Positions 1 to 64,000 of a stretch of 64,000 nucleotides of DNA are shown here, piece by piece. Within the stretch, counting starts at the first letter, position 1, and every line of letters begins with the position of its first letter. The stretch comes from Catenulispora sp. EB89 (GTDB taxonomy: Bacteria > Actinomycetota > Actinomycetes > Streptomycetales > Catenulisporaceae). A program made the position numbers and the translations under genes. The notes under the pieces are model-generated. The model was not told the origin of the DNA. It was given only the letters and a program-made list of their open reading frames with translations, and searched no databases. The stretch lies in NCBI RefSeq assembly GCF_041261445.1, contig NZ_JBGCCU010000008.1, forward strand, positions 248,001 to 312,000, given 5' to 3'.

Positions 1-771
1 GCGCTGCCCTCGGCCCACGGCGACCACCTGTTCGACGGCGGCTACGACTTCATCGGCACCGGCTCCACCCCGCCGGTCACCGCGCAGGCCAAGGGCCACG
101 ACATCGTCTACGTCGCGGTGTCCGGCCCGCGCGTGGAGAACGGCCGCCTGGTCGTGCACGCCGACTCCGACATCGTCGATCCCGGCGGGCTCAAAGGCCG
201 GCGCGTCGCGCTCGGCCACGGATCGTGGCAGACCACGCTGCTGCTGCTCGCCCTGGAGAAGGCCGGTCTCACCTGGTCCGACATCACCCCGGTCGACGTC
301 TACGGCGACGCCGCCGAGCGCTTCCTGGCCCGCGAGGTCGACGCCTGGGTCGGCTCGTATCCGTACCTGACGAAGGTCGAGCAGCAGGCGGAGCTCAGGG
401 AGCTGATCCCCACCGACGGGCTGTTCAGCCACCGCTCGCTGTGGTTCACCAGCCGCGCCTTCGCCACCGGCCGCCGCGACGACCTCGCCGCCATCGTCGC
501 CGCGCTCCAGGAGGCGGACGCCTGGACCGCCGAGCACCCGGCTCAGGCCGCGGAGTTCTTCGCCGCCGACGACGACCGCCCGGCCGCCGAGTGGGAGCAC
601 GCCCTGCGCACCCGCCCCTGGGGCCTGCTGCCGCTGGACCCCGGCTTCGTCGCCGAACAGCAGCACGCCGCTGATCTGTTCTTCGCCAACGGCCTGATCG
701 AGCGCTCCGTGACCGTCGCGGACGCGGTGCTGGGCGAGGTGAACGACGTCGTGCGGGAATCAGCGCGCTGA
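1..771 (+). CDS. NitT/TauT-type ABC transporter substrate-binding protein (5' truncated)
   Basis: The reading frame is open from the first base, so the N-terminus with its signal peptide lies outside the window. The visible 256 residues look like the second half of a periplasmic-binding protein of the SsuA/NMT1/ThiY type: a segment reading TGSTPPVTAQAKGHDIVYVA, then DPGGLKGRRVALGHGSW, which matches the hinge and ligand-contact region of sulfonate, nitrate or taurine binders, and a helical C-terminal lobe. By family it would be secreted or lipid-anchored and deliver an organic anion to a membrane permease. The permease and ATPase must lie upstream. The family call is good; the substrate cannot be told. 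Confidence 0.8.
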   Translation, partial: ALPSAHGDHLFDGGYDFIGTGSTPPVTAQAKGHDIVYVAVSGPRVENGRLVVHADSDIVDPGGLKGRRVALGHGSWQTTLLLLALEKAGLTWSDITPVDVYGDAAERFLAREVDAWVGSYPYLTKVEQQAELRELIPTDGLFSHRSLWFTSRAFATGRRDDLAAIVAALQEADAWTAEHPAQAAEFFAADDDRPAAEWEHALRTRPWGLLPLDPGFVAEQQHAADLFFANGLIERSVTVADAVLGEVNDVVRESAR

Positions 772-940
772 CTTTCGGGCGGGCAACCCGGTTGATCGGT
801 GAGCGGTAGGGCATTTTCGAAGAAGTGTTCGCGGCCCGCCAGGCCCTACGTTCTGCGCAGGAGTCCAATCGGACGTGCATCAGTGCCCTGCGTCGCCGAC
901 GCGTCGGTGCCGGTGTGCGTCCTCGGCGGGGCCGGAGGGG

Positions 941-1717
941 ATGTCGTTGCCGAACATGCCGAACATGCCGAAGATGCCGGGGATGGTGATGGGCGGCGGG
1001 CACCACGTGCCGCTGCTCGACACGCTGGGAGCGGTGGGGCTGCTGGCCTGGGCCGCGGCCATGTGGCTGGCGGTCGCGGGGCTGGCGTTCGTCGACCGCG
1101 GGGGCAAGAAGGCCTGGATGTACCGGGCGAGCCTGACCGTCATCCTGATCGGCGTGGTCGGTCAGATCGGGCACCTGACCGAGCACGTCGCGCAGGCCGG
1201 CTACTGGATCTGGCATCCGGAGTCGCCGTCGTGGATGACGCCGTGGGGGACCGGTCTGGCCAACGGGTTCCAGCAGGTCGACCCCGGCCGGAAGACGCTG
1301 GGCATGGAGATCCTGCACCTGGTCGGCAACTTCATCTTCCTGGCCGGGCTGGCCGCGGTGATGGTCGTCACCGGCCGGGCCCGCCGGACCCGGACCCGCT
1401 GGTGGGGCCGGATGGGCGTGTGGATGCAGGGCATCCACGGCCTGGAGCACCTGGCGCTGACGGTGTCGATCTGGCTGGGCGCCAAGGAGGCCGTCGGGCT
1501 GTCCACCTGGTTCGGGCAGCTGAAGCCGGGGCCGGGCGCCACCACGTACCGGGTCTGGTGGCACTTCTGGGCCAACGTCGTGGGCTCCTTCATCTTCGCC
1601 ATGGCGCTGTGGCACCTGCGCCGCGAGCGGGGCGAGATCGCCGATTCGTTCCGCGAGACCCCGGTGAACCCGCCGGCGCCGGCCGAGCCGCCGCTGCCGG
1701 TGGACGTGCTGACCTGA
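941..1717 (+). CDS. Met-rich N-terminus, His-rich five-helix membrane protein
   Basis: I do not recognise a named family with certainty. The protein (about 258 aa from the chosen ATG) opens with a Met-rich tract, MPNMPNMPKMPGM, followed by GGGHH, then about five hydrophobic segments. His residues recur in or beside the helices: IGHLTEHVAQ, EILHLVGN, QGIHGLEHLAL, VWWHFWANV. Met-x-x-Met and His clusters are typical of copper or heme sites, so a metal- or heme-binding membrane protein is a reasonable inference. The frame is open upstream to 875. The ATG at 941 is preceded by GGAGGGG with almost no spacing, so an ATG at 956 or 965 could be the true start. It is followed after 34 bp by an AhpD-like redox gene, probably in one operon. 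Confidence 0.6.
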   Translation: MSLPNMPNMPKMPGMVMGGGHHVPLLDTLGAVGLLAWAAAMWLAVAGLAFVDRGGKKAWMYRASLTVILIGVVGQIGHLTEHVAQAGYWIWHPESPSWMTPWGTGLANGFQQVDPGRKTLGMEILHLVGNFIFLAGLAAVMVVTGRARRTRTRWWGRMGVWMQGIHGLEHLALTVSIWLGAKEAVGLSTWFGQLKPGPGATTYRVWWHFWANVVGSFIFAMALWHLRRERGEIADSFRETPVNPPAPAEPPLPVDVLT

Positions 1718-1751
1718 CCGCTTCACCCCCTCACCTCGGAGGTTCAAGGCC

Positions 1752-2354
1752 GTGCCGCACATCGACCTTGGCAACGACCAGCCAGGCATCCGCTCGCTGT
1801 TCTTCTACCGTCCCGAGACCGCCGCGCCGCTGTGCGACCTGGTCGAGGTCCTGCTCCGCGGCCCGAGCACGCTGGAGCGCTGGGAACGGGAGCTGATCGC
1901 CACCCGGGTCTCCGGCCTCAACGAGTGCCGCTACTGCACCACGACCCACGCCGCGTACGCCTGCGAGCAGGCCCCGGCGCAGACCGGGCTGGACCTGGTC
2001 CGCTCCGACGTCATAGCCGTCCCGGCGAGCGTCGGTGCGGACATCCTCGCCGCCCCGCTCAGTGCCAAGCTGCGGGCCCTGCTGGCCGTCGCCGAGGCGG
2101 TGCAGAAGAGCGGGAAGGCCGTCACGCCGGAACTCGTCGAGGCCGCCCGCGCGCAGGGGGCGACGGATCTGGAGCTGCACGACACAGTCCTGATAGCCGC
2201 CGCCTTCTGCATGTACAACCGCTACGTCGACGGGCTCGCCACGGTCGCGCCCGAGGACCCGGCGAACTACACCGCACGTGCCGCGCTCCAGGCGGAGCAC
2301 GGCTACCTGCCGGTCGTCGAGGCGGCGCTCGCGCATCAGGCGGGGCGGGACTGA
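1752..2354 (+). CDS. AhpD/carboxymuconolactone-decarboxylase-like peroxidase-related protein
   Basis: This 200-aa protein carries the AhpD-type redox motif in GLNECRYCTTTHAAYA (about residues 55-70): Glu, CxxC and a downstream His, preceded by the typical helix ERWERELIATRVS. Family members use the CxxC pair as a thiol reductant in alkylhydroperoxide reduction, and this length matches the 'uncharacterised peroxidase-related' subgroup. It is probably cytoplasmic. It follows the Met/His-rich membrane protein by 34 bp with GGAGG upstream of the GTG start, so the two are likely co-transcribed and may act together in redox or metal stress. The enzymatic partner is not visible. Confidence 0.85.
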   Translation: MPHIDLGNDQPGIRSLFFYRPETAAPLCDLVEVLLRGPSTLERWERELIATRVSGLNECRYCTTTHAAYACEQAPAQTGLDLVRSDVIAVPASVGADILAAPLSAKLRALLAVAEAVQKSGKAVTPELVEAARAQGATDLELHDTVLIAAAFCMYNRYVDGLATVAPEDPANYTARAALQAEHGYLPVVEAALAHQAGRD

Positions 2355-2440
2355 TCGCTTCAGGACGCTCAGCGGCAGCGTCAGGTGCGGGCCGGCTGGC
2401 TCGGCCAGGGTTCAGCGCGGGAACGGCGAGACCTTCGGCC

Positions 2441-3550
2441 TTAGTCCTCCGTGGCGGTTGGTTCGAGCGACTCCGGCGTGCCGGTGTCCGCGCTGCCAGC
2501 ACCGTCGTCCGAACCGGAGCCGGAGCCAGAGCCGGAACCAGCCGAACCAGCCACCCCAGCCTGCCGCCGCCGCCCCGCCATCACCGCCCCGACAACCAGC
2601 GCCAGCGCGAGCACCACCAACGCCGCCGGCGCCACCGTGCCCTCCCACAGCAGCTTCGACTGGTCGTCCTTCGACTGCTTGACCGCGTCCGAGATCCCCT
2701 GCGGCGACATCTTGGTGTCCACGTCCAGCACCGCCGTCAGCGGCACCGTCCCCAGCTTCGTCGTCATCTGCGCGGTCACGATCTGGTGCGCGTCGGCGTC
2801 GACCGTGGTCCCGCTCGGCTGGTCCACCCACATCGTGGTCTTCGTCGCCGACGTGTACGACAGCGGCACCATCACGCTGTCACCGCCCGGCGGCAGCAGC
2901 GCAGCCAAGGCGCCCTGCATGTCCGGCGCCATCGTCGCGGCCAGTCCCTTGAGCACCGACACCGGCACCGCCGGCGGCAACTGCGCCAGCGTGCCCTGGT
3001 CCTTCAACGCCCCGGAGACGTCCACGGTGAACACGTACGTCGAGCGCCCGACATGGCTCTCGCTGCGTACGTACTTGGCCGTGGCCTGGGTCGCGGTCGC
3101 GCCGTCCCACCACGGGTAGTCGTGCTTGCCGGGAGCGAACGCGAACCCCACCGCCAGGCCCTGGTGCGGGTCGGCGGTGACGCCGGCCGGTGCGGCCGCC
3201 GGCATCAGGGTTTTGCGGTCCACGGCCCACGTCGAGGTCGGGTTGCCGAGCACCCCGCCGGCCCCGTTGATCGCGGTGACGTCGGACAGCACCGCGACGT
3301 TGCCGTGCATCCCGATCGCCTTGACGGTCTCCACCGCGGTGAACGGCGCGCCCTTGACGAACGCGTGCGCCAGGTCACCGCCGGTCACCGCCCGCTGATC
3401 GAGGTACGTAGCCGTCCCGGCGTAGCGGGTGACGGTGTTCTGGTCGCTCTGGACGCGCTCGGCGTCCGGCACCAGCTTGAACCGGATCACCCCCGCGACG
3501 GCGGCGCACACGACGGCACCGGCGGTGAATGCGAGAACTGATTTGCGCAT
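2441..3550 (-). CDS. DUF3068/PorA-like secreted or membrane-anchored protein
   Basis: The 369-aa product starts with a signal anchor (MRKSVLAFTAGAVVCAAVAGVI), has a long extracellular domain with the DUF3068 hallmark of a mature start rich in VPDAERVQSDQNTVT and a GKHDYPWWDG segment, a second transmembrane helix near residues 307-326, and a short Gly-Ser tail ([18 protein letters not shown]). DUF3068 proteins are actinobacterial cell-surface proteins, sometimes annotated as porin PorA-like, with no firm function. The tail is encoded by a short GGTTCC/GGCTCC-type repeat (about 2495-2560). A near-perfect CRP-type palindrome lies about 55 bp upstream of the ATG. Confidence 0.75.
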   Translation of the reverse strand: MRKSVLAFTAGAVVCAAVAGVIRFKLVPDAERVQSDQNTVTRYAGTATYLDQRAVTGGDLAHAFVKGAPFTAVETVKAIGMHGNVAVLSDVTAINGAGGVLGNPTSTWAVDRKTLMPAAAPAGVTADPHQGLAVGFAFAPGKHDYPWWDGATATQATAKYVRSESHVGRSTYVFTVDVSGALKDQGTLAQLPPAVPVSVLKGLAATMAPDMQGALAALLPPGGDSVMVPLSYTSATKTTMWVDQPSGTTVDADAHQIVTAQMTTKLGTVPLTAVLDVDTKMSPQGISDAVKQSKDDQSKLLWEGTVAPAALVVLALALVVGAVMAGRRRQAGVAGSAGSGSGSGSGSDDGAGSADTGTPESLEPTATED

Positions 3551-3604
3551 GGTATCGAATCCTGACGAGCCCGGGGACAGGGAAGAAGCGCGAGAAAACC
3601 GGTA

Positions 3605-3622
3605 CTGTGACCGTCGTCACAG
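3605..3622. promoter_or_regulatory. CRP/FNR-type palindrome upstream of the DUF3068 gene
   Basis: The sequence CTGTGACCGTCGTCACAG is a perfect 7-bp inverted repeat with a 4-bp spacer and matches the TGTGA-N6-TCACA consensus of CRP-family regulators (Crp/GlxR in actinobacteria). It lies 55-72 bp upstream of the start at 3550, a position compatible with activation or repression. The match is seen directly; the regulator is inferred. Confidence 0.55.
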
Positions 3623-3696
3623 CGAGCCGTGTCCGGAAGGGTAATGCCAGCTACCCGCAAGTAGGAAGAGGCAAGCTGAAGAATTCTCACCTTGAC

Positions 3697-3739
3697 GCGG
3701 TACGGCTCCGGGTGGATCATGCACCCGCAGCCGTACCGC
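3697..3739 (-). terminator. Hairpin terminator after the malectin-domain gene
   Basis: An 11-bp perfect stem, GCGGTACGGCT with AGCCGTACCGC, encloses an inner GGGTG/CACCC stem. It begins 12 bp beyond the stop codon of the minus-strand gene that ends at 3752. There is no clear U-tract, as is common for actinobacterial terminators. Confidence 0.65.
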
Positions 3740-3751
3740 GCACTCCTCACC

Positions 3752-6355
3752 TCACGACACTTCGATGCCGTTGACCTGTGCGTTGTCCTTGACGGTGACG
3801 AACTGGACGGTGATGTGGCCACCGCTGTCGGCGGCAGCGGTGAACTGTTCGACGACCGCCTTGTTCGCGGCGCCGGCGGTCGCCAGGATGTCGAAGGAGT
3901 TCAACACCTGCGTTCCGTTGATCGTCACGTTGAACAGGCGCGCGCCTGCCGTCGTCCAGTACGTCTCCGCAAAGTGCAGGCGCACGGTGTGGCTCGAACC
4001 GGCGGTGAAGCCGGGGATGGTGTAACTGAAGTTGCCGTACCGGTTGGTCTGGTAGACGGCCGTCGGCGCCGGGTTCGCCACCCCGCTCACGTCGATCGCG
4101 TTGCCGCTGGCGGAGGTCGCGCCACCGGTGAAGTCCTCGTCCGCCGCGAACGGCGACACGGCCGGACCGCCGGAGTTGATCTGGACCGTCGTGGGCGGCG
4201 GTGGCGGCGTCGCGGACGAGGGGTTGATCTCGATCCCGTTGACCTGTGCGTTGTCCTTGACCGAGGCGAACTGGATGGTGAGTTTTCCGGACCCGCCGGC
4301 GGCGACGGTGAACTGTTCGACGACCGCCTTGTTCGCGGCGCCGGCGGTGGCCAGGATATCGAAGGAGTTCAACACCTGCGTTCCGTTGATCGTCACGTTG
4401 AACAGGCGCGCGCCTGCCGTCTTCCAGTACGTCTCCGCGAAGTGCAGCCGTACCGTGTATGTGCCGCTCGTCGGCAGCCCGCCGACGGCGTAGCCGAAAG
4501 TGCCGTATCGGTTGGTCTGGTAGACCGCGGCGGGCGCCGGGTTGTTCGCGCCGCTCAGGTCGATCGCGTTGCCGCTGGCGGAGGTCGCGCCGCCGGTGAA
4601 GTACTGGTCGGCGACGAACGGGGACACCGCCGGGCCGCCGGCGTTGATCTTGACGCCGTTCGGCAGCGGCGGTGGCGGCGGGGGCGCGGTGCCCACGATG
4701 CCGAAGATGGCCAGGCTGGCGGCCAGGCCCACGAAGACCTGGCCGTTCGTCACCACCGGCGACGTGAACTTCACGTACCCTGAGATGCCGTCCCGGGCGT
4801 TGTTCTGACTGCTGTTGTAGAGCTCGTTCCCGAGGTTCGTGGCGTCGTAGGCGCGCAGCACCGAGTCACCGCCCTCGGTCCACAGGACGCCGCTGCCCGC
4901 CGCGGTCCCGTTGCTCGAAACCACCGCGTCGCCGCCGGTGCCGCCGAACGACTCGGACGTCTTCGAGGTCGGGTTCGCCGACAGCTTGCCGCCGCTGAAC
5001 GAGTAGGCCACGGTCGGCCCGCCCGACTCTGAGAAGTACACGTACTGTCCGTTCGGACCGTTGTAGAACCCCGGCGTGCTGAACAGCGACCCGACGCTTC
5101 CGACCGGCAGCTCCTGGACGATCTTGTCGATGTCCGTGCGGTTGTAGTCGGTGCCGCCGCAGACGAGGTTGGGATCCGCTGTGAAACCGCCCATGTTCGT
5201 GGTGCTCACCACATAGGGCCGCCCTTCCTTGCCCGCGCCGATCACCTCGTTCGCGGACGGGATCAGCAATGGGCCGCCGGCGCCGAGGTCGTTGTCGCCA
5301 CCGCACTTCGCGGTGAACGGTGCGAAGTAGTCCTGCCGCTTGAGCGAGGAGTTCAGGCGCACGAAACTCTGGCCCATGTCGGTGCCGCCGCTGTCGGCGT
5401 CGAACGTGCCGTTCCCGCTCATGAAGTAGAGGTTGCCGCCGGGGTCGGCGGCCAGCCCGGCGCCGCCGCCCCAGATCCCGGCCTGGGAACCGTTGGCGGT
5501 GTCGTTGTATAGGTTCGCGACCGTGAACGCGTTGTTCGAGTAGCTGTAGCCGAAGATCCAGCCGTGATAGTCACCGATGTCGCAGAACGAGGTGAAGCTC
5601 ACGTAGAGCCGGCCGTTGGCGAGCACGAGCGCGGAGCGCTGCCGTTCGACACTGGGATCGAAGGTGATGGTCCCGCCGACGCTGCCGGCGCCCGTACCCG
5701 GCGCCGAGCCCTGGATGACGACGGCCGGCCACTTGTCCGCGCCGGTGGTGACGTCGAGGGCGTGCAGCCGGTAGACCTCCTTGCCGTTCTCCTGGTCGTA
5801 GGCCACGACGAACATCGTGTTCGTGGCCGGGTCGATGACCGGCGTGCTGGTGATGCCGATGATCGGTTGCAGGTCGCCGCAGTCCTGGAAGGAGCTCGGC
5901 ACCGCCTGCGCCCCGGCCGGCAGCAGGCTCACCTTCCACAGCGGGGGCGGGGGAGTGGTCGTGAACTGGTCGGCGTCGAAGGCGTAGACGCTGTCGTTCT
6001 CCGTCGCCGCGAAGACCACGTTGTGGGTCGCGCCGCCGATGGTGAGGTTCGGCAGGTAGAGCGGCTGGGCGTAGAGCTGGCCGTCCACCGGGTAGGAGAC
6101 CCGCTTGCCGAACTGGGACGAGGTGACGTTCGAGGTGTTCAGGACGGTCTCGTTCGGATACTGGCCGCTGTGCGCGTTGTCGTTGCGCAGCGTGGTGACG
6201 GCGGTGTTCGCCGCCGCCGCGTGGGCGGGCGTGGCGCTCAGGTTCACGGTGATCAGCGTTTGTGCGACCACCAGCAGTGCGGTGAACCAACTCAGGAGGA
6301 CGGAGCGCCGTCGCCGCTGTGCGGCGGATGGCGCGGGCAGGATGAAGGCTCGCAT
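3752..6355 (-). CDS. Secreted PQQ-like beta-propeller protein with two malectin domains
   Basis: The 867-aa product has a Sec signal peptide (residues 1 to about 46, ending in AHAAA). A long propeller-like domain (about 47-560) has repeated blades such as VVFAATENDSVYAFDAD and LYFMSGNGTFDADSGG. A PPPPPP linker leads to a malectin domain (about 568-710), and a second PPPPP linker leads to another (about 725-867). Malectin folds bind di- and oligoglucosides, so an extracellular glucan-binding role fits the neighbouring GH64 glucanase; no catalytic domain is evident. The start has AAGGGG eight bases upstream. The two malectin domains are nearly identical at DNA level over about 140 bp. A terminator separates it from the upstream glucanase gene, so it has its own promoter or depends on read-through. 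Confidence 0.8.
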   Translation of the reverse strand: MRAFILPAPSAAQRRRRSVLLSWFTALLVVAQTLITVNLSATPAHAAAANTAVTTLRNDNAHSGQYPNETVLNTSNVTSSQFGKRVSYPVDGQLYAQPLYLPNLTIGGATHNVVFAATENDSVYAFDADQFTTTPPPPLWKVSLLPAGAQAVPSSFQDCGDLQPIIGITSTPVIDPATNTMFVVAYDQENGKEVYRLHALDVTTGADKWPAVVIQGSAPGTGAGSVGGTITFDPSVERQRSALVLANGRLYVSFTSFCDIGDYHGWIFGYSYSNNAFTVANLYNDTANGSQAGIWGGGAGLAADPGGNLYFMSGNGTFDADSGGTDMGQSFVRLNSSLKRQDYFAPFTAKCGGDNDLGAGGPLLIPSANEVIGAGKEGRPYVVSTTNMGGFTADPNLVCGGTDYNRTDIDKIVQELPVGSVGSLFSTPGFYNGPNGQYVYFSESGGPTVAYSFSGGKLSANPTSKTSESFGGTGGDAVVSSNGTAAGSGVLWTEGGDSVLRAYDATNLGNELYNSSQNNARDGISGYVKFTSPVVTNGQVFVGLAASLAIFGIVGTAPPPPPPLPNGVKINAGGPAVSPFVADQYFTGGATSASGNAIDLSGANNPAPAAVYQTNRYGTFGYAVGGLPTSGTYTVRLHFAETYWKTAGARLFNVTINGTQVLNSFDILATAGAANKAVVEQFTVAAGGSGKLTIQFASVKDNAQVNGIEINPSSATPPPPPTTVQINSGGPAVSPFAADEDFTGGATSASGNAIDVSGVANPAPTAVYQTNRYGNFSYTIPGFTAGSSHTVRLHFAETYWTTAGARLFNVTINGTQVLNSFDILATAGAANKAVVEQFTAAADSGGHITVQFVTVKDNAQVNGIEVS
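3840..4448 (-). repeat. Near-identical 140-bp direct repeat encoding the two malectin domains
   Basis: Positions about 3840-3980 and 4308-4448 (offset 468 bp, 156 codons) differ at only a handful of bases over the first 130. They include an identical run of more than 60 bases centred on the codons for FNVTINGTQVLNSFD. The flanking sequence is less conserved, which points to recent duplication or gene conversion. Confidence 0.85.
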
Positions 6356-6378
6356 CTGGCATGCCCCTTAGGCAGGGC

Positions 6379-6422
6379 CGCGGCCGGGGAACTCGCCTGG
6401 GTGGGCGGGCTCCCCGGCCGCG
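6379..6422 (-). terminator. 12-bp stem hairpin after the GH64 glucanase gene
   Basis: CGCGGCCGGGGA (6379-6390) pairs perfectly with TCCCCGGCCGCG (6411-6422) around a 20-nt loop. It sits just downstream of the glucanase stop codon and upstream of the malectin gene start, consistent with an intrinsic-type terminator. Confidence 0.65.
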
Positions 6423-6453
6423 ACGAGGGGGAGCCCGCCGTTCGGCGCGGCGG

Positions 6454-8127
6454 CTACCAGCCGACCGCGACCACCATGTACTGCGGGTTGGTCACCGAGA
6501 TGTCAGAGGACTGACCGGCGTCGTCGTCGTACGGGAAGCCGTACTGGGCGCCGTTGATCGCGTTCTGGTGCCAGAACTGTGCGTAGTAGTTGGCCGGCGC
6601 GGCCTGGTAGAAGTTCGCCGGGTTGGACTGCTGCGCCGCCGGCAGCTGCGCGACGTGCCGGTTCAGGCCGGCGCACAGCTGGGGGTTGTTCGCCATGGTG
6701 CCGCCGCACCCGAAGATCTGCGCGGTGGAATCGCTGGTGTCGCCGTTGGCTGCGGCGTAGCTCTGGAAGTAGTTCGCGTAGGCGCCGCCGGTCTGGAACG
6801 CCTTGTCGTTGCCCGGCGACGGGATGCCGTACGGCGCCTGGTCGGTCGCCAGTTCCTTGAACTCGGTCGGCACCGAGCTCTGGAACCGGCTGAAGGTCGC
6901 CGCCCGGGATTCCTGGAACGTGGCGTAGTTCTCGCCGACCTGCTGGTTGGATCCGTCGTGGCCGTGCAGCAGCAGGGCCAGCTTCAGGCCGAACCGGTCG
7001 ACGCGGGTGGTGTCCACGTTGATGAAGGTCGTGCCGACGGTGAACTCGATGAAGTCGTAGTACGGGCCGTTCGGCGTGCCGAGGTAGAAGTACATCCGGC
7101 CGGCCGAGTTCGCCGGCATGTCGACGTACGGCTGCTGGGCGATCGACTTGGTCTGGCCGTTGAAGCTCCAGAAGACCTGGCTGTCGGGGTACTGGCCGTT
7201 GGTCTGGTTGACGATCGACAGTTCCAGCACGTGGGTCGCCGGCGGAATGGCCGACGTGTTACCCCAGAACGCCGGCGGCGGAGCGCCGCCGGTGCCGCTG
7301 GTGCCCACGGTCCAGCTGAAGGTCGTGCTCCCCGACGCGCCGGTGGTGTCCCTGGCGGTGACCGTCACCGTGGAGCTGCCCGCCGTCGTCGCCGTGCCGG
7401 TGATCAGTCCGGTGCCGCTGATGGACAGTCCGGCCGGCAGGCCAGCGGCGCTGTAGCTCAGCGTCTGGCCGGAAGCCGAGTCGGTGGCCTGGATCTGCAG
7501 GGAGACAGAGCTGCCGGTCGCAGTGGTCTGATTGCCCGGATCGGTCACCGTCACGGCGTCGCCGGTGCCGCTGCCGGTGCCGAACACCTGGAACTCCCAC
7601 AGCGAGTAGTCCCACTGCGTGCCGCGGGCGGTGCCGTACATGCGGACGTAGCGGCCGCTGCCCGAGACGTTCAGCGTCTGCGTGCCGCCGGTGCCGGTCG
7701 TGGTCGAGGAGACCGTGGTCCAGCTCGCTCCGTCGGTGGACGTCTGGATCTGGAACGCCTTGCCGTACGCGGTCTCCCAGTGCAGGGCGACCTGGCACAG
7801 CGACTGCACCGAGCCGAGGTCCACCTGGACCCACTGCGGGTCGGAGAACTGCGAGGACCAGCGGGTGTTCAGGTTCCCGTCGAAGGCGTCGGCGGCCGGG
7901 AAGCTGGCGTTCTCCTGCGAGGAGGCGGTGGCGGGGTGGTTCAGCGCCAGGTCGGTGCCGGTGTCGCAGGTGGCCGCCGCCGCCTTCGGGGCGCCGGGCT
8001 GGCTCAGCGCCAACCCGGCGACGAGGGCCAGGACCGCCAGGACGATGGTCAGGGGTCTGCTACGGGGTCTGCTACGCGGTCGGTTGCGGGGTCTGCGGGC
8101 GGCCCGGGCGATGGATGCTGAGGACAA
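6454..8127 (-). CDS. Secreted GH64 beta-1,3-glucanase with F5/8C (CBM32-like) and Ig-like domains
   Basis: I place the start at a TTG (8127) preceded by GGAGAG, giving 557 aa. An Arg-rich n-region and hydrophobic core form a signal peptide ending near residue 52 (APKAAAA). Next come a discoidin/CBM32-like domain (about 56-187; NTRWSSQFSDPQWVQVDLG), an Ig-like putative domain (about 195-282; GLPAGLSISGTGLITGTA) and a GH64 thaumatin-like catalytic domain (about 290-557). Family GH64 releases laminaripentaose-type products from beta-1,3-glucan. DFIEFT and, 16 residues later, the Asp of TTRVD match the spacing of the known catalytic Glu/Asp pair. The long open extension to 8562 has no signal-like start and is probably non-coding. 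It shares its CBM32 domain and promoter region with the divergent gene at 8433. Confidence 0.88.
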   Translation of the reverse strand: MSSASIARAARRPRNRPRSRPRSRPLTIVLAVLALVAGLALSQPGAPKAAAATCDTGTDLALNHPATASSQENASFPAADAFDGNLNTRWSSQFSDPQWVQVDLGSVQSLCQVALHWETAYGKAFQIQTSTDGASWTTVSSTTTGTGGTQTLNVSGSGRYVRMYGTARGTQWDYSLWEFQVFGTGSGTGDAVTVTDPGNQTTATGSSVSLQIQATDSASGQTLSYSAAGLPAGLSISGTGLITGTATTAGSSTVTVTARDTTGASGSTTFSWTVGTSGTGGAPPPAFWGNTSAIPPATHVLELSIVNQTNGQYPDSQVFWSFNGQTKSIAQQPYVDMPANSAGRMYFYLGTPNGPYYDFIEFTVGTTFINVDTTRVDRFGLKLALLLHGHDGSNQQVGENYATFQESRAATFSRFQSSVPTEFKELATDQAPYGIPSPGNDKAFQTGGAYANYFQSYAAANGDTSDSTAQIFGCGGTMANNPQLCAGLNRHVAQLPAAQQSNPANFYQAAPANYYAQFWHQNAINGAQYGFPYDDDAGQSSDISVTNPQYMVVAVGW

Positions 8128-8330
8128 AGCTCTCTCCAGTACACGAGGAGGCGACGCTCCGTGCGTCGCGAGTGAATCAGCCTTCGTGCACCAGTCGGGA
8201 GGGCACCCTTGGTGGCTGATGTTGCGCCGGTGTTTCCGCGGTGTCAATCCCGGACCCGGTTCCGTAACCGATTTCGGTACCGGTTCCGGGCCGACGTGGG
8301 CGCCCGGGCCGGATCCGGCGGTCATGACTT

Positions 8331-8350
8331 GTTTCAAAGCTTGACGAAAC
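8331..8350. promoter_or_regulatory. Candidate ROK operator in the glucanase/CBM intergenic region
   Basis: GTTTCAAAGCTTGACGAAAC has GTTTC and GAAAC as inverted ends and lies in the 305-bp divergent intergenic region, about 83 bp before the CBM gene and 204 bp before the glucanase start. The 15-bp string TTGTTTCAAAGCTTG occurs again just upstream of the ROK regulator gene (11294-11308), which makes it a strong operator candidate for that protein. The rest of 8128-8330 holds only short GGTTCCG repeats. Confidence 0.65.
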
Positions 8351-8432
8351 TCCCCGGCGTCAATACCGTGCGACACGGCTGCCAGTCGGCCGGGGCATCG
8401 CAGAGCACGACACAAGTGATCGTGGAGCTGCC

Positions 8433-9992
8433 ATGAAGACAATCTCTCGCGCGGCGGGCATGTCGCTGCGCCGCCTGCTGGTCCTGGCCGCGGCCTGCGC
8501 CCTGGCCGCGGTGGGGCTGACGCAGGCCCCTGCGTTCGCGGCCGGGACCCCGCCGCCGGCACCGCTCAACCTGGGCATCACCGCCAACCCCGACTCCACG
8601 CTCTCGCTGAGCTGGGACCAGACGCCGGGGGCGACGTCGTACCACGTCTACCGCGGCACCGCGGCGGGCGGTGAGGCCGCGACGCCGATCGCGACGACGA
8701 CCGTCCCGAGCTACAACGACACCCACCTGAACACCACGCTGGACTACTTCTACGTGATCACCGCGGTGAACGCCGGCGGCGAGTCGCCCAAATCGGCCGA
8801 GGACTCCTCCCGGACCCCACCGCCGATCGGAACCGGCGGGAACACGCCTGGCACGGGCTCGGGCGGCTCGCTGGTCTACTACGGCAAGGACGCGCTGCTC
8901 GGCGGCTTCGACTGGTTCCCGACGCTGAGCGGCTGGTTCCCGCAGCTGCTCGGCTCCTCCGGGGCGCTCACGCCGGGCGGCCAGGTCGTCGACATGGCCT
9001 ACGCGGCGGAGGGAACGATGACGTTCGACGACGTCGTGGTGCCGACCGCCGGGCTGTACACGCTCGACTGGCGGTACGCCTTCGCGCAAGGGCTGTTCCC
9101 CGGCGTGAACTTCCGGGACATGCAGCTCGTGGTGAACGGCACGGTCATCACGTCGACCGAGCACTTCCCCGTGACCGGCAGCTTCGACGTGTATCAGCAC
9201 TCTGCGCTTCAGGTGCATCTGAACGCGGGTAAGAACTCGATCACGCTGGGCGCCACCAACGGCCACGGGGTCTCCCGCGTCGACGAGCTGACCGTGAGCC
9301 CGGCGACGGCCTCCGCGCCGAGCGGCCCGAGCAACCTGACCGGGTCCGCCGGCAGCGGGTCCGTCACGCTCAACTGGACGGCCGGCAGCGGCGCGACGTC
9401 CTACGGCGTCTACCGCGGCTCGACCATCTCCGACGGAGAGGCCACCACGCAGGTCGCCACGGTCGCCGGTACGAGCACGACGTTCACCGACACCGGCCTG
9501 AAGAACGGCACGACGTACTTCTACTTCGTCGCCGCGAACAACGCCACCGGCGTCTCGCCGGACTCGAACGAGATCTACACGAGTCCGGGCGAGGCCTCCT
9601 TCAGCGGGACCAACCTCGCGCTCAACGCGGACGCCTACGCCTCGTCGATCGAGGGCAACGGCACTCCGGCGGCGGCCGCGACGGACGGGTCGTTCAACAG
9701 CCGGTGGTCCAGCGCCGCCTCCGACCCGCAGTGGTTGATGGTCGACCTCGGAGCCGTGCACACGATCAAGCAAGTGGTTCTGTACTGGGAGAGCGCGTAC
9801 GCCAAGGCCTTCCAGATCCAGACCTCGAACGACGGGACCACCTGGACGACGGTCTACTCGACCACGACCGGCACCGGCGGCACGCAGAACCTCGCCGTCA
9901 CCGGCACGGGCCGCTACGTGCGGATGTACGGCACGCAGCGGGCCACCGGATACGGATACTCGCTCTGGGAGTTCCAGGTGTACGGGAGCTGA
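8433..9992 (+). CDS. Secreted carbohydrate-binding protein: FN3, CBM6/35-like, FN3, CBM32-like
   Basis: The 519-aa product has a signal peptide (cleavage near residue 36, APAFAAG), an FN3 domain (about 38-130), a beta-sandwich resembling CBM6/35 (about 142-290; GLYTLDWRYAF, INFRD-like and NSITLGATNGHG segments), a second FN3 (about 292-385) and a C-terminal F5/8C domain (about 390-519). No glycosidase active-site module is recognisable, so it may be a substrate-docking protein, or the middle domain may hide an unrecognised activity. The F5/8C domain is closely related to that of the divergent GH64 enzyme, with the shared stretch SLWEFQVYG. Conserved spacing to the operator at 8331-8350 suggests co-regulation with the glucanase. 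Confidence 0.75.
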   Translation: MKTISRAAGMSLRRLLVLAAACALAAVGLTQAPAFAAGTPPPAPLNLGITANPDSTLSLSWDQTPGATSYHVYRGTAAGGEAATPIATTTVPSYNDTHLNTTLDYFYVITAVNAGGESPKSAEDSSRTPPPIGTGGNTPGTGSGGSLVYYGKDALLGGFDWFPTLSGWFPQLLGSSGALTPGGQVVDMAYAAEGTMTFDDVVVPTAGLYTLDWRYAFAQGLFPGVNFRDMQLVVNGTVITSTEHFPVTGSFDVYQHSALQVHLNAGKNSITLGATNGHGVSRVDELTVSPATASAPSGPSNLTGSAGSGSVTLNWTAGSGATSYGVYRGSTISDGEATTQVATVAGTSTTFTDTGLKNGTTYFYFVAANNATGVSPDSNEIYTSPGEASFSGTNLALNADAYASSIEGNGTPAAAATDGSFNSRWSSAASDPQWLMVDLGAVHTIKQVVLYWESAYAKAFQIQTSNDGTTWTTVYSTTTGTGGTQNLAVTGTGRYVRMYGTQRATGYGYSLWEFQVYGS

Positions 9993-10018
9993 TTTCCCCG
10001 TCGCAGGCTATCGATCAC

Positions 10019-10060
10019 CGGTCATCGGCCGTGGGCACAACCGCCTACGGCCGATGACCG
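10019..10060. terminator. 14-bp perfect stem hairpin between convergent genes
   Basis: CGGTCATCGGCCGT (10019-10032) pairs fully with ACGGCCGATGACCG (10047-10060). The right arm covers the last codons of the ROK gene. It is placed to terminate both the CBM gene (plus) and the ROK gene (minus). Confidence 0.75.
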
Positions 10061-11283
10061 ATGGCGCCGTTGAGGAAGCCCTCCAGGGGCAGTATCGCCG
10101 CGCCGAGCACGACCGATTCCGGGCCGAGCCGGCCGAGTTCGACTGTCGTCGCCGCGAACGGGTGCCGGAGCGAGTAGCGTTCCGCGGCCGAGCGGATCGC
10201 CGGCAGCAGCTTCCCGCCGAGCAGCAGGCCCGCCCAGCCGCACAGGATGACGCGCTCCGGGTTGAACAGGTTGATCAGGTTCGCGATCCCGATGCCGAGG
10301 TATTCGGCGGTCTGGGCCAGCAGGGCCTGTGCGGCCGGCGAGTCGTCCATGGCGACCAGGGCCGCGAGCGCCGACTCCTCGTCTCCGGCGGACGGGGACG
10401 GAGGCGTGAGCATGGACGTGGACTCTGACGGGGCTGCCGCGGCCGGGCCCGTGAAACGGTCCAGGATCGCCTCGGCGCCGACGTAGGCCTCCAGGCAGCC
10501 GTAAGAGCCGCACCGGCACCGGCGGCCGTCGGCGATGATCGTCGTGTGCCCCCACTCGCCCGCGCTGGAGTTGACGCCCCGGTAGATGCTGCCGCCGGAG
10601 ACGAGCGAGGCTCCGACGCCGGTCCCGATCAACGCCACCGCCGCGGTGCGCGCGCCGCGTCCGGCACCGAACCACAACTCGGCCTGGCCCGTCGTCTTGG
10701 CGCAGTTCTCCAACCGCAGCGGCAGGTCGGTGTGGGCGCGGAGCAGCCGCTCCAGCGGCACGGCGTCCCAGTGGACGCTCTGGCCGTGCACCACGGCCTC
10801 GGGACCCTGCTCCACGATCCCCGGCACGCCTATGCCGACACCGAGGACCGACGCGGGGTCCACCGCGGCGTCGGTGAGGACGGCGTGCAGGCTGTCCGCG
10901 ACGGCCCGTACCACCGTGTCCATGTCGTACTCGCCCGGACCGCACGACAGATCGGCCTTCGCGCGCTCGACCAGCGTCAGGTCGTACAGCGTGGTGCGCA
11001 CCCGCGTCTCGCCGATGTCGACGCCGATCACGAACCCGTGCTCGGCGCAGACGTCCAGCAGCCGGCGCGGCCGGCCGCCGTCGGACTCCTGCGACCCGAC
11101 CTCGGTGACGATGCCCTCGTCCAGCAGCTCGCGCACCACGTTGGTCACCGATGCGGGGCTCAGACCGGTCGCGGCACCCAGGTCCTGACGGCTGCGCGGC
11201 CGGTCGAAATACAGCGACCACAGGACCGCCGACCGGTTCTCACGTCGCAGGTCCCTGAGTGTTCCGCTTCGTCGGCCCTGCAT
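10045..11283 (-). CDS. ROK-family transcriptional regulator (likely glucan-locus repressor)
   Basis: The 412-aa product has an N-terminal winged helix (about 25-75; DLGAATGLSPASVTNVVREL) and a ROK sugar-kinase-like domain. The ROK zinc motif is intact in GEWGHTTIIADGRRCRCGSYG followed by CLE, i.e. GxxGH...CxCGxxGCxE. Repressors of this type (NagC, Mlc, XylR) release DNA on binding a sugar or sugar phosphate. The Ser/Pro-rich segment around residues 285-305 is an insertion relative to the core. The ATG has GAGGAG three bases upstream. A 15-bp motif immediately upstream also occurs in the glucanase/CBM promoter, so autoregulation and control of the glucan genes are inferred. The downstream transporter genes run in the same direction into it. 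Confidence 0.88.
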   Translation of the reverse strand: MQGRRSGTLRDLRRENRSAVLWSLYFDRPRSRQDLGAATGLSPASVTNVVRELLDEGIVTEVGSQESDGGRPRRLLDVCAEHGFVIGVDIGETRVRTTLYDLTLVERAKADLSCGPGEYDMDTVVRAVADSLHAVLTDAAVDPASVLGVGIGVPGIVEQGPEAVVHGQSVHWDAVPLERLLRAHTDLPLRLENCAKTTGQAELWFGAGRGARTAAVALIGTGVGASLVSGGSIYRGVNSSAGEWGHTTIIADGRRCRCGSYGCLEAYVGAEAILDRFTGPAAAAPSESTSMLTPPSPSAGDEESALAALVAMDDSPAAQALLAQTAEYLGIGIANLINLFNPERVILCGWAGLLLGGKLLPAIRSAAERYSLRHPFAATTVELGRLGPESVVLGAAILPLEGFLNGAIGHRP

Positions 11284-11293
11284 CGGCTCCTCG

Positions 11294-11315
11294 TTGTTTC
11301 AAAGCTTGGCTGAAG
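11294..11315. promoter_or_regulatory. Candidate autoregulatory operator of the ROK gene
   Basis: TTGTTTCAAAGCTTG at 11294-11308 is identical to the core at 8329-8343. It lies 11 bp upstream of the ROK start codon, so bound repressor would overlap the initiation region. Confidence 0.65.
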
Positions 11316-11376
11316 GGTCGCTCCCGACCGGGGCGCGGGTTGGGCGAAGGAGGGGAGGACACGAGCATACATGGCC

Positions 11377-12273
11377 CTACTTCACCGATCCCGCCGTCAA
11401 TCCGGCGATCAGATATCGCTGCAAGGCCAGGAACGCGACCACCACCGGCACGCTCACCACCAGCGAAGCTGCCATGATCTGGTTCCAGTAGACGTCGTTC
11501 TCCGAGGCGTAGTTCCGCAGCCCCACCGCCAGGGTCCGGGTGTTGTCGTCCGTCATCACCGACGCGAACAGGACCTCGCCCCAGGCCGTCATGAACGAAT
11601 AGACGCCCACTGTGATGATCCCCGGCCGGGCCGCCGGCACCACGATCCGCAGCAGCGTCCCCAACGGGCCGCTGCCGTCCACCGCCGCGGCCTCGTCCAG
11701 CTCCCGGGGTATCGAATCGAAGTACCCTGCCAGCAGCCAGATCGAGAAGGGCAGCGTGAACGTCAGATACGTGACGATCAGCCCCAGCCGGGTGTTCGAC
11801 AGCGTGATTCCGGTGTCGTTCCCGATGTTCACGTAGATCAGGTACAGCGGCAGCAGGAACAGGATCCCCGGGAACATCTGCGTGGACAGCACCGTCACCC
11901 GGAACACCTGCCGGCCCCGGAAGCGATAGCGGCTCACCGCGTAGGCCGCGAAGATCGCGATCACCACCGAGATCGCCGTCGAACACGCCGCCACGACCGT
12001 GCTGTTCACGAAGTACCGGCCCAGCGGAACCGTGCTCCACATCTCCACATACGGTTGGAACGTCAGGTGCGAGGGCACCCAGTCGAACGTCCCCTGCACA
12101 TCGACCAGCGGCTTCACCGAGCTGCTGATCATCACGAACAGCGGCGTGGCCGTGAACAGCCCCAGCAGCGTCAACGCGATCCGTCGCGTCCAGAGGAACG
12201 ACTTCGGCGGAGCCAGCGGGGAGCGGTACTTCGCGGCACCGGGGGAGCGCGCCGGACCGGGCGTGCTAGACAT
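11377..12273 (-). CDS. CUT1 carbohydrate ABC transporter permease (MalG type)
   Basis: The 298-aa product has six predicted membrane helices, an N-terminal region typical of MalG-type permeases, and the cytoplasmic EAA loop in RELDEAAAVDGSGPLGTLLR, which docks the ATPase. It overlaps the upstream permease gene by 8 bp and has GGAAGG six bases before its ATG, so the two are translationally coupled. No ATP-binding subunit is encoded nearby. In actinobacteria CUT1 importers commonly share the ATPase MsiK, so the same is inferred here. Substrate is probably an oligosaccharide, plausibly derived from beta-glucan given the neighbours. Confidence 0.9.
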   Translation of the reverse strand: MSSTPGPARSPGAAKYRSPLAPPKSFLWTRRIALTLLGLFTATPLFVMISSSVKPLVDVQGTFDWVPSHLTFQPYVEMWSTVPLGRYFVNSTVVAACSTAISVVIAIFAAYAVSRYRFRGRQVFRVTVLSTQMFPGILFLLPLYLIYVNIGNDTGITLSNTRLGLIVTYLTFTLPFSIWLLAGYFDSIPRELDEAAAVDGSGPLGTLLRIVVPAARPGIITVGVYSFMTAWGEVLFASVMTDDNTRTLAVGLRNYASENDVYWNQIMAASLVVSVPVVVAFLALQRYLIAGLTAGSVK

Positions 12274-13237
12274 CAGCGGCCTTCCTTCCCCGACTGGTGG
12301 CGACCAGGTAGATCGCGGTCACGACCAGCAGGAACAGCAGCAGGAGCACGGACATCGCCGAACCCGACCCGAAGTTCCAGTTCTGGAACGAGGTGTCATA
12401 GATCTGCAGCGACAGCAGGTTCGCCTGTGGCGCGGCCACGTTCCCGAACAGCACGAACGGCGTGTTGAAGTCGTTGAAGTTCCACAGGAACAGCACGAGC
12501 ACCAGCACCAGGTTCACCGGCCGCAACGAGGGCAGCGTGATCTTCCGCAGGCGCTGCCAGACCCCGGCGCCGTCCATGACAGCAGCCTCATACAGGTCGG
12601 TGGGAATGCTCTGCATCCCGGCGGTCACCACCAGGAACGCGAACGGCCAGGTTCGCCACACCGCGGTGATGACCAACGACGCGAAAGCGTTGTTGCCGAT
12701 CAGCCAGAACGGCGCGTGCGAGGTCAGATGCAGGTCGTGCACGATGACCTGGTTCACCAGCCCGTGGTCGCGCTGGAACATGAACTCCCAGGTGATGGTG
12801 GCGCTGAACGCCGGCAGCGCGTAGGGGACCAGGAAGTACGTGCGCAGCAGACCGCGCCCCCGGAACGGGTTCTGCATCAGCACGGCGGCGCCGGTCCCGA
12901 TCAGCCACGAGAGGGCGACCACCAGCACCGTGAAACCCAGCGTCACGTAGAACGAGTGCAGCAGGGCCTTGCCGACCGCGTTGTTGAAGTTCAGCGCGAA
13001 ACGGTAGTTGTTCAGGCCCGCGCTCGGGGCGCCGGTCCAGTTGCGGATGAAGTAGATGGTGAGCTGTTTGAAGCTGATCCACACGCCGACGAGCATGGGG
13101 ATCACGTGCACCAGCAGCTCGAAGCAGACCGCGGGGAGCAGTAACAGGTACGGCAGTGCTTTGTGCCGCGTCGACCGGCGGCGATCGGCCGCCGCCAGCC
13201 GACGCAGGGATCGACCGCGGTCGGTGGCTACGGTCAT
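12266..13237 (-). CDS. CUT1 carbohydrate ABC transporter permease (MalF type)
   Basis: About 323 aa from the ATG at 13237; the frame extends to 13267, but GGAAGG lies upstream of the internal ATG. It has an N-terminal cytoplasmic stretch, six helices (first: LLLLPAVCFELLVHVIPMLVGVWI) and the EAA loop DLYEAAVMDGAGVWQRLRKI. It forms the heterodimeric channel with the downstream MalG-type protein. It lies between the binding-protein gene and the second permease in the usual order, binding protein, MalF, MalG. Confidence 0.9.
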   Translation of the reverse strand: MTVATDRGRSLRRLAAADRRRSTRHKALPYLLLLPAVCFELLVHVIPMLVGVWISFKQLTIYFIRNWTGAPSAGLNNYRFALNFNNAVGKALLHSFYVTLGFTVLVVALSWLIGTGAAVLMQNPFRGRGLLRTYFLVPYALPAFSATITWEFMFQRDHGLVNQVIVHDLHLTSHAPFWLIGNNAFASLVITAVWRTWPFAFLVVTAGMQSIPTDLYEAAVMDGAGVWQRLRKITLPSLRPVNLVLVLVLFLWNFNDFNTPFVLFGNVAAPQANLLSLQIYDTSFQNWNFGSGSAMSVLLLLFLLVVTAIYLVATSRGRKAADV

Positions 13238-13313
13238 CGTGAGCGGGTTTCCTTCCGTTCCGGGCACGGGTACCGCCGACTGGTCGCGGCGGCCGGTTGT
13301 GGCGGCCGGTCCG

Positions 13314-13334
13314 CGCCCCTGTCGAGACGGGGCG
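13314..13334 (-). terminator. Intra-operon hairpin between binding protein and permease genes
   Basis: CGCCCC and GGGGCG pair around a loop that itself contains GTC/GAC. Such a hairpin between a binding-protein gene and its permeases could attenuate read-through or stabilise the upstream mRNA, giving excess binding protein. A 10-bp direct repeat (GGCGGCCGGT, twice) lies just beside it. Confidence 0.35.
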
Positions 13335-13360
13335 TGGTCCGGCCGCTCAGCCGCGGTAGG

Positions 13361-14713
13361 TCAGCCCCCTGCTTCCATCTTCTGCTGGGCCTGGTTGAGC
13401 GCGTCGCCGACCATGGCGTCCGTGATCGCCTTGCCGCTGGCGGCATCCGCGAACAGGGTCTTCATGGCCGTGCCCACGGAGGTCTCGAACTGGCTCTCCT
13501 GGGCGATCTCCGGCATCGCGGTCGCCGAGGAGGCCAGGACGTTCTGCAGCACGGTGTCGTCGGAGGTCTTGAACGCCGGGTCGGAGTAGGCGTCGGACAC
13601 CGACGGCAGCGAGCCGTAGGCCTTGTTGAGCGTGATCTCCTCGGGCTGGCTGGTCAGGAACTTCACGAGTTGTAGCGCGGCGTCCTTGTGCTTGGTGTTG
13701 GCGAACACCGCCAGGTTGATCCCGCCGACCATGGAGTCGATGTGCTTGCTGCCGGCCGGCGGGCTGGCCGGGAACGGCAGCGGCGCGACGCCGTACTGGT
13801 CCGCGGTCATGCCGTACTTGGCGAGGTTGGCCCCGGCGGGCTGCCACATGAGCATGGCGGCCTTGCCGCTGGCGAACTCCTGGAGCGCCTCGGTGCCGTT
13901 GGAGGACTCGGCGTCGCTGGGGTTCACGATCTTGTCGGCGGCCATGAAGTCGACGATCTGCTTGATCGCCGCGACGTTCTGCGGCGTGGTGAACGTCGGC
14001 TTGCCGGCGTCGTCGAACCACGACCCGCCCTGCTGTTCGCTGAACACGAACGCGGCGTGTGCGTTCTCCGGGATCTGGCCGGCCTCCAGGGTCAGGCCCC
14101 ACTTGCCGGCCCCGTCGGTCAGCTTCTTGCCGTCCGCGACCAGGTCCTCCCAGGTCGCCGGCGGGGTGGCGATACCGGCCGCGGCGAACGCGGCCTTGTT
14201 GTAGTAGAGCCCGTAGGCCGTGGAGTAGATCGGCACGCCCACCGGCGGCTTCCCGGCCGCGCCGGTCGCGGCCAGCGCGCCGGGCAGGAACCGCCCGGTG
14301 TCGCCGATCTGGGTCATGACGTCGCTGGAGACCGGCAGGAACGCCCCGGTCGCCTGCAGCGAGGCGGACCAGGTGTTGCCGATGTTGACCACGTCAGGGC
14401 CCTGGCCCGAGGTGGTGGCCGCCAGGATCCGGTTGAGCAGGTCGTTCCAGCCGATGACCTCCAGGTTGACCTTGATCCCGGTCTGGGCGGTGAAGGCTTT
14501 GAGCTCGGGGGTCAGGACCTTGACGTCATCGGCGATGGAGCTGCCCTGGTCGCTGGCCCAGTAGGTGATCGACTGGCCGGACGCCGGGGCGCCGGAGGAG
14601 CCGCCGGTGGTCGTGGTCGACGGTTTGGTGTCGCTGCCGCACGCGGCGAGGAGCGCGGCGACGGCTGCGGCGGCGATGGTAGCGGTGGTGCGGCGATGAG
14701 CGAGTCCGTGCAT
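13361..14713 (-). CDS. CUT1 sugar-binding lipoprotein (family 1 extracellular solute-binding protein)
   Basis: The 450-aa precursor has a lipoprotein signal with the lipobox LLAAC near residue 25, followed by the Ser/Thr-rich tether GSDTKPSTTTTGGSSG. The mature protein shows family-1 solute-binding features: a first lobe with FTAQTGIKVNLEVIGW, a TWEDLVADGKKLTD segment and a C-terminal SQPEEITLNKAYGSLPS segment. The ATG has GGAAGG seven bases upstream. It is first in the operon with the two permeases and divergent from the second ROK gene. It would capture an oligosaccharide at the membrane exterior. Confidence 0.9.
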   Translation of the reverse strand: MHGLAHRRTTATIAAAAVAALLAACGSDTKPSTTTTGGSSGAPASGQSITYWASDQGSSIADDVKVLTPELKAFTAQTGIKVNLEVIGWNDLLNRILAATTSGQGPDVVNIGNTWSASLQATGAFLPVSSDVMTQIGDTGRFLPGALAATGAAGKPPVGVPIYSTAYGLYYNKAAFAAAGIATPPATWEDLVADGKKLTDGAGKWGLTLEAGQIPENAHAAFVFSEQQGGSWFDDAGKPTFTTPQNVAAIKQIVDFMAADKIVNPSDAESSNGTEALQEFASGKAAMLMWQPAGANLAKYGMTADQYGVAPLPFPASPPAGSKHIDSMVGGINLAVFANTKHKDAALQLVKFLTSQPEEITLNKAYGSLPSVSDAYSDPAFKTSDDTVLQNVLASSATAMPEIAQESQFETSVGTAMKTLFADAASGKAITDAMVGDALNQAQQKMEAGG

Positions 14714-14832
14714 TGGGACACCTTCCGAGGTGTGCCCGCCCCTGTGTCGTGGTGCATGGAGGTGGCGGGGTGTACCGGGCCTCGTGCCGGACGACAGGCC
14801 GTGGGAGCGGCCGGCCGCCTTTTTTCACGCCT

Positions 14833-14866
14833 AAGTTCGTGGTCCGATTTAACTTCTGGTTTAAGG
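14833..14866. promoter_or_regulatory. AT-rich candidate operator between transporter operon and ROK-2
   Basis: In an otherwise GC-rich divergent intergenic region, AAGTT and AACTT form an inverted repeat (14833-14837, 14851-14855), and TTTAA occurs twice at a 12-bp interval (14848, 14860). It differs from the TTGTTTCAAAGCTTG motif, so it may be the site of the divergent ROK protein rather than of the first one. Confidence 0.35.
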
Positions 14867-14909
14867 TGACGTCAAGGGGATCGGGCACACGCACGACGAG
14901 GGAGGGCTC

Positions 14910-16238
<1,329 letters not shown>

Positions 16239-16353
16239 CGAGGCGCGCCGGGTGCTCGCGTACTCCGTACTCCGAAGGTCCACTCTTCGTGTCATAATTT
16301 CGCGTCGCGCCTTCCGCCTGGTTCGCGGCTGGTAACGGCTTGATGGAGCACCG

Positions 16354-17172
16354 TTGAAATCCGCTGTCCGGTTTGTCCTTCCCCTTGTGGTCACAGCAGC
16401 CGTTCTCGGTGCGGCGGGATGCGCCGGCGGGGCCTCGACGACGCGGGCGGTCGGTTCCGTGGCTGCCTCGTCGACCGCCGCTGCGAACTCGTCGGCTTCG
16501 GCTTCGGCGTCCTCGGCGGCGTCGCCTTCCTCGGCCGCCGCCACCCCTCCCGTACCCACGACAGCGCCGACAATTTCCTACGTCGGCGAACTCCTGACCC
16601 GCATGAATGCCGACATGGCGTCGGCGACCAGCGTGCGCGTCACGGGCAGCTTGACCGTCGACGGGCAGAAGGCGTCGCTCGACGTCGCGCTGAACACCGC
16701 CGGGGGCGCCTACGGCACCGTCCATACCGCTCAGGGCGACCTGATCCTCCTGCGGGCCGGTGGCAAGGACTACGCGCAGGTCACGGACGACTTCATCAAG
16801 CAGCAGAACATCCCGCGGGGCTCGGCGTCGCTCGTCCTGGGCAAGTACGTGCTGCTGGATGCCGCTGAGAGCCAGGGCTTCGACCAGTTCCTGGACCTGA
16901 AGGCGTTCCTCGCCGTCGTCTCCACGACGAGCACGGATGGCGACACGATCACCGGCGCCACGCAGATCGCCGGCACTCCCGTGGACATCGTCGCCGGCGC
17001 CGACGGCTCGACGTTCTACGTGGCCACCCAGGGCAAGGCGCTGCCGCTGCGGGTGGCCGGCGGTGGGGACACCTCGGGCCAGATCGACTTCCTCGGGTGG
17101 AACACCGATCTGCGCATCCCCGGGGTCCCGCCGGCTTCCGAGGTCATCGACGCGAGCAAGTTCGCGTCCTGA
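16354..17172 (+). CDS. LppX/LprG-like lipoprotein
   Basis: The 272-aa precursor starts at TTG with GGAG five bases upstream. It has a lipobox (LGAAGC near residue 23), a Ser/Ala-rich tether of about 45 residues, then a domain with VGELLTRMNADMASATSVRVTGS, TVDGQKASLDVALN and VDIVAGADGSTFYV. This resembles the LppX/LprAFG beta-fold that binds lipids in mycobacteria. It likely sits on the outer face of the membrane. It stands alone; the lipid-binding role is known for the family and inferred here. Confidence 0.65.
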   Translation: MKSAVRFVLPLVVTAAVLGAAGCAGGASTTRAVGSVAASSTAAANSSASASASSAASPSSAAATPPVPTTAPTISYVGELLTRMNADMASATSVRVTGSLTVDGQKASLDVALNTAGGAYGTVHTAQGDLILLRAGGKDYAQVTDDFIKQQNIPRGSASLVLGKYVLLDAAESQGFDQFLDLKAFLAVVSTTSTDGDTITGATQIAGTPVDIVAGADGSTFYVATQGKALPLRVAGGGDTSGQIDFLGWNTDLRIPGVPPASEVIDASKFAS

Positions 17173-17218
17173 CGCGCGGCGGAGCGTGCCCGCACCGTTA
17201 GTCGTCAGCCGTCAGCCG

Positions 17219-17575
17219 TCAGCCGTGCAGTGTGACGACGTACCCGTCCGGGTCGGCGAACGCGAACGTCCGCCCGAACGGGCCGTCGAACGGCGCGGTC
17301 ACGATCCGCACGCCGTGCTCGGCCAACTCGTCGTGGATCTTCTCGACGTCCTCGGCCTTGAACCACAGCGCGACGCCCCAGCCGAGCTTGTCGACGGTGT
17401 CCAGGTCGGCCAGCGCGTCGCGTACCGCGAACGGGACCGGCTGGGTGTCGAAGACCACCGCGTGCGGCGGGGAGAAGGCCGCGCGGGCGAGTCCGAGCCG
17501 CTCCTCGTAGAAGCGCGCGGAGGACTCCAGGTCGTGGACCTGCAGCGAGATGAACGACGGTCCGATGACAGCCAT
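17219..17575 (-). CDS. VOC-superfamily (glyoxalase/bleomycin-resistance-like) protein
   Basis: The 118-aa product shows the paired beta-alpha-beta-beta-beta modules of vicinal oxygen chelate proteins: FISLQVHDLESSARFYEERL at the start and FGRTFAFADPDGYVVTLHG at the end. Metal-ligand-like positions His14 and the terminal region can be seen, but the substrate cannot be predicted. The stop overlaps a GTCAGCC triple repeat. It is divergent from a MarR regulator, and a perfect palindrome lies 18 bp upstream of its start, so it is the likely target of that regulator. The longer open frame upstream is antisense to the MarR gene and is not coding. Confidence 0.82.
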   Translation of the reverse strand: MAVIGPSFISLQVHDLESSARFYEERLGLARAAFSPPHAVVFDTQPVPFAVRDALADLDTVDKLGWGVALWFKAEDVEKIHDELAEHGVRIVTAPFDGPFGRTFAFADPDGYVVTLHG

Positions 17576-17592
17576 GAGGGAGCACCTTTCAA

Positions 17593-17609
17593 TATCAGGA
17601 AACCTGATA
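17593..17609. promoter_or_regulatory. MarR-type palindromic operator
   Basis: TATCAGGAAACCTGATA is a perfect 7-bp inverted repeat around AAA. A second half-site, CCTGATAC, occurs at 17647-17654, three bases before the GTG of the MarR gene. The arrangement suggests repression of both the VOC gene and the regulator itself. Confidence 0.65.
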
Positions 17610-17656
17610 CTGAGACTACGCCGCCGCGTCGTCCTGTGCAAGGTAACCTGATACTC

Positions 17657-18106
17657 GTGGAGACCACCGACCGGCCCGGATACCTGATCAAGCAGGCCCA
17701 GCTCGCGCTGAACGCCCAGATGTCCCGCGCGCTGCACGAGCGGGGCGTCACCCTCTCGCAGTTCGCCGTGCTCACCGCCCTGGCCGACGAACCGGGCCTG
17801 TCCAACGCCGAGCTGGCGCGCCGCGCGTTCATCACCCCGCAGAGCATGAACGAGAACCTGCGCGAGCTCGAAGGGCGTACCTGGATCCGGCGCACCCGGC
17901 ATCCCGCGCACGCCCGGATCCTGCAGACCGAGCTCACCGACGAGGGGCACGCGACGCTCCAGGCCTGCGACGCCGCGGTGACCGTCATCGAGCAGCAGAT
18001 GCTCGCCGGGCTCGACGCCGAACAGCGCCGCGAACTCGTCGCGGCGCTGCACAGCTGCATCGCTGCCCTGAAACCCGCGCAGCCGGACGCGCCCGAAGCG
18101 CGGTGA
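17657..18106 (+). CDS. MarR-family transcriptional regulator
   Basis: 149 aa from a GTG: VETTDRPGYLIKQAQLALNA begins a dimerisation helix; the wHTH follows (LSQFAVLTALADEPGLSNAE, then AFITPQSMNENLRELEG and a wing with HPAHARILQTELTDEG). This is the standard MarR layout and length. There is no good Shine-Dalgarno sequence, and an operator half-site ends three bases before GTG, so a leaderless or very short leader transcript is likely. It is divergent from the VOC gene and probably represses it in response to a small phenolic or electrophilic ligand (inferred). Confidence 0.88.
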   Translation: METTDRPGYLIKQAQLALNAQMSRALHERGVTLSQFAVLTALADEPGLSNAELARRAFITPQSMNENLRELEGRTWIRRTRHPAHARILQTELTDEGHATLQACDAAVTVIEQQMLAGLDAEQRRELVAALHSCIAALKPAQPDAPEAR

Positions 18107-18124
18107 ACCACCGAAAGGCGCGCT

Positions 18125-18832
18125 CTACCGGTCGTTCCCATTGGGCTGCGGCAGATACGGCTCCAGCGAATGCGCCAGGTTCGGCAGCGGCATCGACTGC
18201 AGCCAGATCTGCCCCGGCCCGGTCAGCGCCACCAGGAACAGCCCGTCGCCGCCGAACACCTTGTTCCGGATGCCCGGCACCGTCGTCATCGTGAACTGCA
18301 CGCTCGACTCGAACATGCCGATGTGCCCGGGGTGCACCAGCATCTGCTGGCCCTGCCCCAGCGTGTAGTGCGACAGCTCCCCGGACAGCTCGATCCAGGC
18401 CCGGCCCTGGCCGTCGAGCCGCTGGAGCACGAAGCCCTCGCCGCCGAACAGGCTGCGGCTGAACGTCTTCTGGAACGCGACCGTGGCGGAGACCCCCGGC
18501 GTCGAGGCCAGCCAGCCGTGGCGGTGCACGATCATCGGCAGATGCGGCTGGACGTCCACCGGCATGATGTGGCCCGGCACCTTCGAGGCGAAACACAGCA
18601 GCGCCGTACCGCCGCCGGTGGCGTCGTAGCGCGTCATGAACAGCCCGCCGCCGCCCGCCACCCGCTTCAGCCCGGCCATGAAGCCGCGCCCGCCGCCGGA
18701 GTTCATGGTCTGCGACATCTGCACGTTCGGCGACATCCACGACAGCTCGCCGTGCGGCGAGATGATCGACTCACCCGGAGTCAGCAGGAACTCCAGCACC
18801 GGCATCGTGGTGCCCTTGACGTTGGCTTGCAC
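18125..18832 (-). CDS. AIM24-family protein
   Basis: 235 aa from a GTG with GGGAGG five bases upstream; a longer frame exists but lacks a good ribosome site. The product is a Gly-rich beta protein with FLLTPGESIISPHGELSWMS, GGGRGFMAGLKRVAGGG and GQMLVHPGHIGMFESS-like segments typical of the AIM24/TIGR00266 family. The mitochondrial namesake is linked to inner-membrane organisation; bacterial members have no defined role. It is divergent from the DrrA-like gene. Confidence 0.8.
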   Translation of the reverse strand: MQANVKGTTMPVLEFLLTPGESIISPHGELSWMSPNVQMSQTMNSGGGRGFMAGLKRVAGGGGLFMTRYDATGGGTALLCFASKVPGHIMPVDVQPHLPMIVHRHGWLASTPGVSATVAFQKTFSRSLFGGEGFVLQRLDGQGRAWIELSGELSHYTLGQGQQMLVHPGHIGMFESSVQFTMTTVPGIRNKVFGGDGLFLVALTGPGQIWLQSMPLPNLAHSLEPYLPQPNGNDR

Positions 18833-18995
18833 AGCCGCCTCCCCTGATCGCGCCCGTTTCGGGGATCTTTGTCGCGCGGCGGTGCCGCCCCCCTCGCACA
18901 CCATAGCGATACCGCCGTGTAGCCGCCGTGAAGCCGGCGCCGCCTAACTTCCCCCGTGTGAGCCACCGAGCAACAAGGGTGTGAAGGAGCGCGAC

Positions 18996-20003
18996 ATGAC
19001 GACAGCCGCCACCGCCGTAGAGGCGATCGGGCTGCGCAAGGATTTCGGCAGGTTCCGTGCGGTCGACGGTATCGATCTGGAGGTCCGCCAAGGCGAGATC
19101 TTCGGCGTCCTGGGCCCGAACGGAGCCGGCAAGACGACGGCGTTGCGCATGCTCGCCACGTTGCTGCCGATCGACGGCGGCCAGGCCCGGCTGTTCGGCG
19201 TGGACGTGGCCCGCGAGCCGCACCGCATCCGGCAGCTGATCGGCATCACCGGCCAGTACGCGTCGGTCGACGAGGACATGACCGCGACTGAGAACCTGTG
19301 GATGTTCGGCCGGTTGCAGGGCCTGCGTTCGGCCGACGCGCGCGCCACAGCGCGCCGGCTGCTGGAGCAGTTCGGGCTCGAAGAGGCCGCGGACCGGCCG
19401 ATCGCGCAGTTCTCCGGCGGCATGCGGCGCCGGCTGGACCTGGCCGCGAGCCTGATCACCCGGCCGCCGCTGATCTTCCTCGACGAGCCGACGACCGGCC
19501 TGGACCCGCGGACCCGCGGCCAGATGTGGGACACGATCCGCGGCCTGGTCACCGAGGGCTGCACCGTGCTGCTCACCACGCAGTACCTCGACGAGGCCGA
19601 CCAACTGGCCGGCCGGATCGCCGTCCTGGACCGCGGCCGCAAGGTCGCCGAGGGCACCCCGGAGCAGCTGAAGGCCTCGGTCGGCAACTCGACGCTCCAG
19701 CTCCAGCTGTCCCCGGGCGCCGACGAGGAGCAGGCCCGGCAGGTCGTGACCCGGGTCGCCGGCGCCGAGCCGGTGCTCACCCCGGAGTCGGGCCGGATGA
19801 ACGTCCCGCTGGACACCGCCGACCGGGCCGCCGACGTGCTGATCGGGCTGCGCCAGGCCGGGGTGTCGATCATGTCGGTCAGCGTGGCCCAGCCGACGCT
19901 CGACGAGGTCTTCCTCGCGCTCACCGGCCACGGCACCGACTCCGGCGACGACACAGCCCACGCATCGACCGCGACCAACGACACCGTCCGGGAGAACCAG
20001 TGA
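18996..20003 (+). CDS. DrrA-type ABC exporter ATP-binding protein
   Basis: The 335-aa product has Walker A (GPNGAGKTT, about 42-50), the signature FSGGMRRRLDLA, Walker B LIFLDEPTTGLD and an H-loop replaced by the TTQYLDEADQLA seen in DrrA proteins. The C-terminal 100 residues match the DrrA regulatory extension. GAAGGAG precedes the ATG at 18996. Its stop overlaps the GTG of the permease gene (GTGA). Such pairs export anthracyclines or other hydrophobic compounds. The large AfsR-like gene downstream is convergent. Confidence 0.92.
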   Translation: MTTAATAVEAIGLRKDFGRFRAVDGIDLEVRQGEIFGVLGPNGAGKTTALRMLATLLPIDGGQARLFGVDVAREPHRIRQLIGITGQYASVDEDMTATENLWMFGRLQGLRSADARATARRLLEQFGLEEAADRPIAQFSGGMRRRLDLAASLITRPPLIFLDEPTTGLDPRTRGQMWDTIRGLVTEGCTVLLTTQYLDEADQLAGRIAVLDRGRKVAEGTPEQLKASVGNSTLQLQLSPGADEEQARQVVTRVAGAEPVLTPESGRMNVPLDTADRAADVLIGLRQAGVSIMSVSVAQPTLDEVFLALTGHGTDSGDDTAHASTATNDTVRENQ

Positions 20004-20872
20004 ACACCGCAACGAACACCGCAACCACAGCTCTGACGGCGACCGCCCCCGCAGTACCACTCCACACCGTCGACCCCGCCGCCGCGGTCGCCGCCGCCCG
20101 CGCGCACAGCACCCCCGCCGAGATCGTCGGCCAGACGCTGATCATGGCCTGGCGCGCGCTGAAGAAGATGCGCCGCAACCCCGAGCAGTTCTTCGACGTC
20201 ACGATCCAGCCGCTGCTGTTCACCGCGATGTTCGCGTACATCTTCGGCGGCGCGATCTCCGGCGGGGTGAAGGCGTACCTGCCGGTGCTGATCCCGGGCA
20301 TCGTGGCCCAGACCGTCCTGACCACCTGCATGTCGACCGGCGTGCAGCTGCGTGAGGACATGGAGAAGGGGGTCTTCGACCGCTTCAAGTCCCTGCCGAT
20401 GGCCCGGATCGCGCCGCTGGCCGGCCCGATGGTCGCCGACCTGGTCCGCTACCTGATCGCCGCCGGCCTGACCTTCGTCGCCGGGCTCGTCATCGGCTAC
20501 CGGCCCGGCGGCGGCGTGTTCGGCGTGCTCGGCGCGATCCTGCTGGCGATCGTCACCGGCTGGTCGCTCGCGTGGATCTTCACCTGGTTCGGCACCATCA
20601 CGAAGAGCGCCAAGTCCGTGCAGGGCATCTCGATGCTGATCCTGTTCCCGCTGACGTTCCTGTCCAACGCGTTCGTGCCGGTCCAGACCCTGCCGCACTG
20701 GCTCGCCGACTTCGTCAAGGTCAACCCGGTCTCGCACCTGGTGTCCGCGACGCGCGCGCTGGCCAACCACGGCGTGGTCAGCGGCGAGGTCGGGTGGACG
20801 CTGCTGGCGTGCCTGGCGGTGATCGTGGTCTTCGCGCCGCTGTCCACCTGGAGCTACCGCCGGCACATGTAG
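20000..20872 (+). CDS. DrrB-type ABC-2 exporter permease
   Basis: 290 aa from a GTG overlapping the DrrA stop (GTGA). A cytoplasmic N-terminus of about 50 residues precedes six hydrophobic helices. The ABC-2 motif region FDRFKSLPMARIAPLAGPMVAD and the LFPLTFLSNAFVPVQTLPHW segment are characteristic of DrrB/NodJ-like permeases. It forms the export channel with DrrA at the membrane. Only 13 bp separate its stop from the end of the convergent AfsR-like gene. Confidence 0.92.
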   Translation: MNTATNTATTALTATAPAVPLHTVDPAAAVAAARAHSTPAEIVGQTLIMAWRALKKMRRNPEQFFDVTIQPLLFTAMFAYIFGGAISGGVKAYLPVLIPGIVAQTVLTTCMSTGVQLREDMEKGVFDRFKSLPMARIAPLAGPMVADLVRYLIAAGLTFVAGLVIGYRPGGGVFGVLGAILLAIVTGWSLAWIFTWFGTITKSAKSVQGISMLILFPLTFLSNAFVPVQTLPHWLADFVKVNPVSHLVSATRALANHGVVSGEVGWTLLACLAVIVVFAPLSTWSYRRHM

Positions 20873-20885
20873 CGCGGGGGAGACG

Positions 20886-23800
20886 TCAGCAGTCTCCTGA
20901 CCCGTCGGCCGAGGGCAGCCGCCGCGCCGCCTCCCGGGCCTCGGCCAGCAGGTCGGGCGGACGGCGGTCGGCGTACTCGGCGCGCCGCTCGTGGAGCCGG
21001 GCGGGCAGTGCCTTCTCCGCCTCCGCCGCGATCCGCTCCCACGCCATCGACGGCAGCATCCGGTTGTACGCGAACCGGTCGGCGAGCGCGAGCAACCGCA
21101 GCGCGTCCGCCGCCGGTGCGGCCCGGTGCAGCAGGGCCCACGCGCCGAGCGCGAGCAGCAGCAACCCGGCGGCGGGGTAGTCCAAGCGCTCGTTGTCCTT
21201 GGTCAGGACCTTGAGCGCGTTGGCGCGGCAGATCGAGAACCGTTCGCTGCCGTACACCCGGTCGTCGTCGGCCGCGTACCAGGCGTACGCGTTCAGTACG
21301 AGCGCGTCGCCGAAGTAGCTCCACAGCTCGGTTCCGGACCGCATGGCGTCGGGGAGCTCGTTCCGGCGCATCCAGGCCGCGCTTTCGCGGTACAGCCGCA
21401 GGCCGCCTTCGGGATCGCCGGAGGCGAGCAGGAGTTCGGCGCGGCCGATGTGCGCGAAGACGTCCGTGCCGTACGAGGCCACGCGCACCTCGATGCGGTC
21501 GATCCGGGCCAGTTCCTCCCGAGCCCGGGTCAGACGCCCCTCGCTGATGTCGCAGAGCACGAGCAGGGCGCGCAACTGCGCCTCGTCCTCGTTGGCGCCG
21601 AGCCGTTCCACCACCGGCAGCGCGGCCCGGGCGTGCATGACGGTGGCGGCGCTGTCGCCGAGCTGCATGCTCAGCTCCGCCAGCAGCGCGTGCGGCATCG
21701 CCGTGGCCCAGGGGCCGAGGTCGGGATCGGCGCCCGAGCCGGATCGGGCGCCGGAGCGCGAACCTGTGCTTGAACCAGAACCAGAACCAGAGCCTGCGCC
21801 TGAACCAGAACCAGAACCTGAACCAGAACCTGCGCCTGAACCAGAGCCTGCGCCTGAACCTGAACCAGAACTGGTGCCAGAACCAGAACCGGCGCCTGAA
21901 CCAGAACCGGCGCCTGAACCAGAACCAGCGCCTGAACCAGAACCTACGCCTGAACCAGAACCAGCGCCGGAGTTCGAACCCGCGCCCGAACGGGACTCCG
22001 CCAGCGCCAGCACCCGCTCGGCCGCGGCCAGCGCGCCGACCAGATCGCCCTCGTTCTCGCAGTGCCGGCTGAGCCACAGGCTGGCGATCGAGGCGGTGTG
22101 CCAGTCGGCGTCGGCGGCCTCGGCGGCCAGCTCGCGCAGCCGCGCCGGAAACGCCTCGTCGACCTCGGGGGAGCAGGTCAGCAGCACCTTGACCAGGGCC
22201 GCGACATACCCATCGGCGCCGGACGCGGGCCCCAGCCGGCGCAGCACGGCGAGCAGGTCCGCGTTGTACTCGCCGGGCAGCGCCAGCGAGTTGTTCAGCG
22301 CGATCGCCACGGCGGCGCGTGCGGCGTCCGCGAGCTCCGGCGGCGGTTCCCAGTCGGCCAGCGCGTCCCGCAACGCACTGCCGAGCACGAACATCCGGAT
22401 GTGCTCGCCGCGCATCATCCACATCGTGCCGAGCGCGGCGACGAGCTGGACCAGGGAGCCCCGGTCACCGTCGGCGAGCGCCCCGCGTACTTCGTCGGCG
22501 AGGTTGGTCTCCTCGACGCCGAGCGCGTCGATCGCCGCGAACTGCCCGGCTCCGGCGAAGCGCAGCCGTTGCGCGCCCACATACGCCACAGCCCACTCGC
22601 GCTGGGCCGCGCGGGCCTGGTCCTCCTCGCCGGCCTCCGCCAGCTTCATCCGGCCGAACTCGCGCACCGTCTCCAGCATCCGGTAGCGGACGCCGGCCGC
22701 GTCCTCGCGCACCGTCACCAGCGACTGGTCGACCAGGCCTCGCACGACGTCCACGACATCCACGGCGTCCACGGCGTCCACGACATCCACTGCCTCGGAT
22801 CCGAGCACTGATTCGGCCGCCCGCAGCGTGAACCCGTCGTGGAACAGCGCCAGGCGGCGCAGCGCGCGCTTCTCGGCGTCGTCGAGCAGGTTCCACGACC
22901 ACTCGATGACCGCCAGCAGCGCCCGATGCCGGTCCGGCGCGCTCCGGTCGCCGCCGCGCAGCAGGGCGAAGCGGTCCTGGAGCCGCCGGTCGATCTCCTC
23001 GACCGCCATCACCCGGACCTTCGCGGCGGCCAGTTCGATGGCCAGCGGCAGGCCGTCGAGCCGGCCGACGATGCCCGCGACGACCCGCTCGTCGAGCCGG
23101 GCGTCCGGCCGCGCGGCCCGGGCCCGCTCGCCGAACAGCCGCACCGCGTCGGCCGCACCGAGCTCGCCGAGCGGGTAGACGCGCTCGGCCGCGATCGCCA
23201 GCGGCGCCCGGCTCGTGGTCAGCACCCGCAGATCGGGCGTCGCGGCGACCAGGAACGCGACCAGATCGGCCGCCGCCCCGATCAGGTGCTCGCAGTTGTC
23301 CAGCACCAGCAGCCCGGGCACCTGCGCCAGTTGCTGCGCGAGGCGGGCCCGGAAGTCCGCCTGCTGCCGCGCGGTCAGGGTCGTGCGGCCACTGACCGAA
23401 TCGCGCACCCCGAGCACCGACCCGACCTCCACCGCCAGATCCTCGGCCGACGTGATCCCGGCCAGCTCGACGAAGTAGACCGCCGCCTGCTCGGCCTGCC
23501 GCGCCACGACCTGCGCCAGCCGCGTCTTGCCGAGCCCGCCGGCCCCGACGACGGACACCACGCGCGCCCCGGCCAGCGCGGCCCGCAACCGCGCCAGGTC
23601 CTCGTCCCGGCCGATGAGCTCGGTCGCGTCGTAGCGCAGACCGTGGCGGACCGGCCGATCGAGCGCCAGCAGGCCGCGCTGCACACGCCGCAGCGTCTCG
23701 CCGGGATCGGTGCCGAACGCCTCGCGCAGGTCGCGGCGGTGGCGCTCGAAGCGGTCGAGCGCCGCGGCCGGGCCCCGGACGGCACCTTCGCTGCGGAGGA

Positions 23801-24374
23801 AGTCGGCGAGGAGCGATTCGTCGTGCGGGGACGCGGCATGCGCCGACTCCAGCGCGGGCAGGGCTTGCGCGTGCGCGCCGGTGCGGCTGGCGGCCCGCGC
23901 CGCGATCGTCCGCGCGGCAGCGAGGCCTTCGGCTGCGGCTCGGCGAATCTCAGCGAGGGGGCCGGACTCGTCACCGGTCCGCGAGCCATGGTCCAGCGCG
24001 AGGGTCAGGGCCTCCCGCGCCAGCTCCGCCGCGCGGGCCGGGTCGTCGTCGAGCACGGAGGCCGCGTCGCGGACCAAGCGCGACAGGCGACCGCTGTCGA
24101 CGTCATCCGCCCCGACGCCGAGCCGGTATCCGACGCCGTCGCGGACGACGGCATCCGGCCCGCAGGCGCTGCGCGTCCGCGACACCAGCACTTGCAGGGC
24201 CTTGAGCCCGTTGCCCGGCGTCGTATCGCCCCACACCAGACCGATCAGCTCCGCCGACCCCACCGGCCGGCCGCCCCGCTGCGCCAACGCCGCCAACAGC
24301 GCCCGCGGACGCTCACCCACGACGGGGACGCCGCGCCAGCGGACGTCGTCGAGCAGGGTCAGCGCGATACTCAC
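20886..24374 (-). CDS. AfsR/SARP-type regulator: wHTH, BTAD, NB-ARC-like ATPase, TPR region
   Basis: This 1162-aa regulator starts with a winged-helix trans_reg_C domain (about 5-85), a BTAD all-helical domain (about 95-245) and a STAND/NB-ARC-like ATPase. The ATPase shows Walker A GAGGLGKT, Walker [11 protein letters not shown] and [14 protein letters not shown]-like helical C-terminus with the run [15 protein letters not shown] near residue 535 follows. Residues about 795-872 are an almost pure Gly-Ser-Ala repeat, encoded by 12-18-bp units of unusually low GC, that splits the TPR region. Family members (AfsR, PimR-like) activate secondary-metabolite genes after nucleotide binding. The convergent DrrAB exporter may be a target, but this is inference. 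Confidence 0.85.
21757..21990 (-). repeat. Gly-Ser-Ala minisatellite in the AfsR-like gene
   Basis: On the plus strand the tract consists of tandem GAACCA and CCTGAACCAGAA units (6-18 bp) with occasional GCGCCT interruptions. It is clearly less GC-rich than the flanking coding sequence and uses A/T-ending Gly and Ser codons. It codes for [10 protein letters not shown]-type repeats of about 75 residues. Confidence 0.85.
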
Positions 24375-24560
24375 CGGCCAAGTTTAGATGCGCGGGAGGA
24401 GGATCCGATCAGCGCCGGGTCACGGGTCAAGACCGGGCGGAGTCCGCCCCCACAATCCTAGTCCGGCCATGAACAGCAACAAGACGCAGAGCCGTGACCG
24501 CGAAAACCACCGTCACCCGAACCACGAACTGCGGCCGGACCCCCCGGCGCCGCGGCCCGG

Positions 24561-25517
24561 TCACACCTGGCCCGGCTCGGACGGCCGTCCGCGGCCCAGC
24601 ATCCCGCTCAGCTCGCCGGCGAGCGCGACCGAGGCCTCGATCTCGACCTTGCGGATGGACACGCTCTCCACCAGGAAGCCGAACGGCGTGCCGAGCTTGC
24701 GGCAGAAGGCGATCAGGTCCCTGGCGTTCGTCAGGCACTGCTGGTAGGACTCGGCCAGCGTGTCGTCGGCGTGGCGGAGGGAGTTCTCGAGCCAGCGGGG
24801 GACGTCGACGCCGAGCCACTTGAGGAACGTCAGCGTCTTCGCCGAGCCGCACACCGAGAGCGTGAACAGGACCGGCCTCGGCTCGATTCGCTGCTCGCGG
24901 CAGGCGTAGTAGTAGTCGGAGACCATGCTCTTCGCCGCGTCGGCGTTGTAGACGACCTGCGAGATGAAGTACGAGCATCCCGCCTGCTGCTTGGCGATCA
25001 GCCGCAGGTGCTCCTCGGGGCGTTCGGTGATGGCGACGCCGCCGAGCAGCAGGTCCGGACGCACGTCGCGGCGCAGAGCCTGCGCCTCGGACAGACGGGT
25101 CCGCACCGTCTTCGCCTTCGACGACGCCCCGACGAAGACCGACAGCACACGGTCCGTGTCGGTGGTCTCCAGCCAGGTCCGCAGCTCCGACTCCGGGTAC
25201 TTGCCAACGCACCGGTAGATCACCGCCGGACGGTTCCACTCGCCGAGGTACTCCGCGTGGTACACGGCCGGATCGAGGGTCGGCAGGTAGGGGAACGGCC
25301 GCTCCGCCGGATTGCGGTCGCTCTCGTCGTCGATGTCGTACAGCGCCAGACCGTCCACGGTGAGGAAGTCCAGCCGTGCCAAGGTGGCCGCCGTGATCTC
25401 CCGGATCCGCTCCGGCGCGGTGCTCAAGCGGGGCGGCGTGATGCCGAACAGGACGATGCCGCTCTCGGCGTCGGTCACCAGCGTCCGGAGATCAGCGTTG
25501 TCACTGTGGTCCACCAT
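24561..25517 (-). CDS. MetF-like (methylenetetrahydrofolate reductase superfamily) protein
   Basis: The 318-aa product looks like a TIM barrel of the FAD-linked MTHFR/PutA type: IVLFGITPPRLS near the start (position of the MetF active-site Glu), LLLGGVAITERPEEHLRLIAKQQ, AGCSYFISQVVYNADAAKSM (matching the MetF 'Q' region) and a C-terminal FGFLVESVSIRKVEIEAS. It is divergent from canonical MetF, so methylene-THF reduction is possible but not assured. The Cys in AGCS and SVCGSAKT are extra features. It lies between two unrelated genes on the same strand, with no visible operon. Confidence 0.6.
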   Translation of the reverse strand: MVDHSDNADLRTLVTDAESGIVLFGITPPRLSTAPERIREITAATLARLDFLTVDGLALYDIDDESDRNPAERPFPYLPTLDPAVYHAEYLGEWNRPAVIYRCVGKYPESELRTWLETTDTDRVLSVFVGASSKAKTVRTRLSEAQALRRDVRPDLLLGGVAITERPEEHLRLIAKQQAGCSYFISQVVYNADAAKSMVSDYYYACREQRIEPRPVLFTLSVCGSAKTLTFLKWLGVDVPRWLENSLRHADDTLAESYQQCLTNARDLIAFCRKLGTPFGFLVESVSIRKVEIEASVALAGELSGMLGRGRPSEPGQV

Positions 25518-25590
25518 GAGCCGGAAGTTAGCAGCCCTTCTACCGGGCGGCAGACGGACGTCACTCTGTGAGACCGGCGCTCGGCGCTCG

Positions 25591-26376
25591 CTACTCCCGC
25601 TCCGCCCACACCGACAGCCGCCACGCCATCTCCCCGGAAGCCGGAACCCGCGCCTGCGCGTCCGGCCCCGCCTTCGCCAGGTCGAAAGCCCGCCCCAGCA
25701 TCGGCTCGATGCCCACGCTCCGATACGGCGCCCCCGCCGGCCAGCCCTCGAGATTGCGCCACAGCGCGGTCGAGACCGGTTCGGCGTCCGCCTCCAGGCG
25801 CAGCGTCAGCCGGTCGGCGCCGTCGGCGACCGTGACCTCGCCGGTGGCCAGGGTCGCGGCGGTCGCGCTGCCGTCGGCCGCGCCCAGCAGATCCAGCCGG
25901 GTGCCGGCGGGCGCGGGCCAGGGGCCGGTGGCGATCGGGTCCGCGTCCTCGAACACCGTCGTCGACACGCCGGCCGGCACCACGACGCGCGCCTGCTCCG
26001 ACAGGTCCAGCAGTGCGTGCGCGGCCCACAGGAACCCGAATCCGGGGTCGGCGGCCAGCCGGTAGTCGGCCACCACCACGCCGCCGGCCTCGGTCAGGGT
26101 GCGCGTCAGCTCATACCGCTCGGTCGCCACCATCGCCGCGCCGTCCGCACGCCGGGCCCACGGCCTCGCCCACACCTCGCCATGGTCCGGCGCGCCGCTG
26201 ATCGTCGGGAAACACTCCTCCAAGCCGCCGGCGTCGGCGAACTCGTCGCCGGGCGCGGCACCCGCCCGGCGCGGCTCGTCCCGGTGCCACAGCCACTCCC
26301 GCCCGCCGCCGGACAGCGACGTCCAGCGGCCGCCGTGCTCCAGGTCGGTCAGGACTTTCAGGCCGACCGCGCTCAC
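25591..26376 (-). CDS. Galactose-mutarotase-superfamily (aldose 1-epimerase-like) protein
   Basis: The 261-aa product reads as a beta-sandwich of the galactose-mutarotase superfamily: WTSLSGGGREWLWHRDEPRR near the start, GLEECFPTISG in place of the sugar-binding loop, GFLWAAHALLDLS at the position of the family's central strand, and SVGIEPMLGRAF near the end. The usual catalytic His positions are uncertain; a His occurs in WAAHAL. It begins at GTG with GGAGG nearby. It may act on sugars or be a non-enzymatic paralogue. Confidence 0.6.
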   Translation of the reverse strand: MSAVGLKVLTDLEHGGRWTSLSGGGREWLWHRDEPRRAGAAPGDEFADAGGLEECFPTISGAPDHGEVWARPWARRADGAAMVATERYELTRTLTEAGGVVVADYRLAADPGFGFLWAAHALLDLSEQARVVVPAGVSTTVFEDADPIATGPWPAPAGTRLDLLGAADGSATAATLATGEVTVADGADRLTLRLEADAEPVSTALWRNLEGWPAGAPYRSVGIEPMLGRAFDLAKAGPDAQARVPASGEMAWRLSVWAERE

Positions 26377-26426
26377 GGTGCCTCCAACGATCGGAAAGAT
26401 GAGTTGTCGGCCCGTACTTTGCCGCC

Positions 26427-26630
26427 TCAGGCTCGTCCGCGTCCACGCAGACAGCCGTCGAGCAGCGTCGCCGTCGCCTCGGGTGCCTCCACGGGGAAGT
26501 GATGGCTGCCGAGGTCCGTGAGCACGATGTCGAACCGGTCGCCGTAGCGCTCCAGTGCTTCGGGCGCCACCAGGTCGCGGATCGCGATCACGGTGATCGG
26601 CGGCTTCGTCTCCAGCAGCGCGGCGTCCAT
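26427..26630 (-). pseudogene. C-terminal remnant of an alpha/beta-hydrolase
   Basis: The 67-residue frame reads like the last strand and helix of an alpha/beta-hydrolase: PPITVIAIRD, then FDIVLTDLGSHHFPVEAPEA with the catalytic-His region intact. The nucleophile elbow and upper half are missing. The frame stays open a few codons upstream but soon runs into the membrane-protein gene. It is probably a truncated remnant; a genuine small protein is less likely. Confidence 0.35.
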
Positions 26631-26658
26631 ATACCGGTACTGGCTCAGGGCTGAAGGC

Positions 26659-27633
26659 CTACGCGGCTTCGCCGCCGCGCGCGGTGGTGCGTCGTTGGTA
26701 GAGCGTGAAGGCGAGCGATGCCAGTGCCACGCACATCAGGGCGAGCTCGCAACCCAGAGCCAGTTCGACGTAGAACGTGTCTCGCGGCGAGTCTGACAGC
26801 CTGGGAGACGCCCCTGTCGCGTAACGCAGCATCGTCCCCCCGAATTCGGGCAGGCCGGCCAGTGCCAGCGCTGCCGGCCAGACCGCCGAGGACCTGACGC
26901 GCCAGAGCGCCACGATCAATGCCGCCGCGTAGAGCAGCGCCGGCAACCCCGGGGTGTGGGAGATGCCATCGAACTCCCACATCAGGTCGTCGACGGTCTT
27001 TCCCCGGATCCAGAAGGCTACCGCGATCGCGGCCAAGGCCGTGTACCACCAGACGCTCCCGGTGACGCGTGGCGCTCCGCGGTGGAATATGACGACGGCT
27101 ACTGCGAGGACCAACAGCGGTGTGAAGACGGAGAAACCGCCGTACGACCACATACTGGCCAAGCTCCAGTACTGCCACTGTATGTTATGCAGCACGTAAG
27201 CGCCGTAGGCGACGCACAAAGCCCGTCCGCTCCAGGACCATCCCTGAATGAGCGCCGCGATGATACCGGCCTGCAGGAGTACGGGGATGAAGGAATAGCC
27301 GATGCGCGCGCCGAAGGCGTTCCACTGCATCAGAAGCCCGAACTGGAACACGAGGTAGACCAGGACGGCTCGGCGCGCGATGTCCGCGGCCAGTTTTCCT
27401 CTCGACCCTCCCGTGTCGGCGATGGTGAGCCGTAGACGGAGGCCGAGCATCGCCACGGACAGCACCTCGCGTGCCTTGGGCTTGCTCTGTCCGGGCTTCG
27501 CGCCGTCCATGAGCACCGCGAGCATTTCCTCGGCGTGCTGGGCCTGGTAGGTGCGCGGCAGCAGTCTGAGGACTTTGCGATAGTCCTTCTCCAGCGCGTC
27601 GCTCGTATTGCTCGTGTCCTTCACGGTGCTCAT
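26659..27633 (-). CDS. Multi-pass membrane protein co-transcribed with PadR
   Basis: 324 aa from an ATG overlapping the PadR stop (ATGA). The N-terminal 55 residues (EKDYRKVLRLLPRTYQAQHA) are cytoplasmic and helical, followed by about eight hydrophobic segments. The N-terminus resembles the short cytoplasmic leader seen in many PadR-linked membrane proteins (the 'YRxLLRLLPxxYR' type). No transport or enzymatic motif is visible. It is probably the regulated partner of PadR, an arrangement common in actinobacteria. Confidence 0.75.
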   Translation of the reverse strand: MSTVKDTSNTSDALEKDYRKVLRLLPRTYQAQHAEEMLAVLMDGAKPGQSKPKAREVLSVAMLGLRLRLTIADTGGSRGKLAADIARRAVLVYLVFQFGLLMQWNAFGARIGYSFIPVLLQAGIIAALIQGWSWSGRALCVAYGAYVLHNIQWQYWSLASMWSYGGFSVFTPLLVLAVAVVIFHRGAPRVTGSVWWYTALAAIAVAFWIRGKTVDDLMWEFDGISHTPGLPALLYAAALIVALWRVRSSAVWPAALALAGLPEFGGTMLRYATGASPRLSDSPRDTFYVELALGCELALMCVALASLAFTLYQRRTTARGGEAA

Positions 27634-28010
27634 ATTGCGCCGCCCTTCGTGTCCAGCTTCGAGTCCAGCCCGGTGCCGCGGGCTGGCGTCGTGAACTTCT
27701 TCAGCCGCGAGATCGCCACCGCCGCGTCGGCCGCCATGCGGCTCGCCTCGGCGGCCAGGACGGCGGCGCCGGCGTCGGTGAGGCGGTAGTACCTGCGCAG
27801 GCGGCCGTTCTCGACTTCGTCGCGGTGCGGTTCCACCAGGCCGTCGTCCGACAATCGGGTGAGGGCTCCGTAGAGGGTGCCGATGCGCAGGTCGACGCGG
27901 CCGTCGGTGATGCGGCGGACCTCTTGGACGATGCCGTAGCCGTGGCGGGGTTCGTCGATCAGGGCCGTGAGGATCAGGAACACCGGCTCCGTTCTGCCCA
28001 GTGGTTTCAT
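27630..28010 (-). CDS. PadR-family transcriptional regulator
   Basis: 126 aa: the PadR wHTH is complete (PVFLILTALIDEPRHGYGIV, RVDLRIGTLYGALTRLSDDG, wing ENGRLRRYYRLTDAGA), followed by a C-terminal helix. Family repressors bind palindromes of the ATAT-CG type, and exactly such a palindrome lies upstream (28019-28039). There is no strong Shine-Dalgarno sequence before the ATG. The gene is translationally coupled to the membrane protein that follows. Confidence 0.92.
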   Translation of the reverse strand: MKPLGRTEPVFLILTALIDEPRHGYGIVQEVRRITDGRVDLRIGTLYGALTRLSDDGLVEPHRDEVENGRLRRYYRLTDAGAAVLAAEASRMAADAAVAISRLKKFTTPARGTGLDSKLDTKGGAI

Positions 28011-28018
28011 GGGAGAAG

Positions 28019-28039
28019 ATATATCGGCTTGCGATATAT
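28019..28039. promoter_or_regulatory. PadR operator
   Basis: ATATATCG-GCTTG-CGATATAT is a perfect 8-bp inverted repeat around 5 bp, ending 9 bp before the PadR start codon. Its AT content stands out strongly from the surrounding GC-rich sequence and it resembles known PadR-family operators. Confidence 0.75.
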
Positions 28040-28074
28040 GAGCGCAAGGTGCCTGGTGCGGAAGCGCAGGCGTG

Positions 28075-29367
28075 TCAGAGTGCGGACGCGCGCAGAACCG
28101 TGAGCACGAGCGTCCGGGCGACCGCGACGATCTCCGCCACCGCGACCTGCTCCCGCGGGCTGTGCGCGAGTTCGACGTCGCCCGGGCCGAACTGCAACGT
28201 CGGGATGCCGGCCGCCGAGTACAGGCGCAGGTCGCTCCCGTACGGCACGCCCCGCTCGCGCGGACGCGGGCCGCCGGTGAGGTCGGCGTGCGCGGTCTGC
28301 ACCAGGTCGCGCAAGGGGTGGTCGGCGGGCAGCCGGCCGCTGGCGAACTGGCCGCCGGTCCAGGTCACCACTGCCGGGTGGTTCCGCAGCCAGGGGTCTT
28401 GCGCGCAGGCCTCTGCGACGCCGGACTCCAGGTCGGCGCGCGCCGCGGCCGGGTCCTCGCCGAGCCGGACGCCGAGCCTGCCCTCGGCGACCAGGAGGTC
28501 GGGCACGCTGCTCACCCAGCCGCCGGCCTGCAGGGTGCCGACGGACAGCGCGTAGGGGATCGGGTACTCGGCCATCAGCGGGTCGAGCGCGGCGCGGTCG
28601 TTGCGGCGGGCCTCCAGCCGCGCCAGTGCTGTGTGGATCGGCAGGTAGGCGTCGATCGCGCTGACGCCGACGTCGCGGGTGCTGGCGTGCGTGGCCTTGC
28701 CGGGGACCTCGATGCGGAACGTCAGCGCGCCGGCGTTCGCGGTCGCGAGGGTGCCGGAGGTCGGCTCGGTGATGATGCACGCGTCGCCGGTGTGGCCGCG
28801 TCGCAGGGTGCCGAAGGCGCCGAGTCCGCCGTCCTCCTCGCCGACGACGAAGTGCGCGGCGAGGCGTCCGCGCAGGCGCACGCCGCTGGCTCGGATCGCG
28901 GCGAGCGCGGCGAGGTTGGCGGCCAGGCCGGCTTTCATGTCGCAGGCGCCCCGGCCGTGGATCACCTCGCCGGTCGCGGCGTCGCCGGTGACGCGCGGCG
29001 TGAAGGGGTCGCCGTCCCACAGCGCGAGGTCGCCGGCCGGGACGACGTCGACGTGGCCCTGCAGGATCACGGTCGGCCCGTCGGCGTGCTCCGGCGTGGT
29101 CGCGACCAGACCCCACGCCTCCTGCCGCGGCGCCTCGGTGCCCGGGAAGCCGGGGTCGGCGCGGAGTTCGGACAGGTCCATCGGCCACAGGTCGACGTCC
29201 AGGCCGAGCCCGTCGAGCCGGCGAGCCAGCGTGTGCTGGAGCTCGGATTCGGCCGCGCTGCCGGTGACGCTGGGGACGGCGATGAGGTCGCGCAGGGTGG
29301 TGGCGATGCCGGGTTCGTCGAGGGCGGCGAGGGCGGCGGATTCGTCGGCGGTGAGGGTGGGAGGCAC
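28075..29367 (-). CDS. M20-family peptidase/deacylase (ArgE/DapE type)
   Basis: The 430-aa product begins at GTG with GGAAGG seven bases upstream. The di-zinc ligands of the family are visible: GHVDVVP (His, with the Asp two residues on), HGRGACDMKAG (bridging Asp), GEEDGG (general-base Glu and ligand Glu), and the C-terminal HSP-containing AHSPREQ. A lid/dimerisation domain (PGKATHAST) lies between. Family members hydrolyse N-acyl amino acids or dipeptides in the cytoplasm. The gene stands alone; its exact substrate is unknown. Confidence 0.9.
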   Translation of the reverse strand: MPPTLTADESAALAALDEPGIATTLRDLIAVPSVTGSAAESELQHTLARRLDGLGLDVDLWPMDLSELRADPGFPGTEAPRQEAWGLVATTPEHADGPTVILQGHVDVVPAGDLALWDGDPFTPRVTGDAATGEVIHGRGACDMKAGLAANLAALAAIRASGVRLRGRLAAHFVVGEEDGGLGAFGTLRRGHTGDACIITEPTSGTLATANAGALTFRIEVPGKATHASTRDVGVSAIDAYLPIHTALARLEARRNDRAALDPLMAEYPIPYALSVGTLQAGGWVSSVPDLLVAEGRLGVRLGEDPAAARADLESGVAEACAQDPWLRNHPAVVTWTGGQFASGRLPADHPLRDLVQTAHADLTGGPRPRERGVPYGSDLRLYSAAGIPTLQFGPGDVELAHSPREQVAVAEIVAVARTLVLTVLRASAL

Positions 29368-29397
29368 GCGTGGTCCTTCCGTCGGGGCGTGGTCGCC

Positions 29398-30090
29398 TTA
29401 CTGGTCGCGGATCGAAGACACCAGGCCCTGCTGATAGGCGAAGGCGACGGCCTGCGCACGGTCCCGGGCGCCGATCTTCGGCAGCAGGTGGTTGATGTGG
29501 CTCTTGACGGTCGTCTCGCTGACCGCCAACCGCTGCGCGATCTCGGCGTTGGCCAGGCCTCGTGCGATGAGCTCCAGCACCTGCGCCTCGCGCGGCGTCA
29601 GCCCGGCCGGCAGCGGCGGGTCCGCCTGCGTCTCCGTCGCTGTCGTCGTCGGTGCGGCGGCGATCGCCGCGATGGCATCCACGACGTGATGCTGCACCGC
29701 CGGATCGAGCACGGAGCGGTCGTCGACGACGTCCCGCAACGCCTGCTCGATCTGCTCACCGCCGGCATCCTTGGTGAGGTAGCCGCGTGCGCCGGCGCGC
29801 AGCGCGTCGAGGACCGAGCGGTCGTCGGCATAGGTGGTCAGCACGATCACCTTGATCCGCGGACACTCCTCCCGCAACACCCGGATCGCCGCCACCCCAT
29901 CGCGCCGAGGCATGCGCAAATCCATGAGCACGACATCAGGACTCAGCCGATGCGCCATGTCGATCGCCTCATCCCCATCAGCGGCTGTCCCCACCACCTC
30001 AACCCCCGGCAACAACCCGAGAACCAGCGCTAACCCCTCCCGCACCACCCGCTGATCATCAGCGGCCAGCACCCGAATCACCGCCCTCAC
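29398..30090 (-). CDS. NarL/LuxR-type response regulator
   Basis: The 230-aa product has a receiver domain (about 6-123; DDQ acidic pair, phospho-acceptor in VVLMDLRMPRRDG, Thr in VLTTYAD, Lys in YLTKDAG) and a LuxR HTH (about 168-225; TPREAQVLELIARGLANAEI). It is translationally coupled to the upstream kinase (GTGA). It is the natural partner of that kinase, and the divergent ABC exporter is the nearest likely target. Confidence 0.95.
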   Translation of the reverse strand: MRAVIRVLAADDQRVVREGLALVLGLLPGVEVVGTAADGDEAIDMAHRLSPDVVLMDLRMPRRDGVAAIRVLREECPRIKVIVLTTYADDRSVLDALRAGARGYLTKDAGGEQIEQALRDVVDDRSVLDPAVQHHVVDAIAAIAAAPTTTATETQADPPLPAGLTPREAQVLELIARGLANAEIAQRLAVSETTVKSHINHLLPKIGARDRAQAVAFAYQQGLVSSIRDQ

Positions 30091-31607
30091 ACCGGCACCC
30101 GCAACACGACCCGGAACCCGCCCCCGGTGGCGCCCGCGCTGAGCGTGCCGCCGAGGAGCTCGGCGCGCTCGCGCATGCCGGTAAGGCCGTAGCCGGTCGT
30201 GGCGGGCGCCGGAATCAGAGCCGGAGTTCCATGCGCCGCCACCGCACCAGCACCAACGCTCGCTTCCGAGCCGGCACTTGCCCCGGCGCTCATGCTTGCT
30301 GCCGAACTCATCCGCGCCCCCGAACTCGCCCCCGAGCCCGCACCTCCGCCGCTCGCCGCTGCATCCACCGAAGCTCGGGCCGGTGCCAGGTCAGCGGTTG
30401 CTGCCGAAACCATCGCCCCCGCGCCTGCCCTCGCTGCCGCGTTCACGCCGGCTGTCCCGCCGCCCGCCACCGCCCCCGCAGTCGCCGCCTCAGCCTCCGC
30501 CACCACCGCCCGCGCCGCGACCCCGTCCCCGCAGTCGAAATCCTCGACCGACAACAACACCTCGTCCGCCGCGTACGTCATCCGCACCTCGACCCGCGCG
30601 GCGCGCGCGTGCTTCACCACGTTCGTCAGCGCCTCCTGCGTCACGCGGTACACCGCCAGGCGCGCGTCGGGCGGGACTGTGCGGGGCGGGCCGGCGGCGG
30701 CGAATGTGCAGGGGATGCCGCTGTGCTGTTCGAACTGGCCCGTCAGGGTGCCGATGGCGTCCGGGCCGGGCAGCTGTTCGCCGCGCAGCATGCCGATCGC
30801 GTGCCGGGCTTCGGCGAGGCCGTCTTTGGCCAGTTCGTGGGCGCGGTTCACGACGTCCGGCAGGCGCGGGTCGTCGGGGGCGGCTCGGGCCAGCATGCGC
30901 GCGCCCTCCAGTTGCAGCATCAGCCCGGACAGCGAGTGCGCCAGCACGTCGTGCATCTCGCGCGCCAGGTGCTGGCGCTCGGCCATCGCCGCCGCGCGGG
31001 CCTGCGCGTCCCGGCTCTGCTCCAGCTCCGCCAGCAGCGCCTGGGCCTTGCACTTGGCGTCGCGCAGGCGCTGGAACATCGCCATCATCAGGCACACCGC
31101 GACGATCGGGAAGCACAGGACCGCGCTCTGCGCCAGCGACGTGTGCCGTTGCGCCTCGGCCGTGACCACCGCGAAGACGGCGACGGTGACGGCGGCCAGC
31201 GCCCGCGGCCGCTGGAACAGCCGGGCCGCGGCGATCAGCAGCAGCGTCCCCGCGCCGGGCAGCCCCGCGTTGCCGCGCTGCTGCACCCACAGCAGCGTGA
31301 AGGAGCCCGCCGCCAGCACCGCGACCAGCGGTATCAGCCGCCGTACCGGCGCCTCCAGGTTCACCACCGAGCCGAGCAGGCCGACGACCAGCGCGCCGAG
31401 CGCGACGGAGACCACCAGGCCGGCGCCGTGCCGGCCCGGGTGCGGATCGGTGCGCAGGGAGATCGCGATGCCGCCGATCGCCAGTCCCGTCGCCGACACG
31501 CCACGCAGGACGTACCGGTGGTCCTCCAGTCGCCAGCTCCCCATCAGGCTCACGATCAGGAGTGTAGGTCCCGGTCGCGGCGCGGTCATGGTGCGCAGGG
31601 TGGACAT
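30087..31607 (-). CDS. NarL-type sensor histidine kinase with a large insertion in the ATP lid
   Basis: About 506 aa from the ATG at 31607; the frame runs to 31631. An N-terminal membrane region of about five or six helices is followed by HisKA_3 (RQHLAREMHDVLAHSLSGLM, phospho-His) and a HATPase with N box RVTQEALTNVVKHA and G box TTGYGLTGMRERAELLGG. Between the D box (VEDFDCGDG) and the G box there are about 108 residues of Ala/Gly/Ser/Val low-complexity sequence (30205-30530) instead of the usual short ATP lid. Whether the ATPase is still active is unclear. Overlaps the response-regulator gene. Confidence 0.88.
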   Translation of the reverse strand: MSTLRTMTAPRPGPTLLIVSLMGSWRLEDHRYVLRGVSATGLAIGGIAISLRTDPHPGRHGAGLVVSVALGALVVGLLGSVVNLEAPVRRLIPLVAVLAAGSFTLLWVQQRGNAGLPGAGTLLLIAAARLFQRPRALAAVTVAVFAVVTAEAQRHTSLAQSAVLCFPIVAVCLMMAMFQRLRDAKCKAQALLAELEQSRDAQARAAAMAERQHLAREMHDVLAHSLSGLMLQLEGARMLARAAPDDPRLPDVVNRAHELAKDGLAEARHAIGMLRGEQLPGPDAIGTLTGQFEQHSGIPCTFAAAGPPRTVPPDARLAVYRVTQEALTNVVKHARAARVEVRMTYAADEVLLSVEDFDCGDGVAARAVVAEAEAATAGAVAGGGTAGVNAAARAGAGAMVSAATADLAPARASVDAAASGGGAGSGASSGARMSSAASMSAGASAGSEASVGAGAVAAHGTPALIPAPATTGYGLTGMRERAELLGGTLSAGATGGGFRVVLRVPV

Positions 31608-31785
31608 GATCCGCCGCACGCCTCCACCCACGGGTGGAAGCGGTCCGCCCGGCGCAGGAACCGGTCCGGCCCGCCGAAGTCCATCCGGGCGCCGATGACC
31701 GCGTGCCGGACCCGACCCGATACTCGGCTCATGCTCCTGACAAACGGCCCGTCACGCGGCCAGAAACGCATCCTGACCTGCGATC

Positions 31786-31801
31786 GGAGGTCTTGACCTC
31801 C
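31786..31801 (+). promoter_or_regulatory. Palindrome covering the ribosome binding site of the ABC gene
   Basis: GGAGGTCTTGACCTCC is a perfect palindrome two bases before the GTG start. GGAGG is the Shine-Dalgarno sequence and CCTCC can pair with it in the mRNA, so the element could gate translation. As DNA it could equally be an operator. Confidence 0.5.
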
Positions 31802-31802
31802 C

Positions 31803-32699
31803 GTGCCCGGACCCCTGCGACTACGACACCTGACCCGCCGCTTCGGCGCGCTCACCGCGCTCGACGACCTGACCTTCGACGTCCCGGCCGGCCAGGTCAC
31901 CGGCTTCCTCGGCCACAACGGCGCGGGCAAGACCACGACCATGCGCGCCGTCTTCGGCCTGACCGAGCTGGACTCCGGCGAGGTCCGCTGGGACGACGCG
32001 CCGCTGGGCCAGGACCAGCGCCGCCGCTTCGGCTACATGCCCGAGGAACGCGGCCTGTACCCGGCGATGCCGGTCGGCGACCAGCTCCGCTACCTCGGCC
32101 GCCTGCACGGCCTCAGCGCCCGGGCCGCCGAGCGCGCCGTCGACACCTGGCTGGAACGCCTCGGCCTGCCCGGCCGCGCCGCCAGCAAGGTCGAGGAGCT
32201 GTCCCACGGCAACCAGCAGCGCGTGCAACTGGCCGCCGCCCTCCTGCACGACCCGGACCTGCTGGTCCTCGACGAACCCCTGGCCGGCCTGGACCCGACC
32301 GGCATGGACGCGATCGGCGAGGTGCTGGTCGACCAGGCCCGCGCCGGCAAATGCGTGCTCTTCTCCAGCCACCAGCTCGATCAGGTCGAGGACCTGTGCG
32401 AGACCGTCGTCATCATCGCGCACGGACACCTGGTCGCGACCGGGACGGTGGACGAGCTCGCCGCCGGCGGCCCGCGCCGCCTCGTGGTGCGCGTCGAAGG
32501 AGACCGTGATGCCACGTGGGCCAAGGAGCTGCCGGGTGTCCACATCTCCGAATCGGAGCGCGGCGCCGTCCGCCTGGTCCTCGACGAGGAGACCGACAGC
32601 GACACGGTCCTGCGCGCGGCCATGACCGCCGGCCGGGTCACCGAATTCGTCTTCGAACGGCGCCGGCTGTCCGAAGTGTTCCGAGAGGCGATCGCGTGA
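31803..32699 (+). CDS. ABC transporter ATP-binding protein (NatA type)
   Basis: 298 aa from GTG. Walker A GHNGAGKTT, signature LSHGNQQRVQLA (SHGNQ instead of SGGQ, as in the NatA group), Walker B LLVLDEPLAGLD and an H-loop in SSHQLDQVED. A 70-residue C-terminal region follows. It overlaps the permease gene (GTGA). With that permease it probably forms an Na+/antibiotic/lipid exporter of the NatAB/ABC-2 kind. Divergent from the two-component system, which may control it. Confidence 0.92.
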   Translation: MPGPLRLRHLTRRFGALTALDDLTFDVPAGQVTGFLGHNGAGKTTTMRAVFGLTELDSGEVRWDDAPLGQDQRRRFGYMPEERGLYPAMPVGDQLRYLGRLHGLSARAAERAVDTWLERLGLPGRAASKVEELSHGNQQRVQLAAALLHDPDLLVLDEPLAGLDPTGMDAIGEVLVDQARAGKCVLFSSHQLDQVEDLCETVVIIAHGHLVATGTVDELAAGGPRRLVVRVEGDRDATWAKELPGVHISESERGAVRLVLDEETDSDTVLRAAMTAGRVTEFVFERRRLSEVFREAIA

Positions 32700-34105
32700 A
32701 GAACTCCCTGCCGTTCGTGCTGCTGGCGATCAGCGTCACGGTGACGGCGATCCGCGTCCGGTCCCGCTTGCGGGCCAGAGCCACGAGGGATGCGAAGTCT
32801 GCGATAGGCGCCAAAGACGCGAAGCCCAAGCGCCCGGCGCGCGCCTGGCTCGACAGCGACTTCATCACCGCCTCCCCGCGCGCCCACGAACTCGGCCTGG
32901 TCGCCGGGCGGGAACTGCGCGAGCGCCTGCGCGGCCGCCTCTTCCGCGTCGGTACGCTGCTGATCCTGGCAGCGGTCGCGGCGGCGATCGTGATCCCGAC
33001 CCTGCACAAGAACCACCCCACGCCGCAGAAGGTCGGCGTCGTCAGCACCCTGACACCCGTGGTGCGGTCCGCCGTCCAGGCCGCGGCCTCCGCCGCGGCC
33101 GCCGGCACCGGGACCACCGCCACCCTGATCACCGAACCGGACGCCGCCGCAGCGCGCGATGCCGTCCACGCCGGCCAGCTCACCGTCGCGGTCATCGACG
33201 ACCCGAACCAGGGCGTGAGTCTGCTGGTCGACAAGTCCCCGGATTCGAAAGCCACCTCCGTCACGGCGCAGTTCGTCCGCTCGCTGTCCGTGGTGCTCGG
33301 CGAGGACGCGTCCTTCCAATCCGCAGGCCTCTCCCCACAGCAGGCAGCGCAGGTCGCCGACACCAAGCCGTTGTCGATCAGCAGCCTGCAACCGGCCTCC
33401 AAGAAGCCGTCCGGCGCGTTCTCGGTCATCGGCATCGTCCTGATCTTCATGATGCTGACGCAGTACAACACCTGGACGCTGATGGGGGTGATGGAGGAGA
33501 AGTCCAGCCGCGTCGCCGAGGTCCTGCTGTCCGCAGTCCGCCCCGCACGCCTGCTGACCGGCAAGGTGCTGGGCATCGGCGTCGCGGCCTTCGCTCAGGC
33601 GGCGCTGATCGTCACCTTCGCCTTGGTCCTGGCCGAATCGGTCGGCTCGACGCTGATGCGGGGGAGCGGACCGCTGGCCGTGGCCGCGTCCCTGACCTGG
33701 CTGTTGCTCGGCTACGCCTTCTACAGCTGGGTCTACGCCGCCGCCGGTTCCCTGGCCGAGCGCCGCGACCAGGTCCAGAGCCTGGCGCTGCCGCTGAGCA
33801 TGCCGATCCTGTTCGGCTACGCGATCTCGCTGTCGACGATCACCGGCGGCGCGCCGTCCACGTTCTACCGCGTCCTGGCCTACCTGCCGCCGACCGCGCC
33901 CTTCGCGATGCCGACCTTGGTCGGGTTCGGCGACGTCGCGTGGTGGCAGTTCGCGGCCTCGGTCGTGATCAGCATCGCCGCGACGGTCGGCGTGGCGCGC
34001 TTCGCCGCCGTCGTGTACCGGCGCTCGATCCTGCGGACCGGCCGGCGCGTGGGCCTGCGCGATCTGTTCGGCGGCGGCCGCACGGCGTTCAGGGCCGCGA
34101 ATTAA
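32696..34105 (+). CDS. ABC-2 exporter permease (NatB type)
   Basis: 469 aa starting at a GTG that overlaps the ATPase stop. An N-terminal cytoplasmic stretch of about 80 residues with GLVAGRELRERLRGRLFRVG leads into a first helix, a long extracytoplasmic domain (about 105-235) and five or six C-terminal helices. MEEKSSRVAEVLLSAVRPARLLTGK is the characteristic ABC-2 (NatB) motif before the second helix. It pairs with the ATPase upstream. Confidence 0.9.
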   Translation: MKNSLPFVLLAISVTVTAIRVRSRLRARATRDAKSAIGAKDAKPKRPARAWLDSDFITASPRAHELGLVAGRELRERLRGRLFRVGTLLILAAVAAAIVIPTLHKNHPTPQKVGVVSTLTPVVRSAVQAAASAAAAGTGTTATLITEPDAAAARDAVHAGQLTVAVIDDPNQGVSLLVDKSPDSKATSVTAQFVRSLSVVLGEDASFQSAGLSPQQAAQVADTKPLSISSLQPASKKPSGAFSVIGIVLIFMMLTQYNTWTLMGVMEEKSSRVAEVLLSAVRPARLLTGKVLGIGVAAFAQAALIVTFALVLAESVGSTLMRGSGPLAVAASLTWLLLGYAFYSWVYAAAGSLAERRDQVQSLALPLSMPILFGYAISLSTITGGAPSTFYRVLAYLPPTAPFAMPTLVGFGDVAWWQFAASVVISIAATVGVARFAAVVYRRSILRTGRRVGLRDLFGGGRTAFRAAN

Positions 34106-34201
34106 AACAGTGTTCTGCGAAGCTTTGCCTGATTCGCCGAACCGGCTCCTCTCCGGTGCCGTTTCACCCCCGGAAGCCACCATCGGCATAAGGGGAAGAG
34201 C

Positions 34202-35383
34202 ATGCACCTACCGCGAATCAGCTCCGGCATCGCAGCGGCTGCCGTACTTGTGCTCGCAGCCGGGCCCGCCACGGCGGCCGGCGGATGGACGGCCGTCGCC
34301 GCGCCGCCGTCCGGGCAGAACGCGTTCCTGGTCGCCGCGGCCTCGACGTCGGACATCGACGCCTGGGCCGTCGGCAGCCAGGGTGGCGCCGGCACCACGA
34401 ACCTCGGCTCCAAGGCTCTGATCGACCACTGGGACGGTACCGCCTGGGGCCAGTCGGCGGTGCCGGCGGTCGGCGAGCCGACGGCAGCGCTGGACGCGGT
34501 CAGCGCCAGCGGGCCTTCCGACGCCTGGGCCGTGGGGCAGATGCGGCAGCAGCGCTACCAGTTCCTGCCGCTGGCGCTGCACTGGAACGGCAGCGCCTGG
34601 AGCACCGTGAACATCAGTGTTCTGGGATCCACCGAAGTCCTCGGTGTCGCGGACGTCAGCCGCACCGACGCCTACGCCTTCGGCAGCTACACCCACAGCG
34701 GCCAGGCGGCGCACTGGGACGGGACCGCCTGGACCACCTTCTCGCCGCCTCAGCCCGCCAACAACAACATGGGCGCCAGCCTGACCGCGATCTCCGCTGA
34801 CGGGCCCGACGACGTGTGGATGGTCGGCTCGGCGCTGGAGCAGATCGGTGCGAGCGCCTACCAGAACGAGCCGTACTCAGTGCACTGGGACGGTACGTCC
34901 TGGTCGCTCGTGCCGATGCCGCCGGTCGGCAGCAGCAACATCAACGCCGTTGACAACCTGTACGGCCTGAAGGCGAACAGCCCGACGGACGTGTGGGCCG
35001 TCGGCACGTCCGGCGTCATCGACTCCGTGGGGAGTTACAGCACCCTGATCGAGCACTGGAACGGAGCCACCTGGACCAAGGTCCCCAGCCCGAACGCGGG
35101 CACCGACCCGCTGCTGCACTCGGTGACTACCGCCGACGCGGCGAACAGCGTGTGGGCGGTCGGCGACGACGTGGTCCCCGGCACGACCCGGCGCCAGAGC
35201 CTGACGCTGCACTGGGACGGCAGCGTGTGGGCGGTCGTGGCCAGCCCGAACGCCGCCGGCGCGTCGACCACGCTCAGCGGTGTCACCACGACGCCCGGCG
35301 CGTCGATCGTGCACGCCGTGGGGTACTCGGACTCCGGGACCACGACCCCGCAGTACAACCCGTTCGCGCTGCGCAACGGCTGA
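34202..35383 (+). CDS. Secreted beta-propeller-like protein with DAWAVG/HWDG repeats
   Basis: The 393-aa precursor has a signal peptide ending near residue 23 (ATAAGG) and about six or seven repeats of roughly 50 residues. Each combines a strand D-[AV]-W-[AM]-V-G with a strand HWDG-[ST]-x-W. This looks like a propeller of the kind common in secreted actinobacterial proteins. No catalytic signature is visible. AGGGGAAGAGC precedes the ATG. Function unknown; ligand or protein binding is the most likely role. Confidence 0.75.
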   Translation: MHLPRISSGIAAAAVLVLAAGPATAAGGWTAVAAPPSGQNAFLVAAASTSDIDAWAVGSQGGAGTTNLGSKALIDHWDGTAWGQSAVPAVGEPTAALDAVSASGPSDAWAVGQMRQQRYQFLPLALHWNGSAWSTVNISVLGSTEVLGVADVSRTDAYAFGSYTHSGQAAHWDGTAWTTFSPPQPANNNMGASLTAISADGPDDVWMVGSALEQIGASAYQNEPYSVHWDGTSWSLVPMPPVGSSNINAVDNLYGLKANSPTDVWAVGTSGVIDSVGSYSTLIEHWNGATWTKVPSPNAGTDPLLHSVTTADAANSVWAVGDDVVPGTTRRQSLTLHWDGSVWAVVASPNAAGASTTLSGVTTTPGASIVHAVGYSDSGTTTPQYNPFALRNG

Positions 35384-35503
35384 TTCCTGTACCGCGGAAC
35401 CCGCCGTTATACCTGCCGCGAGACCCGCCGCGGCCCGCCGCGGTTCGCCGGGGATTTAGAACCCGTATACGCCGCTGTGGCCGGTGGTCCGTAACGTGCG
35501 GCT

Positions 35504-37114
35504 GTGAGAGCAGTCGCCGAGGGGCCGCTGGCCACCGTGAACAACTGGCTCAACCAGAACGTCGTGCCCGCGGGGGTGGTGACCGGCGCGGTCCTGGCCC
35601 TGGGCGGTGTCCTGTGGGCCACGCTGGTCAACCGGCGCCGGCTGACCTGGTCGGTGGTCTACGACGCGCCGATCAACATCGACGACCAGGATCTGTGGAC
35701 GATCAAGTCCGCGCAGACCAACGAGGGCATCGAAGTGCCGCAGCTGGTGGTCCTGGAGATCCGCAACGCCGGGCTGCTGGAGGTCCGCGAGGAGGACTGG
35801 GACAGCCGGCTGAAGTTCGCCTTCACCGGCGTGACCGTCGTGGACCTGAAGGTCCGCAACGACAGCTCGCACCGGCGGCACGGCACCGAGAACACCGACG
35901 GCGTGCGCGACCGCGTGGAGAAGCAGCGCTCCGAGGACCGGCGCGCGGCGGAGCGGGCCCGGAAGCTCACCGCGCGGTCCAGCGACGACGAGCGGCGCGC
36001 GGTGGAGCAGGCCGAGCTCGTCAAGCTGTTCCCCAAGGAGGAGAACCGGATCCAGCTGCCGCCGTTCAACCTCAACCGCGGCGCGAGCTTCCAGGTCATG
36101 GCGCTGCTGGACGGCCCCCGGGAGCGCAACGCCCCGATCGGCATCGTCCGCTCCGGCGACGTCACCGGCGGCCGCATCCACCGGGCCGGCGGCAACCGGC
36201 GCCGCCGCACCGCCTGGCAGTCGCTCGTGGCGGTGGTGGCGCTGGTGGCCGGGATCGGCGCCGGCGTGTGGGTCTCCAACAGAGCCCTGACACCGCGGGC
36301 CCTGTGCGCCTCCGGGCAGCTCCAGCTGGAGGGCTCCACCGCCTTCGCGCCGATCGCCACCATCGCCAAGAACGCCTACGAGCAGCAGTGCCCGAACGCG
36401 CACATCAGCGTCTCCCCGGTCGGCAGCGGCACCGGCCTGGACCAGTTCGGAACGCAGCTCGGCGCGGCCCGGGAGCTGGCGATGGTGGACGGCCCGCCGG
36501 ACACGACGCCGGCCGGCCTGACCCCGAAGCCGGTCGGCGTGGTCATCTTCGCGGTGGTGGCCAACCACGACGTGGCCGGCTCCCTGACCGCCGAGACGGT
36601 CCGCGGCCTGTTCACGGGCACCACGCCGCTGGGCACCTACAAGCTCGTCGGCCGCCCGGACGGCTCCGGTACCCGCACCGCGTTCCTGGACACCGTCGCG
36701 CAGACCCGCTCGAGCGTCGTGAGCGACACCCCTTGCCCCGCGTCGGACGACCCGGGCCCCAAGCCCAGCAGCTGCACCGCGGCGACCACCATGCAACTGC
36801 TCGCGTACGTCAACGCCACCCCCGGCGCCGTCGGCTACGCCGAGGCGGACGCGCTGCCGTTCTTCCCCTCGGTGGACGTGGTCGCCCTCGACGGCCGCCT
36901 CCCGACCCGCGACGACGCACTGCACCACGCGTATCCCTTCGTGGCCACGGAGAACCTGTTCGAAGCGGCGAACCGCTCGGACCTGGCGAACGACTTCGTG
37001 GGCTTCCTGACTTCGGACGCCATGGCCGGCCGGCTGCATGACGACGGGTTCATCCCGTGCTCGGAGATCGGGGGGGACGGACGTCTCGGGGATGTGCACC
37101 TGAGACCCGGCTGA
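35504..37114 (+). CDS. Membrane-anchored PstS-like substrate-binding-domain protein
   Basis: The 536-aa product begins with a transmembrane helix (about 15-35) and a cytoplasmic region of about 190 residues with a charged helix (RVEKQRSEDRRAAERARK). A second transmembrane helix (about 232-252) then leads to an extracellular PBP domain (about 265-536) with ASGQLQLEGSTAFAPIA and VSPVGSGTGLDQFGTQLGAA; the TGSGTG-type phosphate loop and RPDGSGTRTAF match the PstS/ModA superfamily. A binding protein tethered by two helices to a cytosolic domain looks like a receptor rather than a transporter component. No transporter is adjacent. Starts at GTG. Confidence 0.75.
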   Translation: MRAVAEGPLATVNNWLNQNVVPAGVVTGAVLALGGVLWATLVNRRRLTWSVVYDAPINIDDQDLWTIKSAQTNEGIEVPQLVVLEIRNAGLLEVREEDWDSRLKFAFTGVTVVDLKVRNDSSHRRHGTENTDGVRDRVEKQRSEDRRAAERARKLTARSSDDERRAVEQAELVKLFPKEENRIQLPPFNLNRGASFQVMALLDGPRERNAPIGIVRSGDVTGGRIHRAGGNRRRRTAWQSLVAVVALVAGIGAGVWVSNRALTPRALCASGQLQLEGSTAFAPIATIAKNAYEQQCPNAHISVSPVGSGTGLDQFGTQLGAARELAMVDGPPDTTPAGLTPKPVGVVIFAVVANHDVAGSLTAETVRGLFTGTTPLGTYKLVGRPDGSGTRTAFLDTVAQTRSSVVSDTPCPASDDPGPKPSSCTAATTMQLLAYVNATPGAVGYAEADALPFFPSVDVVALDGRLPTRDDALHHAYPFVATENLFEAANRSDLANDFVGFLTSDAMAGRLHDDGFIPCSEIGGDGRLGDVHLRPG

Positions 37115-37864
37115 GCATCTCCGGCGGCGCGTAGGCCTGCCGGAAGCTGGCGAAGACCACGTTGACCGCGACGACGCCGGCCACCAAGGCTATGGATCCG
37201 ATGACGAAGAGCAGGACGCCAGGCTCCGAGGATCCCGCCCAGCGCTCCCGCTCCTGCCAGCGGGCCCACCAAGCCGGCCCGGACATGCAGGTCGTGAATG
37301 AGATAGAGGACCACGATCGACTGACAGGCGGTGAGCGCGAGGTTGGCGGCGGCGGCGAACGAGGCGATGCCCCGGAGGTAGGGGTCGCGGACGACGAAGC
37401 GGAATCCGTCCGCGACCTCGGTCCGCAGCGAGCGCTGATCGGCACGCGAGGAGCGGGGAGAATCGCCTGCGGATCCCGCATGCCCCGCACGCCGCGGCTA
37501 TCGGCACGGTGATGAAGACCAGCGCCATCGCCAGGTCGCACAAGACCATCAGCGCGCGCCGGGGTATTCGCCCCACGCAAACCCCGGCCGGGAGACCGAA
37601 CACCAACCACGGAAGCCATATCGCCGCCACCAACAGGCCCACCGCCAGCGGGCCCGCTTTCAAGTCGGTGACGGCCACGAGCGGCAGCGCGACGGTGGTG
37701 ATGCTGCTGCCGGCGTTGCTGATCGTCTGGCCGCTCCACAGCAGCCGGAAGTTGCGGTCGGCGAGCAGGCCCCAGCGGGAGCGGCTTGCTTGGCCAGTCT
37801 GGCCGGCCGCGGGAGCGTCGAGCGGCGCGTGTTCGTGGTCTGATGCGGCGATGTTCGCGGTCAC
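37105..37864 (-). pseudogene. Decayed MFS transporter
   Basis: The start is clear: a GTG overlapping the upstream ArsR stop (GTGA), then NFRLLWSGQTISNAGSSITT and FGLPAGVCVGRI, typical of MFS drug/macrolide transporters. After PIAAACGACGI the match jumps to a later helix in another frame (DQRSLRTEVADGFRFVVRDP), meaning an internal deletion of about 100 codons. A second frame change near 37225 leads to LLFVIGSIALVAGVVAVNVV and AYAPPEMLSRVSG, after which homology ends inside the 3' end of the convergent gene. At least two frameshifts, one deletion and a C-terminal truncation are present. Confidence 0.75.
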
Positions 37865-38499
37865 GGCGCGGCCGGCACCACGTGGCCGAAGGCCAGGACC
37901 GGCTCGCGTTCCTGGCCGTCGTCGGGCACGGGCCGGTGCGACCAGGCGTCGAACAAGGCGATCAGCTGCGCCCCGAACTCGCGAGCCTCGTCCGGGCTCA
38001 ACCGCAACCAGGCCTCGGCCGAGACCGCGCAGTCCTCCCGCCACTGCTCCGGATACCCCGCCCGGCGCGCAGGCCACGATCGCGCCGCCGCTACGTGTCG
38101 ATCCAGCATGAGCGAGCCGGCGGCGTCGGCGACCGCGGCATCCGCCGGACTGCCCTCGAAATCGGCGCGCGCCCACCGCATCTCCGCCGACGTCTGCCGC
38201 CACCAGCGCTCCCGCCGGTCCCGCGCCAGCTCGGGAACGTCCTCGACCAGCCGGGCTTCGGCGAGCACGCGCACGTGGTGGCTGACGTTGCCGACCGCCT
38301 CGTCGGTGCGCTCCGCGAGCATTCCCACGGTCGCCGGGCCGTCGACCGTGTGCAAGAGCTGTCGTGCGAGCGGAAAATCCGCTGCCGCCGGCGGCAGCGC
38401 TGCTCGTAGGCTTGCCGCATGGCGTATCCCGATGAGGAGGATGGCGTCGGGCTGAGCTTTCGCGGCGGACAACCCGATTGAGTTGCTGGGCCTCGTCAC
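37861..38499 (-). CDS. ArsR-type HTH regulator
   Basis: The frame contains a clear ArsR wHTH (VDGPATVGMLAERTDEAVGN, then VSHHVRVLAEARLVEDVPEL and a DRRERWWRQ wing) and a C-terminal helical domain of the kind paired with MFS drug exporters. The N-terminal 40 residues before it (IGIRHAASLRAALPPAAADF) lack the expected DPLRLR helix, so the start may be elsewhere or the 5' end may be damaged. It was coupled to the MFS gene (GTGA) that has since decayed, so the regulator may be losing its role. Confidence 0.6.
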   Translation of the reverse strand: MTRPSNSIGLSAAKAQPDAILLIGIRHAASLRAALPPAAADFPLARQLLHTVDGPATVGMLAERTDEAVGNVSHHVRVLAEARLVEDVPELARDRRERWWRQTSAEMRWARADFEGSPADAAVADAAGSLMLDRHVAAARSWPARRAGYPEQWREDCAVSAEAWLRLSPDEAREFGAQLIALFDAWSHRPVPDDGQEREPVLAFGHVVPAAP

Positions 38500-38742
38500 G
38501 GTTTACGAAGACGTGCAGCCGAAGGAAGACCAACCTTATTGGTGGCGCGAGAAAACCGATTGGAGCAGACCAACGCTGGGGGAACAACTCCTCGACCAGG
38601 CGATCGCCGTCGAGGAAGCCCGCGTGGCAGAGTTCGCCGCGCTGAGACAGAGCGACCCGCGAGCCTGGGGGCGGAGGCCCGCGCGGCCGTCGGAGAAGTC
38701 TGGGTCGGCGCCCTCAAAGAGGAGTTCTGGGTCCGAGGCTGA
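38483..38742 (+). pseudogene. Small hypothetical protein with a frameshift at a G5 run
   Basis: I do not recognise the family. The first frame (from a TTG at 38483) reads VYEDVQPKEDQPYWWREKTD and EQLLDQAIAVEEARVAEFAA, a plausible acidic helical protein. After the GGGGG run at 38667-38671 the other frame gives a coherent ending (GAEARAAVGEVWVGALKEEF) and stop at 38742. This pattern suggests one indel. It overlaps the 5' end of the ArsR gene on the other strand. Confidence 0.35.
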
Positions 38743-38833
38743 TCGGGGCGACCAGCAGGGCCTGGATGACCAGCCTGCGCGCCGGCTCGGGAAACCTACC
38801 GGCTGAGCCTGTCGGCTGAGTCCGTCAGCTGAT

Positions 38834-38884
38834 ACCGGATCCGGTGCCATCGCCCAGGTCGTGACACCGGATCCGCCACTGGAT
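38834..38884. promoter_or_regulatory. ACCGGATCC repeats upstream of the GlxA-type regulator
   Basis: A perfect 12-bp palindrome ACCGGATCCGGT (38834-38845) is followed 42 bp on by a second ACCGGATCC (38876-38884). Both lie 40-90 bp upstream of the regulator start, so they could be its promoter operators. Confidence 0.35.
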
Positions 38885-38925
38885 CTTCGATAGAGTCCCG
38901 CCATGGCCATCCGGAGCGCCCAGCC

Positions 38926-39903
38926 ATGACCGCCGACCACGCCTCCGCGCCGTCCCCCGGCCTGCGCCGCATCGCGGTCCTCGTCCTGGAGGGGGCGAAG
39001 CCGCTTGACGTCGGCATCCCCGCGCAGGTGTTCACGACCCGGGCCAGCATGCCCTACGAAGTGCGCGTCTGCGGTGCCGCGCCCGGGCTCGTGACCGGCG
39101 GCGACGGCCTCGCCTACCACGTCGCTCACGGCCTGGAGGCTGTGGCCTGGGCCGACATCGTCTTCATCCCCGGCTACCGCGTCCCGGACCGCGACGATCC
39201 GCCGCCGGCCGTCGTCGAGGCGCTGATCGCGGCGCACGATCGGGGCGCGCGGCTTGCCGCGATCTCCACCGGCGCGTTCGCGCTCGCCGCCACCGGCCTG
39301 CTCGACGGTAGGCGCGCCACCACGCATTGGCACTACACGCGGGCGCTCGCGCAGAAGCACCCGCGCGTCCACGTCGACGAGAACGTGCTGTTCGTCGACG
39401 AAGGCAGTGTCCTGACTTCGGCCGGCGCCGCCTCCGGGATCGACCTGTGCCTGCACATCCTGCGCGGCGACCTCGGTGTGGCCGCGGCGAACCACGCGGC
39501 CCGGCGCCTGGTCGCGGCGCCGTATCGCAGCGGCGGGCAGGCGCAGTACGTGCCGCGCAGCGTGCCGGAGCCGCTGGGGGAGCGGTTCGCCGCGACGCGC
39601 GAATGGGCCCTGCACCGGCTCGACGAACCGCTCAGTCTCGAATCCCTCGCCGAGCACGCGGCCGTCTCGGCGCGCACGTTCTCCCGCCGCTTCGTCGAGG
39701 ACACCGGCTACACGCCGATGCAGTGGGTCATGCGGGCGCGTATCGACCTGGCCCGGGAGCTGCTGGAGCGGTCGCAGCGCGGCATCGAGCAGATCGCGCA
39801 CGACGTGGGCCTGGGCACCGGCGCGAATCTGCGGACGCACTTCCAGCGCATCCTCGGCACGACTCCGAGCGAGTACCGCCGCACCTTTACGCGCGGCGAG
39901 TGA
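38926..39903 (+). CDS. GlxA-type transcriptional regulator: DJ-1/PfpI-like plus AraC HTH
   Basis: The 325-aa product has an N-terminal DJ-1/PfpI (GATase1-like) domain (about 14-190; RRIAVLVLEGAKPLDVGIPA, ISTGAFALAATGLLDGRRAT), lacking the Cys nucleophile at the elbow (STGA), as in other GlxA-type sensors. A C-terminal AraC HTH pair follows (about 220-320; LSLESLAEHAAVSARTFSRR and IEQIAHDVGLGTGANLRTHF). It is followed after 143 bp by a GAPDH gene whose leader has 14-bp tandem repeats, so it may control that gene. Confidence 0.9.
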   Translation: MTADHASAPSPGLRRIAVLVLEGAKPLDVGIPAQVFTTRASMPYEVRVCGAAPGLVTGGDGLAYHVAHGLEAVAWADIVFIPGYRVPDRDDPPPAVVEALIAAHDRGARLAAISTGAFALAATGLLDGRRATTHWHYTRALAQKHPRVHVDENVLFVDEGSVLTSAGAASGIDLCLHILRGDLGVAAANHAARRLVAAPYRSGGQAQYVPRSVPEPLGERFAATREWALHRLDEPLSLESLAEHAAVSARTFSRRFVEDTGYTPMQWVMRARIDLARELLERSQRGIEQIAHDVGLGTGANLRTHFQRILGTTPSEYRRTFTRGE

Positions 39904-39912
39904 GGACGGCGG

Positions 39913-39950
39913 CCACCACCCGGTGTCCACCACCCGGTGTCCACCACCCC
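39913..39950. repeat. 14-bp tandem repeats in the GAPDH leader
   Basis: CCACCACCCGGTGT occurs twice in tandem (39913-39926, 39927-39940) with a third partial copy CCACCACCCC (39941-39950). It starts 10 bp after the GlxA-type stop codon and about 100 bp before the GAPDH start. Direct repeats of this kind suit AraC-type binding, or an mRNA structure. Confidence 0.7.
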
Positions 39951-40046
39951 AAGCCCGTGGCGCGATCCTTTCGAACCATGGCGCCCACGCCACTGCCGGG
40001 CCCGATCGGCGCACGCGAAACTCATGGTGACGGAAAGGAAACAACC

Positions 40047-41045
40047 ATGACTCGCATCGCCATCAACGGATTCGGCCGCATCGGACGCAATGTCCTGCGT
40101 GCCATGCTGGAGCGCGGCAGCGGCCTGGAGGTCGTCGCGGTCAATGACCTCACCGACCCGGCCGCCCTCGCGCGCCTCCTCGCCTTCGACACTACCGCCG
40201 GACGGCTCGGCCGCCCGGTGAGCGTCGACGGAAACGTCCTGGTCGTCGACAACCGGCGGATCACCGTGCTTGCCGAGCGGGAGCCGGACCAGTTGCCGTG
40301 GGCGGACCTCGGGGTCGACATCGTGCTGGAGTCGACCGGCCGGTTCACCTCGGCCAAGGCCGCCGGTGCCCACCTGACCGCGGGGGCGAGGAAGGTACTG
40401 GTCAGCGCGCCGTCGGACGGGGCGGACGTCACGCTCGCGTACGGGGTCAACACAGAGGTCTACGACCCGGCCCGGCACACGATCGTCTCCAACGCCTCGT
40501 GCACGACCAACGCGCTGGCGCCGCTGGCCGCAGTGCTCGACGACCTCGCCGGTATCGAGCACGGGTTCATGACCACGGTCCACGCCTACACGCAGGAGCA
40601 GAACCTGCAGGACGGTCCGCATCGGGACCCGCGGCGCGCGCGTGCCGCCGGCGTCAACATCGTTCCGACCACGACCGGCGCGGCCAAGGCGATCGGGCAC
40701 GTGCTGCCCAACCTGGACGGCAAGCTGTCGGGCGACTCGATCCGGGTGCCGGTGCCGGTCGGTTCGATCGTCGAGCTGAACACCACCGTGGCGCGTGACG
40801 TCACGCGCGAGGATGTGCTGGCCGCCTACCGTGACGCTGCTCAGGGCCCGCTCGCCGGCATTCTGGAGTACTCGGAGGACGCGCTCGTGTCGTCCGACAT
40901 CGTCGGGTGCTCGGCCTCGGCGATCTTCGACTCGGCGCTCACCCGGGTCGAGGGGCGGCACGTCAAGGTGGTCGCCTGGTACGACAACGAGTGGGGCTTC
41001 TCCAACCGCGTGGTCGACACGCTGGAACTTCTCGCCGCGGGCTGA
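40047..41045 (+). CDS. gap: Type I glyceraldehyde-3-phosphate dehydrogenase
   Basis: 332 aa from an ATG with GGAAAGGAAA upstream. Rossmann motif INGFGRIGRN, Asp after VAVN (NAD preference), catalytic Cys in SNASCTTNALAPL, catalytic His in MTTVHAYTQEQN, substrate loop DGPHRDPRRARAAGVNIVPT and WYDNEWGFSNR near the end. It oxidises glyceraldehyde 3-phosphate with phosphate and NAD+ in glycolysis. No pgk or tpi lies nearby, so it is probably an accessory copy, perhaps induced through the GlxA-type regulator upstream. Confidence 0.96.
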   Translation: MTRIAINGFGRIGRNVLRAMLERGSGLEVVAVNDLTDPAALARLLAFDTTAGRLGRPVSVDGNVLVVDNRRITVLAEREPDQLPWADLGVDIVLESTGRFTSAKAAGAHLTAGARKVLVSAPSDGADVTLAYGVNTEVYDPARHTIVSNASCTTNALAPLAAVLDDLAGIEHGFMTTVHAYTQEQNLQDGPHRDPRRARAAGVNIVPTTTGAAKAIGHVLPNLDGKLSGDSIRVPVPVGSIVELNTTVARDVTREDVLAAYRDAAQGPLAGILEYSEDALVSSDIVGCSASAIFDSALTRVEGRHVKVVAWYDNEWGFSNRVVDTLELLAAG

Positions 41046-41070
41046 GGTTACGGACTGCGGGGCTACGACG

Positions 41071-42495
41071 CTACGAGGCCTCGTTGGCCGGGACGGCGGT
41101 CCGTATGCGGCGCACGCGGGCCCCGGCGTCGGGGTGCATGCGCAGCGCCGTGCCGGTCACGCACAGCGAGAACAGCGTCAGGATGAGGAACGCGACGGTG
41201 TAAGCGGTCCGCGCGTCCGGGGTTCCCGGCAGCAGGTGCCCGAGCGGGCCGCCGGCGCGCAGGGCGATGGTGGACACGGCGATCGCCAGGCCGGCGGACA
41301 TCTGGAAGGCGGTGGCGGCGATGGAGTTGGCGTCGCGCATCTGCTCCGGGGCCACGTCGCTGAACGACACCGTGCTGAACGCGGTCAGCGCCACCGAGCG
41401 GGCGATGCCGCTGATCAGGACGACGGCGCAGGTCAGGACGATTGGGGTGGTGGCGGTGAGCAGGCCCGCGGCGGCCATCGCCGCCGCCATCGCCAGCGTG
41501 GAGGCGACCAGGACCGGCCGGAAGCCGAAGCGGTTGAGCAGCGGGGTGGTGCTCGGCTTGATGCCGATGTTGCCCACGAAGATGAACAGGACGACCGCTC
41601 CGGATTTCACGGAGCTCCAGCCGAAGACGTTCTGGAAGAGCAGCGGCATCAGGAACGGCCCCGCACCGACGACGATCCAGAACAGCGAGCCGCCGCTGAC
41701 CGACGCGCGCAGCGTGGGGATTCGCAGGACCCGGAGGTTCACCAGCGGCGCCTCGGCCCGCAGCAGGTGGCGCGTGGCCGCCGCGAGCAGCGCGAGCGAG
41801 ACCACGGCGGTGGCGATGGCGGCGGTCCAGGAGATGTGCGCGTCGGAGAACAGGTGGCCGGCGTAGGTGAGGCCGCCGAGGCCCGCGCAGGTGAGGACGA
41901 CGCCGAGCCGGTCCAGGCGCGGCGGCCGCTCGGTCGGTGTCGCCTCGACGACGCGCCAGGCGATCGCGAAGGCGACGACGCCGAGCGGGATGTTGATGCC
42001 GAACATCCACGGCCAGGACGCGTAGGTGGTGATCAGGCCGCCGGCCAGCGGCGCGACGACCGGCGCCATGAGGCCGGGCCACACGACGTAGGCCATGAGC
42101 CGCATCAGGTCCGACTTCTCGGCGCCGGCCAGCACGATCAGCCGCCCGACCGGCACCATCATCGCGCCCCCGAAGCCCTGCACCACCCGCATCGCGACCA
42201 GCACCGGCAGCGTCGTGCTCAGCGCGCACCCGAGCGAGGCGAGCGTGAAGACCGCGATCGCGGCGAGGAACACCGGCCGCGTGCCCCAACGCCGCGTGAG
42301 CCACCCGCTGAGCGGTATGAGCGCGGCGAACGTGAGCAGGAACGAGGTGATGACCAGCCCGATGGCGGCGGAGCTGACGTGCAGCGACCGCGCCATCTGC
42401 GGCGCGGCGGTGGTGACGATGGTCCCGTCGAGCATTTCCATGAAGAAACACCCGGCGACCAGGAGTGCCTTGGCGCGATGCGACTTGTCGATCAT
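41071..42495 (-). CDS. DHA2-family MFS multidrug exporter
   Basis: The 474-aa product has about 14 membrane helices. DHA2 signature features are seen: motif C-like FFMEMLDGTIVTTAAPQMAR in the first helix, loop motif GWLTRRWGTRPVFL, and RVVQGFGGAMMVPVGRLIVL. EmrB/QacA-type exporters remove hydrophobic or cationic toxins using proton force. A 26-bp perfect palindrome lies 50 bp upstream of its start, but no regulator gene is adjacent. Confidence 0.93.
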   Translation of the reverse strand: MIDKSHRAKALLVAGCFFMEMLDGTIVTTAAPQMARSLHVSSAAIGLVITSFLLTFAALIPLSGWLTRRWGTRPVFLAAIAVFTLASLGCALSTTLPVLVAMRVVQGFGGAMMVPVGRLIVLAGAEKSDLMRLMAYVVWPGLMAPVVAPLAGGLITTYASWPWMFGINIPLGVVAFAIAWRVVEATPTERPPRLDRLGVVLTCAGLGGLTYAGHLFSDAHISWTAAIATAVVSLALLAAATRHLLRAEAPLVNLRVLRIPTLRASVSGGSLFWIVVGAGPFLMPLLFQNVFGWSSVKSGAVVLFIFVGNIGIKPSTTPLLNRFGFRPVLVASTLAMAAAMAAAGLLTATTPIVLTCAVVLISGIARSVALTAFSTVSFSDVAPEQMRDANSIAATAFQMSAGLAIAVSTIALRAGGPLGHLLPGTPDARTAYTVAFLILTLFSLCVTGTALRMHPDAGARVRRIRTAVPANEAS

Positions 42496-42544
42496 GAGCG
42501 TGCCCTTCCTGCGGTGCCGGGGCGGGGGCGCGGCGGCGGTTTTA

Positions 42545-42570
42545 GAGTAGACGCAACGTTGCGTCTACTC
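42545..42570. promoter_or_regulatory. 26-bp perfect palindrome (TetR-type operator) of the exporter
   Basis: The left half is GAGTAGACGCAAC and the right half its exact complement GTTGCGTCTACTC, with no spacer. This length and symmetry fit a TetR-family dimer-of-dimers site. The following 256 bp (42571-42826) hold no recognisable gene, so the regulator is encoded elsewhere or lost. Confidence 0.7.
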
Positions 42571-42826
42571 AAGGCGCGCTGGTGAGGGCCGGGGTGCGGT
42601 GGGATTTGGGGTGCTCGATCATGCCGACCGGCCGACTGCCCGACCGCCTGGCTCGCCTGGCTACGTGCCGGACCGACTGGCTCGACGCCCCGGGCTGGCC
42701 GCGCCGCATCGCCGCGGCACCCATCCGTGCCACGGCGGCCGTGCTGGTGGTACGTGATCGCGCCGCTCGACCGCGCCGACTTCCGCGTTCCGTGGCCGTG
42801 CCGTGCCGTGCCGCATACCTCAGCTG

Positions 42827-43210
42827 TTAGGCGTCTCCCGCCAGCAGCTTCCCGAACAGCTCCACCGTGCCCGGCAGGTCGCGCCGCAGTGTCGCCAGGT
42901 CCAGTCCCTCGTCGCCGACTACTGCCAGGAGGGCGTGCTCGCCGATGGCGGCGAAGACCACGTGGCCGCCGGCGGCGCGGATGACCGAGTCGCGGAGGCC
43001 GCCGAGGCCCATGTGGGCGGCGGTGCGGGTGCCGAGGGCCAGGCCGGCGGCGCAGAGGGCGGCGAGGGATTCCTGGTCGGCGGAGCCGGTGTCGGATGCC
43101 ACGAGGAGGCCGTCGGTGGTGGCGATGATGCTGTCGGTGACGCCGACGATCCGCTCGCGCAGGGCTTGGAGTTCGGTGACCACGGCTGTGGATGAGGTCG
43201 GTGGCTTCAC
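42827..43210 (-). CDS. Roadblock/LC7-like protein 1
   Basis: 127 aa from a GTG with GGAG six bases upstream. After a short N-terminus, the Roadblock/LC7 fold is evident: ERIVGVTDSIIATTDGLLVA (beta-hairpin with D-G), ESLAALCAAGLALGTRTAAH helix, and GGHVVFAAIGEHALLAVVGD. Bacterial Roadblock proteins regulate small GTPases (MglB for MglA) or act in conservon modules. It is last in a run of four minus-strand genes, 95 bp after the Pro-rich gene. Confidence 0.85.
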   Translation of the reverse strand: MKPPTSSTAVVTELQALRERIVGVTDSIIATTDGLLVASDTGSADQESLAALCAAGLALGTRTAAHMGLGGLRDSVIRAAGGHVVFAAIGEHALLAVVGDEGLDLATLRRDLPGTVELFGKLLAGDA

Positions 43211-43304
43211 GGCATGCTCCTTGGCACGTGTAGTGGTGCGGCCGAACGTCGCGCGGCCGAGGTGGCAGTCGGCTGATGGGGGCGTTGCGGGCTCGTGATG
43301 CCGG

Positions 43305-43730
43305 TCAGGGCAGCCGGTCGAGGACGTCGCGGAGGTGGCGCAGCGTCTGCTCCGCCGGTTGGGCCGGGGTGATCGCCGCCTGGCCCCGGAGCTGGGACGG
43401 TTGCGGCACGCGGCGCGGCAGCCGGGGATCGCGCGGCTCGGCCTCGGACGGCGCCGGGGCAGTGCCCTGCGTCGCCGAATCGTCTGGACCGCCGACCGGG
43501 CCGCCGCCCGGACCGCTACTCGGGCCGCCGCTCGGATCGCTACCTGGACCGCCGCCTGGTGCGGCAGTCGGCGCTGCCATCGGCTCGGTCGGCTGTATCG
43601 CCCCGGCCGGCTCGCGCGCTGCGGCCGCCCCGGCCGGCTCACATGGCCTGGCCGCCCCCGTCGCCTCGATCGGCGCCATCACGTAGGCGCCGCGCACGTC
43701 GTTTCCGGCCTCGCGGCCCGTGGGAATCAT
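43305..43730 (-). CDS. Pro/Gly/Ala-rich linker protein of the Roadblock cluster
   Basis: 141 aa with an ATG overlapping the stop of the PATAN gene (ATGA), which supports translation. The centre is a low-complexity Pro-Gly-Ser tract (PGGGPGSDPSGGPSSGPGGG), and the C-terminus is a predicted amphipathic helix (QPAEQTLRHLRDVLDRLP). I recognise no family. It could be a flexible scaffold or adaptor linking the Roadblock proteins. Confidence 0.55.
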   Translation of the reverse strand: MIPTGREAGNDVRGAYVMAPIEATGAARPCEPAGAAAAREPAGAIQPTEPMAAPTAAPGGGPGSDPSGGPSSGPGGGPVGGPDDSATQGTAPAPSEAEPRDPRLPRRVPQPSQLRGQAAITPAQPAEQTLRHLRDVLDRLP

Positions 43731-44566
43731 AAGCTGGCCCTTCCTGACGCGGTTCCACTTCCTGATGGGTCACGAGGCACCCGGCGCGGCAGCTCGCCCC
43801 GACTCTCCGGCCGGCCTTCCGCGGGCGCGGCGCGCCGCGCCGTGATCGGCAGCGCCGCCACGGCCCGGGGCGCCTCCCACTCCACGAGCCGCCGGGCCCG
43901 CAGGCGCGCGATGTCGAGCATCGCCGCGTACACCCCGCAGCCCAGGAAGAACGCGATGTCGCGCGGCGTCCGCCGGCCGTTCGCGGCGAGCAGCACAGCC
44001 TGCTGACGCGCGGTCAACGCGCCCGGTTCGACCCGCGTCGCCGGACGGCACCGCGCGGCGGCCAGCTCGGCGAGCGAGCCCCAGCTCCGGGTCAGCGCGG
44101 CGATCCGGCGCGCGGTCTCGTCCGCGAGCGTGCGCGGCGACTCGCCCGGCCACGCCGCCAACTCGGGCGGCACCGACCCCTCGTGCACGGTCCAGCCCTC
44201 CGCCGGGTTGAGCGCCATGGCGAAAGCGGCGTCGTAGACGGCTGCGATGCAGACCGCCTCGAGTTCCCCGTGGCCGATCAGCCCGAGGTCGGTGAGGACG
44301 GAATTCAAGTTCCCGTCGCCGTCCGCGCCCTCGGCGACAACAGCGGCGCGACGGCTGACCGCCGCAGCCCACTTGTCCTCGTCGACGCGCCCGGACCGGA
44401 TGAGCAACGTCTCGACCGACGGCGCGTTCGGCGTGTCCACCGCGACGACCAGCCCGCGTCGCAGATGGATCGTCCCGCCCGGAGCCCCGGACACCTCGAC
44501 GGCCCCGGTGAAGTCCTCGGCCAGCAGCTGCGCCAACAGCGCGGGAACGTTGCGCGCCGCATTCAT
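43727..44566 (-). CDS. PATAN/DUF4388-like protein with C-terminal winged-helix region
   Basis: The 279-aa product begins with a PATAN/DUF4388-like domain (about 1-70; EDFTGAVEVSGAPGGTIHLR, RGLVVAVDTPNAPSVETLLI). A central helical part follows, then a region that reads like a winged helix (about 190-240; LTARQQAVLLAANGRRTPRD with IARLRARRLVEWE). PATAN domains are linked in other bacteria to Roadblock proteins, response regulators and GTPases. It overlaps both neighbours by 4 bp (ATGA), so the cluster is tightly coupled. The tail is basic and disordered. Confidence 0.65.
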   Translation of the reverse strand: MNAARNVPALLAQLLAEDFTGAVEVSGAPGGTIHLRRGLVVAVDTPNAPSVETLLIRSGRVDEDKWAAAVSRRAAVVAEGADGDGNLNSVLTDLGLIGHGELEAVCIAAVYDAAFAMALNPAEGWTVHEGSVPPELAAWPGESPRTLADETARRIAALTRSWGSLAELAAARCRPATRVEPGALTARQQAVLLAANGRRTPRDIAFFLGCGVYAAMLDIARLRARRLVEWEAPRAVAALPITARRAAPAEGRPESRGELPRRVPRDPSGSGTASGRASL

Positions 44567-44928
44567 GTCAGAATGCTCTCTGCCAGATCAGCGGCCTCAC
44601 GCACCGCCAACGCGAGATTCGAGCGCTCCCGCTCCAGCACCAGAACCAGCATCACCGCGTTCAGCGGCGACCGCCCCGGCACCGCCTGTACCACCTCGTG
44701 CAGCCGGCTCCCGGTGATCACGACGCTCTCCAGCTCGCCCTGCGCCCCGGCCTCGTGCAAGCCCTCGGTGATCAGCCCGGTGAGTTCCGCCATCTCGAAT
44801 CCCGTACCGACCGCCGAAAAGTCGCCCGCCGCGCGGTATGTCAGACCCGTGACCTCGTCCACCAAAGCGGCTCCGATTACTCCAGGAGATTCGAACGCTG
44901 CGGAGAGCGACATTTCCAAGCCGGGCAC
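44563..44928 (-). CDS. Roadblock/LC7-like protein 2
   Basis: 121 aa (start at 44928 or the internal ATG at 44913). ESPGVIGAALVDEVTGLTYR gives the first hairpin, EMAELTGLITEGLHEAGAQG the first helix, ESVVITGSRLHEVVQAVP the central strands and LERERSNLALAVREAADLAE the last helix. This is the Roadblock/LC7 arrangement in a divergent form. It is the first gene of the minus-strand run and divergent from the paralogue at 45062. Confidence 0.75.
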   Translation of the reverse strand: MPGLEMSLSAAFESPGVIGAALVDEVTGLTYRAAGDFSAVGTGFEMAELTGLITEGLHEAGAQGELESVVITGSRLHEVVQAVPGRSPLNAVMLVLVLERERSNLALAVREAADLAESILT

Positions 44929-44965
44929 CGGAACCCCTTCACGTCGCGATATGTGTCAGGTTACT

Positions 44966-44985
44966 TTAGTCGCCGACTGGACTAA
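44966..44985. promoter_or_regulatory. Inverted repeat between divergent Roadblock genes
   Basis: TTAGTC-GCCGACTG-GACTAA lies midway in the 133-bp region between the genes starting at 44928 and 45062. It is a candidate shared operator for both directions. Confidence 0.45.
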
Positions 44986-45061
44986 CGGCGAGCTCGGATC
45001 CAATTCCCTGCGAGCCCGTGATCGGCAGCCACGAAAAATTCCGGAGTGAGGAAGTCCGCCC

Positions 45062-45427
45062 ATGAACATCGAAGCCGCGCTGAAAGAAGCGATGACGGTC
45101 GACGGCGCCCTCGGCGTGGCCCTGGTCGACTACGAGAGCGGCATGTCCCTGGGCTTCCTCGGCGGCGGCCCCGGCCTGGACCTGGAGGTCGCCGCGGCCG
45201 GGAACACCGAGGTCGTGCGGGCGAAGATGCGCACGCTGGCCCGGCTCGGCCTGAACGAGACCGTGGAGGACATCCTCATCACCCTCACCGGCCAGTACCA
45301 CGTGATCCGCCTGCTGCCGAGCGCCGGCGGCGCCCTGTTCCTCTACCTCGCGCTCGACCGCTCGCGCGCCAACCTGGCGCTGGCCCGGCACGAGCTCCGC
45401 CGGATCGGCTCGCTTGTCGAGGCCTGA
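45062..45427 (+). CDS. Roadblock/LC7-like protein 3
   Basis: 121 aa, ATG with GAGGAAG seven bases upstream. VDGALGVALVDYESGMSLGF forms the first hairpin, NTEVVRAKMRTLARLGLNET the helix, EDILITLTGQYHVIRLLPS and GALFLYLALDRSRANLALAR the end. It is a close paralogue of protein 2 in length and in its RANLAL/RSNLAL terminal helix. Three Roadblock-like proteins together suggest hetero-oligomers. Confidence 0.75.
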   Translation: MNIEAALKEAMTVDGALGVALVDYESGMSLGFLGGGPGLDLEVAAAGNTEVVRAKMRTLARLGLNETVEDILITLTGQYHVIRLLPSAGGALFLYLALDRSRANLALARHELRRIGSLVEA

Positions 45428-45485
45428 ATATAGACGGCCGGATATAGGCGGTCCTTGTAAGGCGCCGGCGGGTGCGAAAAGGGCT

Positions 45486-45619
45486 GATTCACCCTTCTGT
45501 TGCACGCCGGATCCACCGTGCGCGGATGCGGGATGAATCCGCCGATTCCTTCGGTGCCGCCGGCAAGTCGGACGGGGATATCCGAGATGAATGGCTCCGA
45601 CTATTCATCTCGCCGTCCG
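45486..45619. other. Structured non-coding region with two inverted repeats
   Basis: GATTCACCC (45486-45494) faces GGGATGAATC (45530-45539). Further on, CGGACGG (45569-45575) and GAGATGAAT (45584-45592) pair with ATTCATCTC (45603-45611) and CCGTCCG (45613-45619), giving an interrupted 16-bp stem. It lies in the 255-bp convergent region between the Roadblock and LysR genes. It may be a bidirectional terminator or a structured RNA. Confidence 0.5.
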
Positions 45620-45682
45620 GCGCGGGTAAGTTCGAGCCCATATTCGTGACAAAGCGCAGTGAAGTGTCGGCGGGCTTAAGTA

Positions 45683-46645
45683 TCAGGCCCCTGAAACCGC
45701 CCGCAGCCCTTCCAGCACCCGGTCGACCCGCGGCTGCCCCGCCTCCCCACCGCGCGTCAGCGCGTACACGGTGCGCGTCATCGGCGCGGCCAGCGGATGC
45801 AGCCTGATGCCCGTCGTGTCGGCGGGCAGCGCCATCCTCGGCACGAGGGCGACGCCGGCGCCGGCCGCGACGAAGGCGGTCAGCACCGAGAAGTCGGTGG
45901 CCACGGCGATCGGCGCCGGGACGAATCCGGCCGCCCCGCACGCGCGGCGGGTGAACTCGTGGCACGAGATCACCCGCGGATCGGGCATCAGCCACGCCTC
46001 GTCCCGGAAGTCGGCCAGGTCGGCGGGTCGGTCGGGGGCCAGGCCGTGCGCGGTCGCGGTGTCCGGGTGCACGGCCAGCAACACAGGGTCCTCCATCAGC
46101 CGGTGCTGCTCGCATCCTGCTGGCAGCGCGCGGGGGAGCAGGCCGTAGGCGTGGGCGATCGCGACGTCGGCTTCGCGGCGTTGCAGCAGCTCGATCGCGG
46201 CTTCCGGCTCGGCCTCGGTGATCCGCAACTCGGGCCGCAACTGGGGCCGCGATTCGGGCCGCAACTCGGGTCGCGATTCAAGCCCCGCGCCGCTCTCGTC
46301 CGCCAACAGCCGCCACAGCGGCGGCAGCAGCACCCGCGCCGCCGAGGGGAACGCCGCGATCGACACCACGCCGCGCCGCCCGGACCGCAGTGCGTCGAGT
46401 TCGGCGTCCGCCGCCGCCAGGTTGCTGAGGATCACGTCGGCGTGCTCGACGAGCCGCCGCCCGGCGAACGTCAGACGCAGCGTGCGGCCCTGCTTCTCCA
46501 GCAGCGGGACGCCGGCCTCCTTCTCCAGCGCCGCCAACTGCTGCGACACCGCGGGGCCGGTCAGGTGCAGCGCCTCGGCGGTCGCGGTCACGGTGCCGTG
46601 CACCGACAGCTCCCGCAGCAGGCGTAGCCGCCGGACGTCCATCAT
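45683..46645 (-). CDS. LysR-family regulator
   Basis: About 320 aa from an ATG with GGAAGG eight bases upstream. LysR HTH at residues 2-60 (LHLTGPAVSQQLAALEKEAG, LEKQGRTLRLT) and a PBP-like effector domain. Residues about 120-141 are an Arg-Pro repeat (ESRPELRPESRPQLRPELR) inserted in the first effector lobe and encoded by a GGGCCGCAACTC-type repeat (46222-46284). It is divergent from an EamA exporter, the usual target arrangement. Confidence 0.9.
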   Translation of the reverse strand: MMDVRRLRLLRELSVHGTVTATAEALHLTGPAVSQQLAALEKEAGVPLLEKQGRTLRLTFAGRRLVEHADVILSNLAAADAELDALRSGRRGVVSIAAFPSAARVLLPPLWRLLADESGAGLESRPELRPESRPQLRPELRITEAEPEAAIELLQRREADVAIAHAYGLLPRALPAGCEQHRLMEDPVLLAVHPDTATAHGLAPDRPADLADFRDEAWLMPDPRVISCHEFTRRACGAAGFVPAPIAVATDFSVLTAFVAAGAGVALVPRMALPADTTGIRLHPLAAPMTRTVYALTRGGEAGQPRVDRVLEGLRAVSGA

Positions 46646-46716
46646 GAAGCCAGCCTTCCGGAATGACAAAGAAAGGGTAACTGGATCTTTCCTATTCTAG
46701 GCGCAACGCTGGATCC

Positions 46717-47652
46717 GTGAACCCCCGCGAGCTCTCCCCCCGGGCCCTCGCCCTCGCGGCGACCGTCGTGCTCTGGGCCTCAGCCTTCCCGGCGATCCGG
46801 GTCGGCGTGCCGGGCCTGGGCGTCGCCGGACTGTCGGTGGCCCGGCTGGCCGTGGCGTCGGCGGCGCTCGCGCTCGTCGCGCCGTTCCTGGGCGTGCGGT
46901 GGCCCGCGCGGCGCGATCTGCCGCGGATCGCGCTGTGCGCGGCCACCGGCATGAGCGCCTACCAGCTGCTGCTCAACTGGGGCGAGGTGCACGTCGCGGC
47001 CGGGACCGCCAGCCTGCTGATATCGATCGCGCCGGTGTTCAGCGTCCTGCTCGCCGCCGCGTTCCTGGGGGAGCGGCTGACGCCGCGCGTCGTCGCGGGC
47101 AGCCTGATCGCGCTGGCCGGCGCGGCGCTCGTCGCGCTCGGCGGCGGTTCGGCGCAGGTGTCCACGAGCGCGGTGGTCGTGCTCGCCGCCGCGGTGGTCC
47201 AGGGCGTCTACCACTTCGCGTCCAAGCCGCTGCTGCGCCGCTACACAGGGTTCGAAGTCGCCTGTTACGCGATGTGGGGCGGCACGCTCTTCCTGCTCCC
47301 GCTGGCCCCGACCGCCTGGCACGCCATCTCGCACGCCGCCTCGCACGCCGGCGGCTCCGCGCTGGCCGCCGCGCTCTACCTCGGCGTGGCGCCGTCCGCG
47401 CTGGGCTTCGTGACCTGGGGCTACGCCGTCGCCAGGTACCCCGTGGCGCGCTCGACGGCCGCGCTGTACCTGGTGCCGCCGGTCGCGCTCGGCGTGGCGT
47501 TCGTCTGGCTCGGCGAGACCCCGGGGCTGCTCGAACTCCTCGGCGGCCTGGTCGGGATCGGCGGCGTGATGCTGATCCAGCGGCGTTCCGGTGACGGCAC
47601 TAGGGACAACCTCCCCTCGACAGCGTCGAAGGCCTTTTCGATCACCCGTTGA
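46717..47652 (+). CDS. EamA-family transporter
   Basis: 311 aa, ten hydrophobic helices in two EamA halves (VLWASAFPAIRVGVPGLGVA; second half VVVLAAAVVQGVYHFASKPL; GETPGLLELLGGLVGIGGVM near the end). EamA proteins export amino acids or metabolites. The GTG start lacks a visible Shine-Dalgarno sequence, so the transcript may be leaderless. Divergent from the LysR gene, which probably controls it. Confidence 0.9.
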   Translation: MNPRELSPRALALAATVVLWASAFPAIRVGVPGLGVAGLSVARLAVASAALALVAPFLGVRWPARRDLPRIALCAATGMSAYQLLLNWGEVHVAAGTASLLISIAPVFSVLLAAAFLGERLTPRVVAGSLIALAGAALVALGGGSAQVSTSAVVVLAAAVVQGVYHFASKPLLRRYTGFEVACYAMWGGTLFLLPLAPTAWHAISHAASHAGGSALAAALYLGVAPSALGFVTWGYAVARYPVARSTAALYLVPPVALGVAFVWLGETPGLLELLGGLVGIGGVMLIQRRSGDGTRDNLPSTASKAFSITR

Positions 47653-47795
47653 AATCAGACGGCTGATACGATCCCGAACACAAGTTCTGCGGTGCCGCGT
47701 AACACGGGGGTGATGGCGGCAGCACGTTGGCGTTCTCTTGCCGGTTTTTCCACGGCCCCCTTGGCGCGGCTCCCCGTTTTGAGGGAAAGGAAGCC

Positions 47796-48521
47796 GTGAC
47801 CGCACACAAGACCAGGCGTCGAACCGCGTTCGGCACCATCCTCGTCCTGATGCTCGCACTGCTCGGCCTGGCACCGTCCGGGGCGAGCGCGGCGTCTTCG
47901 TGCCCGCCTGGCGGGTCCCACTGCTACTCCATCGGCCGGCTCTACCGGAGCGACTTCACCGGTATCTACGGCGACTGGCACAGCAACAACATGTATCTCA
48001 ACGACTACAACGGATCGCAACACATCAACTCCGAGATGTGGCTGGCGATCCCCGGCGGCGGCTGGGTCGAGACCGGGCTCACCAACGCCAACTCCAGTTC
48101 CGACCCGAACCCCTGCGGCTGCACGGCCTACGAGGTGTTCTGGGACGACGCCGCGGCCAACAACGGCGGCTACTGGCAGCACTGGGTCGCGAACGTCAGT
48201 CCGGACGGCACCGACCACTGGTACGAGATCGTGCACGGGAACAACAACACCTGGAACGTCTACCACGACGGCTACCTGGTCGGGAACAGCGCGAACGCCG
48301 CGGCGCAGTACGGCGTCCGCCAGGACGTCGGCGGCGAGGTGGCCTCCAACAGCCTGTCCAACGTCCACGTGGACTGGTTCGAGATGACCGCCGAGTTCCG
48401 CGACGGGGCGGGGAACTGGTACTGGAGCGACGGCGGCGCCTCGGTCCCGACGCAGTACATCGACAACCCGCCCTTGACCGGCTACTGGGTGAACTCTGAC
48501 TGGGTATGGGAGCACAGCTGA
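47796..48521 (+). CDS. Secreted protein of unknown function (two Cys pairs)
   Basis: 241 aa from GTG with GGAAAGGAAG upstream. A signal peptide ends near residue 33 (ASAASS). The mature protein has SCPPGGSHC and PCGC Cys clusters, many Trp/Tyr/Asn/Gly residues (WHSNNMYLNDYNGSQHINSE, WYEIVHGNNNTWNVYHDGYL) and the look of a jelly-roll beta protein, perhaps neprosin-like. I cannot name the family confidently. Possibly a carbohydrate-binding or peptidase-like exoprotein. Confidence 0.6.
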   Translation: MTAHKTRRRTAFGTILVLMLALLGLAPSGASAASSCPPGGSHCYSIGRLYRSDFTGIYGDWHSNNMYLNDYNGSQHINSEMWLAIPGGGWVETGLTNANSSSDPNPCGCTAYEVFWDDAAANNGGYWQHWVANVSPDGTDHWYEIVHGNNNTWNVYHDGYLVGNSANAAAQYGVRQDVGGEVASNSLSNVHVDWFEMTAEFRDGAGNWYWSDGGASVPTQYIDNPPLTGYWVNSDWVWEHS

Positions 48522-48565
48522 TGAGTCAGAGCTCGAACTCCGCCAACAGAACGAGGGAGTCTAAG

Positions 48566-49129
48566 ATGCGCAAGAACCTGCGCTGGGCTGCTGTCGGCGC
48601 GGTCGCTTTGCTGTCGATCGGCACGGGAGTCGCCTTCGCGGCCTCCGGCAGTGGGAAGAGCGCCGCCAAGCCGGGCCCGGCGGCCGACACCAGCCTGGCG
48701 GCGTGCACGGCCGCCGGCCGGCCGTACTGCCCCGGTGCGGGCCAGCCGCAGGGGGCTGACCCGCAGGCGGCAGGTGCCCCGGGCGCTCTCGGCGTCGCGG
48801 CGCCGGCCCAGCCGATGGCCGAGCAGGAAGCCGTCACGGACGCGCTGCGGCTGCTGCCGCCGGCCCCGGCCGGCGCGGCGCCGATGGCCGCCCCGCACCA
48901 CGTCGACACCAAGATGACGCTGGCCGCCTACGAGCAGAAGGCGTACGGCGGCAAGCACGTCAACACCGCGTTCTCGCCGCAGACCAACGTGTGGGTCATC
49001 CAGGTCGACGCCCCGGCGGACACCGCGGTGGAGAACGTGCCGCAGGGGACGAAGCCGACCCAGTACAGCCACTTCACGGTCGTCTTCGACGTGACGAGCC
49101 ACCACTGGATCGAGAAGCACCTGTGGTGA
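48566..49129 (+). CDS. Small secreted Ala/Pro-rich protein
   Basis: 187 aa from ATG with GGGAG six bases upstream. Signal peptide to about residue 26 (AFAASGS), a Pro/Ala/Gly-rich middle part with one CxxxxxxxC pair, and a C-terminal beta-like domain (KMTLAAYEQKAYGGKHVNTA, VWVIQVDAPADTAVENV). No family recognised. It follows the preceding secreted gene by 44 bp and may be in the same operon. Confidence 0.55.
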   Translation: MRKNLRWAAVGAVALLSIGTGVAFAASGSGKSAAKPGPAADTSLAACTAAGRPYCPGAGQPQGADPQAAGAPGALGVAAPAQPMAEQEAVTDALRLLPPAPAGAAPMAAPHHVDTKMTLAAYEQKAYGGKHVNTAFSPQTNVWVIQVDAPADTAVENVPQGTKPTQYSHFTVVFDVTSHHWIEKHLW

Positions 49130-49160
49130 TCGGCCGGCTGTAGCTGGTAGGTCCGCGAGT

Positions 49161-49201
49161 CGCGGCCGCCGTCGGCACGTCCGAAGCCGACGGCGGCCGC
49201 G
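49161..49201. terminator. 16-bp perfect stem bidirectional terminator
   Basis: CGCGGCCGCCGTCGGC (49161-49176) pairs exactly with GCCGACGGCGGCCGCG (49186-49201) around a 9-nt loop, between the convergent genes ending at 49129 and 49203. Confidence 0.8.
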
Positions 49202-49202
49202 G

Positions 49203-49823
49203 CTACTCCGCCCGCACGTCCAGCCCGAGCGCGACAGCCAGCACCACCGCCTGATCGGCGGTGATGACCGCGTCGCGCATCTTCACCTCGGTCGGGTCGA
49301 ACGCGGACAGGTCGCTGCCCCGCAGGTCGCTCTTCTCGAACGAGGCTCCGAACACCCAGGAACCCGACAGATCCACATCGCGGAACTGTGCGTCCCGGCA
49401 CTTGGCACCGGTCAGGTCGGCCTCGCGCATCCGGACCCCGCGGAACACGGCGCCCCGCAGGTCGGCGCCGGGCAGGCCGACGAACGACCAGTCGCCCCCC
49501 TCGACCTTCAGGGCGCCGAACGTGCAGTCGTCGAACATCGAGCCCATCACCTTGGCACGCGTGAACGACGCGTCGAACAGCGAGCTGCGGCGGAACGTGC
49601 AGTTCGCGAACGCCGACCCGGTGTGCACCGAGGCGTTGAACCGGCAGCCGCGGAAGACGCACTCACTGAACGCGGCGCCCTCGCTGACCACCTCGGTGAA
49701 GTCGACGTCGAGGAACGCGACGCGCTCGAACGCCTCCTCGCCGAGCCGCCGGCCGTACCAGTCCTCGCCGTTGATCGTCGAGGTGGTCTCCGGATCGGGG
49801 GCTCCGCCCCTGCGCTGCGCCAT
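49203..49823 (-). CDS. Pentapeptide-repeat protein
   Basis: 206 aa with about 25 A(D/N)LXX-type repeats between residues 45 and 175 (FANCTFRRSSLFDASFTRAK, ADLRGAVFRGVRMREADLTG). Such right-handed quadrilateral beta-helices can mimic DNA (MfpA/Qnr) or act as structural proteins. No Qnr-specific loop is recognised. Standalone gene ending at a strong terminator. Confidence 0.85.
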   Translation of the reverse strand: MAQRRGGAPDPETTSTINGEDWYGRRLGEEAFERVAFLDVDFTEVVSEGAAFSECVFRGCRFNASVHTGSAFANCTFRRSSLFDASFTRAKVMGSMFDDCTFGALKVEGGDWSFVGLPGADLRGAVFRGVRMREADLTGAKCRDAQFRDVDLSGSWVFGASFEKSDLRGSDLSAFDPTEVKMRDAVITADQAVVLAVALGLDVRAE

Positions 49824-49863
49824 GATCCCGACCGTATCGCGGGGGACTGACGGGATCGTGGTC

Positions 49864-50442
49864 CTACGCCGGAAGGTCGTCGGGCCGCAGCCCCACGCAA
49901 TCCAGCGCCCAGAACGCGTCGGAGTACACGAAGGTGCCCGTCATCCACTCCTCGTGCGAGGACAGCGTGGCGACCTGGAACGCGCCGGGCGGATAGCGCA
50001 GCGACGGCGGCCGGAAGCCCAGCTTCGTGGCGTCGGCGAAGCCGTGCTTGCCGTAGTAGTTCGGATCGCCTTCCAAGAACACCGAAGGAATGCCCTGGCT
50101 GTCGGCAGCCGCGAGAGCGTCCGCGACGAGCCGAGTACCGATGCCCCGGCCCTGGTACTCCGGCAGCACGCCCAACGGCGACAGCGACAGCACGTCCACC
50201 AGCCGGCGCAGCGCGTCCAACCGGCAGGCGCTGAGCATCACGTGGCCGACGACCCGCTCGTCGACCGTCGCCACCAGCGATGTCGGCGCCAGAGCTGCCG
50301 GGGCCGCGCGCAGTGCGTCGACCAGTGTCGGAACGCGGTCACCGTCGCCGAACGCCTGCCTGTGCACATCCTGCACCGCCGCATGATCGTCGATCCGCTC
50401 AGGCCGGATCACCACCAGAGGAAGATCGTCGCGTGCGCTCAC
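49864..50442 (-). CDS. GNAT N-acetyltransferase
   Basis: 192 aa from GTG. GNAT motif A is clear (LSLSPLGVLPEYQGRGIGTR, acetyl-CoA loop), with VGHVMLSACRLDA before it and VFLEGDPNYYGKHGFADATK after it, the last being typical of the YhbS-like subgroup. The acceptor is unknown. Divergent by about 100 bp from the WGR-propeller gene. Confidence 0.88.
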   Translation of the reverse strand: MSARDDLPLVVIRPERIDDHAAVQDVHRQAFGDGDRVPTLVDALRAAPAALAPTSLVATVDERVVGHVMLSACRLDALRRLVDVLSLSPLGVLPEYQGRGIGTRLVADALAAADSQGIPSVFLEGDPNYYGKHGFADATKLGFRPPSLRYPPGAFQVATLSSHEEWMTGTFVYSDAFWALDCVGLRPDDLPA

Positions 50443-50543
50443 GGCGCCAGGCTAACTCCGCACCAATCGGCGCGCGACCGCATTAACGCCCAGCCCTCCA
50501 TCGCCATCTCAAGCTGTCGGCCACGCGTTGTACGTTTCTCCCC

Positions 50544-51971
50544 ATGACTCAGGGGACGACCTATCTGGAGCTGTCCGAAGACAGCGGCAGCGCGCACAAG
50601 TTCTACGAGGTGACCGTCGCCGGCACCGTCGTCGACATCCGCTACGGCCGCATAGGCACCGACGGTTCGCGGCAGACCTCGACGTTCCCCACGGTCGAGA
50701 AGGCCGAGGCGGCCGCCGCCAAGAAGATCGGCGAGAAGGTGCGCAAGGGCTACGCCCCCTCGGTCATGGGTGCCCGGGCCGCGCGCAGCATCACCCGGCG
50801 CGCGGTGGTGTCGGCTCCGTCGACGGCGCGCGCCACCGCGCCGGTGCTGTGGCGCTTCCGGACCGCCTCCAGCGCCTTCGGCATCCACATCGACGGCGAC
50901 CGCTGCTGGGTCGGCAACCAGTCCGGCGACGTCTACAGCCTCGGCCACGACGGCCAGGTGCTCTCCCGCTTCCAGCTCCCCGACGGGGTCAAGTGCCTGG
51001 TGGCCGACGACTTCTGGATCTACGCGGGCTGCGACGACGGCTCCGTCTACGACCTGTCCGGCAAGATCCCGCACGCCGCCTACCGCATCCACGAGGACGT
51101 CGACATCTACTGGCTGGACATCCACGAGGGCGTCCTGGCGGTCTCGGACGCCGGCGGGCGCCTGGTCGTCATCGACCACGAGGAGGAGCACCAGTGGTCG
51201 CGCAACAGCTCCGGCACCGGGGCCTGGATGGTGCGCGGCGACGACGCGGCGATCTACCACGGGCACAGCGCGGGCGTCACCGCCTACGCCGCCGACGGCG
51301 GCCGCGAGATGTGGAACACCAAGACCCCCGGCGTCGTGCTCTTCGGCTGGCAGGAAACCGACCACGTCTACGCCGGCACCGGCCGGCACGTCGTGCACAA
51401 GATCGCCAAGGCGGACGGCCGCGCCGTCGCCGAGTACCGCTGCGACAACTCGGTCTACTCCTGCGCGACCGCCCCCGACGGCCGCTACGTCTTCGCCGGC
51501 GACAGCGCCTCCTCCGTGTACTGCTTCGCCGCCGACGGCCGGCGCCTGTGGAAGCTCCGCACCGGCTGTGGCTCTGCGCTGTCCATGCAGTACCGCGACG
51601 AGCGCCTGTACCTCGTCACCACCGACGGCTCCCTGGCCTGCGTCGACGCCACCGAGTCGGCCATCACCGCGGCGCAGGGCGGCGTCGTGCCGACCGTGCT
51701 CGACGTGAAGGCGAGCGCCGCGATGCCGGTCGCCACCCCGACCACCACCATCGCCACCACGACCTCGACGGCCGCCGGCACCGTCGTCGAGTGCATCGAC
51801 GACCACGGCCGGGTCCGGGTCCGCGTCGTCGGCACCGGCTACCAGACCGGCTGGAACGTGCAGTTCCCGCGCGACATGCGGGTCGTCGGCGCACGCTACG
51901 TCGTCGAGGAGATCCACGAGGCCAGCCGCGGGTTCTACCGCGTGCGCGGGGATATCAAGCGTCTGGTCTGA
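50544..51971 (+). CDS. WGR-like domain fused to a PQQ-type beta-propeller
   Basis: 475 aa. Residues about 5-75 form a WGR domain (SAHKFYEVTVAGTVVDIRYG, RIGTDGSRQTSTFPTVEKAE), with YGR at the signature position. It is followed by a basic Ala-rich linker and a PQQ-like propeller of six or seven blades (about 105-395; QSGDVYSLGHDGQVLSRFQL, DRWCxx-like RCWVGNQSGDV). A C-terminal beta-like domain of about 60 residues ends it. WGR domains bind nucleic-acid ends in PARPs and MolR; a cytoplasmic fusion to a propeller is unusual. No signal peptide. No Shine-Dalgarno before the ATG, perhaps leaderless. Confidence 0.8.
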   Translation: MTQGTTYLELSEDSGSAHKFYEVTVAGTVVDIRYGRIGTDGSRQTSTFPTVEKAEAAAAKKIGEKVRKGYAPSVMGARAARSITRRAVVSAPSTARATAPVLWRFRTASSAFGIHIDGDRCWVGNQSGDVYSLGHDGQVLSRFQLPDGVKCLVADDFWIYAGCDDGSVYDLSGKIPHAAYRIHEDVDIYWLDIHEGVLAVSDAGGRLVVIDHEEEHQWSRNSSGTGAWMVRGDDAAIYHGHSAGVTAYAADGGREMWNTKTPGVVLFGWQETDHVYAGTGRHVVHKIAKADGRAVAEYRCDNSVYSCATAPDGRYVFAGDSASSVYCFAADGRRLWKLRTGCGSALSMQYRDERLYLVTTDGSLACVDATESAITAAQGGVVPTVLDVKASAAMPVATPTTTIATTTSTAAGTVVECIDDHGRVRVRVVGTGYQTGWNVQFPRDMRVVGARYVVEEIHEASRGFYRVRGDIKRLV

Positions 51972-52074
51972 GACCGGGATCTCCACCCTTCTCCACCCTG
52001 AGCCGACAGATCTCCACCCGGGATCCACCCGGCGCGCGCGGCGTGACCCGCTTCCGGGATGCCAGGCTGGAAGC

Positions 52075-53259
52075 ATGCTCGGAGGCGTACGGACAGACGC
52101 GTGGCTGCCGGTCCTGCCGCGCGTCATCGGCCTCGCGGTGGTCGTCGCCGTGCTGCCCTTGGTCCACGGACTGCACTGGGACGCGACCGTCTGGGTCCTC
52201 GCGGCGCTGGTGTGCGGCGCGTGGGCGTCGTGGTGCGTGCTCGGCGCTCGCGCCGGTCAGCCGGAGTCCGTCCCGGAGGCGCGCGCCGTCCCACTGCTCT
52301 TGGTGCCGGTGGTTGCCGGGAACCTGCTGGTCATGCTGCGACCGGAGGCCGGGATCGCAGCCATCGTCGTCGGCATGGCGGTCATGTCGGTCGGGGCGGC
52401 CTTGCCGACGCGGTCGGGCATCGCCGTGCTGACTGCGGGCATCCTCGCGGTCGGCGTCGGCGCCGCTCTGAGTGCGCGCTCGATCCAGATCTGGGCCGTG
52501 GTCGGCTGGTCGAGCCTGCTGCTGGCCGGATACCTGGCCGGCACGGTGCGCCGCGGCCTGCACGTCCAGCACCGGGAGGAGCGACGCGCCGCAGCCCTGG
52601 CCGAGCGCACGCGCATCGCCCGGGAGATCCACGACGTCCTCGCGCACTCGCTCGGCGCCCTGGCCGTGCAGCTGGACCTCACCGACTCGCTGCTCACCGC
52701 CGACCCGCCGCGCACCGCCGAGGCGATCAAGCTCGTGGCCGACGCCCGGCGCATCGCCGTCGACGGGCTCGTCGAGACCCGCCGCGCGATCGCCACCCTG
52801 CGCTCTGACACCCCGCCGTTGCCGGAGGCGCTGACCGCGATGGTGTCCGAGCACCGCACGCGCTCGGGCGCGTCGGCGAGCCTCGACGTCGAGGGCACGC
52901 CGCGTCCGCTGGCCCCGGACGTCACGCTGGCGCTGCTCCGCGTCACGCAGGAGGCGCTGGCCAACGCGGCGAAGCACGCCCCGCGTCGGCCGGTGACCGC
53001 GCGGTTGAGGTACGAGCCGGACTCGGTGGATCTCAGTGTGCTGTCTCGCGGCGCCGGAACAGTTGCCGAGCATGACCCCGAGCCTCAGCCCGAGCCCGAG
53101 ACTGAGCTCGAACCTGGGCCTGAGCCCGAGGCCGTGCCGGGGCTGAACGGCGGCTACGGCTTGGCCGGCATGCGGGAACGACTCCTACTGGTCGGCGGCG
53201 AGCTGAGAGCCGGGCCGAGTGCCGCCGGCTGGCACGTTCACGCGCACGTCGCCGCCTGA
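52075..53259 (+). CDS. NarL-type sensor histidine kinase 2
   Basis: 394 aa. About five membrane helices (1-150), HisKA_3 (RTRIAREIHDVLAHSLGALA, phospho-His) and HATPase with N box RVTQEALANAAKHA and G box GGYGLAGMRERLLLVGG. A Glu-Pro repeat of about 25 residues (EPQPEPETELEPGPEPE) occupies the ATP lid, analogous to but shorter than the insertion in the kinase at 30087. It is followed after 24 bp by its response-regulator gene. Confidence 0.9.
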   Translation: MLGGVRTDAWLPVLPRVIGLAVVVAVLPLVHGLHWDATVWVLAALVCGAWASWCVLGARAGQPESVPEARAVPLLLVPVVAGNLLVMLRPEAGIAAIVVGMAVMSVGAALPTRSGIAVLTAGILAVGVGAALSARSIQIWAVVGWSSLLLAGYLAGTVRRGLHVQHREERRAAALAERTRIAREIHDVLAHSLGALAVQLDLTDSLLTADPPRTAEAIKLVADARRIAVDGLVETRRAIATLRSDTPPLPEALTAMVSEHRTRSGASASLDVEGTPRPLAPDVTLALLRVTQEALANAAKHAPRRPVTARLRYEPDSVDLSVLSRGAGTVAEHDPEPQPEPETELEPGPEPEAVPGLNGGYGLAGMRERLLLVGGELRAGPSAAGWHVHAHVAA

Positions 53260-53283
53260 CAGCAAGAAGAAGGGAACGCCTCG

Positions 53284-54015
53284 ATGAGCCACCGCATCGT
53301 GGTCGCCGACGACCAGGCCGTCATCCGCGAAGGCCTCATGATGCTGCTCGACATGCTGCCGGACATCGACGTCGTCGGCGGCGCGGAGAACGGCGCGCAG
53401 GCCATCGCCCGGGTCGAGGAACTGCGGCCCGACGCCGTCCTGATGGACCTGAGCATGCCCGTCGTCGACGGCGTCGAGGCGACTCGTCATATCGTCGCGA
53501 ACCATCCGGAGATCGCCGTCATCGTCCTGACCACCATGGCCGAGGACCAGCTCATCGTCGACGCACTCCAAGCAGGCGCTCGTGCCTACCTGACCAAGGA
53601 CGCGAACAAGACCGCGATCGCGCGCGCCATCGACGCCGCCGTGAACGGCCAGGCGACGCTGGATCCCGTGGCCCGCGAACGCCTTCTGGCCGCCGCGAGC
53701 CGCAGGACGAGCATCGCGTCACCCGCGCTGCCACAGCCACAGCCACAGCCACAGTCACAGTCACCCGAGCCCGACTCCAGCGCCGCCCCGAGCCGGGAGC
53801 CGCTGACGCCCCGCGAAACCGACGTCCTCCGCCTTCTGGCCCAAGGCCTGCCCAACGCCGCGATCGGCCGCCGCCTCCTGGTCGGCGAGGCGACGGTGAA
53901 GACCCACGTCACCCACCTGTTCGCCAAGCTGAAAGTCACCACCCGCGCGGAGGCCACGGCCTGGGCCCACCGCAACGGCTACCGAGCCGACGTCACCAGG
54001 CGACCGGCAGACTGA
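53284..54015 (+). CDS. NarL/LuxR-type response regulator 2
   Basis: 243 aa: receiver (DDQ pair, VLMDLSMPVVDG phospho-Asp, VLTTMAED, YLTKDANK), a linker with QPQPQPQSQSPEPDSS (encoded by CCACAG repeats at 53728-53766), then a LuxR HTH (TPRETDVLRLLAQGLPNAAI). Starts 24 bp after the kinase. The 3' end overlaps the convergent P450 gene by 23 bp. Confidence 0.95.
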   Translation: MSHRIVVADDQAVIREGLMMLLDMLPDIDVVGGAENGAQAIARVEELRPDAVLMDLSMPVVDGVEATRHIVANHPEIAVIVLTTMAEDQLIVDALQAGARAYLTKDANKTAIARAIDAAVNGQATLDPVARERLLAAASRRTSIASPALPQPQPQPQSQSPEPDSSAAPSREPLTPRETDVLRLLAQGLPNAAIGRRLLVGEATVKTHVTHLFAKLKVTTRAEATAWAHRNGYRADVTRRPAD

Positions 54016-55231
54016 TCATCGAGTCGACGATCTCGCCGCCGCTGAACGTCAGCTCGTCGCGCGTCACCGTCATCCGCAGGCCCGGCAGCCGCTGGAGCAG
54101 CGTCCCGAGCCCGATCGCCAACTCCGCCTTCGCCAGATGCGCGCCCAGGCAGTAGTGCGGCCCGCCGCCGAACATCAGCGTCGGCGGCGCGTCCCGGTCG
54201 AAACGGATGGTGTCAGGATCCGGATACGCCTCGGGGTCGCGCGTCGCGCCGTTGCTGGCGATCCCGATCACCTGTCCGGTCCTGACCGGCCCCGACGGCA
54301 GCTCGACGTCCGCCACGGCGACGCGCAGCAGGGTGCTGTTGCTCAGCCCGGTGAAGCGCAGCAGCTCGTCGACCGCGGCCGGCACCAGCGCGGGATCGTC
54401 GAGCAGCTGCTTCCACAGCCGCCGGTCGTCCTCCAGCAGCTCGACGACCGCCCGGCTCAGCGCCGTCGCGGTGGTCTCGTTGCCGGCCGCGATCAGGCCC
54501 GTGGCCAGGGCCACCAGCTCGTGCTCGGTCAGCTTGTCGGCGCCGTCGCGGGCCGCGATCAGGTCGTCGATCAGGTCCTCGCCGGGCTCGGCGCGCTTGG
54601 CGGCGATCAGCTCGGCCATGTATCCGAGGAACGCGCCGATCTCCGCCGCGGTCTGCTCGGGGGTCATCTGCGCGCCGGCGGAGAACGCGTTCGACCAGAC
54701 CCGGAAGCGCAGTGCGTCCTGCTCGGGAACGCCGAGCAGCCGGCAGATGATCCGCACCGGCAGCGCGAAACAGTACCCTGCGACCAGGTCGGTCGGCGGA
54801 CCGGCCTGCTCCAGGTCGTCGACCAGCTCGTCCGCGATCTGCTGGATCACCGGCCGCCAGCGCTCGACCCGGCGCGGGGTGAAGGCGGCGGCGACGATGC
54901 GGCGCATCCGCAGGTGGTCCTCGCCGTCCTTGTTGAGCACGACGTCAGGGTCCTGAAGGAAGCTCGGCTCCTTCGTCATCCGCGCCGCGTCCGGTCCGGT
55001 CAGGTCGTGCGACAGCCGCGGATCGGCCATCGCCGCGGCCACGTCCCGGTAGGTCAGCAACAGGATCGCCGGGTCGCCGCTGGGCAGCCGCACCTGCCCC
55101 ATCGGGCACGTGGCTCGGCGCTCGGCGTACTCGGCTGGCGGGGTCAGCGAATGGCTGCGGAACGGGAAGTCCGGCAGGTCGGGCAGCTCGGACAGGTCGG
55201 GCAGCTCGGACCGGTGGTCGGTGTCAGTCAT
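53993..55231 (-). CDS. Cytochrome P450 (class I, bacterial)
   Basis: 412 aa from the ATG at 55231 (AAAGG nearby). I-helix LATGLIAAGNETTATALSRA with the oxygen-activation Glu-Thr, ExxR in VDELLRFTGLSN, heme loop TLMFGGGPHYCLGAHLAKAE with the proximal Cys. Soluble CYP105/107-like monooxygenase needing ferredoxin, which is not encoded here. It overlaps the response-regulator 3' end tail to tail and is divergent from the RspA-like gene. Substrate unknown. Confidence 0.94.
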   Translation of the reverse strand: MTDTDHRSELPDLSELPDLPDFPFRSHSLTPPAEYAERRATCPMGQVRLPSGDPAILLLTYRDVAAAMADPRLSHDLTGPDAARMTKEPSFLQDPDVVLNKDGEDHLRMRRIVAAAFTPRRVERWRPVIQQIADELVDDLEQAGPPTDLVAGYCFALPVRIICRLLGVPEQDALRFRVWSNAFSAGAQMTPEQTAAEIGAFLGYMAELIAAKRAEPGEDLIDDLIAARDGADKLTEHELVALATGLIAAGNETTATALSRAVVELLEDDRRLWKQLLDDPALVPAAVDELLRFTGLSNSTLLRVAVADVELPSGPVRTGQVIGIASNGATRDPEAYPDPDTIRFDRDAPPTLMFGGGPHYCLGAHLAKAELAIGLGTLLQRLPGLRMTVTRDELTFSGGEIVDSMISLPVAW

Positions 55232-55332
55232 TCGCGTGACCTTTCGGATTAGGGTCTTCACACCGTGCATCCCACGCCACGTTCTCTGTGGAGCACACGG
55301 TAATCAGATGACGTCGTTACGCAAGGAGTGCG

Positions 55333-56597
55333 GTGTTGACAGCCATCACCTCAGCCGAAGTCCTGATCAGCTCTCCCGGACGCAACTTCGTCACGCTGCG
55401 CCTCACCACCGCCGACGGCGTGACCGGTCTGGGCGACGCGACCGTGAACGGCCGCGAGCTGTCGGTGGCCTCCTACCTGAGCGACCACGTCGTACCGCTG
55501 CTGATAAGCCGGGACGCGCACGCGATCGAGGACACCTGGCAGTACCTGTACCGGGGTGCCTACTGGCGGCGCGGCCCGATCACGATGGCGGCGATCGCCG
55601 CGGTGGACACGGCGTTGTGGGACATCAAGGCCAAGATGGCGGGCATGCCGCTGTACCAGCTGCTCGGCGGCCGCAGCCGGCGCGGATGCCTGGCCTACGG
55701 ACACGCCAGCGGCGCTGACACCGAGGAGCTGTTCGACTCGGTGCGCGCGCACCTCGACCAGGGATATCGCGCGATCCGCATCCAGACCGGGATCCCCGGG
55801 CTCTCCTCGGTCTACGGCGTGGCTTCGAGCTCGAACTCGCACGTCGGCGAGGGCGGCGGTGCCACGACCCGGTACGACCACGAGCCGGCGCGGCGCTCGG
55901 CGGTGCCGGTGGAGGAGGAGTGGGACACGCGCGCCTACCTGCGGCACATGCCGCGGGTGTTCGAGGCGGTCCGGTCCGAGTTCGGGCCGGAGCTGCCGCT
56001 GCTGCACGACGCGCACCACCGGCTCACCCCGATCCAGGCCGCGCGGCTGGGCAAGGAGCTGGAGCCGTACGATTTGTTCTGGCTCGAAGACGTGACCCCG
56101 GCGGAGAACACCGGGATGCTGCGCAGGGTCCGCGAGCACACCACGACGCCGCTGGCGATCGGCGAGGTGTTCAACACGATCTGGGACTACCGCGAGCTGT
56201 TCGAGGAACGGAACAGCTCATCGACTACGTGCGCTCCCCGGTCACGCACGCCGGAGGCATCACGGCCCTGCGACGCATCTTCGACTACGCGGCCGTCTAC
56301 CAGATCAAGTCCGGGGTCCACGGCCCCACCGACATCTCCCCGGTCGGCCTGGCCGCCGCGCTGCACCTCGGCGTCGCGATCCCCAACTTCGGCATCCAGG
56401 AGTACATGAAGCACTCGGCGGCCACCGACGAGGTGTTCCGGCCGACGTACCGCTTCGGCGACGGACTGCTCGATCCCGGCGAGGCACCGGGGCTCGGCGT
56501 CGAGTACGACGACGAGGCCGGCGCGGCGCATCCGTACGAGCGCGCCTACCTCCCGGTGAACCGGCTCAAGCTCGACGGGTCCATGCACGACTGGTGA
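55333..56597 (+). pseudogene. RspA/mannonate-dehydratase-like gene broken by a 5-bp duplication
   Basis: The 5' part (GTG at 55333, AAGGAG before it) encodes an enolase-superfamily RspA/ManD protein: [11 protein letters not shown] (metal Asp, His), [11 protein letters not shown] (metal Glu) and [13 protein letters not shown] (metal Glu). At 56205-56214 GGAAC occurs twice in tandem. Removing one copy restores GAGGAACAGCTC and the normal continuation [20 protein letters not shown] to the stop at 56597 ([14 protein letters not shown]). The product would otherwise dehydrate a sugar acid. All else is intact, so the lesion is recent or a sequencing error. Confidence 0.85.
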
Positions 56598-56633
56598 ACC
56601 GGCTGCGGATGAGCAGACTGATTCAGTGCCGGA

Positions 56634-57446
56634 TCAGAGGTGGCGGGCGATGAAGGAGCCGACCACCTCGAAGTAGCGGTCCGGCTGCTCGATCTCGATC
56701 AGTTCGCCGGCGTCCTCGAAGACGACGAGCTCGGCTCCGGCTATGCCCTCGGCCAGTTCCTCCGACACCGGCATCGGCGTGCAGTGGTTGTCGTCGCCGC
56801 ACAGGACGAGGGTCGGCCGGCTGATCTCGCCGAGGCGCGCCGACGTGTCGTGGGCGGCGATCATGTCGATACGGTGGAGGTCGATCTTCCGATCCGCGGC
56901 CTCGTCCTCGCGGACTCGCCCGGCGTTCTCGATCCACGCGCTCACGCGCTCGGGGTGCTCGTCGGTGAACCTCGGCGAGAACAGGAACAGCGAGTAGGCC
57001 GAGAGCAGGTCGAACCGGTCCCACTCCACGGCCATCTTCCGGCGGATCTCGAACTCGCGGTGCATGAACGCGTCGAAGCGCGCGAACGACGACGAGAGCG
57101 TGAGCGAGCGCACGAGGTCCGGGCGTTCGAGCGCGATGTGCTGTGCGATGGCCCCGCCGGTGGACGCTCCGACCACGTGCACCGAGGGCAGGCCGGCGTG
57201 CTCCACGACGGCGATCATGTCCTCGGCCAGCTGCTCGGTGGTGTAGCCGTCGGCGGCGTGGGTGGTGCGGCCGGTGCCGCGCTGGTCGGGCAGGAGCACG
57301 AAGTGGTTCGCGGCGAAGCGTTCGACCTGCGGGCCCCAGCTGGCGCCGACGCCGCCGAGCCCGGAGATCAGGAGCACCGGCGGATGGGCCGGATCGCCGT
57401 GGACCTCGTAGTACTGCGTGAAACCGCTGGTGGTGACCGTGGGCAT
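56634..57446 (-). CDS. Alpha/beta-hydrolase with the catalytic His replaced
   Basis: 270 aa, ATG with GGAG seven bases upstream. Oxyanion region ISGLGGVGASWG, nucleophile elbow VVGASTGGAIAQ (Ser), acid in LVLCGDDNHCTP (Asp). At the usual AG-H-LIEIEQP position the sequence is FEDAGELIEIEQPDRY, so Glu takes the place of the catalytic His. The only nearby His is in DDNHC. The protein may be inactive as a hydrolase or use other chemistry. Divergent from a TetR gene with paired operator motifs in between, so it is probably TetR-controlled. Confidence 0.88.
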   Translation of the reverse strand: MPTVTTSGFTQYYEVHGDPAHPPVLLISGLGGVGASWGPQVERFAANHFVLLPDQRGTGRTTHAADGYTTEQLAEDMIAVVEHAGLPSVHVVGASTGGAIAQHIALERPDLVRSLTLSSSFARFDAFMHREFEIRRKMAVEWDRFDLLSAYSLFLFSPRFTDEHPERVSAWIENAGRVREDEAADRKIDLHRIDMIAAHDTSARLGEISRPTLVLCGDDNHCTPMPVSEELAEGIAGAELVVFEDAGELIEIEQPDRYFEVVGSFIARHL

Positions 57447-57468
57447 GGTGGTTCTCCATTCGAAACAG

Positions 57469-57525
57469 AACAGGTCTGCTCCTTAATGTAGGCGGCCTCG
57501 ATTCCGGAACGCAACAGTGCTGCTC
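57469..57525. promoter_or_regulatory. Twin TetR operators in the hydrolase/TetR intergenic region
   Basis: AACAGGTCTGCTC (57469-57481) and AACAGTGCTGCTC (57513-57525) are 44 bp apart in the 96-bp divergent region, one near each start. The core CAG-NN-CTG is palindromic. This supports repression of both genes by the TetR protein. Confidence 0.65.
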
Positions 57526-57542
57526 TGTAATAGGCTGGGGCC

Positions 57543-58190
57543 ATGGACGCGACCCCCGCTGAACGAACGACGGCGCGAACCGCGGCACGAACCCCGGCGC
57601 GAACCACCGAGCGCACCTCCGGCCGCCGCCGGGACCCGCAGACCGACACCGCGGCCATCGAGGCGGTCCTCGACCTGGTCGGTGCGGGTGCGACCCTGTC
57701 CGGCCTGTCGCTGGTGACCATCGCCGAGCACGTCGGCGTCTCCCGCAACACGCTCTACCGGCGCTGGAAGACCAAGGACGAGCTCTACCTGGACGTCCTG
57801 AGCGCCATCAACAAGCCGCTGCCGGAGTTCGACGGCCGCACTGCGCGCGAGGACCTGGCCGTCTACCTCGGAACGCTCGTCGAGCGCACCCTCGACCGCC
57901 GCGCCACCGGCGTTCTGCGTGCCCTGCAAGCCGAGGCGCAGGCCTTCCCCGAACTGCACCGCCGCTACTTCAGCGAGATCGTCGCCGACCGCCGCGCAGC
58001 CGTCCACGGCATCCTGCGGCGCGGGATCGACGCCGGGGAGATCCGCGCCGACGTCGACGTCGAGTTCGTCAGTGAACTGCTGGTCGCGCCGATCCTGGCC
58101 CGCATGGCCTCCGGGACCACCGACGGCCTGGATCCGGAGACGACCGGCCGGCGGATCGTCGAGCACGTGTACCGCGGCATCGAGGTCTGA
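57543..58190 (+). CDS. TetR-family regulator
   Basis: 215 aa. An Arg/Thr-rich N-terminus with an ARTAARTPARTTERT repeat, TetR HTH (about 50-85; SLVTIAEHVGVSRNTLYRRW, KTKDELYLDVLSAI) and an all-helical ligand domain. It most likely represses itself and the divergent hydrolase. Ligand unknown. Confidence 0.92.
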   Translation: MDATPAERTTARTAARTPARTTERTSGRRRDPQTDTAAIEAVLDLVGAGATLSGLSLVTIAEHVGVSRNTLYRRWKTKDELYLDVLSAINKPLPEFDGRTAREDLAVYLGTLVERTLDRRATGVLRALQAEAQAFPELHRRYFSEIVADRRAAVHGILRRGIDAGEIRADVDVEFVSELLVAPILARMASGTTDGLDPETTGRRIVEHVYRGIEV

Positions 58191-58218
58191 GGCGCCTCGA
58201 TGCCGCGGTGGGGGCCCG

Positions 58219-59637
58219 CTACCAGTTGAACGTCCAGTTGTACTGCACGTTGTGGTGCAACGGGATCCGGTACTCGCCGTAGGAACCGAACTCCAGCAGG
58301 TACGTCGGCCCGTTGTTCGGGTCGAAGGCCAGCGCCGCCATCGGTGCGCCCTCCACGCTGTGCACGGCCGTCACGGTCTGTGTGCCGTCGGCGAACTCCA
58401 GGCCCATCGACGTCGTTCCCGGGTAGCCGGTGCCGACTTCGCTGACGAGGGGAAAATCGTTTGTCCCGCCCGAGTCGAAGAACGACATGCCGCCGCCGAT
58501 GCCGCCGAACGGCTTGCTGCTGGTGCAGCCGCCCTGCAGGGTCTTGCCGTCGACCGTCGTGTCGGTGCAGAACGCCTCGTCGGAGGCGTTCGCCGCCGAG
58601 CCGCTGGGGATGATCTCGTAGGCGACCTGCCACTGGTGGCCGGCGACCGTGCCAGCGCCGAGCAGGCCGGAGTCGTGCGGGGTCACCTGCGGGGTCTGCG
58701 ACAGGTTCGGTGTGCCGCTCGGCGTGGTGACGTTCGGCGCCGACTTCGGGACGATCGGCGTCGGCGGCTGCTGGGGGTCCGGGGCCGTCCACGAGGCGGT
58801 CCCGTTGTGGGTGATCGTGATCTTCGAGACGCCGTTGGGGCCGACCTGCTCCAGCATGTCCGGCGGGTTGTCCTGGTTCCAGGCGAACGCGGCGATCCGG
58901 GTCCCCAGGGCGGTCCGGATCGGCACCTGGACCACGGTGCCGTTCTTCCACCTGAGGTCGACCGAGGTCACGCCCGGCGTCGGGGTGCCGGTCGCGACGA
59001 CCATCGGGAAGGTGCCCGCGGCGCCCTGGCCGGCCAGGGCGGGCTGGTACGCCTGGTAGCCACTGGCCTGGATCGCGGCGCCCTCCGCGCCGCCGGCGCC
59101 GCCGGTCGCCTTGCCGTCGATGCTGAGGTCCACCTGGGTCACCTCCGGCTGGCTGTTCGCCGCCGATCCGGAGGGGATGACGCGGTAGGAGAGCTGCCAC
59201 TGGTGGCCGGAGACCGCGCCGGCGGCGATGACGCCGGACTGCAGGACCTTGCCGGAATCCGCGATGAAGATCGGCTTGGTCGGCAGCTGCGCCGGAAACG
59301 AGGGGTAGCCCGCGGATGTCGGCGAAGCCTGCGACGACGATGTGCCGGGCGTCGTGGTGGCGGTGCCGCCGGGAGCCCCGGTGAACACCGCCGGAGCGGA
59401 CGACGACTGCGTCGATGCCGCCCCCTGCCGCGTCACCGACCCCCGGTCCAGCGCGCTCGCGGCGACCGCGACGCCGACGACGGCGAACGTCGTCCCCAGC
59501 GCGGTGCCGGCCTGGAGCCTGCGCCGACGCCGCTCCCCGCGCCGCTTCACCGAAGCGGCCTGGCCCGCGTACTGCGTCCAGTCGGTCATGTCGACGGCGG
59601 CGGCGATCCCGCCTCCGTTCATCCGCTCCTCAGACAT
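58219..59637 (-). CDS. Single-span membrane protein with a duplicated extracellular domain (sigma-factor partner)
   Basis: 472 aa. Cytoplasmic residues 1-40 (basic RRGERRRRR end), one transmembrane helix (about 43-62), Ser/Thr/Pro stalk, and two homologous extracellular domains (about 134-285 and 323-472), each opening with SGHQWQLSYRVIPSGSAAN or AGHQWQVAYEIIPSGSAAN. It overlaps the sigma-factor gene by 8 bp. By position it should be an anti-sigma or sensor, but no zinc anti-sigma motif (HxxxCxxC) is seen, so the role is inferred only. Confidence 0.7.
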   Translation of the reverse strand: MSEERMNGGGIAAAVDMTDWTQYAGQAASVKRRGERRRRRLQAGTALGTTFAVVGVAVAASALDRGSVTRQGAASTQSSSAPAVFTGAPGGTATTTPGTSSSQASPTSAGYPSFPAQLPTKPIFIADSGKVLQSGVIAAGAVSGHQWQLSYRVIPSGSAANSQPEVTQVDLSIDGKATGGAGGAEGAAIQASGYQAYQPALAGQGAAGTFPMVVATGTPTPGVTSVDLRWKNGTVVQVPIRTALGTRIAAFAWNQDNPPDMLEQVGPNGVSKITITHNGTASWTAPDPQQPPTPIVPKSAPNVTTPSGTPNLSQTPQVTPHDSGLLGAGTVAGHQWQVAYEIIPSGSAANASDEAFCTDTTVDGKTLQGGCTSSKPFGGIGGGMSFFDSGGTNDFPLVSEVGTGYPGTTSMGLEFADGTQTVTAVHSVEGAPMAALAFDPNNGPTYLLEFGSYGEYRIPLHHNVQYNWTFNW

Positions 59638-60145
59638 GGGCCACCTCCACGGCGCCGTCGCCGAACTCGCTGGTGTCGGTCAGCAGCGCGGCCATCGCCG
59701 TGCGGCCCCGCGACAGCCGTGCCTTGACAGTGCCCTGCGGCACGTTGAGCGCCGTGGCGACCTCGGCGACCGGCATGCCGCCGAGGTAGTACATGACCAG
59801 CGCGGCCCGCAGTCCCAACGGCAGTTCGGCCAGGGCGTTGCGGACGGCGATGGTGTCCGCCGACGGCGGCGCCATGACCCCCGGCGCGCCGTGCCGCATG
59901 AACGCCCGCAGCCCGGCCGTGTGGTGCCGCCACCGGGAGACCGCCAGCCGGTACGCCGTGGAGCGCACCCAGCCGACCGGGTCCCCGCCGTCCCGGGTGA
60001 GCTTGTCCCACCTCGTCCACGCTCGCGCGTACGCCTCCTGCACGCAGTCCTGGGCCTCGGCGAGATCGCCGATCACCAGGTACAGCTGGCCGATCAGACG
60101 CGGCGCGGTGGCGGCGTAGACGTCGTCGAAGCTCGTCGTCGCCAA
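59630..60145 (-). CDS. ECF sigma factor (SigE-like group)
   Basis: 171 aa from a TTG with GGGAGGGG seven bases upstream; the open frame to 60298 lacks such a site. Region 2 (VYAATAPRLIGQLYLVIGDL, DCVQEAYARAWTRWDKL) and region 4 (LAELPLGLRAALVMYYLGGM, VPQGTVKARLSRGR) are complete. It directs RNA polymerase to a regulon, perhaps in response to a cell-surface signal sensed by the overlapping membrane protein. Divergent from a LAL regulator. Confidence 0.9.
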   Translation of the reverse strand: MATTSFDDVYAATAPRLIGQLYLVIGDLAEAQDCVQEAYARAWTRWDKLTRDGGDPVGWVRSTAYRLAVSRWRHHTAGLRAFMRHGAPGVMAPPSADTIAVRNALAELPLGLRAALVMYYLGGMPVAEVATALNVPQGTVKARLSRGRTAMAALLTDTSEFGDGAVEVAHV

Positions 60146-60309
60146 GTCTTGTCCCCTCCCCAGAGTTCGCTCGGGAACTGCACGCATTCGAGCCCCGGCC
60201 GGTTGCATCGATCTGAAGATTATTTCCGGCGGCGCGATCCCGGCCGGATCGGCGTACATCCCCGCGCCGCTGCCCTGCCCGCGAGCTCCGCGCGGCATAT
60301 GGTGACGGC

Positions 60310-63183
60310 ATGATGGCGGCGCCGCTTCGCGGCCGTAGCAAGCCCATGACCCGGGTCCTGTCGACGGTGCGCGGGGCGTTCCGCAGCGGCGCGTCGGCCG
60401 TGGTGGTGGTGTCCGGGCCCGGCGGGATCGGGAAGTCGGCGCTGGTGAACCAGGCCTGCTGGGAGGCCGCCGCGATGGGGGCGCGGGTGGTGCACGCCGT
60501 GTGCGACCCGGTCGCGCGGGTCAGCCCCGGCGCGCCGGTGATCGCCGCGCTGCGGGCCGGTCCGGAACCGCTGGTCGGCGGGGACGAGTACGAGCGGATC
60601 CTGCGGGCCCGCGACGAGCCGCTGCTGCTCGGCGAGCGGATCGCGGCCGTGCTGGAGGCTGCCGCGGGTGACGCGCCGCTGGTGGTGGCGGTGGACGACC
60701 TCCAGCAGGCGGACCGGGTCAGCCTGTTCGTGATCAGGACCCTGATGGGACGCTTGATCGGGCTGCCGGTGGTGTGGATGTTCGCCGCGCGCGAGGAGCA
60801 GGCCGCGCTGGCGTTGCTCGGGGCGCAGCGGTGCCGGGTCGAGCTGGTCCCGCTCGGGCCGCTGGCCGCCGCCGACGTGACGGCGATCGCGATGGACCGG
60901 CTCGGGCACGCGCCGGACGAGCAGCTGCGGGACCTGGTCGGGGCGGCCGGTGGGAATCCGCTGCTGGCGGTGCAGATTCTGCACAGCGTGATCCGCGCCG
61001 GGACTGCGGGCGCGACGGCGTCGGCGGGGTCGGCAGGGTCGGCGGGAGCAGCAGGGATTGCGGGGTCGGCAGGCTCGGCGGAGGGGTCGGCCCGAAGTGT
61101 GCCGCTGGAGTTCACGGCGGTCATCGCGCAGCGGCTCGCGGAGCTGTCGGACGCGACGCGGGATCTGGCGGCGCTGATCGCGGTCGCGGGTCGGCCGCTG
61201 CCGCTGCGCGTCGTGACCGCGCTTATGCCGCAGCTCCCTGATACCGGCTGGGAGACGGTCCTGGCCGAGGCACGGGACTCCGGGCTCGTCCAGGCGGCGG
61301 AATCGGCGGATGCGGCCGGCTCCGCGCTGGCCCCGACCCACCACCTGGTCAGCGAAGCGGTCTGCGCGGCCCTGCCGGAAGACACAGTCCGCGCCTGGCA
61401 TCTCCGCCTGTCCAGGCACTACCTGCACGCGGCCGGAGACCCGTTCGCGGCGGCGGTCCACGTCCGCGCGGCCGTCACCATCGGCGACATCGCCGGCGCC
61501 GAGGTGCTGCTCACCGCCGCCGAGCAGCTGACCGCCGCCTCCCCGGACGACGCCGCCGACCTGGCCGCCGAGGCCTTCGCCGCCGTCACCCCCGACCTCC
61601 CCGAGTGGCTCGGCGTCGGCCGCCGGTGCCTGGCGGTGCTGCGCCGCACCGAGCGCGCCGACGAGGCGATCGCCGTGGCCGACGCGATCCTGGCCCGGGT
61701 CGACGACCCGGACCTGGCCGGCGCGGTCGAGGCCCAGGCGTCGTCGGCGCTGTGGGTCGCCGGCCGCCTCGAGGAGCTGCTGGCCCGCACCGGCCGGGTG
61801 CTGGACGGCGCTGATCCGGGCCGCGAGGTGGCGGCGCGGCTGTCGGCGGTGCGGGCCCTGGCCCACACCCGGCTGGCGACCGGCGAAGACGCGGCCCGCG
61901 AGGCGTCGGCGGCGCTGGACCTGGCGCGCGCCAGCGGCGACGCCGAGGCCGTGGCGCTCGCGCTGCACGCCGTCGGCCAGGCGGCGCGCAACGAGGGCCG
62001 GCACCACGCGGCGCTGCGCGCGTTCCGCGAGGTGCGGACCACCTCCGCCGGCCACCACCTGGCCGAGGAGATCACCTCGCTGCAGTTCCTGGACCGCTAC
62101 GACCACGCCCAGACGCTGCTCGACGAGGTCCGGGCCGCGCACGGCGACACGGACGGCGCGATCCTGCCGGCGTTGCAGTGCGCGCAGATCTGGCAGGACT
62201 TCAACCTCGGCCGGGGCGACGAGGCCGAGGCCGGGGCGCGGGCGCTGCTGGAGATCGGGCAGCAGCTCGGCAACGGCGTCTACGCCCTGGACGCGGCGAT
62301 CGTGCAGATCTCCGTGGCGCTGCTGCGCGGCGACGCCGTCACCGCCGCCGCCCTCCTGGACTTCGCCGCCGACCTGCCCGGCGCCGACGCGGCGCTGCGC
62401 CGGCCGGGCCTGACCGTGATGCGCGGCTGGCTCGCGGTGGCGCGCGGCGATCTGTCGGGCGCCACCGCCGCGCTGGCGCCGGTGGCGCAGGGGGCGACGC
62501 GCTCGTGCGGGTACTGGCCGTTGTGGCCGTGCTGGATGGGGCTGTTCTACGAGGTCGGCACGGCCGCCGACGACCAGGCCTTCGCGCAGACGGTGGTGGA
62601 CGTGGCCGAACTGGCCGCCGAGCGCACGCCCGGCGTGGCGAGCTTCGAGGGCCTGGCGCTGAACGTCCGCGCCCGCAGCAAGGGCGACCGGGAACTGCTG
62701 CGTCAGTCCGCTGACATCCTCGCGCGCAGCCCGCGCCCGCTGCTGCGCGGCTTCGGCGCGGACTGCCTGGGCCGCGCGCTCCTCGCCGACGGCGACCGCG
62801 GCGCCGGCCTGGCGCTGCTCGACAGCGCCTGGGATCACTACCACTCTGCCGACGCCCGCGTGTACCGGGACAACGTCCACAAGGTGATGCGCGAGGCCGG
62901 GGTCCGGCGCGCCAAGTGGTCCACCGCCACCCCCCGCCCCGACACCGGCACGGACGCCCTGACCGAGGCCGAGCGCCGCGTGGCCCTGCTGGTCGCCGCC
63001 GGGCACTCCAACCGCTCCGCGGCCACCGAGCTCGGGGTGTCGGTGAACACCGTCGGGACGCACCTGCGCTCGGCGTTCGCCAAGCTCGGCGTGCAGTCGC
63101 GGGTGCAGCTGGCGAACGTGCTGCATCGGGAACCCGGCGCCCTCACCTATACAGGTGACGCGAAGTCGCGTGCCGGAATGTGA
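60310..63183 (+). CDS. LAL-type (large ATP-binding LuxR) regulator
   Basis: 957 aa. AAA ATPase with Walker A VSGPGGIGKSAL (about 35-45), Walker B LVVAVDDLQQAD, a long helical TPR-like middle, and a LuxR HTH at about 885-950 (LTEAERRVALLVAAGHSNRS, VSVNTVGTHLRSAFAKLG). Residues about 232-263 are a Gly-Ser-Ala repeat (AGSAGSAGAAGIAGSAGSA) inserted in the ATPase domain. LAL regulators activate secondary metabolism or sugar genes. No target pathway is visible here. Confidence 0.9.
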   Translation: MMAAPLRGRSKPMTRVLSTVRGAFRSGASAVVVVSGPGGIGKSALVNQACWEAAAMGARVVHAVCDPVARVSPGAPVIAALRAGPEPLVGGDEYERILRARDEPLLLGERIAAVLEAAAGDAPLVVAVDDLQQADRVSLFVIRTLMGRLIGLPVVWMFAAREEQAALALLGAQRCRVELVPLGPLAAADVTAIAMDRLGHAPDEQLRDLVGAAGGNPLLAVQILHSVIRAGTAGATASAGSAGSAGAAGIAGSAGSAEGSARSVPLEFTAVIAQRLAELSDATRDLAALIAVAGRPLPLRVVTALMPQLPDTGWETVLAEARDSGLVQAAESADAAGSALAPTHHLVSEAVCAALPEDTVRAWHLRLSRHYLHAAGDPFAAAVHVRAAVTIGDIAGAEVLLTAAEQLTAASPDDAADLAAEAFAAVTPDLPEWLGVGRRCLAVLRRTERADEAIAVADAILARVDDPDLAGAVEAQASSALWVAGRLEELLARTGRVLDGADPGREVAARLSAVRALAHTRLATGEDAAREASAALDLARASGDAEAVALALHAVGQAARNEGRHHAALRAFREVRTTSAGHHLAEEITSLQFLDRYDHAQTLLDEVRAAHGDTDGAILPALQCAQIWQDFNLGRGDEAEAGARALLEIGQQLGNGVYALDAAIVQISVALLRGDAVTAAALLDFAADLPGADAALRRPGLTVMRGWLAVARGDLSGATAALAPVAQGATRSCGYWPLWPCWMGLFYEVGTAADDQAFAQTVVDVAELAAERTPGVASFEGLALNVRARSKGDRELLRQSADILARSPRPLLRGFGADCLGRALLADGDRGAGLALLDSAWDHYHSADARVYRDNVHKVMREAGVRRAKWSTATPRPDTGTDALTEAERRVALLVAAGHSNRSAATELGVSVNTVGTHLRSAFAKLGVQSRVQLANVLHREPGALTYTGDAKSRAGM

Positions 63184-63193
63184 AGCTTGTGCC

Positions 63194-63793
63194 ATGAGCG
63201 AGGACGTGATCACCGGCCCCGACGGCGTGACGCGATGCGCCTGGGCCGGCGGCGGTGACGGTGACGGCAACGGAGATACCGCGATGAGCGCCTACCACGA
63301 CGCGGTCTGGGGCACGCCGACCGTGGCTCCGACCGCGCTGTTCGAGGCGCTGACGCTCGGCGTGTTCGAAGTGGGCATGAGCTGGAAGGTGGTGTTCGGC
63401 AAGCGCGAGGGCCTGCGGCGCGCGTTCCGGGACTTCGACGCCGCCGCCGTCGCGAAGATGACCGGCCGCGACGTGGACCGGCTGGTCGGCGACGCCTCGA
63501 TCATCCGCAGCCGGGCCAAGATCCAGGCCACGCTCGACAACGCCCGCGCGATGGTCTCGGCCTCACCGACGCTGGGCGAGTTGGTGCAGACCTACGCCAG
63601 GCAGCGCCGCCGTGCGCCGCGGATGCTGGCCGATGTGCCGACGTCGACGCCGGACTCCGAAGCGTTCGCGCTGGTGCTGAAGGGGCAGGGCTACCGGTTC
63701 GTCGGGCCGACCAGCGTCTATGCGTTCATGCAGAACGTCGGGGCGGTCAACGACCACGTGAAGGGCTGCTTCCGGGCCGCCGGTGCCGGGTGA
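63194..63793 (+). CDS. tag: DNA-3-methyladenine glycosylase I
   Basis: 199 aa. Zinc-snap residues are present: RCAWA (Cys), YHDAVWGTP (His) and NDHVKGCF (His-x3-Cys). The core FEVGMSWKVVFGKREGLRRA and GYRFVGPTSVYAFMQNVGAV match Tag. A short GGGDGDGNGD insertion separates the first Cys from YHD. It excises alkylated adenine in base-excision repair. Start at 63194, with a weak ribosome site; it follows the LAL gene by 10 bp. Confidence 0.93.
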   Translation: MSEDVITGPDGVTRCAWAGGGDGDGNGDTAMSAYHDAVWGTPTVAPTALFEALTLGVFEVGMSWKVVFGKREGLRRAFRDFDAAAVAKMTGRDVDRLVGDASIIRSRAKIQATLDNARAMVSASPTLGELVQTYARQRRRAPRMLADVPTSTPDSEAFALVLKGQGYRFVGPTSVYAFMQNVGAVNDHVKGCFRAAGAG

Positions 63794-63808
63794 GTCGAGG
63801 CTCGACTC
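63792..63808. terminator. Hairpin at the tag 3' end
   Basis: GAGTCGAG-G-CTCGACTC begins within the tag stop codon and sits between the convergent tag and reductase genes. The loop is very tight, so one or two base pairs would open in RNA. Confidence 0.55.
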
Positions 63809-63812
63809 GGCC

Positions 63813-64000
63813 TCACAGCTCCGCCCGATCGGCCTGCCGCTGCTCGAACACCATCCGCACCGCCGCCGAGCCCTCGCCGACGGCCGCGGCGACCCGCTTC
63901 ACCGACGCGCCGCGGACGTCGCCGATGGCGAAGACGCCCGGGCGGCTGGTCTCGTAGGGGAACGGGGCGCGGGCCTCGGGCGGCAGGTGCTCGAGGTCGC
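63813..64000 (-). CDS. Thioredoxin-reductase-like FAD oxidoreductase (3' end only)
   Basis: Reading the minus strand from 64000 to a stop at 63813-63815 gives about 61 residues: FPYETSRPGVFAIGDVRGAS then VKRVAAAVGEGSAAVRMVFE. The ATGDVR-type FAD-binding motif (GVFAIGDVR) and the following VKRVAAAVGEG helix are hallmarks of the thioredoxin-reductase family. The N-terminal two thirds lie outside the window, so the active-site CxxC and cofactor sites cannot be checked. Confidence 0.75.
   Translation of the reverse strand, partial: DLEHLPPEARAPFPYETSRPGVFAIGDVRGASVKRVAAAVGEGSAAVRMVFEQRQADRAEL

Follow-up and report, generated by a model that had tools for sequence, protein, structure and literature searches.

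How might a cluster that encodes Roadblock-like proteins and a PATAN-type regulator function when no GTPase gene lies beside it? The question is raised by five neighboring genes in the window (the whole 64,000-nucleotide stretch of DNA that was analyzed), which derives from the genus Catenulispora. A preliminary description had placed five ORFs in 2.6 kb, and all of them were present (Table 1), although the ORF caller was simple, such that genes can be missed and starts misplaced. RB1, PRO, PATAN, and RB2 form a series on the minus strand, RB3 is divergent on the plus strand, and the ATGA-type overlaps claimed for PRO/PATAN and PATAN/RB2 were confirmed in the sequence. Comparison with C. rubra yielded dN/dS values of 0.10 (RB1), 0.19 (RB2), 0.25 (RB3), 0.31 (PATAN), and 0.46 (PRO), with 0.16 and 0.03 for two control genes. 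The least secure element of the description is the inverted repeat reported between the divergent genes, TTAGTC-8-GACTAA: it is present, but a 181-bp stretch contains seven 6-bp inverted repeats or palindromes, this one included, and it is kept in three of five Catenulispora and not in the other two; it may therefore be a product of chance. As had been described, no GTPase, kinase, or DUF742 gene was found near the locus, and about 119 kb separates it from the closest PF03029 match on the contig.

Table 1. Coordinates (window numbering) of the genes, motifs, and repeat of the cluster
Feature	Position	Strand	Description	Basis or remark
RB1	42827..43210	-	Roadblock/LC7 protein, MglB/CvnB type	PF03259, 55.5 bits
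PRO	43305..43730	-	Pro/Gly-rich ORF	overlaps PATAN
Helix-like end of PRO	43308..43352	-	EQTLRHLRDVLDRLP	post hoc pattern 'pat2'
LPRR motif in PRO	43410..43421	-		sequence
PATAN	43727..44566	-	DUF4388-like N-terminal part, winged-helix-like region, and disordered tail	
LPRR motif, PATAN tail	43781..43792	-	residues 259-262	
Winged-helix-like region of PATAN	43877..44020	-	residues 183-230	MarR_2 matches in homologues
RB2	44563..44928	-	diverged RB3 paralogue	profile match to RB3, 98.75%
Inverted repeat TTAGTC-8-GACTAA	44966..44985		between divergent genes RB2 and RB3	
RB3	45062..45427	+	Roadblock-fold protein, strongly conserved	no curated family

Families of the Roadblock-like proteins

Three of the products had been described as Roadblock-like, with HMM searches suggested as a check. 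RB1 was recognized by Pfam, scoring 55.5 bits to Robl_LC7 (PF03259) against a curated cut-off of 23 (the scanned sequence had one extra codon at its start), whereas RB2 and RB3 matched no Pfam model, Robl_LC7 included, and no NCBIfam model above cut-off; the description holds for RB3 by its predicted fold and for RB2 as a paralogue of RB3. The RB1 family profile matched solved Roadblocks with E values down to 1.2e-26, and RB1 is homologous to the conservon protein CvnB (profile match of 98.5%). On an unrooted tree, which has several long branches and does not distinguish loss from gain of the GTPase, all 62 GTPase-less Roadblocks, including RB1, fell on one side of a branch with 97/98 support, and the Roadblocks of the module formed a single lineage separate from CvnB. 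The 'oxyR' label on this tree was assigned by gene length and is wrong in three rows. Within the genome of origin, a PF03029 GTPase lies within about 1 kb at seven of the eight PF03259 loci, and RB1 is the sole locus without one nearby.

The accessible part of PMC4316618 describes an actinobacterial MglB clade that is exclusively orphan and not flanked by conservon genes, reports PATAN genes near MglA/MglB, cites Makarova 2006 for MglB near PATAN, and states (in 2014) that no orphan MglB had been experimentally characterized. Judged by description and not by accession, RB1 is probably of the same kind as this clade, both being actinobacterial Roadblocks without GTPase or conservon neighbors. 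The term "undescribed," as first applied to the module, is therefore too strong. The PATAN partner, RB2, RB3, and the tail motifs set the cluster apart from the clade as described in that part of PMC4316618, and no paper that combines DUF4388 with roadblock was found in the literature searched. The cluster gives orphan MglB proteins defined candidate partners and testable motifs.

The AlphaFold2 model of RB3 (pLDDT 86.4, pTM 0.81) has a predicted Roadblock fold with the order a-b-b-a-b-b-b-a. MglC (7ct3) ranked first by Foldseek E-value (3.7e-6), yet it fell below MglB in TM-score (0.63 versus about 0.78) and in VIA Z, the latter being about 16 to LAMTOR2, MglB (15.8), and a Streptomyces Roadblock and 13.1 to MglC. 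When RB3 profiles were compared with PDB sequences, nothing significant was obtained and MglC was not found; Roadblock chains appeared at E values of 0.096 and 0.29. Among 25 aligned members of the RB2/RB3 type, Robl_LC7 gave one match (E 0.0053), and comparison of RB3 and RB2 with PHROGs gave a single match at chance level. RB3 represents a highly conserved family that is not recognized above cut-off by Pfam, NCBIfam, or PHROGs. Its identity with CvnF was considered and rejected, CvnF8 being a GAF protein according to the accessible part of PMC13343842.

The RB2 and RB3 profiles matched at 98.75%, and the match to RB1 was 30% for RB2 and just 2.8% for RB3 (rows of RB3 exceeding 220 aa were left out of the comparison, and one RB3 sequence set mixed RB2-type with RB3-type rows); their kinship to RB1 therefore rests on fold. 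After removal of one spurious antisense row, the genes directly upstream of PATAN separated from the other RB3-type rows with a support of 0.979 and none misplaced, and the RB2 lineage was found to evolve faster, with a median pairwise identity of 0.41 versus 0.67 in RB3.

The PATAN protein, its tail motifs, and PRO

The PATAN protein of the window exceeded the cut-off of neither Pfam nor NCBIfam models and gave no direct match to PF14332 (DUF4388), and no DUF4388 match was found in its own genome. An alignment was made of 29 of its 71 homologues, five of the 29 being GTPase-linked; at E values of 1 or less, 23 of these matched DUF4388 and 13 matched MarR_2 (best, 1.2e-4), the latter giving no match to the window protein itself. 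Two GTPase-linked PATAN proteins scored 84.8 and 91.5 bits to DUF4388, and the profiles of the GTPase-less and GTPase-linked proteins matched at 99.3% over 215 columns. The combination of DUF4388 and a winged-helix-like end, which had been proposed initially, is borne out indirectly, by homology to relatives that match better. AlphaFold prediction of PATAN from two sequences failed (pLDDT 38). The C-terminal part is weakly similar to DUF742/CvnC (24-40% probability); in one run the probability was 30%, and among 30 column-shuffled controls one or more scored 130.6, far higher than the 28.4 of the real alignment. We regard homology of this part to DUF742 as a weak lead, and a literature search found no paper linking DUF742 with a winged helix.

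The tail of the protein carries an LPRR motif that was found in the last 120 residues of 27 of 63 GTPase-less PATAN proteins, and was missing in the other 36, compared with 1 of 1030 unlabelled proteins from the fetched loci. It resembles the LPxR motif of conservon kinases, which occurred in the last 200 residues of 13 of 14 such kinases (shuffled mean, 1.8). Many PATAN tails finish in a helix. The pattern 'pat2' for a helix-like end fitted 5/5 PRO, 20/63 GTPase-less PATAN, 8/8 GTPase-linked PATAN, and 3/1251 background sequences, and a second helix-end pattern fitted none of the five PRO sequences; the motif patterns were picked after the data had been seen, and the sequences are related by descent. 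An ORF that overlaps PATAN and has LPRRVP and a similar end is present in all five module-bearing Catenulispora. On the basis of LPRR and the helix-like terminus, PRO is probably a detached C-terminal tail of PATAN in Catenulispora, a resemblance of the Pro-rich ORF that the preliminary description had not mentioned. No detached helix was found after PATAN at three loci on the RB1 branch of the window (L067, L073, and L080).

Recurrence of the cluster and the GTPase

Clusters similar to that of the window recur in four families (f1, f2, f18, and f19), one of which (f2) we infer to be Streptomyces, and the neighborhood is thus conserved, so that the first observation named as able to refute the description, a lack of conservation in relatives, was not made. 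PATAN matches were found in 60 genomes, and wider stretches were obtained from 56 of them (all except G122, G224, G273, and G292), with some places left out. The resulting 65 PATAN rows represent 64 loci, L009 and L139 being the same C. rubra locus; L086 and L096 are outside the set because the gene caller missed their PATAN gene. Within six genes of PATAN, RB1 was present in 61 rows, an RB3-type gene in 54 (the RB2-type of f2 included), and a conservon kinase or DUF742 in none. A GTPase that always lies just outside homologous clusters had been named as the second refuting observation, which was not made either: one was found within the same distance in only 2 of the 65 rows, being absent in 63. 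L080 has GTPase, DUF742, and CvnB genes in a conservon that begins seven genes from PATAN, outside the six-gene count. The more distant relatives examined were Roadblock-PATAN-GTPase triads in 8 of 8 cases (two GTPase rows and six weak-hit relatives). Because all of these carry the GTPase, the cluster appears to derive from a known switch, with the GTPase most simply having left the locus; loss as the direction of evolution is the reading that we infer from the sequences. The PATAN-MglA/MglB neighborhoods in the accessible part of PMC4316618 likewise place a Roadblock beside a DUF4388 protein, and the related triads retain an MglA-type GTPase that the window lineage lacks.

We propose, and give an even chance to, the reading that the cluster is an MglA/MglB switch that has shed its GTPase and in which a Roadblock scaffold holds PATAN by its tail and controls its output. 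RB1 (MglB-like), RB3 (MglC-like), and RB2 as the diverged paralogue of RB3 would form the scaffold, and PATAN, as a winged-helix regulator, would dock onto it through its disordered tail by means of LPRR and the C-terminal helix; in Catenulispora, part of the docking tail would be encoded separately as PRO, making these five proteins the presumptive binding partners. Assembly and disassembly of the scaffold would be set by some input, possibly a GTPase encoded elsewhere, should any GTPase participate, and the state of the scaffold would govern PATAN activity, most likely DNA binding as the putative output. Such docking would also suggest what the so far unexplained LPxR motif does in conservon kinases, namely bind Roadblocks.

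A close counterpart among described systems is the MglA/MglB/MglC/RomR polarity switch of Myxococcus xanthus, in which MglC has two binding partners, MglB and the RomR C-terminal helix (PMC10329633, PMC12719032, and PMC7949163, in their accessible parts). The cluster likewise has an MglB-like Roadblock (RB1), a second Roadblock with MglC as its best Foldseek hit (RB3), and, comparable to RomR, a regulator that combines a disordered region with a C-terminal helix. Unlike the M. xanthus switch, the cluster lacks a GTPase gene, PATAN and its winged helix take the place of the receiver domain, and RB3 is linked to MglC by fold and not by profile. Conservons (AGPS; CvnA-CvnB-CvnC-CvnD) share with the cluster the CvnB-type Roadblock, an LPxR-type motif (CvnA), and the faint CvnC/DUF742 similarity of the PATAN C-terminal part, whereas the cluster lacks kinase, DUF742, and GTPase genes and has RB2, RB3, and PATAN in addition.

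As the preliminary description had suggested, the module could instead work with a GTPase in trans, with RB1 as GAP or partner either of a conservon CvnD or of a solitary GTPase, an explanation that we hold tentatively and at clearly less than an even chance. PF03029 matches were present in all 55 genomes searched (which cover part of the module-bearing genomes), at least two in each, though not all are necessarily of the MglA type, and RB3 paralogues adjoin conservons at L060, L077, L134, L137, L075, and L155. The genome of origin has a solitary conservon-type GTPase (C24:80103-80687), with no PF03259 place beside it, that is conserved at 95-98% in the four other module-bearing Catenulispora; it also occurs in G297, G298 (81% complete), and G300, in which no window-type RB3 was found, and the notion that it tracks the module within Catenulispora is unsupported. 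The separation of the module Roadblocks from the conservon CvnB lineage also speaks against a partner in trans.

RB3 outside the cluster

RB3 belongs to a much wider family than was first described, with members in Actinomycetota, Deinococcota, Pseudomonadota, Bacteroidota, and phage contigs. Relatives were found on plasmids of four phyla (28 records, of which 12 were examined): the cluster layout also occurs on a Streptomyces plasmid, an Acinetobacter plasmid has the layout Roadblock-321 aa-RB3, and an Agarilytica plasmid carries RB3-BLUF-GTPase-Roadblock. RB3 stands alone in phage contigs and is solo in 13 of 134 rows. For three contigs, the plasmid and phage rows of this set contain a phage locus in duplicate. 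The RB3 of L160 gave no match to the phage collection, and no paper pairing the roadblock domain with the term phage-encoded was found in the literature searched. Ten further RB3 loci of the phylum were inspected: at four of them (L201, L202, L203, and L209) both a GTPase and a Roadblock are encoded nearby, and three are without recognized partners. The loci that join RB3 to a GTPase and a Roadblock, the Agarilytica plasmid among them, favor the proposed derivation from an MglA/MglB switch, and the RB3 loci without recognized partners speak against it.

The Streptomyces and Acinetobacter plasmid layouts are consistent with a further explanation, that the GTPase disappeared without a substitute, leaving a nucleotide-free Roadblock switch in which RB2 and RB3 take over and the input arrives through PATAN or a ligand. 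The lack of a GTPase within six genes in nearly all PATAN rows and the adjoining of the faster-evolving RB2 lineage to PATAN in GTPase-less clusters point the same way, but PF03029 proteins occur in every genome searched and some RB3 loci have kept a GTPase, and we consider this explanation unlikely. A bolder form, quite unlikely in our estimation, is that three Roadblocks steer a DNA-binding PATAN without nucleotide, using LPRR and the terminal helix as a docking code that conservon kinases would also use, and that the MglC-like RB3 is a portable signaling part, borne by plasmids of several phyla and singly by phages, that acts on host Roadblock systems.

Orphan MglB clades and PATAN-MglA/MglB neighborhoods are already in print (PMC4316618, accessible part); judged by sequence, the details added here are LPRR in PATAN tails, PRO as a putative detached tail, RB3 on plasmids and phages, and a DUF4388-RB3 fusion. 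That RB3 and Roadblocks are also found alone or near unrelated genes would fit a loose collection of neighbors with unrelated functions. This we regard as very improbable: the synteny recurs in four families, the genes overlap, the RB2 lineage is tied to PATAN, and at one locus (L161) DUF4388 and RB3 are fused in a single polypeptide.

A Roadblock/PATAN cluster with no GTPase gene beside it

The five genes of the cluster (see the table) lie in an 11.9-Mb genome, flanked by an MFS transporter gene at one end and by LysR-type regulator and EamA transporter genes at the other. The only relative among the named genome contigs was Catenulispora rubra DSM 44948, whose PATAN protein is 92% identical; in comparison with this species the five genes gave dN/dS values of 0.10 to 0.46, and two control genes gave 0.16 and 0.03. 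The Catenulispora sp. EB89 genome contains eight places matching the Roadblock model Robl_LC7 and eight matching the GTPase model PF03029. A GTPase lies within about 1 kb at seven of the eight Roadblock places, leaving that of the window as the only one without, which bears out the claim of the preliminary description that the cluster lacks a GTPase. Much the same held when neighborhoods were compared across genomes. PATAN homologues were detected in 60 of the 296 genomes of the class sample, and within six genes of PATAN in the 65 gene-called rows (one locus being counted twice) RB1, an RB3-type gene, RB2 (assigned by best profile), and a GTPase were present in 61, 54, 8, and 2 rows, respectively. 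No row had a conservon kinase or DUF742 gene within this range; in the L080 locus a conservon begins seven genes away, beyond the count. A P-loop scan of the neighborhoods returned 34 proteins, of which two were labeled MglA/CvnD-type GTPases. A GTPase might act on the module in trans: PF03029 matches occurred in all 55 genomes searched, and the EB89 genome encodes a solitary conservon-type GTPase without Roadblock neighbors (contig C24) that is kept in several Catenulispora. Its close relatives in this genus occur both with and without the module.

Positions of the cluster genes and of related loci
Feature	Source	Position	Strand
RB1	window	42827-43210	-
PRO	window	43305-43730	-
PATAN	window	43727-44566	-
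RB2	window	44563-44928	-
RB3	window	45062-45427	+
Solitary GTPase	L133 (G000:C24:80103-80687)	8104-8691	
Second f2 form	L076	8436-10325	
RB3 paralogue beside conservon	L060	8246-8620	
DUF4388/RB3 fusion	viral contig L161	2473-3357	
RB3	viral contig L176	6001-6354	
RB3	viral contig L177	6001-6354	
RB3	viral contig L178	6001-6354	
RB3	viral contig L179	6001-6357	
Roadblock-321 aa-RB3	Acinetobacter plasmid L165	47-1924	
RB3-BLUF-GTPase-Roadblock	Agarilytica plasmid L171	4998-7066	
Gene upstream of RB3	Hymenobacter plasmid L167	4469-4897	
Tandem RB3 genes	Comamonas plasmid L164	4216-5354	

The gene order varies among families. Families f2 (presumably Streptomyces) and f18 have a same-direction RB2/3-PATAN-RB1-RB3 order, the divergent layout of the window is shared by Catenulispora, genomes G191 and G267, and a named Streptomyces plasmid that carries it complete, and in family f19 RB1-RB3 diverge from PATAN. 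A second f2 form consists of PATAN, RB1, and a 142 aa protein that profile comparison identifies as another Roadblock (97.9% to RB1). This GTPase-less form was seen at L076, with similar loci at L068, L078, L084, L085, L088, and L095. The genes preceding it in L076 and L078 resemble OxyR- and AhpC-type genes, which would hint at a link to oxidative stress.

GTPase-linked relatives and the PATAN tail

All eight relatives examined, comprising the two GTPase exceptions and six weak-hit relatives (a weak match in G273 was left out), were Roadblock-PATAN-GTPase triads; DUF4388 scores for two of their PATANs were 91.5 and 84.8 bits, and PF03029 scored 75.2 bits for one GTPase. Profiles of the GTPase-less and GTPase-linked PATANs aligned at 99.3%. 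RB1 was the sole cluster protein to match Pfam above the cut-off, and the PATAN of the window had no Pfam match. The 29 homologues aligned included five GTPase-linked ones; 23 of the 29 matched DUF4388 and 13 matched MarR_2 at E ≤ 1, and DUF4388 matched the homologue on the Streptomyces plasmid below the cut-off (E = 0.0012). In a tree of 82 Roadblock sequences, unrooted and with several long branches, the 62 GTPase-less ones all fell on one side of a branch with 97/98 support, the other side holding CvnB of conservons and the Roadblocks of the triads. The simplest reading, in which the direction is inferred, is that the GTPase left the locus once. PMC4316618 already describes orphan MglB clades and PATAN-MglA/MglB neighborhoods; among the matches listed from open-licence full text, no paper dealt with this cluster, with RB3 as a family, or with the motifs in the PATAN tail.

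Many f2 and f18 PATANs have at their C-terminus a Pro-rich tail followed by a helix-like stretch, for example DPDIALLRRLRDALEAL; the triad PATANs have SLLLRLIAGVRGL or a similar sequence there. In all five Catenulispora with the module PATAN is without such an end, and the next ORF, in another frame, contains LPRRVP and terminates in a stretch such as EQTLRHLRDVLDRLP. Because the end missing from PATAN is present in the following ORF, PRO looks from these sequences like a detached PATAN tail; L067, L073, and L080 showed no such ORF after PATAN. Of the 63 GTPase-less PATANs, 27 had LPRR within their final 120 residues, compared with 1 of 1030 unlabeled and 1 of 26 Pro-rich proteins encoded at the loci analyzed. 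LPxR was present within the final 200 residues in 13 of 14 CvnA proteins (shuffled mean, 1.8). In both cases the patterns were picked post hoc and the sequences are related. PMC4316618 notes that conservon kinases carry a conserved LPxR motif, of unknown function, in their C-terminal extension. A Roadblock would be the partner common to PATAN and these kinases, and we therefore propose that LPxR may dock on Roadblock.

RB3 and a possible Mgl-like assembly

RB3 matched no Pfam, NCBIfam, or PHROGs model above the cut-off. Its predicted structure (from nine sequences; pLDDT 86.4, pTM 0.81) has the helix and strand order of a Roadblock, and Foldseek returned Myxococcus xanthus MglC with the lowest E-value (24% identity, TM 0.63), with MglB, further Roadblocks, and LAMTOR2 ranking next; VIA-align Z values were 16.2, 15.8, and 13.1 for LAMTOR2, MglB, and MglC, respectively. 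By profile comparison RB2 and RB3 are homologous (98.75% match) and form two lineages (support 0.979, with no row misplaced and one spurious row left out), the RB2 lineage comprising 40 genes directly upstream of PATAN, including Catenulispora RB2. RB3 is the most conserved part by identity: for the window proteins, median identities to sets from f2 and f18 were 60% for RB3 (whose set mixes RB2-type and RB3-type rows), 35% for RB1, and 33% for PATAN.

In M. xanthus, an MglC homodimer lies between two MglB homodimers (PMC7949163), MglC binds RomR via RomR's C-terminal helix (PMC12719032, PMC10329633), and MglA-GTP disrupts the MglC-MglB contact (PMC10329633). By analogy with this system, RB1 would correspond to MglB and RB3 to MglC, the tail of PATAN or PRO would take the place of the RomR helix, and the winged helix could be the output of the assembly.

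RB3 on plasmids, in viral contigs, and beside conservons

A profile search detected RB3 in 18 of the 296 genomes of the phylum sample. Ten loci from it comprised four with both a GTPase and a Roadblock in the vicinity (L201, L202, L203, and L209), two with RB1, with or without PATAN, and no GTPase (L206 and L207), three with no Roadblock, PATAN, or GTPase (L200, L205, and L208), and one in which no RB3 gene was called (L204). RB3 was also found in 28 plasmid records, annotated as a hypothetical protein in 21 and with nothing annotated there in 7, from hosts including Streptomyces, Deinococcus, Hymenobacter, Comamonas, Acinetobacter, and Agarilytica. Among the 12 plasmid neighborhoods examined, a conjugative Acinetobacter plasmid carries Roadblock-321 aa-RB3, the 321 aa protein matching no Pfam family; a basic helix-like stretch was seen at its end. 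The Agarilytica gene run RB3-BLUF-GTPase-Roadblock is possibly a light-regulated version of the switch. In Deinococcus, RB3 follows a DUF4388 gene and reads in two overlapping frames. The examined stretches of the remaining plasmids had no Roadblock (RB1/CvnB type), PATAN, or GTPase match. In the Hymenobacter plasmid L167, the gene immediately upstream of RB3 is weakly RB3-like (E = 3e-3), and a gene of similar length at that position in L175 had no match. The Comamonas plasmid has two tandem RB3 genes, with a response regulator and a kinase-like ATP-binding protein as neighbors.

In viral contig L161, DUF4388 (61 bits) and RB3 are parts of a single 295 aa protein that has a Pro-rich linker. 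Four further viral contigs had no Roadblock, PATAN, or GTPase match beside RB3 in the examined stretch. Neighbors were tested in three: RB3 is near an anti-termination Q-like gene in L176, precedes HNH endonuclease, terminase, and portal genes in L177, and adjoins terminase and portal genes in L179. In these four contigs RB3 appears to be an accessory gene of phages, and it could influence Roadblock systems of the host.

RB3 paralogues were also seen adjacent to conservons (L060, L077, L134, L137, L075, and L155), divergent from cvnA in the first four. Going by its N-terminal residues, CvnA of L060 seems to have a single membrane helix and to lack an outer sensor domain, which recalls the setting of the CvnF/CvnE accessory genes.
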